Positions 1 to 64,000 of a DNA stretch of 64,000 nucleotides are shown here, piece by piece. Below the pieces are notes generated by a model that worked only from the letters and a program-made list of their open reading frames with translations, was not told the DNA's origin and did not search any database. Made by a program: the position numbers and the translations under genes. The stretch comes from Mnemiopsis leidyi (taxonomy: Eukaryota > Ctenophora > Tentaculata > Lobata > Bolinopsidae). The stretch is taken from contig JH157001.1 of the NCBI GenBank assembly GCA_000226015.1, forward strand, positions 24,148 through 88,147, in the 5' to 3' direction. The first letter of the stretch is position 1, and the number at the start of each line of letters is the position of its first letter.

Positions 1-321
1 TCGGACAAGGCCATGGGATATATGCTTTCAATAGCAGGGACCGGCACACGTACTATTTTGGTAATGGTATTTCTTCGCCATGTGACACCGTGATAGAGCC
101 TTAACAAGCAAGCTTACAGCTCATACACACGTGTACTGATATATACTGATCGAAGATGTAATTCAAAATGTTGGATCCATTCTCACAGTTCTAAATCCCT
201 CAAGGAGCACTTTTATGAAGAAATTTGATCATGATTATGTTTACGTGTAGATATCAATAACTTAAGTTAATATTTTTGGCCAAAATTAGGCCATATTTTG
301 GCCAAATTCTATTTACCGGGC

Positions 322-371
322 CCCTCTATTTACCGGGCCTCAACCCTTTTCCCCGATAGGTAAATCGAGGG
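322..371. repeat. Short foldback element, copy 1
   Basis: The left arm CCCTCTATTTACC (322-334) faces the right arm GGTAAATCGAGGG (359-371), with one mismatch in 13. The same arm sequence, in perfect form, recurs at 41409-41480, so this is a dispersed family rather than a chance hairpin. The loop contains another ATTTACCGGGCC-like segment. Confidence 0.7.
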
Positions 372-374
372 TTT

Positions 375-707
375 ACTGTACATTGTATTCTTGTATAAAT
401 GTACATATACATTGTATCCTTGTATAAATGTACATATACATTGTATCCTTGTATAGATGTACATATACATTGTATCCTTGTATAGATGTACATATAGATT
501 GTATCCTTGTATAGATGCACATATAGATTGTATCCTTGTATAGATGTACATATACATTGCATCCTTGTATAGATGTACATATACATTGCAATTGTATCCT
601 TGTATAGATGTACATATACATTGTATCCTTGTATAGATGTACATATATACATTGTATCCTTGTATTATAGATGTACATATACATTGTATCCTTGTATAAA
701 TGTACAC
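375..707. repeat. 29-bp minisatellite abutting an exon
   Basis: About 11 copies of a 29-bp unit built around CATTGTATCCTTGTATAGA, with starts at 381, 410, 439 and so on. A few units carry short insertions, near 590 and 650. The array stops only about 10 bases before the acceptor of the exon at 718, so the pyrimidine tract and any branch point of that intron lie in or beside repeat sequence. Confidence 0.9.
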
Positions 708-717
708 TCTCCTTCAG

Positions 718-3700
718 GCGGTAGAGACTACGACGATGAGTATGACTCAAGAGGCCCCGGATTTCCCCCAGAAAACGGAACAGCTGATGTAAGTTTCCTG
801 TACAATTTCAAAAAAAAGTTGAAGAAAAGTTGAGAATCTTTATTCATAAAACTAAAGTGCTATTACGAGTATTACTGATCTGTTGTTGCAAGTTTAACTG
901 TTACCATTGTGTATGTTTCTGTGTGTTTATAATGTACAATATGTTATTATCTTGTGAAGTACCGCACTCCTTTGTAAAGAAGATCTCCACACCACACGGA
1001 CCCTGGAATGTAAGGAATGTGATGTCATGACAAACAGTAAATTCTAGTTACGTTGATGAATGATCTTTCTCTCTCTCCCAGCCCCCCTGTGTGTGTAATT
1101 CAATCATGTTCTGTGTGGAAACTTGAAGCGCTAAGAGAGATCAGATATTATATCGGCGTGTATTGTGCGAGTGCATAGTGGAGATCATCCTATGAGTAAT
1201 TTGGGATCTTATCCGAAATCTGTAAAAATAAAGGTGTTAAAATTGGGTAGATGTTAAAACAAACTCATGTCACATGTAGTGGAATAACGGAAAGGTGTTT
1301 GTTTGTTTGTTGGTAACATGGTCTGTCGATAACAATATGGTGCTGCACGAAGGAAAGTTCGAGTTCCTTCGTTACCAAACAGGTGGTTCCAATGGAAGAA
1401 ATGCCATTCACCAACCTGCAGGATTTACACTCAGTCCTCAATGTGAGATATTTATGTGTTACTCTTTCATCAGACTATCACTGGCGTATTCATGTGCCCT
1501 CGGAGTATTTCGTGACAGAAGTGCTACTGTCATGCTTACTATTTGGAAATCGCTCATCCGGTGCAAGCTAGAGTACTGCTGTCCTCTCTAGCATACCCAC
1601 CGCTTAGAAGACGATGAGACACTGGAAAACGTCCAGCGGTTTTTTTACTCGGCAATCGGCATATAGCTGGTATGGAAGGGGCTAATTACTGGGAGAGACT
1701 CAGCAGACTTAAGCTACAGTCGTTACTAAGAAGACGTGAGCGGTACATGATAATCCACATGTGGAAGCTCCTACACAATCATGTGCCCGATGATCTGAAT
1801 GTTAAGTTTTACCATCGCGAGAGGCTCGGATGGATAGCAAGAATACCGTACCCGTGCTCTTCAAAAGATCCAGGCAATCCTCTAAAACGATCTTCGATGC
1901 CTCGTTCGCTGTGAACGGACCTAAGCTCTGGAACACTCTACCAAAGAATGCCAACACGGCAGTCACCCTCGATTCCTTCAAAATTCACCTAGGTGCTTTT
2001 CTTGAGTCAGTTCCAGGCTGTCCGCCAACTACGGGCTACACCACAGCGAATGCAAATTCCATGCTCAACTGGTGTAACTACGACCAGCAGGGTGGCCTTT
2101 GACAGAAGTTGTGACCCAGTAGGATCCTGCTGAACCTATCACTAAAGGTTCACTAAAGGTGAAGGTATGTTTGTTTGTTTGTTTGTCTGCACATTATAAG
2201 ACTTTTCAAACTTTTCAGGTTGAAGATGTGAGACTTAACGAACGTGATCAGAATCCCAGATTTGCAGCTCAGACTGGGAATGTAGAACTCTCCTATGCGC
2301 CCCCGTAAGTCACGTGACAGTTGACCCAATGCGAAACACTGTTACAATGCTGAATTTTGACATTGAAAACCAGCTAATATTGTGAGTTTTTGATAGCTAA
2401 TACTCTGAGTTTTATACCGAGTGCGGGAGTTTGAAAATAAGTGTTCGCTGTTTTCAGAGATACAAAAGCGAAGAAGAAGCCCGTTTTAAAAGAATTGGTA
2501 AGTTTACAAAGTATATTGAATAAGCGATTAGCGAAATTTAAATTTGTGAACTGCACAGAAATTGTCCAAGTGTCTGTTAATACGTAGAATCACTCTCAGC
2601 CCATAAAATGCAAAGTTGCTCAAGTTATGGCAAGAATACCACATTTAATTTTCAAAATACCTTATCTATTCTATTCAAACAGAAACCGAAAGTGATAAAA
2701 GAGAAATGGAAGCAGAAACCTCCCAGAGAACGCCGGAAATATTGCGGTCTTTTCACATGTCTAATTCTAACTTTGATATGTGTCATTGTCGTTCCTATGG
2801 CTATATGTGAGTATTAACTTATTAACTTACAGCTTATCTTATTTTAAAATGAGTAACTGAGTCCTTACTTAGTCAAAATACATGTCCCTGTACACTCAAA
2901 ATACATGTCCCTGTACACTCGAAATACATGTCCCTGTACACTCGAAATACATGTCCCTGTACACTCAAAATACATGTCCTGTACACTGATAAACTCATCG
3001 CATTTGATCACCACGCCTAGTGTACACCACTGTACACTGTATATAGTACTGTAGGTCGTTATTTCCTGTTCTGTCAAATCTGTATGTACCGGGTTTGTTT
3101 TGTTGATGTTTGTATCCTGGACAATAACACGTGTTATATTTTCTCTTCTTCTTGTTCCAGGTAATTTCATTCATTACAAGTGCTTAATACACGTGCTTGT
3201 TTTAATTGTCATGGGTTTTTGTATCTTTTTTTTAACAGTCAGTTAAAGCAATCTATTATGTACTGCATATGTTCAAACTATCGAATGTTAACACTACCTA
3301 TTTCTAAAGTTTGAGTGTTGTGTGTAGTGTGTGCCGTATAAAAGTTTAAAGTTTACTTTTGATGATACCAACAAAAAGTAATCTCTAGTTTAAATTGTAG
3401 TCACACCAGCTGTTAGGTACGTTGTGAAATATGATATCTACATAGCGACATTGCTGCTTTACTTTTACGTGTATCAGATTTACTTTAAATGTGGTGGTGT
3501 GTTTGTATTCATATTCCTGGATTGTTCATACCAACAAGTCAAGAAAGACAAGTGCGATAAAGTCTGGAAATATATAAGTTGAGATAAAGTCTTGAAAGAT
3601 ATAAGTTGAGATAAAGTCTAGGAAGATATAAGTTGAGATAAAGTCTGGAAATATGTAAGTTGAGATAAAGTCTGGAAATATATAAGTTGAGATAAAGTCT

Positions 3701-6700
3701 AGGAAGATATAAGTTGAGATAAAGTCTTGGAAGATATAAGTTGTCAGGTAGAAGTTCCTTGTATTCTGCCAGCAGTAGCCATAACTTGTCATCACTTTAA
3801 TTATAATGCTGCGTCTTCAACTCCCTGAGGGATTGTACTACATCACAAAATATAACCTTATCTACTCACCGTTCTGTTTTCCACTTTAAGTTGTTTGTTT
3901 TACTTCGTTGTAGTTTAGATTATAGTCGAATGGTAGTTCTTATACTAGTAGATATATAGAGGGGGATAAGGCACTGACCACGACACCCTGGAATTTGCCC
4001 CATTGTCAATGGTCCAAAAACTTTAGGATGTCATGGAAAATTTGAAGTTTTGCCATGGTCATGGTCAACATGTTGTCCATTAAACCACGGTAATACCAGG
4101 AAATTGACTATAGTCATGGTCGAAAATTTTCGTGCAATATTTGATTAGAGTTCGTATGTTGAATATAGACTATACTTTTCTGCTTACTGTGTCTTCATTT
4201 CAGATGTGAGGTTGTGGCACAAACTAACTTGGGACGATATCAGAAACTTGCAAGTCCAACCACGTGACCTAAAGTGGGGTCAGCACGGTACGGAGTAAAT
4301 GTTATTATTTTGTTTGGTCATCATGTGCTCTAACTTCCTTATTGCAATTGTCGATTAATCTGTTTATCTGTTTTCTGTGGCTCTATTTTGTTCATTTGAC
4401 AACAAATGTAACAAATCTGGTTCCTATAACTGAGTGATGTCGTGTACAAGTTTAAAGTTCTGTCAAAAGCAGACAATGTTTCAGGACAATATGTGTACTA
4501 CAGAGATTTCAGTAACAACATCATAGAAGTGGACATGATAAACCACTCTCAAGAACTTATCTTCCCTTTTGAAAAATGGGTAAGTCAGCTATAGCTTTCT
4601 TAAAACATAATATTCTTAAAAGAGCGGCTGCTGAACTTGACGCAGTTATTCTCAAATGTGTCACCGGACATTTCAAGTTCTAACATATTAAATTCTAACA
4701 TTTCAAGTTCTAACATATTAAATTCTAACATTTAACATTCTAACATTTCAAATTCTAATATTTAACATTCTGTTGTAGAATAAGGTGGGATACGACGATT
4801 TCGACGTAACGGGACACAACAGGCTGCTTATCCTGGCCAAAAACAATGGGGTGAGTTCCCCGTACTGTACTTACACGCGTATTTATGTTACAGTTGGATA
4901 AGTCGACACCGGTTGGTGCTAATCTAGGAAATTGTGGTGACCCGCCAATTGTCATCACAACAACACGCAGTAGTTTAAGTTCTCTGACCTTTCACGAGTG
5001 TTATCCATGAAATATAGGAAGTTAGACAATTCATGAAGATGGCTAATTGCGAAAATAGTGGAACCGGTATCCGGTTTACCGTTACGATTTAAAATTAGAC
5101 CAGAATCTGATTCTAATACCGCTACTACCTGGACGTTTTAGTGTACTTTATGGAACGCGCGAACGTAGTTTCTGTAATCTGAGCAAGGGTTGTGGATATT
5201 ATTAACGCGCGTTTTTAATCTAATTTTGAATTAAATGAACAAAATTCTTTGAAAATGCGACACAAACGCCGCCATGTGGAGTCGTATAATCAACATGTGT
5301 CATTCATCAACTTGGTTATCAACCGCTGAAATAGATACATTCGAGTTGTTACCTTTAATCTTTTCAGACATCACATCTACATCTGAATTTTGTCGATCTC
5401 TACAAGTACAAGATTAACGATCAGAATAACGAACCTCAGAAGTTCGACGAAAATGTCGTCCACTGGGCGATAGCATCTGACGCTACTGAAGATAGATTGG
5501 TATGAATTTCAGCTTGTTTCACGTCACCTCATTAATTGGCAGGATACTTTCACACACTCGATCTCCTATGGAACGTTACGGGTCTTTATCACGATGAAGT
5601 ATATCATATCTCGTTATGAGACCTTACACCATGATAACAACAATCTCCCTCATCTTCACATGGCTCAGGTTATTGTGCAACAAGACGACAACAAAAGTTA
5701 CAACATCAGACTGCACGAGCTAGGACCACAAAGTAGAACCTTAAAAGATATCGGGGATGTCTCCACTTCCCCAAATATCATGAGAGGAGTCCTCACCTAT
5801 ATGTACTCGGGTAGGCGTTCAGCTGACTGATCGTTAAATCTTCAACTAAATCCTTACGGTTGCACTGAACTAACTTACTAAATCCTTGATGTTATACATG
5901 TATGATGAAATGATTTCAGAGGAGTTTTTCGGACGGTCGTCTCAAGGATTCTGGATTTCCCAAAACGGAGACTATCTTGTGTACATGGTTACGGACACGA
6001 CCAACGTCAACACCGTTTCTGTGTATGGCTCAAACTCATTGTCGTTTTATCTGAACTTTCCCCGAATTTTAGAGAAGTTTCTTTCGTAAGCTTAAGATGA
6101 TTATGAACAAATGAAGGTGTGTCATTGCCGTTAAACATGCAAATTATTTCTGTTGTATTTCCCAACATTGTCAATATTTCACAGACAGTCCCCATCGGAC
6201 CCGGATAAAAAGATAACGTACGAGTATCCCACCGTACAAAACAGTAGGAACCCAATAGTACGACTTAGGATGTACGATATTCTGCGTGGTAAGATAATTA
6301 CAGGGGCGGACGAAGCTCTGAAGCCTCTCGGCAAGCAAGATAGGGAGTATATCACCTCGGTCTCCTTCCCAAATGCGTAAGTAGATTTGACTATTACCTA
6401 ATACCTATATTGAGTATTACTGATATTGGTTGTAGTTGAGTTTAACTAGTATTGGTGCAGCTTGTGATCTTAAGATCCGGCCTGTACTTGATAACCCTTA
6501 TCTAGTTAACATTAGAATAAAAGTTGACTGTTTCAATCATGCTGGCAAAATCTCACAACCTCCAACATTGTACAGGAAGAAACTGCTTGTGGAGTTCATG
6601 AACCGGGAGCAGACACGTGCCACAACAGAGGAGTGCACCCTAAATCTCAGTCCGACCTGTGAGAATCTCCGAGTACTGCGGCGAAATAGTCATCTGGGCT

Positions 6701-7118
6701 GGTTGCCACGGTACCCGGCAGTCGCGTTTCCGGCACAGGAGAACTTGGAGACCCAGCAGTACTACGTTCTCAGACCTAGAGTTGATAAACAGGTTTGTAC
6801 TTCCTTTTTTGATAAGGTTTAATATGTCTTTTCCGCATATTAAAATATTCTAAATAAGATATGGCACTTCCTATTAATTTTAAGCTATTCAATTTCAACA
6901 CAATATTTTAGCAAAGCTTGATGCACTACCAGGTAGAACTGTATAAATAACCCCGGCCTATCAAAGTTTGCAATCTAAGAAATCTCAAACTTTCAGTTTA
7001 ACTTCACGCACCTGCACAAATACGAAACTACGAGCGACCCAAACAGAAAGATAGCTATCACTACTGGAGAGTATGCAGTGACCGAGCTTATCGGTAACGA
7101 TCACACCCGGAAACATGT
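718..7118 (+). CDS. Dipeptidyl-peptidase-IV-family protein: shared N-terminal and beta-propeller exons
   Basis: Exons read by frame and GT-AG sites: 718-788, 2219-2304, 2458-2497, 2683-2806, 4204-4287, 4485-4579, 4779-4850, 5368-5499, 5543-5810, 5920-6085, 6185-6376, 6576-6792 and 6997-7118. All phases join without a stop, giving about 556 codons. An acidic then basic cytoplasmic N-terminus is followed by one hydrophobic segment (FTCLILTLICVIVVPMAI, exon 2683-2806), so this is a type II membrane protein, as in DPP4, FAP, DPP6 and DPP10. Propeller landmarks are WGQHGQYVYYRDF, YSEEFFGRSSQGFWISQNG (aligning with the Glu-Glu motif of DPP4 that binds the substrate N-terminus), YEYPTVQNSRNPIV, NREQTRATTEECT and HLGWLPRY. 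The start-codon exon is not seen. The last donor (7117-7120) leaves phase 2 and can join either downstream cassette. Family assignment is firm; orthology to a single vertebrate member is not claimed. Confidence 0.88.
1290..2190 (+). mobile_element. Degraded non-LTR retrotransposon (LINE) 3' fragment
   Basis: Lies in an intron of the DPP gene. Reading three frames in turn gives the C-terminal reverse-transcriptase region typical of LINEs of the CR1/Jockey group: KSLIRCKLEYCCPL, ENVQRFF, YWERLSRLKLQSL, RERYMIIHMWKLLHNH, FAVNGPKLWNTLPKNA and DSFKIHLGAFLESVPGC, ending near NWCNYDQQGGL (stop at 2101-2103). At least three frameshifts and a premature stop near 1590 show it is dead. Both flanks carry TTTG repeats (about 1295-1312 and 2168-2188), fitting a simple-repeat 3' tail and insertion into such a repeat. 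The 5' part of the element is absent. Confidence 0.85.
2872..2988. repeat. 23-bp minisatellite
   Basis: Five tandem copies of a unit containing AATACATGTCCCTGTACACT, period 23. The last copy is one base shorter. It lies inside a DPP intron. ACATGT and TGTACA within the unit are palindromic. Confidence 0.9.
3556..3742. repeat. 27-bp minisatellite
   Basis: Seven tandem copies of a unit beginning GATAAAGTCTGGAAATATAT, period 27, with small changes between copies. It lies inside a DPP intron. The minus-strand open frame across it is a repeat artefact (ISTYIF repeated). Confidence 0.9.
4678..4770. repeat. Degenerate TTCTAACAT short-period repeat
   Basis: Irregular repetition of TTCTAACAT(T/A)T with AAATTC and AACATTC spacers, period about 13-15. 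It ends just before the acceptor of the DPP exon at 4779. Confidence 0.6.
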
Positions 7119-7304
7119 GTAAGTTTCGTTATAAGTTGAGTGGAGATTGTTCTATTAATAACTTACAGACAAGCCATCTGACAAACTGACAAAAACCTGA
7201 TAGTATCTAAACTAACATGACTGACTGACTCAATAGACTTACTGACAAAAACAAATACAACTACTGACTAGACCGACTGACAGACCGACTGACAAACACT
7301 TCAG

Positions 7305-8337
7305 GTACTACATCTCAACCGAACACGGACCACACACACGACACCTCTACCGGATCACGCCCCACACCGGCTCCAAGCACTGTCTCTCCTGCCACCTGGA
7401 TTGTTCCTGGGTCTCTGGCTCTTCTACCGGACTCTCACCCGACCTCCGGTACCTCAAACTTACCTGTCTTGGTCCTGGCCCTCCCAATCGTGTCTATCTT
7501 TTCCGGACCAGCCAGACTAAAAGTTTCATGGTTATCCGGACATTTCCGGAGGAGAAGGTTAGAACTCAGAAATCTGTGGTGAAGGAGATAAGGAGGGTGA
7601 AGCTTGGCGGTATCTGGTTTTATGTTCAGTTTTACAAGCCTAGTAACTTTAACCCCAAGAGAAAGTATCCTGTAATTTTCGATGTGTACGGTGGTCCGAC
7701 TAAGAACAAAGTCAGTACAATGTATGGAGTGGGATATAATGAATACTTTGCTGGGAGATACAACACTATTGTAGTAAACATGGATGTCAGGGGTACCCCT
7801 GGGAGGAGTGATAATTTCCAACAAGCCATTTACAAAAAGTTCGGCACTGTCGAAGTTACCGACTCAATCAAGGTTATAAAATGGGTCAGCAGACTTCCCT
7901 ATATAGACTCCTCACGGATGGCCATCAGGGGAGCCTCTTACGGTGGATACCTAGTGACAAAGATTCTGGAGGCAGAGCCGCGACTATTCGTGGCGGCGGT
8001 GTCATCAGCGGCGGTGGCGGACTGGCGGTGGTACGACACGGCGTACACAGAGCGGTTTATGGGAGTGTACGATAAGGCGGTGTACGAGCCTGCTTCAGTT
8101 ATCCCCGACTTAGGGAAGATCCCAAACAATGTCCTCCTGCTGTTACACGGACTGTCGGACACTAACGTCCTGATAAAACATCACTGGGCGGTTGTCAAGG
8201 AGTTGAACAGACTTCACAAGATTTACGGGCAACATGTTAAACCTGGACAGAGACACAGTGTCCGGCGACTGTTTGATATGTTGGTCTGGTTTAGGGAGAG
8301 ACTTTGGAGAAGAAGGAGGAGATGTAGAAGAGGATAG
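7305..8337 (+). CDS. DPP family 3' cassette A: catalytically intact hydrolase domain, single exon
   Basis: A 344-codon terminal exon with no intron. It completes the codon left by the donor at 7118 (Val) and runs to TAG at 8335-8337. It encodes the last propeller blade (YYISTEHGPHTRHLYRIT, LKLTCLGPGPP) and the prolyl-oligopeptidase alpha/beta-hydrolase domain (YPVIFDVYGGP, NMDVRGTPGR). Nucleophile motif RGASYGGY has the Ser codon at 7936-7938. Catalytic Asp lies in HGLSDTNV (codon 8158-8160) and catalytic His in GQRHSVR (codon 8254-8256), matching the Ser-Asp-His order of DPP4, DPP8 and DPP9. AYTERFMG corresponds to VYTERYMG of DPP4. The protein ends in an Arg-rich tail. With the shared exons it gives about 900 residues, in range for DPP4-family proteins given the long cytoplasmic tail. 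Expected activity is removal of Xaa-Pro or Xaa-Ala dipeptides outside the cell. Confidence 0.88.
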
Positions 8338-8881
8338 GAATAGTGTGTTTGTACCTTGAATAGAAAGGAATCTTCAGTTGGAATTGAGGAATTCCTAGAT
8401 GTTTTAGTTGGATGTATGAAATCATATTTTTGTAAAATCTCATTGTGTGTTAAAGTTTATAATCATTAACGTGTGCGGTTATCAAATTCGATGGCCGACG
8501 TCCTGCCCAAGAACCTCGTGCCCCAAAACTTTTTAACCCAGAAATCTTGCTCCAGTGTCGTCCTGCTCCACAACAGACAAATTCGTTCGGATTACAGCTA
8601 GGGTTAGGGTCGCTGGGGCTAAATCTGTGGGATAAAATTTTGATGGGCACGATTTTCCTGGGCAGTACGACGGGAATCTCAATTTCAAAACTCAGCAAAT
8701 GCCGTTTTTATTGATTTGTGTGAAGTAGACTGTTTTCATTGAATACCCAAGTCCCAAGGCCAACTTAAATCAAGTAAATGCTCAAGATAAATGTGACCAA
8801 TGATTATGCTTTAATAGGATCAGGTGATAGTCGCTGTGTCGCCTATAAAAGTTGCACCATGTAAACCAGATAAACCCTCAG
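8338..8881. other. Spacer between the two DPP 3' cassettes
   Basis: Contains the inverted-repeat element at 8493-8674 and no recognisable N-terminal, membrane-anchor or early propeller exons. That absence argues that the downstream cassette is not an independent full-length gene. No clear AATAAA was seen after the stop of cassette A. Confidence 0.6.
8493..8674. mobile_element. Small inverted-repeat element (MITE-like)
   Basis: Arms of about 47 bases: GACGTCCTGCCCAAGAACCT and onward (8498-8543) against the reverse complement of 8625-8673, which reads CGTCGTACTGCCCAGGAAAA and onward. Shared blocks are CTGCCCA, TCGTGCCC and CAAAA-TTTTAxCCCA. The core includes GCTAGGGTTAGGGTCGC. It has no coding capacity and no certain target-site duplication. 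Confidence 0.7.
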
Positions 8882-11253
8882 ATTGTACGTGAGAACTGAA
8901 GTGTTAAATCCGACCCACGAGAGTACTGCCTCAACACGGAAGAGGATGTTGTACATGTACAACGACAGTGCCACCGGAGACAACCAACACACCTGCATTT
9001 CCTGCTTAGAACCGGCCGGACGGTGTGATGTAGCCACTGCTTCTATCGACAGTTCTATGACTTGGTCAGTTTTCTAGTTAGACAAACTTGAACCAGGTTT
9101 AGATTCACGCTAAAGTTTATAGTGATTGGTTGGTTTCGAGTGAACTTTATTAGCACTCACTATTAAGGGCTTATATTCAGAAACCACTTTTTCTGTTACA
9201 TTGTAGATCTTTGCGCAGTCCAATACCCGCCCAATACATCAAGACTCTATCCGACCCTACCCATCCACACCTTCAGGTACCAGCTCTATTGCCTGGGACC
9301 GGGAGTTCCCTACGTTAGAGTAAAGAAGTTCTCCGACCCGAACTACAACGTGTACAGCGATGATCAGGCCAATATCCAGTACCAGGACCCCAGCAAGCAG
9401 GCACAGCTGCTTCAGAAGAGGTCTCCCTGGACTCAGTACACTCAGGTATTTACAGATGCATATATTGGACTCTGGAGCGATTCTTGTAACACCTGAATTT
9501 AGGTTTCACCTTGATTAATAGGTTCTGAGACAGCACACCGTCAGGGCGTCAGGCCACCTAAGAGATGCGAAGTAATCTATTAGAAGTAATTTGTCTAAAC
9601 AATTATACATTCTGACAAGTACAGTTATCGGACTTTTAATAACATCCATGTTTGCACAGGTTGAGTTAGACAAGAACTCGAACATCTACGTAGCTATCAA
9701 GAAGATATTTCCTCTATACTATGTCAAACACGCAAACATCCTCAAATATCCTCTTCTCATTTGGGTGAGCTAAGTACTTTAAACAGTGACAGTCAGAAGT
9801 GCCGACCAAGCGAAATGGTTTTAACAAAATTCCATAGAAATAGGAGAGCCGCTCCAAAAAAAACTCGATCAACCACTAATGTGGGAAAGAATTTCTAGTC
9901 GTCAACCTACAACAGCAATTTTCCAGGTGGACCCATACCCAGACGGGAACATGGCTACCATGAAATACAAGTTAGATCTGGCCCAGTGGCTGGCTACCTC
10001 TAAGGATTGTGTTGTAGCCTACATGGACGTTAAGGGGACTCCGGGACGAGGACTAGCCTTCCACCACTGGCCCTACAGGGATTTTGAGGTTTGCTATTTT
10101 TACTGGCCCTACCAGAATTTTGAGGTTTTATATTTATTACTGTCCTTATAGGGATTTTCAAGTTTACTATTCATCGCTGTTCATAAAGGGATTTTGAGGT
10201 TTGCTATTTATTAATGGCCCTACAGGGATTTGGAGGTTTGCTATTCATTGCGGTCCTATAGGAATTTGGAGCTTTGCTATATTTGATTTAATTTAAGAGG
10301 TGCAAATATTCGAGGGAAATTTTACCCTCCACAGTCATTTTCTTTTTAGATTTTAAACACTAATTGCTTTGCAGAAACTTATCAACAGCGCTGAACAAGC
10401 AATCAGAGACATAAAGATGTATTGGCACGTTAATGACAGTAAGTTAAATTTGAAAATAGCAGTTTAAATCTTCTGTATTAGAAATATCAAGGAACACTGT
10501 GAAAAATAACTAAAAATTTTAATATGTACATTGATAAACAAATTGTTACTTCTGTTGGTTAAACTCGCAACGTTGCAGATAAAGTAGCGATAATGGGAGA
10601 GAAAATGGGAGGTTGGTTGGCATTAAAGATGATGCAAAGGCAGCCAGACTGGTTTAAAGCTTCAATAGCTGTTAACCCTGTCTTTAGTTTCGAGCATTAC
10701 CTACAGGTATGTGACTTTTCTTGCTGTGCAGGATCACAAGCTTGTTTCAATAAATCTTCTTTGACAACTTAGAGACCACTACAACTTAGAGACCAACTTG
10801 AAGTCCACTACAAAAAATCAAGATTGTTATGATTAATAAATGCTAACCCTTTACTGCTATTATATATTGTTGATTGGAACTAAAAGTTAGTAACTTCTGT
10901 TTCCTCAGGCTTACACAGAGCGGTATCTGGACAAGTACTCAACAGAAACTAGTGCGCGATACACTTCAGCTGCCATCAACGACTTCAGCGACTTCACCGC
11001 AGAGATGAAGAAAAAGACCGCTATTTTCTACGATCCACGAAACTACGAAGTACCCCACACATTCCAAACAATCGACTTGTTCCTGAAAAAGGAGACAAGT
11101 AACAGTGGTTACATTGACTTCACAGACTTTACTCTGTTTGACATATTTAACATTGAGAGTACCACCCGAGAAGAGGTGCTAGGCGATGTGTTCCTGGACG
11201 TCGGTCCAAATATCACCCAGTTTCTGGAGACCAGTCCTCACAGTATTTTCTAA
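8882..11253 (+). CDS. DPP family 3' cassette B: catalytically dead hydrolase domain, seven exons
   Basis: Exons 8882-9064, 9277-9445, 9660-9764, 9927-10088, 10375-10438, 10579-10706 and 10909-11253 join in phase, ending with TAA at 11251-11253. The first exon starts with one base completing a codon, so it fits the donor at 7118 as well as cassette A does. Collinear landmarks: LYVRTEVLNPTHES, LYCLGPGVP, AYMDVKGTPGRG and AYTERYLD. Where active enzymes have G-x-S-Y-G-G, this has GEKMGG (Lys codon 10602-10604). The Asp region reads YDPRNYEV, and no RHS or DHG motif follows. It should therefore be inert as a peptidase, like DPP6 and DPP10, which bind potassium channels. Alternatives are a separate gene with an unseen 5' end, or a decaying tandem duplicate. 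Intact frames and splice sites over seven exons argue for function. Confidence 0.8.
10068..10285. repeat. 37-bp minisatellite repeating an exon end and its splice donor
   Basis: Six copies, starting at 10068, 10104, 10141, 10178, 10215 and 10251. The first copy is the last seven codons of a cassette B exon (WPYRDFE) plus the donor GAG/GTTTGC. Later copies repeat both. The first step is 36 bases and in frame, so use of the second donor would add 12 residues ending in WPYQNFE. Confidence 0.88.
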
Positions 11254-11607
11254 AAGCAAATATCACCCAGTTTCTGGAGACCAGTCCTCACAGTATTTTC
11301 TAGAAGCAAATATCACCCAGTTTCTGGAGACCAGTCCTCACAGTATTTTCTAGAAGCAAATATCACCCAGTTTTTGGAGACCAGTCCTCACAGTATTTTC
11401 TAAAAGCAAATATCACCCAGTTTCTGGAGACCAGTCCTCACAGTATTTTCTAGAAGCAAATATCACCCAGTTTCTGGAGACCAGTCCTCACAGTATTTTC
11501 TAGAAGCAAATATCACCCAGTTTTTGGAGACTAGCCCTCACAGTATTTTCTAGAAGCAAATATCACCCAATTTTTGGAGACCAGCCCTCACAGTATTTTC
11601 TAGAAAG
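11208..11607. repeat. 50-bp minisatellite seeded by the last codons and stop of cassette B
   Basis: Eight head-to-tail copies with exact 50-base spacing (starts 11208, 11258, 11308 through 11558). The first copy encodes the C-terminus NITQFLETSPHSIF and the TAA stop. The other seven lie in the 3' UTR and keep the same sequence, with TAG or TAA at the equivalent place. Divergence is only a few bases per copy, so the array is recent or homogenised. Confidence 0.93.
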
Positions 11608-12673
11608 CTTTGTGGGCAGTGGGGTGTTCAGTTTACACATTTAAGTCTAGGGAATGTTTTAACTTTTAGTAAATATGTAATGAAGATGTATTTGTTATTC
11701 TTGTGACGTATACAAATTTGTTCGAAAATCGAAATCGTAACTTGATGACGGTTTATAAGAGCATCTGTTCAGATCAATTATCAATAGAACTTTTTGAATA
11801 TGATTTATGAAGCAATTGTCAGATTTCAAGTTACATTTATTTTATCTGGATTTATTTTAACCGACTTCAATAATTTACTTCCTGTTTGCATTACAGATAA
11901 CGATTTTAACCAACGATAATATTACTATATTTTACTATTGAGTATTGGGTAGTGTTTAGACTTTTTCATTGGGTTATCGTTTTACATAGAGTTATTTTTT
12001 CCAGATCATTAATATTATTGCTATCTTTATAGTACTTGAAGTTGAGCAATTATATCGATAGAACATGATGTTGAATAAGTTAACATTAATTACAGGATAT
12101 TTTATGATTTTTATTGCTTTTTATTGAGAAACTTTAAAGCTTTGCTATCGGAGACAAGCCATTTTTAATCTGCTTTAAAATATGATTTGCATTATTACTT
12201 ATTGAGAATCATAGTTTATCAAAGCTGTACAGTTTACACTACAATCATAGCTGATATAACCCACTGAAATTATAATTTGATCCGATTTTTTAGTTCATTT
12301 TCCTATTTTGTAGTAGAGTAACAGTCTAAAAAGGTGGGAAAAAAGAAAATTTGAAATGGGATGGGCTTCTTTAAGTGTACACTGCTTTACCAAGATACTG
12401 ATAGCAGAAGTACAATTCATACCATGGTTGATAAACTTTAAGTTTTAGATTCAATTCAGACGATTTTAGAATGTTATCTTAAAGTTTTAAAGTAGATTTA
12501 TGACGTAGAGTTGAGAATACAATGTCAAATGTAAATATTTCTGTTACTTTTAGAAAATCAACTAATTTGCCTAGTATCACTGTTTACAGTGCCCTATTTC
12601 ATTTAAACAATCTGAAGGTCCTCCACAAACACGACTCATAATCGTAACTAGTGTTATCATGAGAACCCTTGTT
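11608..12673. other. AT-rich intergenic DNA
   Basis: Long A/T-rich stretch after the DPP gene, probably including its 3' UTR. No exon, RNA gene or repeat family was recognised. Confidence 0.5.
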
Positions 12674-13109
12674 CAGGCTTGTCCGCCGTGGCTTTATGGG
12701 TCAGCGGCGGCGTTTCACTAGAATTACATCGGCGTTTCACTAGAATTACATCGGCGTTTCACTAGAATTACATCGGCGGCAGCGTTCGCCGGCTTCTGCC
12801 GTGAAATCAAGGCCAACTTAATTGAGGTTTATGAATACGAAATATGAATAATGAATATAAGCATGTACCAAATTTTGATAGTATAGACTTGACTTCTACA
12901 AATGATATAATTATACGGTATAATCAATATTCTTATGTTAATGATGCCCCTAGACGCTGCCACTATCAGTCACACTGATTTCTTCAAATAAAAAACTTAA
13001 TTTACTCAATTATTTTGAATTAAAAAATGCACCTAAACGCCGGGGCATAACTATATCGGCGGCGTTCGCTGTGGCGAAATCTGAAATGACCCGGCGGCGG
13101 ACAAGCCTG
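12674..13109. mobile_element. Nonautonomous terminal-inverted-repeat element, 436 bp
   Basis: A perfect 15-base inverted repeat, CAGGCTTGTCCGCCG at 12674-12688 and its complement at 13095-13109. The subterminal GGGTCA also recurs in inverted order. Inside are three tandem 22-base units containing CGGCGTTTCACTAGAATTAC (12709-12775) and further GGCGGCGTTCGC blocks. GC-rich ends surround an AT-rich middle with no coding capacity. The flanks show no convincing target duplication, so the superfamily is unknown. Confidence 0.8.
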
Positions 13110-15014
13110 TCGGTGTTTATATGACTATTATCATCGTTTAGACGTTTACCATCTTTGTTGTCCTGTCCACGATATCACGTGTTAATGATGTCCGAGTTCA
13201 AGATAAGCGGCAGAGTTGATGAGATGATGATTGAGATATTCAAATATAAATGCGTGGCATGGAATTAGATGATGGAGATCTGACTTTGAGTTGGAGGACC
13301 TCCAGATATCTGATCAGGCTTTACTAGTCAATTCTTAAAATTAACAATTCTTAAATGAGACTGTCAACTTGACTTGTTGGCTCACTTTCCTCTCTTCTCT
13401 TTGATCGTCTAACTCTATTATATTGTAATTGATATCAATTGTTAGAATGCTGGACCCGACTGTGGACCATCGACGCGAGACCCACTATCTGCACCACCTC
13501 AACCTGCTAGTGCTACTGTTGTACAGGACTTTCATCATGTTGTATGAAATTGAATAATGATAGCGGTATTGGAAACAAACTCGGCCACTGACCATGGGTG
13601 GAGCGATGTAGCTGCAGATTTACTTTTAGATTGAGATTCTCATCACTGCCATGGCAAGTTCATCTTAATTTTACAATTGGATAGAATCAGTTGTTTCTAC
13701 ACTTACAGTTTTATTTAAGCTCAAAAGGTCAGGCTCTTATCAGCAGTTCAGGTGTAAATTTAATCAGTTTAAGTTTTTATGTTCAATGTTTTATCCCAGT
13801 TTGTTTTAAATTTTGATTCTTAACTCGGCAGCTAAGTAATAAGATTAAGAATCAGATAAGTATAACACTTATAGCTTATTTCTGTCATCAGGCGGTACAC
13901 CACCAACCACTCTGTCCTGCACTCAAGTCCAGAGAATTAGATTTCTAGTCCTACTCCTACTGATCCACTGGGACTCGACACAACAATTTGGGAGTCATGC
14001 CCTATCGAAACAGACTCAGCCACATGAGTAAGGGTTTATCATAAAGTTAAACTTTAACTACGTTAAATTAGAAAAAGTCCAAAATTTGGCAAAAAAGATT
14101 CTGAAATTTTCCAATTCTATCGCGTGAATTCGCAATTGACCAATGTTTGTAGTTGTACGGCAGCGCGCACGCTCCTGACAAATTATTCTCATATTTTATT
14201 CTCTATTCGCTTCGAATGAGGGTCGGACGAAGTCAGACAAACCAATGTGAACTTAATCTTGACCAGATGATTTCAATTAATACTGTGACACTGATGCAGT
14301 CGGGTGTGACCGCGAAAAATTTCACTGTCAACACAGATCACCTATGAACAGTTAGATGAGTATGAGTATGACATGAGCAACAGATATGACCGATATGACA
14401 TGAATATTCAAAACCGCTGTTGCATGGTAGAAATAATTTCGACTCCTCACCAAGAATTCTGCCATTCGGTAACTTTATTTTATTCATTGTGAATTTGATA
14501 TCGCGGATTTATACACTAATCTTACAGCTTAAAGCTGAACGTGTCGCTCGAACATTATAGACGGATATCAAAATCACCTCGTCTGTTTTGATTATCATCT
14601 CAAAGTATGATGTCCAACAAAAATTTGTCTTTATTTTTCTACATTTACAACGAAGGTCCTGAGAAACCAAGAACATTCATGGCAATTTGATTTTGCAAAA
14701 AAGAACGCTTTGAAGTTAAACGTTAATCTTAAATTTAGACTCAGAGCAAGGCAGCAGCACCTGTGCTCCTGTGGTTCGAAGTTGACCATGTAGATATATC
14801 ATGGTTATATTTTTGATTTGATTTTCTATGATTTGACACCGTGACTTCAAATTTAAATTGAGGGTGCTTCAGACGACCTTTTTTTCTCAACAATCGAATC
14901 CAGGGTTGATTAAACTTACACCTCAGAATTGTTTTAAAAAACGTCAAACGAATTAATTCTCGAACTGAGGTGCAAAAACCGTCCTTGTGGAGCACCTGCG
15001 ACCACTGCTGCCAT
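13110..15014. other. Intergenic DNA before the cathepsin gene
   Basis: No confident gene. A possible small ORF or terminal exon at 13447-13557 is listed separately. The region 13880-14030 contains a CATCAG/GCGG acceptor-like site but no convincing exon. Confidence 0.4.
13447..13557 (+). CDS. Possible 36-residue small ORF or terminal exon
   Basis: ATG to TAA encoding 36 residues: a charged N-terminal half (MLDPTVDHRRETHYLHH) and a hydrophobic half (LNLLVLLLYRTFIMLYEI). It uses C/G-ending codons in an otherwise AT-rich region, which makes it stand out. A TTGTTAG acceptor-like sequence directly precedes the ATG, so it could be the last exon of a longer transcript. No family was recognised. It may be chance. 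Confidence 0.25.
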   Translation: MLDPTVDHRRETHYLHHLNLLVLLLYRTFIMLYEIE

Positions 15015-15021
15015 TATAAAA
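15015..15021 (+). promoter_or_regulatory. TATA box of the cathepsin gene
   Basis: TATAAAA lies 40-46 bases before the start codon at 15061, preceded by GC-richer sequence. This spacing would place transcription start at about 15045, giving a 5' UTR of about 15-20 bases. The CCACCAAGATG context at the start is favourable. A short-UTR TATA promoter fits a highly expressed gene. Confidence 0.6.
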
Positions 15022-15060
15022 ACCACAGCCTACCCCTCATCCTCAAAGAAATCCACCAAG

Positions 15061-16320
15061 ATGAAGATAATTCTAGTTTGCCTGCTGGCTGTTGCCCTTG
15101 CAGAGGACCCTCTCCGAGAGGTCCTCAGGTCGCCCAAAGCTACCCTCAACTTGTACTCTCAGTACAAAGCCAAAAACCATCTGAAGTTCGGCGCCGGAGA
15201 AGACGCGATGAGGTTCAGAATCTTCCGAGCTAACGCCGAGCATGTAGCTGACTACAACGAGGACACCGAGGATGGAGCCCTCTACACCCTCAACAAGTTC
15301 TCTTCCATGACTCCCAATGAGAAGAGGAGGTACCTGGGTCTCAACATCACCTCCATGACCCCCGGACCTGTTGATAACGTCCTGAGGAGCGGAGTTGGCA
15401 AACCCACCGAGCTGCTCTGGACCTCCAAGGGAAAAGTAACTCCCGTCAAGGACCAGGGAGGTTGTGGTTCTTGCTGGACCTTTGGTGCTGTCGGAGGTAT
15501 CGAGACCACTTACGCTGTTAAGTCTGGAGTTCTGAGGAACTTCGCCGAGCAGGAGTACCTCGACTGTGTCTTCGAGGGACAGGACGATGGTTGTGATGGA
15601 GGATGGGTGGACAGATGTTACACGTGGAGTGCCAAGTACGGTGGACGTCTGGCTGCCACCAAGGACTACCCCTACACCGAAAGGGACGGCCGATGTTACT
15701 ACAAGAACAAACCCAACGCCATGAAAGCTTACAAGATCACCGGCTCAATCAGCGTCAGCCAATCTGAGGCTGCCCACATTGACGTACTCCAGTTCGCCTC
15801 CATCGGCGTTGCTTTCGAAGTTACCGACAGGTTCTTCCAGTACGACCGCGAAGTCATCAAGGACACCACGTGCCGTGGACACGCTAACCATGCCGTTACC
15901 ATGGTCGGATATGCCCCCAGCTACGTCCTCGTCAAGAACTCCTGGGGTGCCAACTGGGGAGACAGAGGTTTCGTCAGATTTGCTCGAGGATACCACAACT
16001 GTCAGCTCTTCAAATGGTCCGCCTACCCTCGTCTGGAGAGCACCGGACAATCTGACTCTGGTTCTGACTCTGCCAGCAACTACACTCCCCCTGATGGTGA
16101 CGACCCCAACCCCGGGCCCAAACCGGACCCTAACTGCAAGGACGTCAACTCTGACTGCCAGAAGTGGAGCACCTACTGCAAGTCTAACGGCTGGGTTGAC
16201 TACATGAAGAAGTACTGTGCCAAGACCTGTAACTACTGCGATGGGGGAGATGGTGGTGATTGTCCGAGTGGAACCGTGAGGTGTCCTGATGGAATTTGCA
16301 AGCACCAGCACATGTGTTAG
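15061..16320 (+). CDS. Secreted cathepsin-L-like cysteine protease with C-terminal ShK domain
   Basis: A 419-residue uninterrupted ORF. Residues 1-14 are a signal peptide. The I29-type propeptide has an ERFNIN-like run (AMRFRIFRANAEHVADYN, about 49-66). The mature papain-family domain carries the oxyanion Gln132, catalytic Cys138 in CGSCW, the CDGG turn, His277 in NHAVTMVGY and Asn293 in NSWG. An acidic, Ser/Pro/Asp-rich linker (about 328-357) leads to a ShK domain with six cysteines at 359, 366, 373, 386, 390 and 393. A Gly/Asp linker and a four-cysteine tail (401, 408, 413, 419) end the protein. Expected role is extracellular or digestive/granule proteolysis, with ShK as a binding or targeting module. 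No introns and strong C-ending codon bias, unlike the neighbours, suggest a retrocopy origin or selection for high expression. All catalytic residues are present. Confidence 0.95.
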   Translation: MKIILVCLLAVALAEDPLREVLRSPKATLNLYSQYKAKNHLKFGAGEDAMRFRIFRANAEHVADYNEDTEDGALYTLNKFSSMTPNEKRRYLGLNITSMTPGPVDNVLRSGVGKPTELLWTSKGKVTPVKDQGGCGSCWTFGAVGGIETTYAVKSGVLRNFAEQEYLDCVFEGQDDGCDGGWVDRCYTWSAKYGGRLAATKDYPYTERDGRCYYKNKPNAMKAYKITGSISVSQSEAAHIDVLQFASIGVAFEVTDRFFQYDREVIKDTTCRGHANHAVTMVGYAPSYVLVKNSWGANWGDRGFVRFARGYHNCQLFKWSAYPRLESTGQSDSGSDSASNYTPPDGDDPNPGPKPDPNCKDVNSDCQKWSTYCKSNGWVDYMKKYCAKTCNYCDGGDGGDCPSGTVRCPDGICKHQHMC

Positions 16321-18420
16321 ACCTCGTCACGGGTTCTTTCTACCTATGTCAATGATTAATATGTTTCTTTAAACTCATGTGTTATTATTTTGTTGTATTT
16401 ATTTGTATGATGAATGTTTAAAATTAAACAATTTACTCCAAAAATTTTAAAACGTTATTTAGTGTCGTTCTACTTGAACTAGTTTTATCATATAGCAATT
16501 AATTCAAAATTACATTTACAATTATATCGAATAAGGCCAGTACAAAACCAACAAAACCTCCTTTTGTGTTTTTGTGTATTGACTTTTACCTGAGTGTTTC
16601 AGCCTTTTTACTAGGTTTAAATTTTAACAATTTCAGCTGACTGACAAGCTACGTACTGATATTGTTTATCCTTCACTACAAGGAAAACTTCAAAACCTGC
16701 AATATTGAACCTGGAAAACGCTGCAACCATGATTTGGCTTCCTAACTATAAGGTATGTTGACAAAGTACAGGCAAAAAGGCTACGCAGGGTTGAGGCAGA
16801 GTATCGTGCAGGATTGGGGCAGGGTAGTGGCAGGGTTGGGGCAGGGTCTTGGCAGGGTCTGGGCCAAAAGCTAGGTAGTGGCAGGGTCTGGGCAGGCAGG
16901 TTGGTGGCAGGGTCTGGGAGGGGTTCGGGCAGGGTCTAGGCAAGCAGGCTTGGTTATTTTAAGGCATCTATAAACTATCTATCTCTCTATCTCTTTCAGA
17001 GATTGTTTCAGAATAACACTAACAGAATCGACATTTCTTTTAAAATAATAACCATTCGTTTCCATCAAAGATGCATTATTTTCCTGCCATTATAATTATT
17101 GGCGATAATTAGCATCGAAACTGGTAACAAATTTCGATTTGGTATTACATCATAGTTATAACTGAAGTACAAAATATTGTGAATGTGATTTGTGAAGCTA
17201 TTGACGTAATCAGCCCATGATTTGCTCACTATTCCGAGATTTCGACAAATTACGTCTACTCCGATACATCTTACTATCCTGGACGAGCAATCATGGAACT
17301 CTTGCCACCAGCTACGATTGACTGATTATCAAAATAGCCCAATTATCGCAAGATGATGACTAATCACGACTCACATCTTCGCTGATCATTATATGAATCC
17401 GTGTACCCGGACCTATTTTAACTTCTTGATCCAAACGCCATTTCTAAGAATATTCTAGAAAAGTGAACGTTAGATACTGAAGGTGAACACTCGTGACCTA
17501 CTTAATTTTCGAGAAGACCTTTACGAAATATACGTATTTTAGAATATTGTTGAAAATCTCTATACCATTATTCTGTGGCAGTACCTATATACTAGTCTTA
17601 ACTCTTTAGACGTTTTCCTGTCGAAGAACATCAACAATCTTGGAAGTCTGAATTCTTTGAAAGTCTAAAAGAAATGATCATATCTGACTGAGAGTTTTGT
17701 CATTGACTTCACGGTAGACGATTCCCCACTCTCTCAAATCAATCTGCGATTGGTCGCCCAAAAAGTCACCAATAAACTCAGCTCTAAACTCACCAATTTT
17801 AAAGTAGCGTTATCTGTGGTTATCAGTGGCGTTATCAGTGGTTATATTGTTTTTTTTCTTCTTTCGTTTTTTAAGTTTTGGTTTTCTTTCTTTGAAATTG
17901 AGAATTGGATTAGGTACTGGATTCGGCAATTTAACGTGAAGGATAGAGAACCTTCAATAACGTTGTTACCCCCAATTTTACCAAAACCTGATCTATCTCA
18001 CCGCGGCCGAATAATCGGTTTTAAAACATATCCTGGTATCACGCCCTTAACAAAGATTTTTTTTTGGAAAAATGAGGATATCGCCTGTTTAAAGATAGAT
18101 TCGCCCTGCAAATCAACCGTCAGTCTTTCACACCTCCCTGGTGGTCTAGATACACCTCGCCCCCCAATCCCCGAGTAAATAGGGGTGGAAGTACACAGAA
18201 ACATGAACAATGTCTGATCTCATTACCAATCCGGCTCGTGTTGGGTGTGTGTAGTCTTGGGTGGATTTGAATAATAAGCTGATTCTATCTAAAAGAAAGC
18301 TATTCTTTGCGCGAATATTGTGTCGCTGTTCAGTAAATTCCCGTCAATAGGATCTGGTGACTGCTTCCTATTGTTCCATTAATTGGAGCTCTTGTTTAGG
18401 AAAATGCTGGCTGAGCGGGG
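16321..18420. other. Intergenic DNA, cathepsin to RBM gene
   Basis: Contains the cathepsin 3' UTR (AT-rich to about 16440) and a G-rich minisatellite (16768-16946). An open frame at 17750-18178 has a hydrophobic run. It lacks ATG near its start, splice support and family motifs, so it is not called as a gene. Confidence 0.5.
16768..16946. repeat. G-rich minisatellite
   Basis: Irregular tandem GGCAGGGT(T/C)TGGG and GGCAGGGTAGT units with strong strand asymmetry (G on the plus strand). Runs of three or more G at short spacing make G-quadruplex formation possible on the plus strand. Confidence 0.8.
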
Positions 18421-18430
18421 AGTCAGGTAG

Positions 18431-18660
18431 CACGTGATCCACTATTATCCCATACTCACTTCTCTCCTCCCTGCATTAATAACGCCAGTGCACGTGGGCG
18501 CGATCACAAATGCACGTGGTAACACCACATGACGCCTCCATATCACGTGAACACCTCTGATTGGTGGAAAATCTCACCACGCCGCTGTGGTTGGCGGGCG
18601 AGCTGGGCTGTGATTGGTTAATTACACCCGGTGACGAGGCTGGTGTGTACCTGTATTTCT
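18431..18660 (+). promoter_or_regulatory. Probable promoter of the RBM24/38-like gene: E-box cluster and CCAAT boxes
   Basis: Four CACGTG E-boxes within 119 bases (18431, 18491, 18513, 18544). Two ATTGG (inverted CCAAT) motifs follow in CTGATTGGTGG (about 18557) and GTGATTGGTTAAT (about 18611). The segment is GC-richer than its surroundings and lies 400-600 bases before the first coding exon at 19043. E-boxes recruit bHLH factors (USF, MITF, Myc/Max, CLOCK types). Which one acts here cannot be told from sequence. Confidence 0.55.
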
Positions 18661-19042
18661 ACTCGGCTACATTCTGCACTTGAGCAGTGGATGCGGAAGA
18701 GAGCGAGGTGCGCTTCTCCTCGAGGAAGTAAAGTTTTGGTCGAGTTAATTAGAACGCCGCTCTGACTGTACCACCCCAACCGTACTGTACATTTGTCGGG
18801 GTCCCATTTAAGAGTACTAATAATAGTTATCTGTATTCTCGAAAATAAATGTCCCTTTTTTATCCGTCGTAATTGCCTGTTTAAGTGTGAATTAGTTTTT
18901 ATCTTGACTTTAGATAAGAGTACGTCTGTATTTAACTCGATATATCGCTTATCAGCGAGGCTATAATCTCTGAGCTAACACTTTATTTCTTTACTTTTAG
19001 TGGTTGAGTTTAGTCCTAGTCGTGCCGCTTGCTTTTGTCCGT

Positions 19043-22000
19043 ATGAGTCCCATGTCTACCAACGTTTCTTCTCTCGATACCACCTATAGGAAGGTAAGGA
19101 AATAAAGTTTTTTGAATATATTGATATTATTTTTAAATATTATTATTCGGTGTCCCTTATTATTAAAAGTTATTTCTTGACATGATTTAAAATATTATTA
19201 TTCAGTGTCGCTTATTATTAATCTTTTTGTCTTGACATAATTTTAGATATTAATTTTCAGTGTCCCTTATTGATTATAGTTATGTCTAGACATAATTTTA
19301 AATATTATTATTCTGTTTCCAGTGTCCCTTGTAATTTATAGTTATGTCTTGAAATTATTTTAGTTATTTTTATACAATTTACCTTATCATCTATAGTTAT
19401 GTCTTGTGAAGATTTCAGATATTATAATTATATTCAGTGTCCCTTATTATTTCTAGTTATGTCTTGACATAATCTTAGATATTATTATTCAGTGTCCCTT
19501 ACTATTTTTGGTTATATCTTGCCATAATTTTAAATATGATTATTCAGTGTCACTTATTAACTATATTTTAAAGTTATTTCTTGACATAATTTTGTGAGTT
19601 TGCATAAACAGCTTTGTTCATTCGAATTAAATTCAAATAACTTTGAACAATTTTAAATTGCATAATACTCCTTATTAAATAGTTTTGTCTATCAAAATTT
19701 TGAATTTCAGTTGGATCATTTTTAAATCTTTCTTTAATCTTTTCATCACATCATTCTATAATTGCTGCACTTTAATAAGATGACAGGTACAGAACTTTAA
19801 CATTAAGCTAGTGAACTACTGCTCGGGGTCACATCTTCATTCTTTATCGTTCGAAGAGAATATCGATTATTTAACTGATTTTGCCACCGTAACTTTCAAT
19901 ATGTTCTCCATATACTCATATAGTAAACTCTGAATGCTATTTGTGATAACATAACGTAAAGTTTATTCAAGATTTATAATGGATGATGAATCAACTTAAA
20001 AGAAAATTGCAATTGCCCGGACCCTCTGATCTCGAGTTATCAATATTACTTATTGACATTTATTTCAGGTGTTCTTATTGACATTTATTTCAGGTGTTCT
20101 TTTTGACATTTATTTCAGGTGTTCTTATTGACATTTATTTCAGGTTCTAGGTGTTTGTTGGAGGTCTCCCTTACCACACCTCCGACCAGTCACTTCGGGA
20201 ATTCTTTCAAACATTCGGTGAAATCGAGGAGGCAGTTGTGATACATGATCGAGCCACCGGCAAGAGCAAGGGATATGGCTTTGTGAGTGTGATTATATAA
20301 TGAGCGTTTTTTGTCATTTTGTCTAGTTAGACTGTTCCGCTATATTTTTCGGACTATTTAAGTTCAATTTGAACTAAACCGAACGATTAGATAGTCGAGC
20401 AATTAACAAATTACTTAAGTACCCAATTACATAATTACATAATTGTGTAATAACGCCTGTCCCAGGTGACGATGCAAGATGCGGATGCCGCCAGCAAAGC
20501 GGTCGCCAACCCTACTCCCATCATAGACGGCAGAAAAGCTAACGTCAATTTAGCCTACCTTGGAGCTAAACCACGGCCTAAGAGTGAGTTTTTGTTTTTG
20601 TTCACACTATAACTTACTTTCTGATTTGAACATACAGAGAAAAGTAACATTCAAATCAGAACTGTTATGAGACTGAATAACTATCCGCTGCTTTACTACT
20701 AATAATTAACTTTAATAGACTAGACTATCTCTTAGAAACAGAGAGAGTTTAGTCACATGATAGCTTTGCTCGATATTGATCGCCTTGACATGACATATGT
20801 TACACCTCCCCAATAATACCTTTCTCTATTTAATTGTTATATGCAAATAAATGAAAATACTTACGAGCGTCCGGCGCAAGCCCATGAAAAAATGTTTTAT
20901 ATTTATGGCAACTAGTGTCCGGTAGAAGAATCAGTATGGTTAGAATTTGAAAAAAAGGCTATTTTTCACCTTGACGTTTGCTCGCAGAAAGCTCTACTCC
21001 AGACTTATCTCACATTCGTTTCAACGCATTGCATGACTCCAGCCAGGCCCTGGCTGGCCCTGCCCTGAGCCCCCATTTAGAAAAGCATGTTTCCTTCCAC
21101 CCAAATATTAGGCCACGTGATTAGGCTTGCCGTTACAGCCATGTTGTGGTGGATTAAAGCAAGTGTGGTCGATGTGTACAATACGAATTAAAATTTCCGT
21201 GTCAAGATAATCAAGTTAAATGCCGGCGCGGGGTGTATTTTGGGTGGGTGGCTGGATGTCGTTAATTGACTGTAAATGTGCAATTGTGAACAGTTGCTCC
21301 TGGATTGGGGCGCTGGCTTATTTACAAACCCACCTCGTGGCTCTTAGTAATTGTGATGTCAGAGAGCAAGCACTCTACTCGACTGAGGAAACTCGAAAAT
21401 GGTCAAATTGGGCACACAACGCCTGCAATGCTGGCCAGATTACTAAACATTTTACCCATTGCTCATTTGGCTACGACTAGCAATATCGTCTTACGTCAGA
21501 CTAAAAACAGTAATTAGTAAACATCTCTCCCCCAACTAATATAGGAGTCAATTAGTGATCCTGTCCAGGGCTTGTTTAGATAATTGCTTATTTTCAGTCT
21601 TACCAGTCGTTCACGAGTAAATATTGCATATTTCACTCAATTTAAACTTGAAAGCAGTCATTAATCTTGGTAGCTCTTGTCAATTTCACATCAATCGATG
21701 GCGAGAATGCTAAAGATCGGAATAACTCCAGAAATAGCCTGACAAGTAACTCTTTCAGTTGTTCCAGGTGTCATTGGACTGCGACCCCTGACCGCTGGTT
21801 CTCTGATTCACCCACAATACGCTACTGCTACTGCGTAAGTCAAAATCTCATTTTAATTTAGTTTTGTCTGATTAGAGAGTAAAAGTCTATAGAGTTAAAA
21901 TAAAAATTTTAATAGTCGAGGGCTTAGTAAAATCTGTTATAAAGTTGAAAAGTTAAGGAAAGAGTAAAAGTAAGTAATGTTTCAACTTTATAGTTGTATG

Positions 22001-24386
22001 TCCCAAGAACGTTTATGGCTCTGGTTTTGGCCCGATTCCGGCCTGGTATTGACCGGCTATAGGCCTGGTTCCGGCCAGCTATATAGGCCAAAAATAATCA
22101 CCCGTTTTCCTGAACGTGTGACATTTGTATTGGCACGTGTGAAAGTGTAAGTGCAGAAAATCTAGATCCTTCTTCTCTCCCTTATGGGTCGGATTACAGA
22201 ATCCCGTGAGTGTCACGTGACTTTGTGAGATATGTTCTCATCTACTCTTCATAAAGTTTCTCTCCTTTCTCGTATTTATCTACTTCGGGAGAATTGTGGG
22301 TAGCAAAACGGATTGTTTCTACCTGTACTATGATGTATAAGGTTAAAGGTAGAAATGTACTACCAACTACAAAAATGGATGTTACTGAACTGAATTCCAA
22401 GTTCCGGATGTGATAGATTTCTTCAAAAAAGCATAGATTCAGTTCAAGTGACAAAAAGATCAAATTGACAGACTAATTTTAATCGATTTTATCGAAACCG
22501 AAATTTTCAGTGCTCTGGATCGACTTAATTTTTCAATAGTCTAATAGTATACTGTTTAGTCTGATAGTATCATGTTTAGTCATTATTATTATGAACATGT
22601 ATTTATTAATGATTATTCACATAACTTAATAACTCTAAAAGATTTGTAGTCTTAGTATATTGCAACGATTTATTTAATAGTCACGTGACCTGTAAGCGTC
22701 ACCAAGCTGTACGTGAATGTGTCAATACTTTCAGGAACTGACTTATTATTGTCAGTAGCATTGGTAAGAGAGTGAGCTTGTGGATTTGTATTTTATGATT
22801 TGGGGTTTTAGACCAACAACTTTTCCTTTGGATTGAAAATGAGGAGTTGACCCGTTTTAGGCTTTTGTTGAAGTTTTGTTTTTTTCCTCAATGAAACCCC
22901 AAACTAGTGCCTTTAATACACATTGCTTGGTTTAATTCGATTTTCTGTCTGTTTTTAGCTTCGACAAAGTTAGGCCTGCATTTGTAAAGTGATGAAATTT
23001 CTTGTCCAATTTTTCTCCGACGAGACTATAAGTATAATATAGATGTTTTATCCGAATTTCTGTCACAATATGCTATTTTTACAAGATAGCATATTTCGCA
23101 GTGATGGTTATTATAAGTCCTGTATTACTATATAACAAAACTTAAACTAGCTCATTAGTCATTACCTAGTTCAGTCAAAAATATAATATCTATCAACTAC
23201 GGCTTATAGTACAATTAACAATATTTCAAATTTTGCTGGTTACGTTTTCGTTTGAACTCATAAAATAAATTGTCTTATTAGTTCTGCTGTTGGACCCCAG
23301 CAGTTCTACGATGATTATACCTCTTCTTACAATTATTTAAGTTTATAGTTTGCAGTTATATTGCGTGGGTTTACACTGTCTTTGTGTGTTTTTATACCCG
23401 GCCTTATCATTTCATCATACAAAAACTACGGTACCTAGTTTGCCGCGTGACTTGGTTTTATTTGGGCAGGAAGAAGTCTAGCCTGGTGTTCAGCCAAGTC
23501 TATCGGAGCTTTGAGTTGACTGTTTTCGATTTTTTTTTCAGTGAAAAGCCTGCATTTTACACAACAATTAAACTATAAATATTACACTCGGCACCAGCTG
23601 AATGAGATATTTGCCCTGCGTGCTTAACAAGTAAGTCAGAAGGCATGATTTGAAGAATAATTCCAAACTTCAAATAAATTTTTAATCGCATTTTAACCCC
23701 AGGTTGACCCCTCAGTATATAGCGGCATATCAGAACTATTGCCAAGCTTTAGCAGCACATCAACATGCTCTTCTGTCGCTGACAAATCCTGCTTCTCAGG
23801 TAAATTTCTCTCTTAGAATTTATCATTCACGGTGTCGTACTATATTGGATATAATGATTTTGAGCGTGGAAATAATGTGGTGAATTCATAAGAGACTCAT
23901 TTCAGCTATTACAGAAAGCTTGCCGTTCCAAACTAAACACCTTGCATCTTAGGGCCAGCCAGCTGCAGCTCAGACATTTTTTGAGACTAACCCCTACTAC
24001 GCGGCGGCGGCGGCGGCGCACGTGCAATACACCGCTCCCACCAGCCCCGACTACACCACTAGTGCCACTAGCGCCGCCCAACTAGCAGCCGGCATCGGCA
24101 GTCAGAGTTCAAGTGTAACAGCCGCTTTTCTAGCCCAGCAACAACAACTTCAGAATTCTGGTTTCATGCAGGTAATGTGACACGGGCATTTTGTACTTGT
24201 AGTCAGTGAATTATTTCATATTTTGCATTGAGAACTTCATGTTTTTCACATAGCTCTTTCACAAAGCGTTCGTATTACTCCTCCACAAACAAATCTGTTC
24301 GCTCCCTACTAACGCTCGTTCAGGTAGCTACGGCCGCAAATCAATTCCCCGGCCACTATGCCACATATCCCAACGAAAGTCAATGA
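19043..24386 (+). CDS. RBM24/RBM38: RBM24/RBM38-like RNA-binding protein, single RRM
   Basis: Seven exons in phase: 19043-19093, 20151-20282, 20466-20583, 21768-21834, 23703-23799, 23953-24171 and 24324-24386 (TGA). About 249 residues. The N-terminal RRM has RNP2 VFVGGLPYH and RNP1 KGYGFVTM. The core [41 protein letters not shown] is nearly identical to vertebrate RBM24/RBM38, followed by a Gln/Ala-rich low-complexity tail with a six-Ala run. Family members bind GU/U-rich RNA and control muscle and heart splicing, mRNA stability and p53/p21 transcripts. The start ATG at 19043 gives [17 protein letters not shown] directly before RNP2, matching the short N-terminus of the family. A second open frame overlaps the last exon (24358-24600) and could be reached only by a different splice. 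Confidence 0.93.
19125..19600. repeat. Approximately 56-bp degenerate tandem repeat in RBM intron 1
   Basis: Seven or eight diverged units with the order TATTATTCAGTGTCCCTTAT, then TTATAGTTATGTCTTGACAT, then AATTTTA. CAGTGTCCCTTA-type cores occur about every 54-60 bases. Divergence suggests an old array. Confidence 0.75.
20049..20146. repeat. 25-bp tandem repeat of a splice-acceptor sequence
   Basis: Four copies of a 25-base unit, CTTATTGACATTTATTTCAG plus GTGTT, directly before RBM exon 2. Each carries a pyrimidine-rich TTTATTTCAG that looks like a real 3' splice site. The frame requires the TTCTAG at 20145-20150, after the last copy. The upstream AGs would shift frame or introduce the TAG of that site. 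Confidence 0.88.
20584..21767. other. RBM intron 3
   Basis: Intron of 1,184 bases. It contains a GC-richer patch (about 21000-21130) and an open frame (21220-21480) with no family match or supporting splice sites. Confidence 0.5.
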
Positions 24387-26478
24387 CGGGACAGCCTTGG
24401 TGGTGCCGGCGAGCGCTGCAGCAGAAGTTACAGCCAGCTTGCCTCACGTTCTTCCCGCCACCTCTATCCTCCCTAGCAACCCCGCCCTCGTCCCTAGCAA
24501 CCCCGCCCTTGTGACCGGTCTGGTACCGGCCCCGGCCGGTCTTATCCCGGCCCGCAAAACAACCAGCCAGCTTAGACAGTTTTACAAAACTCTTCTCTGA
24601 CTGACCGGACAAGCGTAGAGGTGCACTCTTCTCACATACCATGTACTTGTACAGTCATGTCTTGACACGGACGTGCCTTTCAATCGGTTTTTATTGTTGA
24701 TTTGAGTTTTATACGAGCTAGTTTTGTTGTTGTGATGAGTTAGACGCTGATTTGAATGTTAGCGTGCAGGCACGAACCAGCAATCCGACCCTTAATCACT
24801 GTCGACAGCTAGTAGTGTAGAACAGCGTAGATAACAGCAATGATTCGAAAGAGAGAACTGAAACAATTGAAGCACGATCCTTATATACTCTCAAAACGTC
24901 TTTGTAGAAATCTGTAAAAATTTGAGTGACAAAGTCCATTTCTTTGCTGAACAGTAATTTTAGTCAGATGGAATCATTAGGTTGAATAAATTTTAAACAA
25001 AGAGTTGTCAATTTTTTAGATTTTTGATGAGATGCTGGGAGCAAAGAAGTGGAAATTTAACCATCTAGTAAGCGTTATATATTTCTTTTGTACGATAATA
25101 TTTCTTAGACTGAACTTTAAGAAGTTGATAACTTTTCTCGATTTATTTTGTAATAGAATTTTTAGTCTCTTTCTGGGCTCTCTAATTTATGGACTGGACG
25201 TGTATTGATGTTGATATTTAAACAATTATGTAGAGATTATGTATTTTATCAGGCCAACTATTTGAAAATCAAGTTTTTGTGTTGATAATGTTATTAAAGT
25301 GAGTAAAAGTGAGATTTTTAAAATGTTCCTGGCCCGAGGCTGTGAGAATTTGCCAGTGTTGATATTTCGTATAGCAAGAAGAGGTTGTTATTGTGCAATT
25401 ATTGAGAGGTTGTTTTTATGATGCAATTATGATTATCGTTAAGTGACAGTAACAATGACAGTTCGAAATTGAAATGAAAGAATGAAAATATTTAATATTT
25501 GAAGGTAGCATAGATGGTGATTATTCGATACAAGTTCCTGTAGTTAATGGAATAAACATAGTATAACATATAGTTAAAGTACCACTTTATAACGTTCATC
25601 TATTTAAATCGGTTCTTCAGAATGGGTGTTTCAATTGTTATACATATTGTGTATAAAGACAACTTTGGAATAGAATTGCAAGGTCAAGGATTGACCATAT
25701 ATTCATGAGCCAGAAAAGTTGTAAACTTTTTCATTTTAAATCAGGTGACAGCGATTTACCTATGGCGGACGCGGCACCCAATGCATTACTCGTAAAACTA
25801 AAAGAAAACTGCATGTCACGTTGGAAACATGAGCCGGACATTGTGCTCACCACAACCTAATCTTCAAGTTACTGAATAAGAATATTTGACAAATCACAAA
25901 AATAAGCAGGATTTAACATAAAATTCAAAATCGTACAAAACTTCTGTAAAGCAGAATTTTATGTTATGATCTTTGCTTTAGCGATGTTTTAGTTCTACTT
26001 CTACGAATAATATGATTATGAAGATCATTATATTGAAAATTCTGAATTTATGTCAATATAAGAACTAGTAGTTGTAAATTAGGAACTGACTATGGTTTCG
26101 GATTGGAATTGAAGTTTTACTAATTCGAATCCAAATTCAAATAGTATCTAGCTGTCAGTGTAACTGTAAGTGTATTTAAAACCGTAATTCAAATAATTTA
26201 AAACACTGGGTCACTGACTTCATTGCGAAACAAACTTGGACACTCATATATAAGTTCTCATGCATAGGTATAAATCTTTAAAGTTTTAGTTAACTTTAGA
26301 CTCAGAGTTTTAGTTAACCCCGTCGATGGGCGTGATGGCAGCGACCTAGTAGGTTGTAATTGTAAAGCTACGAAGTTTCAGCTGAACTAACAGAACAGTG
26401 TAATAGTATACTGCACAGTGCATGCTCACCCCTCTATCAGTTTTACTATGTCCGATAACTTAACATACACCAAAAAAG
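24387..26478. other. RBM 3' UTR and intergenic DNA
   Basis: Long AT-rich stretch with AATAAA-like sites near 24983 and 25551 that could end the RBM transcript. Between 24470 and 24520 a short internal duplication (CCCTAGCAACCCCGCCCT twice) lies in the 3' UTR. No gene was recognised. Confidence 0.5.
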
Positions 26479-26784
26479 TACGAGCAAGTCTCTGTCTAGG
26501 ACAAGACAGTTCGAGCAAGTCTCTGTCTAGGACAACGAGTACGACCAAGTCTCTGTCTAGGACAAACAGTACGAGCAAGTCTCTGTCTAGGACAAAACAG
26601 TACGAGCAAGTCTCTGTCTACTTCTAGGACAAGACAGTACGAGCAAGTCTCTGTCTAGGACAAGACAGTACGAGCAAGTCTCTGTCTAGGACAAGACAGT
26701 ACGAGCAAGTCTCTGTCTAGGACAAGACAGTACGAGCAAATCTCTGTCTAGCACAAAACAAGTCTCTGTCTAGGACAGAACAAG
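26479..26784. repeat. 30-31-bp minisatellite beside the minus-strand gene end
   Basis: About ten copies of a unit containing GAGCAAGTCTCTGTCTAGGA, period 30-31, with a few irregular units near 26540, 26620 and 26755. It runs up to the stop codon of the minus-strand gene (26785), so it forms that gene's 3' UTR or flank. Confidence 0.88.
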
Positions 26785-27303
26785 TCAGGCAGAGCGGAGG
26801 TAGTTTCTGGGGTAGTTGTAGCGCCAGTAAATGTGAGGCAGCTCCGAGTTCCAGCCCCTCCAGGCATACGTGTTGACAATCCCGTACGTTTTGTTAGAGC
26901 CTGTCCTGCGGGAGTCGGTCACCTCCTTCTTGCATTGTGACAGTCTCTTCACCACCTCCTCCACCTCTGACTCAGTGTAGCTGTGGAGATTTGGTTTTTA
27001 TAATAGTATATTGTCTTAGAGTGACAATATTTGTTATACTTATAGCTTTAGCTTTGAAGGTGGAGGTATGGATTAGAGTGACAAAATTTGTTAAAGCTTT
27101 GAAGGTGTCATTTATCATAGATGTGTCACATGATCATACTCTTTAGTGTAATTTTTGATGGTCAGACTCATCAGAGTATCAAATCAGCTTCTGAGATCTA
27201 GTTCACTTCTGTGCTATATTAAGATATAATTCTGTGCTCTAAGTCTATATATTGCTTACTTTTCAGGTTCCAATGCACTACTAACGTATCGAGGACGTAT
27301 ATT
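26785..27303 (-). CDS. Unrecognised small protein, last two exons (minus strand)
   Basis: Minus-strand exons 27303-27260 and 26980-26785 join in phase across a GTAAGC donor and a CCACAG acceptor. They give NIRPRYVSSALEPEN, YTESEVEEVVKRLSQCKK, EVTDSRRTGSNKTYGIVNTY and AWRGWNSELPHIYWRYNYPR, ending NYLRSA before TGA. A charged helix precedes an aromatic-rich C-terminus with Tyr and Trp at short spacing. The style recalls short ciliary proteins, but no family was recognised. The 5' part is missing; a possible exon at 28061-28087 (PKEVEEYRY) has a weak donor. The gene is tail-to-tail with the RBM gene and head-to-head with the lectin-like gene. Confidence 0.7.
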
Positions 27304-27309
27304 CTAGGT

Positions 27310-29495
27310 GTCTGAACTGGGACTGGCTTAGTTGTGCTAAGTCTATATATTTATAATTCTGTGCTATATAATATACTTCTGTGCTATCTATTTTATAATT
27401 GAAATTCAGTGCTATATAATTCTCGATGAAAATGCGAAAACTAATCTGAAAAGTCCAGTTCACTGTTCACGAATTGCCACTAAATCCGTGCATGGACTTC
27501 TCTGTGCATGAACTGCTTAAGCGGATCGACATTACAACCGCTCAAAGAAAACATTTCCTGATAAGTATAACGGTATTATACCTAGTATAATTGGAGTGAG
27601 CTGTTTTGGGTCTCGACTTCTGTCTCTGATTTATTCCCTCCTCTGTCCTTAGGTGCTGCTTACTGGCAACCGTGTGATTGCTGAATAGCCTCTCTGAGAA
27701 GCATCTAGGTCATATACTCATTCATATCAGTATCACTTAGTTATTCGCTATCACAGAGTGTCATCAATTATCACACTTGTGTTGTCACTGACAACAAAAT
27801 CATTTATCTATTTCAAGAGTTCGTGACTGTCTCATAGCTGGTATTTTACTTAAACGTTTCTATAGACCCAGTTACGTATAAAATTCAAAGAAAATTTTAG
27901 GTTTTAAACTGACCGGAAATTTCGTCCACCCTCTGTCTACTGAACTTCATGTTAACAACACTAGTGCTACTCATACTGAAATGTTACAGTTAGGTTTTAG
28001 TGTTGTAACTGTTGTGGCCCGTACACTTCTTGGTTGCTGATGTTCCCTCTTCACAGAACGTACCGATACTCCTCGACCTCCTTTGGCCTTAAGAATACCT
28101 ATAGTATTTGAGTATTCAATAGAACTTAGTCTACAATTTTTAACGTAGATTAAATTAGCATATTGATGATATTTACCATAGAATTAATATTCACTTGTTT
28201 ACTATCACATTGATGTCAGCCTGGTTCTGGATAAAACTTAACATCCACAACCCTCACCATGCTGCAAAAATCCTTCTGATCCAGCTTGTGCAGAGTAGCA
28301 TTATTAGAACAAATGTATTTTGTTAATACATCTCTGGTTCCTCAAAGTCACAGCATTTTTAAGAGGGGGGAGGGGACCAGCTGAACTGGTGCGATTTTAA
28401 AATCAGTCATTCGATATAAATGTCATTTTTATTTGGTCGACTGATTTTGATAGTTCCACAAACTCCCTCAAAGATCCATGAAATAGCCGACGAATTCTTA
28501 ACATACTTTGAATCGAATTTTCTTCTTGCATTCAATACAGTTACAATTACACTTCATGAGAAACATATGATTGTCAAATTTTATGCTATGAAAGAATTTG
28601 TTCTAGCGACTTTGAAATAAGGGGAATATATAGATAGACTGATAGAGTAAGATAGCCGATTTCTGAATTATATCGACCGACAAAATCCTGTACTGTGCCA
28701 AGGTTGAGTCCATTTTTGACATCAAAACATGACAAAATCTTCATCATGTCATTAGGCTGTTTGGTCAGTTGTAATGAAGTCGTCAGCTGTTCCACAGATG
28801 ATTTAAATATGACGCGAGCGTAAACCTTTCTGTAGTTGCAGAATGCTCCGAATTTGTCTTGTTCAGTCATTTAATCGAAGAGGTGATAGGTACCCGTACA
28901 TGATCAAACAACAAGTATGCAATTAAAAATAACCAAACCCTGACTGCCAGTTTAACATTAATTGTCGAATTCAAGTGTCTCAAAATCAGCTTTACTCAAT
29001 CATTGAGTTCCGCGAAATTAAAGTCGAGCAATCGGCATTCACTATTAGTGAGCCAAAGTTATAGTTATTACTATAAGTTCAGAAAGAAGCAAAAAGAACC
29101 TTTTTGGAAGATTCATTTCTTGGACGAATGACTGTTCTGGCACTTAGCGGCTGATAATGATATAAATAAGTTTTATATTTGTTGTTACTACCTGTGCTCT
29201 GTTCGAATCAATCTTGCGTCCATAAATTTGCCATGTCGTTAGCATTTTTTTTATTTTTTCCTCTGTTTTATAACTATATATAACGGTCAAGAGTTGATAG
29301 AGGTTGGCATGGCTTTTTTTGTTTTGGTAACTCTGCTGCTGTTCTTAGTAAATTGATTTATTATGCAAGGTTGAATCATTGTTTGTTTTAATAATGTGCG
29401 TCCAGTGATGATGCGGACTTTAAATGCAAAAGTGATGATAAAATGGTTTGAAAGTCCTGACCATTGCAAGACATAAGTCTGCAGATGCGAGTGTG
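27310..29495. other. Region between minus-strand gene and lectin gene
   Basis: Probably holds the 5' exons of the minus-strand gene, which I could not define. Repeats of TTCTGTGCTATAT type occur around 27205-27420. A 94-codon minus-strand open frame (28870-28586) begins with ATG and reads MTEQDKFGAFCNYRKVYARV. It has no splice donor or family match, and its coding status is open. Confidence 0.35.
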
Positions 29496-32006
29496 ATGAG
29501 ACGTGCAGCCATGTTCTTCATATGCTTCTTACTACTACTAGACAGCTCTGATAATTCAGGTAAAAATTCCATCTCGAAGTCGACCTCCTGCGGCCCCTCC
29601 CCGCCCCTACAAGGTCCCCGGTAGTCGGTCCCCCCTGNNNNNNNNNNCTCTCCTCGCCCCTACAAGGCCAAGGTCCTCGGTAGTCAGTCCCTCCTTCCTC
29701 TCCTCGCCCCTACAAGGTCCTCGGTAGTCGGTCCCCTCCAATTCCTCTCCTCGCCCCTACAAGGTCCTCGGTAGTCGGTCCCCTCTTGCACCTCTCCTCG
29801 TCCCTACAAGGTCCCCGGCGGTGATGTGAAATAGTGGTTGACATTTAGTGCTCGTGTAGTTGTTTAGATTGTTGTTTAGATTGTAGATTAAAAGCAATGT
29901 AACAGTAGCTTATAAAAATAATACTAATAGTAATATGGTAACTGTAGAAGTATCTTAGTGTTTTATAGCTCCAAGCCTCATAGTCATACGCAATTCTGAT
30001 ACAGGTTGGACAGCAGTACAATCTAAAACGAAAATACGATACAATCTGCAGACCTTCCCTATCCAAATCAAAACGGACAGTGCAATTGGGAGTAATGAAG
30101 GATTGAAAGTAATATTTTTATCAGCAATGGGGGCATGGGCGGGGGGAGTCGAAATCACATTTAGGTCCTCTCCTGAGTATTATCTCTATGGCTGCTTTAC
30201 TCCGGGATCGCCTCAGCACTTCCCAAATGCCCTCCCATATGATAGTGACAACGTTAGAGTATGGACGATTACAAGGAAAAAGACCCCTGCAATGACTTTA
30301 GTAATTCACTGTGACGACAAAGAAGTTGTCAACCTAGTGATCTCCAACCTAACGTGTACTCAAGATGTGGCACCGTGGAGCTGGGATGTTGTAGAGATAT
30401 ATTTGGACGATTCCAACTCGGCAACAGTTTACTATAGACCAGGTAATGAATTTCATACTGACGATCGATAACTCTGAAGGTAAGCTCCTCATACCAGTTC
30501 AATTAAATAAAGAACGCGTCATTTCCTGGAAAGGAACTTAAAATCAAAAGAGACACTTTGTGACATGGGTAGTGTTGCTCGATAGCGAGCCCTCATCGGT
30601 CAATCAAACTATCGCATGATTTATAAAATTCACGACAGCTTTATTTGGAGAAAAATAAGCAATTAAGTGATACATGGAGTTGTAAGCTGTAACCGAGTGG
30701 AAATGGAAGCATCACCGAAAATTGAGGCAAATCATTTTTAACCTATTTACTATAACTATAGTCAATATAATCAGGTCACAAGAACAACACATCTTTTCAG
30801 GAATCCCGAAGGCTGAGATCGGAATAGCACATTTATCGTCTGACGAAATCCCCCTAACTCAAGCTCTTCTTTTCGACGGGGATTATAACACGACTGCTAT
30901 ATCACAAAATTACACGCTGCTTGACAACAAGCCGGAAAACTTCGCGATAATTCTCGTCCTGAAGCACGTGACTAGAATTAAAATGATAAGGATACTTAAC
31001 AGGGTTGACTGTTGCAGAGACAGGCTAATTGGGTTTAAAGTGATCATCAGGGAAGAAGAAGTGGGCAACAGTAAAGCAATTACGTGTGGAACTATCGAAG
31101 AGGAAAGTCTGGAATATGAGTTTGCTTGTGAAGGGGTTGGGTATAGAGTATCTTTGAGGAATAGCAACCCTATTGAGTGGGTCAACTTGGCGGAAGTCGA
31201 AGTATATGGAGAAAGGGGTGAGTAACTAAGTGACTGTAGCTTGTTTTTATTGATGGTCTGTGAAAAAAAGTTAAGTTAAGTGACTTTTTATTTTGTCTAA
31301 AATTCCAACTTTACAATCAGTAGTTTACTAAAATTCTACAGACTTTCAGTTTCCAAGCATGATACCGGTGGTGGATGCCGAAATGACCACTGTAGAAGAA
31401 TCACATCCAGTCACAAACCTTTACGACGGCGATTACAGAACATTTGCCCTTAGCTCTCAGAGCGATCAGCTACCACCCATTTCCAGAGCTGGTTCACCCT
31501 CCTCCATTCACTTTGTCATCACCATCAGTTTAGGGTCTTTTTCTTACAAAATTAGATCGATTAGACTGATCAACAGATTTGACGGCGAAAGGGATACTAT
31601 CACAGGATTTGATGTATTCATCATGGATGGAAGCATCGATGATCAGTATATTGGAAGCGTTAGCGAAGATGGAAGAGCCGACTACAGTTTTAGGGATGGA
31701 GGAATTGGTAATAAGGTTGAACTAAGGAAGAACAGCACAGTGCACAGCGTAAATCTAGCTGAGGTTGAAGTTTATGGAACTTTACTTGGTAAGCAATGCA
31801 CCATTGGTCACTAAACATTCAAAAGTTAAACAGAGGTTGAATAATAAACTTAAAGCGTCGGAAAAATCGAATTTAAAAAAATCGATTAATTTTTTTCAGG
31901 GAAGGTATTTTCTCGTTTTAGGGTCTTGGCATTGATCTATTATGTTATGTATTCATATTTCGTCGAGTTATTACAAAGACGTAAATGTAAAGTTCGCACC
32001 CAGTAA
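29496..32006 (+). CDS. Secreted or membrane protein with two F-type-lectin-like domains
   Basis: Exons 29496-29559, 30005-30442, 30801-31217, 31342-31788 and 31900 onward, all split after the first base of a codon. The first encodes a signal peptide (AAMFFICFLLLL). The second encodes about 146 residues (RYNLQTFPIQIKTDS, GVEITFRSSPEYYLYGCF, WDVVEIYLDD) of no domain I can name. The third and fourth each encode a galactose-binding-fold domain of fucolectin type: LFDGDYNTTA, ILNRVDCCRDRLIGFKV, LAEVEVYGE; then LYDGDYRTFA, LINRFDGERDTITGFDV, LAEVEVYG. The second has lost the CC of NRxDCC. The fifth has a hydrophobic run (FRVLALIYYVMYSYFVELL) and basic residues. It either stops at TAA 32004-32006 or splices at GTAAGT 32003. 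Likely role is carbohydrate recognition at the cell surface. An assembly gap lies in intron 1. Confidence 0.8.
29590..29815. repeat. 47-bp GC-rich minisatellite containing an assembly gap
   Basis: Units of about 47 bases containing CTCGCCCCTACAAGGTCCTC and GGTAGTCGGTCCCCTC, at least five copies. Ten N at 29638-29647 interrupt it, so the copy number is unresolved. It is strikingly C-rich for this AT-rich region. Confidence 0.88.
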
Positions 32007-34529
32007 GTTACAGATATAAGAGACTGGGTTAGACCAACCAAGGTGTGAATTTATGAACGAGAGGGTATATATAGCTCTCAGGTTAGACAAAGTTAAAATT
32101 AGAACGTCTTACTACAGAAATCTAAGTCAGGTAAAATTAATTATTATAGTCGAGGTTAAGCATAGCACTAAGTAAGTTAATTAGTTATCTTTTATCCAAA
32201 TTCTTAACAAAGATATCACCTAAAAGTGGGTGGCTATAACTGCAGATCTAGGTGTTGATATTTAGCGAAATCTTTTAAGCTGAAGAAAAAAATAGAGTCC
32301 AACAAAACATCGAGGCAAAGATATATTAGAAAACCTCTAGGGACAGAAGTAAAACTAAAACATGAAACGAAGAAGGAAACTCTATTTACGAATTCTTTGT
32401 CGAGAGAGTAAGCTTTCACCTTTTAAGAATTTCTAAAATAATATTAATCTTAAAATTATGCATGCATTAACATTAAGCTGTAATGAGTCCGTGAGTTCTC
32501 TATAAGATATCAACACTGCGCAGATAATTGCTTTACAATGTTGCGATTATTCGATAAACAATGTATTGGTCAAAGAGAATGAGATTTTAAAACTAGCCCA
32601 CTGCAAATTATAAACTAGAAAACGTCGAAACAACGATCCCATTACAATAGGATATCACATTTCTCAAGAAATGATATTACAGGGCCAGGGTATTAGAGTA
32701 TTAGAGTATTAGAGTACCTCCAGTTGCTAGGATACATCTATATAATATTCAAAAGCTAATTATTCATTAGACGTGAAGAACGGAGCAGGATTTAACGCAG
32801 CTCCGTCTGCGGACAGATTGGAAAAATAGGACGTTGCTGCAAACTTAGCATGACACACCGCAATCTCAACGTGATTATCATAATAATGATCAATTTGCAT
32901 TCATACATGTAAGTAGAATTGTTAAATATTTGGCTGAAGAGTGTTTAAAAAGTATATGGCTGTTGGAGCTTCAATGAAGATTATTAAAGTTCAAGCGAGT
33001 TCTGATGGAAGAACTACAGTATGTTTGAGTGGGCCGCCTATGGTGGCATGGCATGCAAGAAAGGTGGCGTGCTATACTGATATGTAGTACAGGTACTTCA
33101 GCTGATTTTGATTACTACTGCAATCAAAAGTAAATAATGTGCTATCAAAAAGTCTATTCCTTATTTAATGATTCTGTCATAATTAAAAAACTATGTGAAA
33201 TATTCCTAATGATAGATACTAATGGCAAGTTTTTCACTTCATTTTCCAAACATTAAATTTAATTTCTCATCATTCTTCAGTCACCAATCACATCATTGCC
33301 ATTTTCCGTGGACAACTTTTAATAAAAATTCCAAGTATTCGTATTTAGTATTAAAAAAACTAACTAGTGTGCACTAGTTTGGATCTTTTTAACGAGATCT
33401 GCAAAGAGTACTCTTTGCAGACCTCGTTATAAAGATCCAGGCCACATCACAAGGGACCTTGAAATCAATCACACCCCACCACACACAGTGTAACGGTGGA
33501 CTCAACAGTAAGGAAAGTAATCAGACTTCAGATGTGTTCAGGAATTGTATCTCGGATTTAGATGAGCTGCTAGTGTCGGTACACACTTCATCTCAATCTG
33601 ATTCGTTTTCTTCACCTAGCCAATCTTGTTGCCTAAAATTTTGACCGAGTAATCAAATTTTAACCTTAGAGTAAGAATCTCGTCTCTGACCATAACCCTA
33701 GGCATTATTGTTCTTCGGAAAGTAAAGAACCCTGCAAGGAACCACGTTTTTTGTTTTGCCCATCCTGTCAAAAGAAATTTACTTTTTTGAACGCTTTGGT
33801 ATTGTTAAACTTAATCTTTTCTTCATGTGCTTAAAATCTGCAAGATGCTTGGTGTTGAGTGTTTAACAGTCGAAATCTAGACAAATTCATCCAAAAATTA
33901 CGCAAAAGTGCTACCAAACTACCATAAGGCGTTCTTCCAAGTTCCAACTTCCAAGACATTTGAGCTTGGTCCACGAGAGTATGGAGAACGATGTTATCGT
34001 TCGCGTTAATAATCGACATCTATTTTTTGGGCCATTGCAAAATTTAAAGAACTTTGAAGAACTTTAAAGAATTTTGAAAATGATCTCAGTCAAACTTTCA
34101 TGACATTCAAGATATGAGGTTAAATAACCGTGGTTATTTGACATTTCATACCACCCCTTGAAGTTGATTATATTCAACACAGCAAATTGTCCCTTATGAC
34201 AGAACTTTGTTTTAGAGGGTGTGACTAAGTGAAGAGACATGTTAAGGTGGATCAGAAAGGGGCTGACTTGGGAACAAGCAAGGAGTGATGAAGTTGTCGC
34301 AGTGGAGGTTTTCGATTTTTATGTTTTTTTCTCAGTTAAACAACCGCTGAACACTAATTTACCTCTGATTCTGGGCTATCCTTTAACCGTAAATAAATTA
34401 TTATAATAAATATTTGTATTGACTCTCATGCAACCGTTTCCAAGTTTCTACTTTCTTTTTCTGGAACAAGAATTTCAACACTATAAGAGCTCCTCGAATT
34501 TTACTTTTTACTGCACCCTCAACTTGCAG
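32007..34529. other. Gap between lectin gene and Lys-rich exons
   Basis: No confident exon. A long palindrome lies at 33381-33438. An open frame at 33459-33644 reads CNGGLNSKESNQTSDVF and DLDELLVSVHTSSQSDS. It has a CACACAG acceptor-like start and looks tail-like, but its phase does not fit the lectin gene. Confidence 0.4.
33381..33438. repeat. 58-bp near-perfect palindrome
   Basis: Two 29-base arms meet with no loop at 33409/33410, with 27 of 29 pairs matching. The central GCAAAGAGTACTCTTTGC is perfect. The ends are GGATCT and its complement. A second short palindrome (ACTAGTGTGCACTAGT, 33363-33378) lies just upstream. Confidence 0.9.
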
Positions 34530-37500
34530 CCAGAGATATTCCGGAAGAAAAAGAACGAGAAGAAGAAGCGAAGCTGGAGGAGCAGTAAAACGGTCAGTTT
34601 AGCTCCACCCGACCTAGTACCTGCTTCCACTCCCACCTCCGACCTTGACAGAAAGTCTCAGCCACGTGATGTAACGTTACGTTCTAAACGAAGAAACAAG
34701 GGGAAGGACAGAATTATTGGACCGACAGGTTAGGTTTTTTAGTGACAACCTGAAAGATTTACTGTTGTAACCTAAACGGTTTTGTTTAGAGTTCCTCTGC
34801 ATCTGACTGTTTTAAGTACGTTTTGTTTTTCGGGCCCTGGAAATCGTCTTACTTCAAGATGTTCATAGTGCCAGACCTTCCACTTGATAAATGTCTTAGA
34901 AAACTTATACTTTTTTGTTAAAACACACTATATCTCTGTCTGCTAGACAGTTGCGTACTCAACACAACCTGATTGACAGTTTTATTTTGTAAGATGTTAC
35001 AGTGAAAGTAAGAGATTTCGAGAGACGGTCTAAAATGCTATCTTCCAACGAAAATCTTCAGGTAAGATCTTCTTAGTTTCAATTGTTTGAACTTCTTGAT
35101 TGAACTCACAATTCACATGGCGTGTTATGCAATTTAGCAGACAGTAAATTGTAGAATCTCCTGCGAAAATTTAAGAATTTTATAATTTGTATAATCTCTT
35201 ATAGGTTTAAGTGACGGCAGTTCATGCTAACAATAAAAAACAACCGGTGCTAACTCACATTTTAGAACCGCAAAAACAGCAATGCACTTGCAAAATGCCA
35301 GAATGCCAAGTCCACTGACAAGTCAGAGCATTTTGACATTTGGGGGCTTTATTTGATTGGATCATGATTTTATTTATCAGATTCCCATATCCCACACGAA
35401 TTGTCGTATATCAACCAAATAGGTCATGGACCAACTCCAAGCAATCATGTTTCTGAATTAAATTTAAACCGCCTCTTTTATTACTAACTTAGGATAAGGA
35501 GTCAGGTAGTATTGCGCTATCTATTTTCCCACACAAGCCACAAGTCGTTTTAGTCCGATAACAATGGCGTGTGTCGGTTCCCGCCAATGGGCTGATGAGA
35601 GTACTGTGATTGGTTGAAATTGTAGGTCACGTGCGCGAGATCTTCCAATAAGACACGCGCGCAGTGGATTGAGGAGGTAATCGACCAGCGCAGTGTGTAA
35701 CTGTGTGTAGCTGTATTTTGACAAGAGTCGTGGTTAACCTTTAATATAAGTTGTTACTTTTTTGTAGTTCAAACTGTATAGATTTGTTCTGTTTCATTTT
35801 TGATGGTCCAGTTGGTATTCTTTTTAAACATGCTTCACGAAGGCATGTGCTATTGCCGATTGTCGTGAGTCATGGCACATTTTGTAACGACCTAATTTCT
35901 ACCGAATCATGAAACTCAGATCAAGGATGTCGGATGTCGAATTGTGAGACCCTGTGTTTGTTTCGAACTCATGGTGGAATTGACCTTATATTAGATGAAC
36001 TGGTGAGTAGACTTTAAAACATTCTCAATTCAAATTTGGTTACTTAGTTACTTACATTTATGATTTAAAGAAGGTCAGTCGTACCTTCTCATCTGAAATT
36101 AAACTGAATGTCACGCAGCGTTTCCGATCTTCCTTGGCCGAACTTGTTAACAGTTTTTTATTCAGTCCCTTAACTCTGACAAGGGGACTGTTTTATAATT
36201 CTATTAAACTTTGGTCCCGGAGTTTCTTTTGCTTAAAGAGGTAAAATTTTCTTCCATGTCGGAAACTTGTAATTTTGATGACACATTTGCTCTGACTCCT
36301 GTCTTACATCTCTTAAAACATCCCTATGGGTTTTCTGTATGTGGGTTTCAGCCTCTGTCGAATTCATCACGATGCCTCATTAATGCTTCAAGAAATTCAA
36401 AATACCATGTCAACAACAGTTGATGTAAGTGTCCCGGATGTTTTTGATCCTTCAATGTGATGAGTGATGCGTTTTGTCGTATAGTGCTTGATATTTGTGT
36501 TCAGAATATTTGTTCCCTTTTCAGCAAAACCTGTCTCTTCTCCAATTTCTCTACTTATGAGTTATTTGTGGCCAAGTCCTAGAGGACGTGATTTCACAGA
36601 ACTAATGAACTATCTCTATTGTTGAAGGTTGTGGATGATCAACATATCTCTGAGATAATTAAGTAATTAGAATCTGCATTGTTAGAATCGGAGACTGCTG
36701 TTCAAGTTCGGTCTATCTCACTTTATCAGTCAAGAGTGTTGATAATATCCTGTTGCTCAGCTCCCCTGGCTACTCGTGAATATTTCCTCCGAAGTAATAG
36801 AGGTGGGTTATTGGGATTTTATGGGGATATTACGGGGATTTAGCATCAGAGTGTCGATTGTTAAAGTCCAATCTAATCGTATAAGTAATCACCAAATTGC
36901 ATTGTGCCATTGCAGGAAGCAAGTAGCAACTCCGGATAGTTGTCTTGCAGGCCCAACATGTGAAAGTTAGTGTGAGGGTCGTCAACTGCAGCTCTAGTTG
37001 TACTTCCTAAGCAGTATGCTAATATTCCTATCTGATCCTAATCTCCTATATTATTATAAGGCGTTCGATCATCATGTGTTCTTGTAATCATATCAGTTCA
37101 ATGGTGCTGTTGGCTTGTACTGATGAATTGGTAGAGAAGAAAGAGATCATGGTGCAGTATTGGCTTTGCATCTTCGTCAAGTTAATTATTGTACTATATA
37201 GGCAATAGGCATGTGCTGTTAGAATTTCTCTGAAGAACTTTTGTTATAAACATAGGCAAATCATGAATAATTAGAGATTAAAGAATAAAGAGACCATTGG
37301 ATTCATTTTCTTATTCTAGTCGGTTGTCGCCGTTAAGAATCTTGATACAGACTGATATTGTATCAACATGCTTCAAAAAGACATATTGATACATCATTGT
37401 TTTACAATGAAAAAACTTGAACAGATTCTCATATCGAGCCAAACTCTTTAAACCGAGACTTTGATATTTCGCTCAACTTTTCTGCACTCTTCCGAATTAA

Positions 37501-40500
37501 TGGCAAAAATTTATATGTTGATTCATGCCCTTCTGTCATCAGTCTAAACCTCGATATACAAACACGTGCGACATTATTCAACTTTCACTTTAAAACTCTG
37601 TGAACTTATTCTGGTCAGCGTTTTATAAAATATTGTAAATACATGGCTTTATCTGCATCAGTCTTTCAAGAATAGTATTTTCGCTGAACGAAAATATGAA
37701 TTAGTACCTCTTCTTCAGAGTAAAGAGACTAATGCAGACTGTTATGTTAACTCCCTACGTGTAAATTGTGATTAAATCAATACTGATAGTAACTCTGTAT
37801 GTTCAATCGGAAATTAATGCTTTTAGAGCTTTGTATTCACATGTTTTTATCACAATTACTGTGACTGGTCGGGTACTCTTATAGGCTTTGACTAAACAGG
37901 TGAGGATAGGAATCCGCCTAAATGACTCTCGACTATCCTAAACACTACACAGCTCCCACCCTCAGACTAGCTAATATCACGATTCTTTTGTATGTTTTTC
38001 CATCTCTTTCTGCTTTTTCCAATACTCTGTTTACTTTTCTTTGCACATGTTTGAAACTAGAGACTGCTCTATCAGTACAGGAACTGTAATGAATGTGGGA
38101 AACAGAAAACTTACTCAGTGTGTAGTGTGTACTGAAATCCTCAACAAAAACTAAACTTGACAGTTGACAACTTAATGCAAAATGTTCCACTTCGTCAGTT
38201 TAACAAAGTTAATTTACACTATACATACTTTATTTATTACCGAGCTTACATCATGTGCCAGTATAGACTTCAAACTGTAGTAATTGCATGAGTTGTGCAC
38301 GTTCAATTATTATTCTTGCAATAAAAGATTTAGGTTTTAGTAGTTGTTACAACAAAACGTAAAAACAAAACGTAGTTAGTTCCCGCATCAAATATTACGC
38401 CAAGTGCTGGTTGCTTAAAAAAGCTTAACCACAGTTTGTCTTATTATCTCATATTTGATTGTTGAACTGTTTGGTTGTTTAATTTCGATAGGCAATCGTT
38501 TTTGATTCTACCATATTCTTTACGTTTTGACCTACATAAATTATCGTACATCCCTCATGAAACTTTAACCTCTTACATCCAACAACAGTATTTTGCAGAA
38601 ACTTGCTATTGTTTCCTCTACTTCTCTGCTTCTTCGTCAATACTTATTGCCCTGCTGTAAATTGTAATGAGACGTTTTCTTGCTAATGATCACAAACGTC
38701 ATGCTGTGCATTAATATGTACAATCCGATTCAGCAGATGAAGCTCGTCATATGGAGAGCCTTCAGGAAGGTGAGATATATTTTGTGTTTTTAGTTAATTT
38801 TTGTAGGCCCAGTCAACAATTACAATAACCCAAATTTATTAGCCACTAGAACTTCATACGAAAGCACGGATGGTAACACATAATATCACCTCAGAAAGGT
38901 GGTGAGCGACTACATTTGTTTGACGTGATTAAGTTCTAATTCCAGGATAAAATTTCTGTTCAGCCATCTTAGTAATGAACGATTCATGTTATTATTCAAT
39001 ATTCCAAGTCCAACGATTTGGACTACCATTGGTATCACTACATTTTCACTCATTTTCTACTCTACTTGTTGACATAATGACATGTTCTACTCGTCACCAA
39101 TTCTAGGATGAAGAGTTGCTTCCATTCTCCGTAAGTAAACCCTAGTAAGTTAACTCTCACATTAAGTAGTAGCCGGCAGGCTGTTTTGGGGTGTGACCTA
39201 TGTTCGGTACACTGTCTACCAAAGAGTTACGAAGTCATACTCAAGCTGTGATTGTTGCTAATTGAGTAGTTTCGTATCGTACCTTTGCATTGTGACATAC
39301 AGTCATGAACTATGATAACCAGCACTTTTGGAAAGGAGCACGGTTTGCAAATGTGAGTAATTTTTTAAAAGCGTTCCTTGAATTAAACCTAAAAGCGCGA
39401 CTGAAAAAAAATATATCGTCATTTCCAAGCTGTCAAATAAACTTCACTAGAAAACTGGAGAGACCAATGACATTGTCAAAAATGGAGTAACAATGACGTG
39501 GTTTCTGATTTCTCACATCGTTATTTACACATCTGTCATCAACACAATGTCCCACCATTTCAATTTACCCCACCGAATAAGATCGGACAATGTTCCAATT
39601 GTACTTAAGACTGCCCTGTGTTAATTTCTTAATTTCTAGATCTAGATCTAGGACAAGATCGTCACGTGTCATTGCTCCTTAAACTGTGTTAAAGAACGAG
39701 CTGAGTTGCCTGCACGGTTCGTTAGTCATGGATATTAATCAATTAGACGATGAGTCGCCACATTAGTTATTAGTGGATTCATTTTCTAGACATCCTAAAA
39801 AGTGGGTATTGTAACCCGATACTGTAAGACTGTATTTCGACTTAATCGACCTTCAGATCTTGCCACTAGAGCACTAGACTTCCTCCCGGTAATTTCCCTC
39901 CTCTTGCAAAAAATTCCGCCATGATTTAGGCATTCAGCAAGCAGGTTTGATTGTAGCAAATGATGACCCACATTTGCTTACAGTTCCTATTTGTAGCCCG
40001 ATGGTGTTAAACTTTGCGTTTTGTTTCAGTAACTTACTATAGAGCATACATGTTACACGGTCGTGTAACTTTAGCGAAGTATGTTGAAGTCTGAAATGTG
40101 TCCTTTATACACGATTTTTCAGCAGGGCTTCCTCCTCCTTCTTGGGTTCTTATTTTACTAATTTGCTGACGTTCTAATTTTCGGTCTCGTAGTATTAGCG
40201 GTTCGTTTTTCTCTTTCCTGCCGATAACTCCCTAAAAATGTTAGTTAGATCGTGTCTTATGGCCCCCAATTCATTGTTTTAATTTGATCACGAAATGCAT
40301 TTATTCTCAAGCGTCTCTCGAAGATCCCTACATAGTGTTAGAAGTTAATTAGTTCATTAATAGTGTTAGTTTAGAACAGATGGAATGGAGAAGCTCAAGA
40401 GAGAAATTACGGCCAGATGCATGTTTGAGGCGTACGTATACTTAAGCTAGAAAGCGAGATTTCTTATACCTTTTCAGTGGACGTACCGCCTAAAAAGTTA

Positions 40501-43500
40501 AAACGTGAATTTTGATAAGAGACTTGTTAAATTCCACTTACCTTTTTTGTGGTATGATACCAACGTGGGTCTACGTTCTTTTGCTTCTTGCCGCTTGCGT
40601 GTGCTTGTGGAATACGATGTGCTAAACGTTAATTTCTAAGCAAAGTGGGCGTTGGAACTTGGAATTACTGTACCTCTTTCTCTCTTTAGTACCGTCCCCT
40701 TTGGAGGAAACCGAAGAGGCTTTGCTTAGATTGACTGGGTAACTGCAAACTTCAAGTGCTAATGTAAGTAAGTGAAGAGTGTAAAGCCGGTTAAGTTTTC
40801 TGCAATATAAGAATGTAAGAGGATAATAGTCGATGCTGCGATTTACGACATCCCTTATGAGGGAATAGGACCGGCGGACTTTGTCCGCCACTGGTCCGCC
40901 ACGGGTCTGCAGTCGGATCCGATAAATATTCCGCCAGCAAGTTTGTTTCGGCGGACTCTGGCGGATCCGATCGCATCCGCCGAAAAGTCCGCCAAGCCCG
41001 ATCGGGGTCCGACATCAACTCGCGGACAGTCCGCCAAATTTTGTCCGCCAAAGCTTAGTTCCGCAATTCGGCGGAGTAGTTCCGCCGGAGTTATCATGAA
41101 GAGAAATTATTGTACGAAAGATTCATTATAGAAGCCCATAGTCCCACACCCCAATCATATCTGGAGGCAACTAATTGATCAGGTAATTATCTCCATTATA
41201 TTCACTCATCGGATTACTACTTGATGGTTTTGAGTAAAGTCGCACAAACTCACAAATTTTAAGAGATTGTTGTACTTTCTAGATACCAACTAACTAACTA
41301 AGTACTTACATAATCATAATCACTAATGATAAAGTGCTGTACAATGAACAATCTTATAATTAGAATTTTAATTAGTCTCTCTATAGGTTTCGGGCCCCAA
41401 ATGGCACTCCCCCGATTTACCAGGTCTACCGATTTACATTGCATTTTTGCTTTCCCCCGAAAAGCCCGGTAAATCGGGGGATGACTTGCGACTTGAGTGA
41501 GACTTGAGTCTCAGTTCTCACAAACAATATCATTACATCAAATCAATGTACTTCAGTTTTTATAATTCAAAATAAGAAAATGGGCACATATTTTTGTTCG
41601 TGACTATAGCTCATCGTTGAATCTTTAATTGTTTGTTTTCCATGTTTAATGGACCATCGAAACACAAAGCTGCACACTTAGACACTGAAGCACTTAAGTA
41701 CTTAGACCTTAGCCTGTGCAACACTATGTAGTTTCACTATTCTGCACTCTTGCTGTAACTTGTGTGTTGAAATTAGACTTAGAGAACAATGACCACTCAC
41801 TGGTAATTAACGAGTAGCTCACTCTGATTTATCTGCTGTTTTTAATTACTTTAAAGTATCAAAATCTCATTTTCGTCGCTGTTTCCGCTTGAAGTGTTAA
41901 CGAGTTTGTTAAAATTTGATAGGTTTGACCTCAGGTAAGTAAATAGTTGCCAATCAAAACTCTTATAACATAATATGTTAGTCTATAGTCAAACATTAGC
42001 TACAACAGAATATAAGAAGGTACTCAAGTTTTTGAAGCATCCTATACAACGACTTTGTGACTAACGTGATAAATTGAACAAGTGAACTGTGTCAACTTAT
42101 ATCGACTACCCTATACCTTACTCACTAGATCTAACAAAATCCCTGCGTTCTATTGCTAATGACATATGAGCATATGGACATATGAGTCACTGCTAAAAAA
42201 AGTTGGTGGATCTGAATACCGTCTATCATCTATGCTCCATCAATTTGATTTGTATTAAATCTAAATTGATATTTACTTTAAAATGTCCAGGTCTTCCCGC
42301 CATCATAGTCACATTTCTACATTTCAACCTTTGAGATCTTATTGTACCTTGAGCAGTCGCTCCTTGCTACATGTGTAGTTAGATAGTTGAGGTTACTAAG
42401 CTACATAGTCGTGGTTACTAAGCTATATAGTCGTGGTAACTAAGCTGCATAGTTGTGGTTACTTAGCTGCATAGTTGTGGTAACCCCAGCTTCAAAGTTG
42501 TGGTTTCTGCTATTCTACACTTATTATTTTAACCCGGATTCACAGATCTTAGCTCTCGGTTGTTGAACACTTTTACGTTCTAATGTCCTACTATGAAAGC
42601 ATTATAGCTGTGTATTTTCCTAATTTTCTGGGCCTTTGCCCCCAAGAGCCAGCTTGCTGCTTGGGTCTATGAGCTTAAGGGGTCCTGGATTCCAACCTAA
42701 ATCACTAAGCTAATTTTGTTAGTGTACTTTGTTATTCTGAAATAACTTCCTATTCTTTTGGATTGAATTACCACGTAACCTAGATGGATATAAGCTAATA
42801 GGGAGATACAGTATACCAACATTCCTCACTTCGTATAATGATCTGCTGTACTGTTCAACTGTTCCTACTGTTATTCAGAGGTGTTTTTCTTAGCGAAGCT
42901 ACTGATTTATCCAAGCTCATGATAATAATATCAAATGCAATTAAATTTTCATTTTTAGAAACTAGATTAATAAGATTTCTCCGTTGATTGTAATTTGATA
43001 GTCAGCCGTTTTATTCTGTTATGTTACATGTAATCAATGGCCGCAATAAACGCATCGCCTAATTCACTTCCACGACGCTTTATCCGCCATCAAATAGCTG
43101 TATTCCTTTTATGTTCAACGCGTAGTGTTTACATATAAGTTTGTTTATTGTAGTATTACGTAGTCTTAAACCTATAGAGCCATTGATATAGACTTGGACA
43201 TGTTTAAACCTAAAAGCACGTACAGAAATTTACTTCCCAGTTTTTTATTCAATTAGTGAATTCTGAGGTTGAATAATTGAGTTTAATGAATAAGCAAAAA
43301 TGTAAGTTAAATATTGCACAAGTTTCTGCAACTCTGGTTTTAAGTTGTGCACAGAACATCAGTCCATACTCTGTCTATCATGATTAAGCCTTTTCATGGT
43401 CTGGCTGACAGACGGTTGGACCATGAATATTAATCAAATTACCCCTTAGCTCCACAACAAATATTCCGTATATGAGTATATTTGCTCGGTAATCTCAGGG

Positions 43501-45407
43501 GAATCACATCTTTCGCCGATCAACATTGTGATTTTTAAAGGCCATTGTAAAATTGTTCTCTCCAGCAAAAAACGTACAAAAATCTATAACATTGTCCCTA
43601 TTGTAGGAAATTTGTTTTCTTTGAATCGTATCTCACACATTTACCTATTCACAACATAGATGTGATTGGTGTTTGTTTGCTCTCGGTTACTACCTGCGAT
43701 GTAGTAACATGAAGATTTATCTCAACTGTTGCTCAACCGGAGCCGTTCGGTCGCCCAGATCTTCCCGAAGTCGGGGTCATTCTTTTAGGAAGGTATTAGT
43801 CGAAATCTCAACTCATTCATTCAAAGTGCGCATTCAGATTGATAATTTTAGTTTCTTTTTAAGTTTTTACATTATTACCTGCGTGTTTAAACCCACCCCA
43901 TAGGTTTGGCGTGACCTGTGGCCATGGTTTTGTAGTTCATACTTAGATTAAATTGTGAAAAAACCACATCGTCACCACAAATAAGGTCATCCAGGTCGAT
44001 CGAAATTCTAGATAAATCGATTTGAATTAAGTATCTGGCCGGTTATAAGCACTATTGGGAGGATATTCGCTAAGCTTAAGTCTACAAAACGCTTACTTTC
44101 ACCGTGCTAGTCAGCGAACTCTAGCTAGATCGAATTATCAGACCTCTATAGTGGCATAGTGCAGGTTTTAGAGGATTTGACAAATGGTATCTTTTTCAGC
44201 TGCTGAACGGTGATGAGACAGATAACTCGAAAAAGTTCAACAAGAAAAACAAGAAGGAGTCGGATAGAGATGAAGAAATAGATACAGTTAAGGATGAAAA
44301 ATTAAAGAAGGTGATTCAGATTAAGAAAGACAACCAAGAGGATAGCATTGATGAAGCTTCTGTATCTGAGGTAATTAGGTTTCCATTTCTTTGCCTTTTT
44401 CTACTCACTCGACGGCTTTTAATTCGACATTAGTAACTTAAAGAAAAAATAAGTCGATGTAACATTAACGTTTTGTCCAGCACCAATTACACACCGATGG
44501 TGATGGAACAGAAAAGCTTCTCACACAAGCCGAGTCACCAGCGAAGACAACTGACTTAGCAAAGCAAAACGTATCGGTGGTGGAGAACGCAGTAGACTGT
44601 TTCAAACGTCAGGAAGCGGTCCAGAAGACTCTCGATCTCTTGCAACAAAATCCTAGCTTCAAGGTAAACTCAACCGACATTGTTGGGTCGACATTATCCA
44701 TTGAACGTATCATGCCAGCACGGTGATTGCTTACGACTTAATAAGTTAAAAGTCGACTCTCGAGGCTCAATCCATGTTCGTTTTCATCTAGTTTTCCCGT
44801 TAATTTCTCGTTAAAACCGTGAAATCTCGCAGGTTGCAGACCCTACAACAGATAATGAAGAGGTGTGTAAAGCAGATCCCCAAGATGGGGGTGAGGTGCC
44901 GATACGTGAGGGTCGAGGTCGTTCGGTGCGGAAAAGTATAAGATTTAAATGGGTACGGTCTTGTTCAACCTTCCAAGTTATTTATATTTTCTTTTTGTTC
45001 TGCTTGTGGAACGTTAATCATGTTATCTAGGGGGCTTGAGTAAACACCACAGCATTTTTCCATTTCTCATGTTTTGTGCCGCACTCATCGCGCCGTCATT
45101 TTGGTGCCTTTAGTTCTGTACAGAGTTTTGCCACTTATGTAAAGATTTTCGTCGCAATTGTTTATCTTGAATTAATAAACTATATCCTCCAGACTGATGA
45201 AAATAGAATACATCGAAAATATTTTTATGTGAATAACCACCTGTTTCACTCGTCAAGTTGCTTCTGGAGGCAGAAAAAAATGTCCATCAATATGTTAACT
45301 AAGCAGGTACATAATATTCATTATTCATTCTGATAAAACTACCTTTCACTCAGGTCCCTCCCAAGGATAGCTCAGGAACTGACGAGGACAGGCCTCTCCC
45401 TCGCAAG
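34530..45407 (+). CDS. Exons of a Lys-rich, disordered protein (unrecognised)
   Basis: Exons with good splice sites and continuous phase: 34530-34728, 35003-35061, 44200-44370, 44481-44663, 44833-44952 and 45354-45407. Translation runs from EIFRKKKNEKKKRSWRSSK through VKVRDFERRSKMLSSNENLQ, FNKKNKKESDRDEEID, VENAVDCFKRQEAVQKTLDL and REGRGRSVRKSIRFKW to DSSGTDEDRPLPRK. It is rich in Lys, Glu, Asp and Ser, mostly predicted disordered, with one short amphipathic segment (VENAVDCFKRQEAVQKTLDLLQQ). The last four exons are all phase 0-0. Start and end are not certain. The phase-0 end at 45407 could continue into the exon at 49176. A 9-kb intron (35062-44199) or two separate genes are both possible. 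No known family was recognised. It shares DSSxxxDEDRxxPLPRK with the protein at 58079. Confidence 0.6.
39107..39130 (+). CDS. Candidate 24-base microexon
   Basis: TTCTAG acceptor, 24 bases encoding DEELLPFS, then a consensus GTAAGT donor. Both ends are phase 0, matching the exons at 35061 and 44200. The acidic composition fits the surrounding gene. Only splice-site quality and phase support it, so it may be chance. Confidence 0.3.
40873..41092. mobile_element. GC-rich inverted-repeat patch (MITE-like)
   Basis: A 220-base island with GGCGGA and TCCGCC in both orientations more than a dozen times. Its ends, GGCGGACTTTGTCCGCC on the left and TTCGGCGGAGTAGTTCCGCCG on the right, are themselves small palindromes and roughly complementary. 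It is sharply GC-rich against AT-rich flanks. Open frames across it on both strands are by-products. Confidence 0.55.
41409..41480. repeat. Short foldback element, copy 2
   Basis: Perfect 13-base arms CCCCCGATTTACC (41409-41421) and GGTAAATCGGGGG (41468-41480) around a loop that contains another CCGATTTAC. Same family as 322-371. Confidence 0.75.
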
Positions 45408-48231
45408 GTAAATGACTTCAAATGTTGATGTTATATTTTCTATACAATTACGCCTAATCTGGAGTCCGAACCGAAGGAGCAAAGTTGCAAAAATTTTTGG
45501 TAAGCCAGCGATAGCGCCTACATTCATTACCGGACCGGTTCAAAATTTAAATTTTGGCCAATTCAGTGGTTTCTAGATCCGAATCTCTAAGTTTAACGGT
45601 AGATTGTGATTTTATATTCTTTTGGACCAAAACTGTCGTATTTTTCGATTCTTTTTAAAACCATCTGCGTTTTCCGATAAAGCTGTAACAAATTTTGTTT
45701 AGTCGTTAGCAGTAGAGCGACATTTTGGTTTTAACCTTTTCTTTTGAGTACGATCCTTTTGTGTGGCTAATGGCCCCTGATATACCTCAATTAGACCTTA
45801 CCGTGAAGTGTGAAAAGGACAATTCTGCCACAGAAACCGTCGGTACATAATCAACTATTGTTCGTGAGTCAACTTGGTTCATCCGACATTGACTTGCAGG
45901 TCAGCTGAGTGTCAATTGATAAAATCTTCCCTGGCTTTTTGCTCTATTGTATATCTGTAACCAATATATTTACCTATGGATAAACATTTTGTTCTGTGGT
46001 CTTCGTTCATTAGACACAAGAGAATTGTTTTGGGATAAGTCGAGTCTTTGTAAAATTTGCCTAACTCCACTTTTTACAAAACAAATATCAATTCCTTCAA
46101 ATAATTGTTCGGTAATTGACATAAAATCTTGTAAAAATAGCTTTTGCATATTGATATTTGTATTTATACAGATTTGTAAATATACAAAAGCTGTTTTTCA
46201 AGATTTTTTGTAAATTATCATTACAGTATTAAAGCCACTATAAAATTGACCACTATAAAATTAGAATCAAAATTTCTGCTTTCACCGGACGGATGTATCT
46301 CTTATTCTCCCACTCTCATGATGATGTTGCACGTTGTGATTAATTTAAATGCAGATTACAAAAGTATACAAAATAAAGCGAAGCAATTTCTCTGCCAAAT
46401 GACAATAGTATTCATTCTCTCATTGTCAAGAATCTTCCCGTGTACATATGCGCTTTTCATGTCGCTGAACCATCTACCTATTTTCAGAGAAACTTCACTG
46501 GCCTTACTGGTACATGTTTTAGCAATACGTCCCGTGGTCGTATAGCGTCAATGTAGATTAGGCATGAGCGCCGCTGGCATTTCCAGGAAACTGTTGTATT
46601 GAACCAAATCTTTTCGTCGTCGGCTTGAAAATTTTTTACTGAAATATCGGATTCAATTTTCTTGTAGATAGTTGTAGACGTGGTGAAGATCTACTGTCTT
46701 AATATAAAAATTCGGTAAAAACGGTCCACTTGCAAAAAGAATTGTGACCCCTCCGCAAAAATGCCTTTCTCCATGAAGGACATGCTTGGTGGACAAAATC
46801 ACTATGTCAAGATGGAGAGGACTCACTAAAACTAGGATTTCCATGAATTAGAAGCCAATTCCATCAGCTTGACCCAATAGAATTAGGCAGTGCAATACTC
46901 ACAATACAACCAACAAAATGCAGGAAAAGCTAAACGTATCTCCAGCATCTTTACGGATAATACGACCAATAAATCATATTGTAGTGTCATAATGATTTGT
47001 TGGCTCGAAACTAACTAAAAGCCACGGTTATGTACACGTCAGCATGGCTAGTCTCGCACAAATACAATGTTGCTTATCGCATTAGTCTGCCACTAGATGG
47101 AACGACACTTTCCAAAGAAACCGATTTGAAGTTGTCTTGCCTGGCCGCGGTTTATACCTGTCGATATATTCGAAGTTTTTGGTAATTCAATTTTCATTTT
47201 ATGAGCTTCGTTTATTGCCATTTAGTCTGTCAAATTTACCAATATGACAGATTTCTGTGTACTACTACTTTGTTACTATACGTTTTTCAGGATTCGCACA
47301 AATTGTTAAAGGTCGCGTTACATTGCGATCTGTTCGCATTATGCCAAATTTGCATGCTTTTTCTTTGTTTGTGCTTTATATTGATTGAACTGACTGCCTT
47401 ACTCAGTGAAAATGAAATGTTTTGATTTGGGCGGAGTAGGAATTGTTGGCCTAGAAAACGCGCATCTACCTATAAGTATAACATAAAACTTTGAGGCCAA
47501 ACGAAGTACCGAAAATTCGGTCATTAAGACTAGCCACACATTACGGGATACGAGATATCTATCTTATGTAGATTTTACCACCTTTTATGACCGTTAGTAT
47601 TTGCTCTTGTATTTCTCGACGAATAGTATCTATGACATTCATGATTATGTTTTTATGATTTTGTATCGAATGCTTTCGTTCTTGGGAATGTTGCTTTTTC
47701 TCAATTGAAAATGGATACGAGCGTTTTAATTAAAATGCTTTGTTTGTCCTATTAATCTGAGTTGGATTTGCTGAGCCACTTTAATGAATGTGATGAAAAG
47801 TTTGCAGTAAGAAAAATATCGATAAAATATTTGATAGAATATAGTGACGTAAGCTAACGAATAAAGATCAGATACCATCGTATTTTGCAAATAAATACAT
47901 AGATAATGTCGTAGCACTGAAAGAGTAGTAGTAGTAAGAATCTTTAAAAGTACGAAATATCTCTATACAAGAGCATCCTAGGTACTTTATAGATATCAGA
48001 ACACGAAAAAAAAAGATAAAAAAAACGACTTTCTATTCATCTTCTAACTTTTTCCATTCAATCCTATCTAAGGCCAAATATCTAAGGTCTTCAAAGTCAG
48101 TAATATTCCTAAGTGGTATGTCAAGATCTCTACGTCTCAAATCTGAAAGAGTAAAACGATAAAACCTCGATTTTCACGTACTTTTACTATACCTTGCCCC
48201 TCACCGCGTCTCTTTAGCAAAACGGACCAAC
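45408..48231. other. AT-rich intron or intergenic region
   Basis: No convincing exon. Several open frames of 60-100 codons are A/T-driven and lack splice support. Confidence 0.4.
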
Positions 48232-50314
48232 ATGGCGTCCAGCTGTCCCCCCACCCACGAGGAGGAGATATTTGAACATGGTCACGTGACACCATCAATA
48301 GTGGAGTCGCCAATGGTGGAGTCGGAAGCTGTCATGAGACTGGAGTCAGGAGGCGAGCTGTCTAACTTTCGTATCCGCAAGTTTTTCGACAACAGAGGCA
48401 AGGACAGGAAGAGACGACGACGGGGACCGACCAAGTGGGCTTTTAACACCGGGACCATCAAGGTTAGTAGGCATCCTTAGCTGTGCCAGCAATTGGGAGG
48501 GGGCAGGGCAGAAAAATGCTGGTTTTATTTGTCTCTTATTTTGAGTATCAGACTGGAGAAAATCCAGCCAGGTTTGAATATCTCACTCTTGACAATGATT
48601 CGTATTCTGATCATGACGCTCGGATCTATTCTATTTCTATGCGTTCATTAGTGTGTAATGTGTCTATATCTTCAGAAGCCCATTGTTTAAGTGTCTGTGA
48701 AACACAGACTGCTCCATATCTATAAGCACCTACTTAGCTACTTAAACAACTAACATTGTTAAACATTATCTCATTTAATTAACATTTCCAGTCTGAATCT
48801 GTACCGTGTGCCTGTGTCAATGAGTAGGCTTGCCTTCTGTTGAACTTGAAGTTCATTGCAATTTATTTTTGAAAAAAAGTATATTCTACTTCATTTTTGG
48901 TTTGTTATATGTTCCAGCCAATATTCCCAAGGACAAAGGATGTCTAAGGAAGAATTCCGACTTGTGCAGGTTTTTTTTGTGTCTCATATTAATCCCTTCC
49001 CGCCTATCAGGAATGTTGATTTTCGTAGTGTTTAAAGTATAGCAGTATTTAAGTTTGAACCATTTATAGATATACGACACGCAGCTGTTGTCCTAACAAT
49101 GTAGATATATATCACTTATCCAGTGTAGTTTCTACTACACAATTACGACAAGAATAGACTGTATGTGTGTTTCAGTTTCTAAAAAAGTTCAAAAAGCCGA
49201 ATAAAGAGGATGAAAGAGACACTCCTTCACCCACCTATCACGGAATTAACAACGGTGTCCCACCAAAAGTGGTGAGACATTTGCCCTGCGTTCAATAGCA
49301 ACTTGTTTGTGTGGGTTTTCAAGCTTTTTAAACAAACAGCCTCTTTCTTTAAACTTTCTTTAAACTGACAATATGTGTTATAGAAAAAAAACTGATCACA
49401 CCAGCCAGTCAAAAGAGGATAAGCTTCTTCATTTACTCGAGTCCTATTTCTTAGAGGTACCTACGATCGGGTTTTCTCATTTAACGCTTACTCCCATGAC
49501 TGGTTCTTTGTGCCGTCTACAACTACATGCTTACAAGTGCTTTTTCTCTTCAATGGACCATGGTTCTGTGCGATATCTTTTGAGTTGTTTTCTTTACTCT
49601 TTTATCACACTTCCACATTTTCTTCTGTTTTTTTACCAGGTGTTCGGTTGGTGCCAGGTGTGATTTTTTGAAATAAAACTATCAGCTGTTGCTTTAACGT
49701 TCACAATCTGTCAATCTTTCAATATCAGGGTGTATTTGTTGATTTGAACTTATCTCTATGTTTAAAAAGTTGTCAGAATTATCAATTTCGTTAGATTTGG
49801 GGATTTTATTTTGATTGATAAAACTTTCAGTTAACGTTATCAGCCTTACAGTTTATTTAACTGTTTTCATATATTCTATTCTTGAAGAATCGACTTCTAA
49901 AGCTAAAGAGGTCCTGCCTAGCCGTTCTCGAGCTTGAAGAGCGTTAAAGAATGTATATGCAAACTTTTACTGAGTTTTTTAGTTCATAGTTTTAGTAATC
50001 ATACGTATTTTCGTTTTATCAGCTGCACAGGTGGCTTGTCGATTACATAACATTTAAGTCATGAAATACTCTCTAAATCTTACCTCAAATAATAATTTTC
50101 AGACAACGACATTAGCCAAACTTCCTTGCTTATACTGTCTGGTTATTCCGTAGAGGGTATCAATATCCACACACCTTTATGACAAAATGATCGAATGTAC
50201 GCAGTACATTTATTTTAGGTTACTCCACTAACCAGGCTACCAATGATCTCCCTGGCAAAGTCCGTTGCCCATGACATCAATCTCACATTCCTCAAGTCCC
50301 TGTGTGACAACTGA
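48232..50314 (+). CDS. Unrecognised basic protein, or 3' end of the upstream gene with its own first exon
   Basis: Exons 48232-48462, 49176-49271 and 50219-50314 (TGA) join in phase to 139 residues. ATG 48232 lies in CCAACATGG context. The acidic start (MASSCPPTHEEEIFEHGH) is followed by a very basic run, FRIRKFFDNRGKDRKRRRRG and KWAFNTGTIK, then FLKKFKKPNKEDERDTPSPT and a C-terminus LAKSVAHDINLTFLKSLCDN. The Lys/Arg clusters could act in nuclear import or nucleic-acid or membrane binding; that is inference. A TCTTTAG acceptor-like site lies 14 bases before the ATG, so this may also be an internal exon. Phase-0 exons at 45354-45407 could splice straight to 49176, which would make 48232 an alternative first exon. 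The last two exons recur at 51926-53095. Confidence 0.6.
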
Positions 50315-50332
50315 TCCATGTTCATTTTAACA
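48690..50332. repeat. Duplicated segment, copy 1 (left of gap)
   Basis: Collinear with 50343-53113, from GTGTCTGTGAAACACAGACT to the sequence ending ATGTTCATTTTAACA, which stops exactly at the gap. It includes two coding exons. Differences are scattered substitutions and small indels. Confidence 0.9.
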
Positions 50333-50342
50333 NNNNNNNNNN
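50333..50342. other. Assembly gap (10 N)
   Basis: Ten N join two contigs whose ends are homologous: the left contig ends in the same sequence that is found at 53113 in the right contig. The true distance is unknown and may be negative (overlap). Confidence 0.95.
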
Positions 50343-50735
50343 AGTGTCTGTGAAATGCAGACTGCTCCATATCTATAAGCACCTACTTAGGTACTTAAAC
50401 AACTAACATTGTTAAACATCATCTCATTTAATCTAACATTTCCAGTCTATCTCTGTACCGTGTGCCTGTGTCAATGAGTAGGCTTGCCTTTGTTGAATCT
50501 GTTGAACTTGAAGTTCATTGCAATTATTTTTAGTCTGTGAGTGTTACTCTGTTAATATTCTCCTTCTTTTTCGGTCCGGAATATACTCCCTAGAACATGG
50601 GATATTTAAGGAAGAATTCCGGCTTGTGGGTTTATTTTGTGTCTCATATTAATCCGTTCTCACCTATCCGGAGTGTTCGTTATGTGGAAATTCAATGAAA
50701 AGCAGTATTCAAGTTAAGTTTGTACTATTGATAGA

Positions 50736-51805
50736 CACCCCTGCAGAAAAGGTCGATTTGAGGTCCCCTTGGAACATTGAAAGAAGAATTGAAAGCAAAC
50801 TAAAGAATTTTTCTTGAAAATTGGCGTGCAAAAATTTTCAAAGAAAAATCAAAGTGTCATACAACTTTGCAACCTAACTAAATAAAATTTTTCTCAAATT
50901 TTAGTTTAGTAATTGGTTCTTTATGAAAAAAAAATTTCAAAGGAAAATCAAAGTGTCATACAACTTTGAAACCTAACGAAATGAAATTTTTCTCAAATTT
51001 TAGTTTGGTAATTGGTTAGTTGGTTCTTTATGGGGGGAAAAAAGATCCAAACCGTTTAATGTAATAATGTTCAGTATTGTTTAGCACCCATTTTTTCGTG
51101 CAACAAATCAAACTAAAAGTTTGATTTCTTTTTCTGGGATGTTCTGAGTTTGCTCCAAATTTGATGAGCATAATTGAATTCTGTTGACAACATTATAATT
51201 TTGTCACAATAAACTAAAAACTTTAGTTCGCCAGCCAAATTAGTTGTTTAGGACAAATTCACAAGGATTTCTTTGAATAGAATTGAAATGATGAACTTAG
51301 CTGTTCGAAAATTGCAGCCGGCAGTTTCCAAAAAATAACCAAGAATAGCATTTCCTTTATTCCCAGAAACGTTGTCAGCGACAAATTAATGATGATTTTT
51401 CTAAAATTTTCGGGGGCTTTCCCCCATAATTTTAGATTGAAATGATACGCTTTAGCCGTTCCAAAATTGCAGCCTGCAGTTTCCATTTCCAAAATATCCG
51501 GGGCTTCTCCTGAGAACAAAATAACGAAGTAAATCCTTTCCTTTATTGCCAGATTCGTTATCTGAGACTGTTTAATCGTGATTTTCCTAAAATTTTAGGG
51601 GGCTTCGCCCCCAGAACGAAACAGCAAAGCTCAATTTTTCCTTAATTTCAACAAATTAAACAAAATTTTCTGGAGCTCCGCCCCCAAAAAGTAAAATGTA
51701 AAACAATGACTGGGGGACTCATAGTAAAGTTTCGCCTCTAAAGCAAACTAAAGAAAATTTCTCGGTAACTAAAAAGTTTATCTCAAATGATAATCTGCAC
51801 CCATG
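50736..51805. mobile_element. Nonautonomous DNA transposon insertion, hAT-like by its 8-bp target duplication
   Basis: Present in copy 2 and absent from the matching place in copy 1 (about 49070). It is flanked by the 8-base direct repeat TTGATAGA (50728-50735 and 51806-51813). Ends are CACCCCTGCAGA and, reverse-complemented, CATGGGTGCAGA, matching at 8 of 12 bases. Inside are two diverged copies of an AATTTTCAAAGAAAAATCAA-type block and repeated GGGGGCTTCGCCCCC-type hairpins. There is no transposase. The empty site in the other copy makes the boundaries secure; the hAT label rests on the duplication length and CA ends. Confidence 0.8.
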
Positions 51806-51925
51806 TTGATAGATATACGATACTCATAATACTAAGCTGTTGTCCTGACAATGCAGATATAAATATCACTTATCCAGTGTAGTTTCTACTACACACGACA
51901 AGAATAGACTGTATGTGTGTTTCAG

Positions 51926-53095
51926 TTTCTAAAAAAGTTCAAAAAGCCGAATAAAGAGGATGAGAGAGACACTCCTTCACCCACCTATCACAGTATGAAC
52001 AACGGTGCCCCACCAAAAGTGGTGAGACATTTGCCCTGTGTTTAGTGGGAACTTGTTTGTGTGGGGGTTTCAAGCTTTTTTTTAACAAACAGCCCTCTTT
52101 CTTCAAACTGACAATATGTGTTATGGAAAAAAACTGATCACACCAGCCAGTCAAAAGAGGATGAGCTTCTTCATTTACTCGAGTCCTCTTTTTTTTGTAG
52201 TCCTATTTCTTAGAGGTATGGTTACTACAACTACATGCTTACAAGTGCTTTTTCGCTTTAATGGACCATGGATCTCTGATATCTTTTGAGTTGTTTTCTT
52301 TACTCTTTTATCACACTTTCACATTTTCTTCTGTTTTTTACCAGGTGTTCGGTTGGTGCCAGGTGTGATTTTTTGAAATAAAACTATCAGCTGATGCTTT
52401 AACGTTCACAATCTGTCAATATCAGTGTGTATTTGTCGCTTTAACGTTCACAATCTGTCAATATCAGTGAGTATCTGTTGATTTGAACTTATCTCGATGT
52501 TTAAAAAATTGTCAGAATTATCAATTTCGTTAGATTTGGGATCAATTATATTTTGATCATGATAAAACTTTGAGTTAACGTTATCAGCCTTACAGTTTAT
52601 TTAACTGTTTTTATGTACTCTATTCTTAAAAAATCGACTTCTAAAGCTAAAGAGGTCCTGCCTAGCCGTTCTCGAGCTTGAAGAGCGTTAAAGAATGTAT
52701 ATGCAAACTTTTACTGAGTTTTTTAGTTCATAGTTTTAGTAATCATACGTATTTTCGTTTTATCAGCTGGCAGCTGCACAGGTGGCTTGTCGATTACCTA
52801 ACATTTAAGTCATAAAATATTTGCGACGATGAGACAACAATAACCTTCACTCTCTAAATCTTACCTCAAGTAATAATTTTCAGACAACGACATTAGCCAA
52901 ACTTCCATACTCATACTGTCTGGTTATTCCGTAGAGGGTATCAATATCCACACAACATGATGACAAAATGATCGAATGTACGGAGTACCTATATTTTAGG
53001 TTACTCCACTAACCAGGCTACCAATGATCTCCCTGGCAAAGTCCGTTGCCCATGACATCAATCTCACATTCCTCGAGTCCCTGTGTGACAACTGA
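51926..53095 (+). CDS. Second copy of the last two exons of the basic protein
   Basis: Exons 51926-52021 and 53000-53095 (TGA) keep splice sites and frame. Against copy 1 the protein changes are GI to SM and V to A in the first exon, and K to E in FLESLCDN, four changes in 63 residues. Most simply these are the other allele placed in tandem by the assembler. If the duplication is real, the gene would have two alternative terminal exon pairs, both phase 0. Confidence 0.65.
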
Positions 53096-53113
53096 TCCAT
53101 GTTCATTTTAACA

Positions 53114-56100
53114 TTAAAATGTAATTAAGAGCTAGTTTTATGTAATGGATTAGCGACGGAGGTATGTTTTTAGACTCCTCAGTTTCGCACCACGGCAAAT
53201 GCGTGGGTGTGCTGTTTGAAACTACGTGATCGTGAACTTTCTCCCCTACTTTCCCTCTCCACAAGTCAAACTCTCCGAGCCCGGTTAAAACAATGTCATT
53301 ATCATATCAGGAGAGTTTAACTCCCGGTATCCACAACATCGGACGGGCTCCTGGATGACCCACCACCACCACCTTCATTGTGCTGGCGAGAACTCACGAA
53401 ATACACACACAAACCACCTGAGCCTGGTTTCCTACGTCCCTACTTTCTTGGTGAGGACTGTACAAATGGAAGAGAGGTGGACTGTAATTACAACACGAAC
53501 ATTAGCACACGTTCGTCGGCCCTGCATTAACCCAGCCATCTTTTCTTTGTCCCCATTGTCTTCTTCTTCTTGATTTTACTCGCGTTGTTGTTGTTCGTGT
53601 TGACGTGTAGTTTTCTTGATAAGCACCCTGTTGGTTTGTTTTTACCCTCTTGTTCCACGCCTACATGCAAGCCTATTTATTTGAGTATAAACTTACGAAA
53701 AATATGGTCACGTAGTTTCAGGAAGAAATTATTTTTTGTCGGCCTGTCCCATGCCAAAAAATGACAAATTAAGTAGCATCTGAAGATATCTGCCATTATA
53801 TCTTCAGATGAAAATAATAATCGTAAAAGAGATGACCTCTTTCTTTTCAAAACTCAATGTTAAACAAGTTTGGCTTAGAAGGCCGCTTGTACAATGAAAT
53901 CCATCGCAGAATTATGCCTCAATGCAATGTTAGGGCAAGTGGTGAGTACTAACTTACTAGGGAAAGTAAGTGAGCAGTAAGTACGGCGCCTGATCCGGCC
54001 TCTCATGCGACTCCTTGTTACTTCAAGAACTCGCGTCTCCCTTAGAATTAAAAACGGGTTATCTTTGCGACTTTGAAATTAACTTTTTTACTTGTGTTGA
54101 TTTCTGATAATGGCTTTAAAATGAAAGCAAGTTGGTACAATTAGTTGTCGCTGCATGTTGTTATGTTATTATATGATATATGGTAGCTTTGTTAAGTTAG
54201 ATATAATAGCTTGGAGAGTTTAACTGGAATGCTTAACACATTTTAACCTTACAATTTGAAAAGAATAGCGAATGAGTCACATGGTCCTCATAGAATTAAG
54301 GATTGGCAAAATAATACTAATTAAAGATCCTAACCTTTCAATTTTCCAAGTTTGTAGCTGATAATGACTACCAAATCTTATCCTCCTTAGCTGAGTTCCT
54401 TAAATGCTGTTATGTTGATTGTTGAACCCTAGTTTCAAGGCTATCTTTCTTTTAATATATTACTATAATAGCGATCGCCGTATAAATGCTATTGTCACTT
54501 TTTTTGTCCCGAATAGGTTCTCGGTATAACCACATGGTAATATGGTATCTCTTTTGGCTACACGGCTACACGGCAGCCTAATTCTATATGACGTAAAAGC
54601 GGTGCTATCATTTGTCACGATCAAGGGATCGCGTGGTTAACGAACTTCATTAACGAACAACATTTATGCCTGACCAATTATGCGGAATCAATATCATATA
54701 TAAACAAAATCAGTCATCGCTCGAATATATTTTTACTGTTTGACCGTGCAATATTGTTTTACTCATATCACTTATGTAGTCATGTATTGTAGTATTTTAC
54801 TCTTTCTGTTTTCAAATAGCAGGCTAAAACCATGATTTGAAATTATCCTCAAAATCATGATTTAAAATTATGACCAACTCTTACAGCAATTGGGGCAAAC
54901 AGTATGTGTGTAAAATGTTGAACTTGAAGACATAAATGTCACAAATAATCCCAGGCCACACAAGTACTGACTCTCTGCACAGCAAAACCATTCAATTTCA
55001 AGTTGATTTTGCCGGCCATTACCCATTCACCTGAATACATCAGTAAAATTTTGTACCGCTTCAACCTACATACCTATTTTTTGGACTTAATTAAATAAAA
55101 TATCAGTAAAATGCAATAATTTATACCAGTTACAGTGTGTCAAAAAGATCCATATCTATTTCCTAGTAACCAAAAAATAGTCGGTAAAAAATCACCCATA
55201 TATTCGAGTGAATATGTTAGTTTGGCTGTGGAACTCGAGGGTTAGGCACGAGTTTAATACTGGGCAATCTTTGCTGTCTTTGTGGGGGGCATTGAGAGGC
55301 AAAATCATTTTCCTGGTATATTTCCGAAGTGGTGAGCAATTAGTGCAGAACAAAAGACGTTTGCTATCTTGGATTGATATTTTGGCAAGGTTCATGAATC
55401 ACCTGATCCCCTTATGAAGTACTATACTGCTTCCTCTCTGTGTGGCCCTCATCTTATAAACTTTGAACCTGCATCTGCTCGTTTTCAGGATTGATTTGGC
55501 TGCTTTTCTTTTGGATTTTGTTTTCATTTAGAGATACATGGTTTATAACCAATTATAATTCATATCAGTTTCGAAAGTTGTCGCTACAATTTAGAGTCGT
55601 GCCACAAAAAAAGTTGCTACTCAGTACTAGGTGCAATGTACGTAAGGTGCAATCGTGACGCCCAATGCTCATTACGGATACAATTTAAGTAATGTGGTCA
55701 CAGTGGATCCCACTTCATTAATTTTTTGATTAGCCTTTGCACAACCGGCAGCTTCCCAAGTCGGTATCAAATTCCAAAGATCAATCCCGCCTACGGTTGC
55801 CACCAAGGTAGGCGCTGTGTCTCAATCTCCTGCGACATTTATAATTAGCTTTGCCCTGTATATCCAGCTGTTTAATAAACTTGATATGACGTGATTGACT
55901 TTTAACGCCTCCACTGAATTGACCTCAGAGCTTCAGAGATCTCATGTTTTACGATTGAATTCCGTGTTAAAACATGTGTTATAGCAGTTAGCGATATAGA
56001 AGTTGACATGGATCCCGGTTAATATTTCTTTAAGGCAATTTCGTCCTAAAAATTTCATTAATAATCATAGTGCTGTTTAAAACCTGTATCTTTCACTTAC

Positions 56101-58078
56101 GACTAATTGTGTCGTTCTCCTTCTCTTCTAGAGTGACCGTGATTGAGGGTTGAATGAGCAGGTCTAGAATCTTCCAGGAGCTCCTTCAAAACAACTTTAA
56201 AGGCCTGGGTACAGGTGTAACAAATAAATATACAACAATTTATGGCAACCGCAATGCATCGATAGAGGTTATTAAGTTAGATTGCTTTTAAATGTTGAAG
56301 TGTTTTTATAATAAATTTGGCTTTTGTTTATGGTTATATCTAAGTTGTCAATTGAAAACTTTCTGTAGTGAAGCTCAGTGCAATCAACCGTTGCAAATAG
56401 ATATGTGGATACTACTCCGGCTGAAAGGTAAATGCCTAAGTTAAACGGGGCATTCACAAACTCAAGCTGGAATTTGTCATCTTAGTACATATTTGTGGCA
56501 TTCACGACACATAACCTTATCCAGCTGATTTCTGTTACTGTTCAGCAAAGTGATCACGTTTTACCATTTCATTTTCCGCTCATTCCGATTACATATTAAA
56601 CGCGGTCTGCCTGTTTACATTTTTGTGGATGTAGATCGTAGGATTCATAAGGTTTGGTGATACCGCGTTGGTTTTGTTATAAAGTTGACGGTTTTGGTTT
56701 CTTTTTGAGACTTTTGGCTTTAATTTGACCCATTATCCCCCGAAAATTTGTTCCTCTGTCATTTAATGAGTAAATGCCGAATGGTAGCTTTGCGAAAGTT
56801 TCTCTCGGAAATCTACGCTGATTAATCATTGAAACACCTATTCTGCGCAGGGGTTGGTTTATCCACGGTACCTATTTTAGTGTAACTGTCCTCTGACTTT
56901 GGTTCCTTGGCTTTCTGATCTTTCATATTTAAAAGTTATTGAGGGAATCAGATTCAATCCATTCTCAACATGTAACCGATATACAAATTGGCCGCTTACC
57001 AACTGGCAAATTGGATCAGTAAGATATAAGCATCACAAGACATTCATCATTACGTTCAAATTTGGCCTGGATCACTGGATCACAGATTTAGGGCGGTTCA
57101 TGGCAACTTCCGTCCCTGGCACAGACTGTAAAGCAGGATGAGATTATTTTGTTTCTGAGTACTTTGTCTCCTCACGTCCCCTGACAGAGCCGTGAGAAGT
57201 GAATTTTGTTATGAACACGTGAACACCAACATAGAATGATGAATATCCAGTGGAATCGCGTGAGCACTCAACAATGAACGAATCGCGAAGCAAGAAATTT
57301 AGTTGATATTTTCCGTGATTGTCCATACTACTACTGCTCATTGACATTTCTTCTGCTTGTCCTTTTCGCAAGCTAACAAGCATCGCGAGTTATCGTTGTA
57401 AAAATTATTTATTGTTCTGTTGTAAAATTACAGGGCAACTGTCCGTTCAGTCCCGAGGTTACATTTGTTTCGGATGGAAAGTTGCCAGAAAAATCCTTAT
57501 TTCTATAATTCGATCTTGATTTAATTTTTTCATTAAATTTAAAAGATGTGTTTCTTTGTTGGATAAATTCAGGGTTTCATCTCTATTTCATTTTTGAATT
57601 TCATAACTCTTACTCTTAGCCATAGATTTGAATATTTGATTTTTGAATTTAAGTTATTTAAGAGTTTATCATTTGTTCAACCTACATGGCACGCCTCGTT
57701 TCGATCGCCTTACGTTTACCTGCAACTTAATGTATTTCCTGCGTTATAGGTGCCTGATCACACATTCCACTGATCCTTGTGTATTTTTGAAACCTTATAC
57801 CTCCTCCAACATGTGAAATGATCATTGGAAGACTCGTTGTGTAGTATTGTTTTGTAACATTCTGATAATCCAATCTCCTAACAGGTCACGCAAATAAAAC
57901 TACGACGTCCGTCTATGTTAATCCTATTTTAGTATTTGAGGTTTTCTTAGTCTTACTCGTGCATAGTTTACATGATACCGATACAGATTACTACAGTTAG
58001 CGACTTTCAGTGGTAATAAAATTTGTTATTTGATAACTGCACAACCAGGTTCAGCCCTGATGAGAGGAGCTGCTGTTC
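53114..58078. other. Intergenic region with a tentative mini-gene
   Basis: Mostly AT-rich with no confident gene. Three pieces could join: ATG exon 53894-53941 (MKSIAELCLNAMLGQV, donor GTGAGT), 55752-55807 (LPKSVSNSKDQSRLRLPP) and a short exon after CTTCTCTTCTAG at 56131 (VTVIEG, then TGA). Phases agree, but nothing else supports the model. Confidence 0.3.
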
Positions 58079-60351
58079 ATGGCCCACAAGGATGACGTCA
58101 CCCTTGATATCGAAGCAGATCAGAGCTTCGTTAGGAGCAGGCAGAGGCACATAAATGCGATCGAGGCTCAGTCCCGTAGCGAACCATCCAGTCCCAAATC
58201 CCAGAGTGTCTTCAAGAGGTTGAAGATCAAGAAAAGTAGGTCCCCAGCTACTTCTCCGTACCGTAGCAGACAGATAACCTTTACTCCGTCCTCTAAGTTC
58301 CAGAAAGACAGTTCGGATGAAGACAGGGCTGAACAAAAACCTCTGCCGAGGAAAAATAACAAAAACAAAGTCAGGGCAAGATGGAGGAAAGTAATGCGGA
58401 ATGGCTCATCCAGAAACTCTGGGAACCGCAGCAACAGCTATCGTTACACTGACCGGACACACGAGCTTGTCGGACTATTGTTACTGGCGTCCGCTGAAAA
58501 AGCTAAAATTAGTACAAAAGAGGGTCGTGATAGAACACAGGAGTCTTCCCAAACTCCCAATATCGTGATCAGTACAGCTGATAGCACGAGTCAGAACGAA
58601 AAAAGTCCAATCAGCAACGACATGTTTGATTTTGATGATCAGATCAGTCTTGAGAAGGTAAGCCTCAAGAATGAGACTGCTGGAAGTGATGCTCTAACTC
58701 TGAAGTCTGAGAACCTCTTCTCAGCGATAGTAAAGCCACCTCTACTTGAACAAACAGAATCTGAACAGATGCAAAACGAAGTTGTTTCTACTGAAGCTGT
58801 TGATTTACTGGATAGCATTCGACAAAGCAAAGATGTTGCCGATGTATTCACCCAAACTTCTCAAGCGACAGAGGAGCTAAAACATGATGAATTCCAAATG
58901 AGGTCGGACCAAGCTTCTAAAGCTTTTGTCGACAAATTAACCTTGGAAACTGGAATTCAGACTGAATCCATCGTGGAAGAACCAATTCCAGTAGAAAAAC
59001 CTAACGAATGTACACAAACGGCAACCTTGGATTTTGGGATCCAAACAGAAAGTGTATCCGGTATAGAGGTATCAACACAAGCAATAAGTGTGTCCAAGAT
59101 TCAGATTTCCACCCAAGCTGGATCTCCGAAACTTAGAAGGCTTGAAGTTGCATCGCAATCAGATTGTTCTCAAGCAGCTGTTTCTAGTACCCTCACACAA
59201 ACTGATAAACATGAAGCTAAAACGAAAGACAGTGCAACAGAAACAATCGAGATAGCCTCTTCTACTGTAAACACATTAGTTGCCGAGACGCAGACTAATA
59301 ACCAAGTTGAAGTACATCGACAGACGTCAAACTGTTCCACCATGACCAACGGAGAGAATATCACACCTGCAAATTGTGTGAGTGTTGGACTTGATCCGAT
59401 ACATGAATTCCTGGTAAACGGTGACTCAAAGAAGGTTAGAATGGGTGATGACAAAGAACAAGCTGATTCAGCCACCATCAAGGTGACTGGTGGTTCTATA
59501 CAAGAGATTAAAGGTCAGACTGAAGAGGAAAAGCCTAGTGAGAAAGATTTAGCGATAGCTGTTGGCGAAGAGGATAAGATCGAAAACAAAAAACCTGATT
59601 CGAAAGGTCCTGTTGAGATCAACAACGTGATGGAATCAAAACAAAACGGTTTAGAGGTTGCGAAAGAGGAAGTTTGTGCGAATAACTCGTCGAATGAGAC
59701 AGCAGAGACGAAACAGAATGGCTCGGAGGTTTCAATTACAGATGATGATGTAAGTATATGCTGCGCGTCATCCCTGAAAAATTCCCTTTCGGTCCGTTCA
59801 TTCAGAAATCAGAACAAAGTGTTTTAGTTTCCTCACAATCATATCATTTAATAGCCGTTTCCAAATCAGCTAAATTTTGGGATTGTTTGTTAATCAGTCT
59901 TTTAACTCATGAATTTACCCTTGATGATGCCAGCAGACATAAGGAGAACAGAATTATGGACTTTCGTTGACTTGCTGGCATGACTGGTTTAAACAAGCCA
60001 ACATGGTCATTTAATATTTTCGCGCATTCCTTTGTTTATTGAAAATATTTTTGTTGAGAAGCCTTACTTAGCAATATAAGCAGGAGTGTATGAAGAATAC
60101 CTTACAGTTTGAAGGAAACAGTCTTAATAATTAAACAAGAAGTATAACTTCAAACTTCTGCAGCGCAACCCGTGTGTTTGCAGGAAAGCAAAGAAAATAT
60201 TTTGTTAGTTATGCTAGGTGTCACTTATGTAAGCGTGGAATTGTAAATATTTGCTATTTTGTAAGTTAGTTTCTCTGCTTATAACTGTGCTCTATTTCTG
60301 GTAATTTTTGCTTTATTTCAGAGATCTGAAAAAAGGAAGAGCGTCTTCCAG
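58079..60351 (+). CDS. Large disordered protein with repeated TQT/IQT (LC8-binding type) motifs
   Basis: Exon 58079-59749 (557 codons, donor GTAAGT) plus a 30-base exon 60322-60351 (RSEKRKSVFQ, donor GTGAGT); further exons lie downstream. An in-frame TGA 18 bases before ATG 58079 fixes the start. The N-terminus is basic, with FKRLKIKKSRSPATSPYRSR, KPLPRKNNKNKVRARWRK and a short hydrophobic LVGLLLLASAEKA. The rest is Ser/Thr/Glu-rich and disordered. TQT occurs at residues 258, 312, 373 and 404, GIQTES at 292 and 320, and STQA at 332 and 344. TQT is the anchor of the dynein light chain LC8 (DYNLL) ligand motif, and several in a row are typical of LC8 hub scaffolds such as ASCIZ or Nup159. The binding role is inferred. 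No overall family was recognised. Confidence 0.8.
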
Positions 60352-62364
60352 GTGAGTGAAAAGTCAGTTTTTATCTTAATTATGACATAAGAATGAACAT
60401 TAAGAAAATATAACGATTTAGATAAATGTAAAATTTATAAATATAAAAAATCAAAAAGTGTCCCTGACCAAATCATGGTTCAACGCGGCTTTTCCTCCTC
60501 AATTGCGATTTAAAATTATGATGACAAGATGCGTTGTCTAAGCATTCGGCGAAGAGAAAAATTTGCTGTAGTGTTGGCTCGGGATAAATGATGAAACAGC
60601 TGTGTCAAGAACCGAGCAACCGTTAGACTTTTGTCGTTATCCTCAGGTTATCACGAAAGTTCTGTTTTAAGTTTCTAGAATCTAGTCCACTGAATGCTCA
60701 ACTTTGTTTTATTTTTTCTCACGGCTGTGCAGAAGAGTTAAAGGAATAATGTCATAGATAATATGGATCATAAATAATGCATGCAATATCGAAGTTTCAT
60801 TCCATTTTATGTGTGGAGTGTTTTAGGCAATAGGGGTTCCGAAAAAGTTTCATTTATCGCATCACATGCTCGCAATCAATAAATTGAGTTGGTTATTATT
60901 GCTTGCTTGCGAACTTAAACTATTTGCCTTCGACAATCAGATTCTCTCGCTCCTTTTTGCTTAACTGTTGTCCTGTGTTAGATTTTCAGCGTTTTCATAA
61001 CCAAAAATTCAAGATTCACATAAACCTAACTACACCACAAGGCCCAAAATGCTCCACTCATGTAAAAAGTTTCATATCAGTATTCTTGCTGCAAGGTTAT
61101 ACTACTGCTAGTTAAAGACACCTTATATAATTTTCGCGATATCAGAGGTCAGGCTAGAGCGACAATATTCCCCGTATACTGACTGATCAACAAAATTCAA
61201 TCTCAAAATTAAAACTCGACCTGCTCGCATACCCACAATAATCATCTTCTATAGACAAAGCTCGTTACTGTTTTCGCCACGACCTCACGTCCCCGCCACA
61301 CAAAGCACAGTAACCTGTCAATATGTGTGGTTAGATGTGGAAACAATGCAAGCGAGATCAGAGGAGCGCGTGTGGCTATTAAGCTATTAAGCTATTAGTT
61401 TCACAACTATCCATGGGGGCCACATATTGTGAGACCCCCTGTATATAACAGTCATTATGTTCGTATTATGCTGAGAACCCTCAGTGTCACGCAAACCACG
61501 TCTAGTTGCAGCTTTGTGTTTGGTCGTGTTGTAGTTCCAGGTTTCTGACTTACTGTGTTCGGTTCCAGTTTTGTGTTAACTTTTCTTCCTCATGGTCTCT
61601 GGTTTTCAGTTTAACACTGGGACAGTTACGTTATTATTTGAGATGTAAATCTATCTTATTGTTGAAGTGATCTAAACTTCAAGAGTTCAAGATATTATGA
61701 TTCAAAACTTTAATAAAAAGTAAGAAAGGTTTTACAAAGGCAGAGGCTATTTACAACGACATATGTCTATCTAAATACCCCTGGAGATGATTGTTTTCGA
61801 AGGGGTCGGGAAGATGTGATGATTTCATTGGAAATTTATGGGAATCGGTGGATACCCGGCTAGAAAAAAACGCGGCGTTTTTCAAAAAACGCCGGCGTTA
61901 ACGCCGGCGTTTTTATCAAAAACGCCGCGCTTTTGCCGAGTTAAACACGGCGTTTTTCAAAAAACGCGCGGTATTTTTCAAGAAACACGATGTTTCTGCA
62001 ACTTCAATAAACGCGCGCGGAGAATTCGTGCGTGTTATTCTCGATATTTACTGTAACAATTTGCAAACTTAAGTTACTAATACGTTATTGGTTTGGTTAA
62101 TTTTTTGTTGTAAATGATTGGTTCCCTGGCGGCTTCCAAGGCGGCTGCCTGGTTTTGTGGCGCTCGTTCTGCCTTGCAATTCAGCGGTTGTATGTGCGAT
62201 CAGTACGCTCGGGGAAAGCCTCCATTGTAAAATCGGTGACAAGATGATCTTTGTTTGCCTCCTTTGTATTTCTACTGTTTTACCGAAGGGATTTTTAATC
62301 GAACCGGTAAAAGTTCAGTTCCATGTGTATTTTGGTATTAAAACATTACGTTGACGTCTAAATC
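60352..62364. other. Region downstream of the TQT protein
   Basis: No further exon of the TQT protein could be placed. The palindromic GC-rich cluster at 61870-62015 is listed separately. The rest is AT-rich without recognised content. Confidence 0.4.
61870..62015. repeat. Cluster of GC-rich palindromes
   Basis: Contains a perfect 30-base palindrome centred at 61899/61900, with arms AAAAACGCCGGCGTT. It is followed by GGCGTTTTTCAAAAAACGC-type hairpins and CGCGCGCGG. At least four overlapping inverted repeats share the GGCGTTTTT theme. It could be the remains of a small foldback transposon. Confidence 0.7.
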
Positions 62365-62556
62365 ATGAATACGTGTTCTAGATTGACAACATTATGCTTA
62401 ATTGTTATGCTTTGTCCTACAAACTCACGAGCAATATTATATGATATTCTTCCGCAAGGCAATACTACCGATTTTGTGGGGTATCATTATGACAGTTACC
62501 TAACGCATTTTACAAGCCCAAACGAAGCTCTAAGTTTCGTTGCCGCATTTTTCCAG
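62365..62556 (+). CDS. Probable first exon of a secreted or membrane protein
   Basis: ATG followed by a clear signal peptide (MNTCSRLTTLCLIVMLCPTN SRA), then ILYDILPQGNTTDFVGYHYD, SYLTHFTSPNEALSFVAAFF and Gln, with a CAG/GTACTT donor in phase 0 after 64 codons. The frame stays open past the donor to 62643, but that part loses coding character. No downstream exon or family was identified. The NTT sequon suggests glycosylation. Confidence 0.5.
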
Positions 62557-64000
62557 GTACTTAAGAGACTTCTTATTGTAAGGGAGCCACGGTCCGCACT
62601 CGTTAGCTCCGTCCTTCCAATTTGTAGGAGTTCGTTCTCGTAAAACTGTTAAAGGGAGAATTCCTACAAGTTTTTGTAGTCCAGATTGAACGGAAAGGTT
62701 TGGATTTAAATCACAACAAAGTACTTCGAGGTTTCAAGGGTTGTGAACTTTTTGGCATCTTTTTTCCCCTGCTCCAACCTTTTTTTTTGGAGTCTTATGA
62801 GTCAATTTAACAACTACTCTTTTGGCTTCCACTGTCTAATGACAATTTTGGCGTCGCAGTCTAGCGCTATAATAGTCGCGCTAATACTATAACCAAGCCG
62901 TATTTTGAATTAAAGATTTGCTTCCCGACAATTTGTTTGCTGAAAGACTGAAACCTTCTACAGTAATTTATCTTGCCTGCATGAGAGTTAGCATATTGTT
63001 AGGAATGTCATCAGCACCTGACACCCCGGTCCTTGACTGCTTGAGGGAGAAAATAACAATACTTGCGGAGGTAACTTGATGGCTTCTCTTGTTTATGTGT
63101 GAATCTTGTAACCTCCGTTCTGAAAATATTGGTGTAAGCGATGTACGTGTCTTGGTCATCGTCTTTCTTCTCAATTTAATTATATTTTCACATAAATAAT
63201 GTGGTGATGCATGAGTACAATTTATATACTCTTATCATATATTATATTTGGCTATGATTGACCTAGCATTTACATATTCATTTGAGTCACAATTTCAGAT
63301 TCCGGCGTAACTTGAAATTAACATTTGCTGCTTTTTCATATTCCGGATATTTTATCCCTTAAGAACACCCTGGGTCAAACAGCCATTACCATGTCGATTA
63401 CATGTCGTCCAAAATCACATCCGGCTTACAACTTGTCTCGTGAGATGTTCTCTAGAACACTCACTGTAAAATCTCTTTGAGTCCTCGGAGAACGATACCG
63501 GATACTTCAGTCTGAATTAGAAGCTTCTAATATTGGAGATTATTTAAAGTCTCAGTGTGCCAACACAAACGTGCTGAAAGTATGGCGGCAGTGTTACCTC
63601 ACTACTTGGACAATGTCAGCGAGCTTCATGCAAACACCGAGATATTGACAGCAAGAGTCTGAGTAACATCGCAGCTTGGTGAGAAATTTGTTGGGTGTTG
63701 TTTGGTATGTTCCTGGTCCTGGCAAACATTTCTCCGTATATTGATGATTAATTTGTCCTCGTGGTAGACCGGTATTTTCCCGCAGAATTCCTCAGAATCT
63801 CTTTATTCAATCACCTTGATTTGTTTTAAAGTTCTGAATTCGTATGTCGTCAATTTTTTAGCCGTGCGAGTAAGTTGTTCAAATGAAAAGACATTTTCGG
63901 AATCATCTTGTCAGTATTATTTCTTGTTAGGAATTTTGGGATTAGCTACAAAAAGTTTCGCATTAGGCATGATAATGCTATAATATTATAATGACTCACT
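62557..64000. other. Right end of window
   Basis: No confident gene. A short ATG frame at 63582-63662 (MAAVLPHYLDNVSELHANTE, then ILTARV and TGA) has a good start context and could be a first coding exon with a weak GTCTGA donor, or a small uORF. Confidence 0.35.

Follow-up and report, generated by a model that had tools for sequence, protein, structure and literature searches.

The plus strand of the 64-kb window, i.e., the whole stretch of Mnemiopsis leidyi DNA analyzed here, carries one gene of the DPP4 family (S9B) at positions 718-11253. Its 5' start probably lies upstream of 718, outside the window. Thirteen exons between 718 and 7118 are common to two possible 3' ends and were found with consistent GT-AG borders and a single open frame. 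This shared half encodes a cytoplasmic tail, a membrane anchor, and the propeller blades short of the last one. The basic tail of more than 80 residues is spread over the exons 718-788 (open frame, AG/GT borders), 2219-2304, and 2458-2497, followed by the sole transmembrane anchor LFTCLILTLICVIVVPMAI in exon 2683-2806 (Kyte-Doolittle mean 2.86). The ectodomain begins in exon 4204-4287. Propeller exons follow at 4485-4579, 4779-4850, 5368-5499, 5669-5810, 5920-6085, 6185-6376, and 6576-6792, and the final shared exon 6997-7118 ends with a phase-2 donor (7118|gtaagt). Using the shared half alone, the Pfam domain DPPIV_N was matched over profile positions 22-293 of 354 (85.7 bits, 3e-24), and a search against the PDB gave no match at 0.001. 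Functional residues (Arg125, Glu205-Glu206, Tyr547, and others) are given in their usual numbering. In the alignment to DPP4 both residues of the Glu-Glu motif are present, with YSEEFFG in exon 5920-6085 placed on YEEEIFG (Glu205-Glu206) and the first Glu split over 5810/5920. The Arg of the Arg125 region in exon 5368-5499 is not kept, its position aligning with His. Several unrelated minisatellites with units of 29, 23, 27, and 15-30 bp are scattered through the introns between 379 and 4771. Two overlapping open frames in the intron at 1618-2102 resemble, judged by eye, the 3' end of a non-LTR retrotransposon, with no Pfam match.

Behind the shared half lie two homologous terminal modules. 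Module A is a single plus-strand exon at 7305-8337 (1033 nt, 344 amino acids, stop TAG at 8337) encoding the last propeller blade and the hydrolase. It matched the Pfam domain Peptidase_S9 with 1e-39, and with 134.3 bits in the protein joined to the shared half, which shows a DPPIV_N propeller followed by Peptidase_S9 as in DPP4-type S9B peptidases. The catalytic triad is present in GASYGGY, SDTNV, and QRHSV (S211, D285, H317) and was invariant in an alignment with bacterial DPP IV. The positions Tyr547, Tyr662, Tyr666, and Asn710 are also retained, and Ala replaces Trp629 in front of the catalytic Ser (GWSYGG to GASYGG). Core identity is 38% to DPP4 and 40% to a DPP IV from Muribaculaceae; the three bacterial comparison loci were retrieved with short patterns from module A itself, VADWRWYD among them. 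A horizontal acquisition of module A from bacteria was considered and rejected in view of this way of retrieval and of the blade part of module A, which carries the animal motif CxxC...LxCxGPG. The product of module A is a probable dipeptidyl peptidase. We are aware of the fact that this activity is only a prediction, since the triad is kept but the Arg125 equivalent is not, and GWSYGG is changed to GASYGG. A structure prediction for module A from a 4-row alignment (mean pLDDT 57) was not relied on. Searching 8338-8881, i.e., 3' of module A, no AATAAA was found, so module A may use an unusual poly(A) signal or share a distal 3' end with module B.

Module B consists of seven GT-AG exons on the plus strand (8882-11253, 385 amino acids). 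Exon 1 (8882-9064) encodes the last propeller blade with a CISC...RC motif and exon 2 (9277-9445) the family motif YQLYCLGPG, followed by exon 3 (9660-9764), exon 4 (9927-10088) with Asp at the Tyr547 position, exon 5 (10375-10438), and exon 6 (10579-10706) with GEKMGGW, where Lys occupies the position of the catalytic Ser. In exon 7 (10909-11253, stop TAA at 11251-11253) AYTERYL is present; the triad Asp and His are lost. The start of exon 2 was set at 9277, because an acceptor at 9207 gives a TGA, while with 9277 a Trp is read in frame and YQLYCLGPG is recovered. Despite the replaced Ser, module B is still recognizable as an S9B hydrolase (Peptidase_S9, 4e-15), and the four blade cysteines are present. 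Asn710 is lost in addition to Tyr547 and the triad, and neither the Asp/His region nor the C-terminal third could be aligned to the family. Judged by these residues, the product should be dead as a peptidase. The core is 28% identical to module A, 31% to DPP4, and 27 and 25% to DPP6 and DPP10, respectively, thus no nearer to the latter two than to DPP4. In the tree, module B formed a very long branch of 4.5 changes per column, too divergent for a placement. An earlier note on this DNA had proposed a split into an active and a catalytically dead cassette. Its dead half agrees with the loss of all three triad residues in module B and its active half with the intact triad of module A, the activity itself staying at the level of a prediction. 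A 50-bp minisatellite (11207-11605, plus strand, 8 copies, 97% alike) starts within exon 7 of module B and runs into the 3' flank, each copy repeating the last approximately 14 codons and the stop.

Both modules fit the same donor. The donor at 7118 leaves the two bases GT, and the acceptors ...cttcag|7305 (G) and ...cctcag|8882 (A) each complete a Val, from which the proteins continue as VYYISTEHGP (module A) and VLYVRTEVLN (module B); the DPP4 counterpart reads LYYISNEH. The two acceptors therefore share donor, phase, and homologous residue. Joining the shared half to the modules raised the DPPIV_N score from 85.7 bits to 132.5 bits with module A and 101.5 bits with module B. As both alignments reached the last profile positions (353-354), both junctions are collinear. 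Each module adds the missing last propeller blade in register, then the hydrolase. One donor, two in-phase acceptors, and an own stop for each module make up the anatomy of alternative terminal modules. The earlier note had described both acceptors as completing Val in frame and both cassettes as comprising the last blade plus hydrolase with a stop; phases, profile alignments, Pfam matches, and open frames agree, and its coordinates were correct, the refinement being that module B is multi-exonic with exon 2 at 9277. Using a local splice matrix, which is small, acceptor 7305 scored 2.4 and acceptor 8882 scored 11.0. The intron from 7118 to 8882 that skips module A would measure 1763 bases, compared to 1430 bases for the longest of the gene's remaining introns.

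The region between the modules (8338-8881) contains no transmembrane stretch, no DPP-like exon, and no further DPP 5' half, in line with the absence of anchor and early propeller exons noticed earlier. Upstream of module B no alternative DPP 5' half, no anchor, and no in-frame start were found, in-frame stops lie directly upstream of 8882, and the rest of the 64-kb window holds no further DPP copy. An imperfect inverted repeat of the foldback/MITE-like type is located between the modules at 8490-8678 (plus strand, 66-nt arms, 73%, DNA fold z of -3.5) and occurs as a single copy in the window. As no anchor or propeller exons separate the modules, the locus is best read as one DPP4-family gene whose donor 7118 serves two alternative terminal modules, a reading that we consider reasonably probable. 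With no DPP front half between the modules and stops upstream of 8882, module B is most simply used from donor 7118 by skipping module A. In the pre-mRNA, donor 7118 would thus be joined to the single exon of module A close by or to the seven exons of module B further downstream, and this choice would set which hydrolase is joined to the common anchored propeller. Either splice form would give a type II membrane protein; the cytoplasmic tail, the anchor, and the propeller up to its last blade would be identical, and the last blade and the hydrolase would differ. The weaker near acceptor 7305 as a setting for regulation is only a lead.

Several observations count against the two-module reading: a TATA-like TATAAAAG at 8844-8851 shortly upstream of the module B acceptor, the missing AATAAA, the low score of acceptor 7305, the Ala for Trp629 in module A, and the Arg125 equivalent missing from the shared half. 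The TATA-like element and the missing AATAAA would allow for a separate initiation of module B or a common 3' end of both modules. Trans-splicing is found in several invertebrate groups. Module B might be a separate gene, transcribed from its own promoter or provided with a spliced leader at 8882, whose translation starts at an internal Met and gives a free hydrolase-like protein that has neither anchor nor propeller. The element at 8844-8851 and an in-frame Met (RKRM) about 20 codons into module B would suit such a gene, but module B begins at exactly the residue and phase where module A begins, and its partial propeller blade is only meaningful when joined to other blades. It also lacks a signal peptide or anchor and has in-frame stops immediately upstream. 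We regard a separate gene as unlikely, though it is the strongest competitor of the two-module reading.

The coding state of module B bears on a further explanation, namely an unexpressed remnant of a tandem duplicate whose 5' half was lost. The presence of a 3' half alone, the lost catalytic residues, and the unalignable C-terminal third are what one would expect of such a remnant. However, the 385 codons are free of stops, six introns are intact, no frameshift was observed, and the splice sites are good. The codon-usage score was 0.142 for module B and 0.126 for module A, compared to -0.24 +/- 0.07 for introns, with a GC3 of 0.58 and 0.57 for modules B and A, respectively. When neutral decay to 60-30% identity was simulated, none of the 120 copies per level stayed stop-free, with approximately 9-14 stops on average. 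Open frame, coding-like codon use, and the lack of stop-free neutral copies, at a core identity of 28%, indicate that module B is maintained as a protein over a long time. A decayed pseudogene was rejected for the lack of stops, frameshifts, or broken splice sites over seven exons. The retained Peptidase_S9 match and the four blade cysteines speak against an unexpressed remnant as well, which we hold to be improbable, more so than a separate gene.

Slightly less probable again is the reverse case, in which the standing gene consists of the shared half and the multi-exon pseudo-peptidase module B, with module A as a later intronless arrival that is seldom or never spliced in. It would explain why module A is intronless, whereas module B and the shared half are intron-rich, and why acceptor 7305 scores below 8882; the shared half, without a PDB match at 0.001, is also strongly diverged. 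Module A is nevertheless well conserved (Peptidase_S9 1e-39, 38% core identity to DPP4), and its acceptor sits at the exact homologous position, which is not expected from a random insertion. Finally, an assembly or haplotype artefact that attached two gene ends to a single front half is very improbable: the many minisatellites of the region could mislead an assembly, but the sequence is unique, the exons are intact throughout, runs of N are absent, and a core identity of merely 28% excludes that modules A and B are two alleles.

Returning to one gene with two alternative ends, the choice of the terminal module might switch between an active and a dead form, with anchor, promoter, and most of the propeller in common and mixed dimers possible; we see even chances for such a switch. 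DPP4-family proteins dimerise, which makes a pairing of the module B product with the module A product plausible. As a candidate role, the pseudo-peptidase would be retained for ligand binding or for pairing with the module A product, which is likelier than a role as channel partner. The latter had been proposed in the earlier note as the counterpart of the peptidase. In DPP6, DPP10, and the fly DPP10, the part that binds Kv4 is the transmembrane region with its flanks (PMC4873792). Since shared exons encode this region here, Kv4 binding through it cannot be switched by choosing a 3' end. Comparing the transmembrane and flanking region with solved structures, no DPP6 chain was among the PDB matches, and a simple alignment control, which is a weak test, gave z-scores of 2.1 for both DPP6 and FAP and thus no preference for DPP6/DPP10. 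Moreover, the fly DPP10 has peptidase activity and also partners Kv4 (PMC4873792), hence "dead" and "channel partner" need not coincide. The distinction of active versus dead was kept, while that of peptidase versus channel partner is not supported and was dropped.

With regard to the origin, a tandem duplication is the most likely route to both modules; it may have covered just the 3' part of the gene, or the complete gene, whose second copy then lost its 5' half. Either version fits, because modules A and B begin at the same residue and in the same phase. After the duplication, module A would have lost its introns and module B its catalysis. As a core of 25 exons is common to vertebrate DPP6 and DPP10 (PMC3973911), the many introns of module B look ordinary, and the intronless state of module A is the odd one. 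A cDNA-mediated intron loss in module A would fit. Neither the intron before module A compared with the spacer before module B nor the 3' flanks of the two modules showed remnant similarity beyond chance.

In vertebrates, the active DPP4 and FAP and the inactive DPP6 and DPP10 are encoded by separate genes. DPP4 and FAP (MEROPS S9B) resemble the protein described here in their type II anchor and in the eight-blade propeller with alpha/beta hydrolase, and share with module A the triad and the blade motif CLSC...LxCxGPGxP. They differ in the single 3' end of the vertebrate genes, in the Arg125 equivalent, and in the intronless state of module A. Module B is like DPP6 and DPP10 in the loss of the catalytic Ser, the Asp at the Tyr547 position, and the lack of Trp629, but has lost the triad Asp and His which these retain; the transmembrane region of the gene is not DPP6/DPP10-like. 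DPP6 and DPP10 vary through alternative first, not last, exons (PMC3973911). The fly DPP10 likewise represents an invertebrate S9B membrane protein related to active and channel-linked members, yet it combines activity and Kv4 partnership in one protein (PMC4873792), whereas here activity and inactivity would be divided between isoforms. Genes with alternative terminal exons in general show the same arrangement of one donor, two 3' modules, and separate stops. This class is already known, but what is exchanged in the present gene is an entire catalytic domain for its homologue, only one of the two having an active site. The active/dead DPP version appears undescribed, as the earlier note had also stated: the open-licence literature yielded no gene of the DPP family that combines an active with a dead 3' end, which is weak as evidence of absence.

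If both ends are used, one gene would yield an enzyme and a non-cutting look-alike. The origin of pseudo-peptidases is usually inferred only once the genes have separated. A gene carrying the two versions behind a common front half would reveal an intermediate route, in which the catalytic end is duplicated and one copy then loses catalysis. It would also make testable whether the dead isoform regulates the live one or binds something else.

Searches for Rfam families and tRNAs found nothing in the window. At 15061-16320 a single-exon gene encodes a secreted papain-family cysteine protease with an I29 propeptide and a C-terminal ShK domain. An RRM protein, RBM24/RBM38-like when read by eye, is encoded by exons at 20150-20590. 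Two adjacent open frames with similar repeats (LAEVEVYG) lie at 30686-31814, one of them with a sub-threshold match to a galactose-binding F5/8C-like domain.
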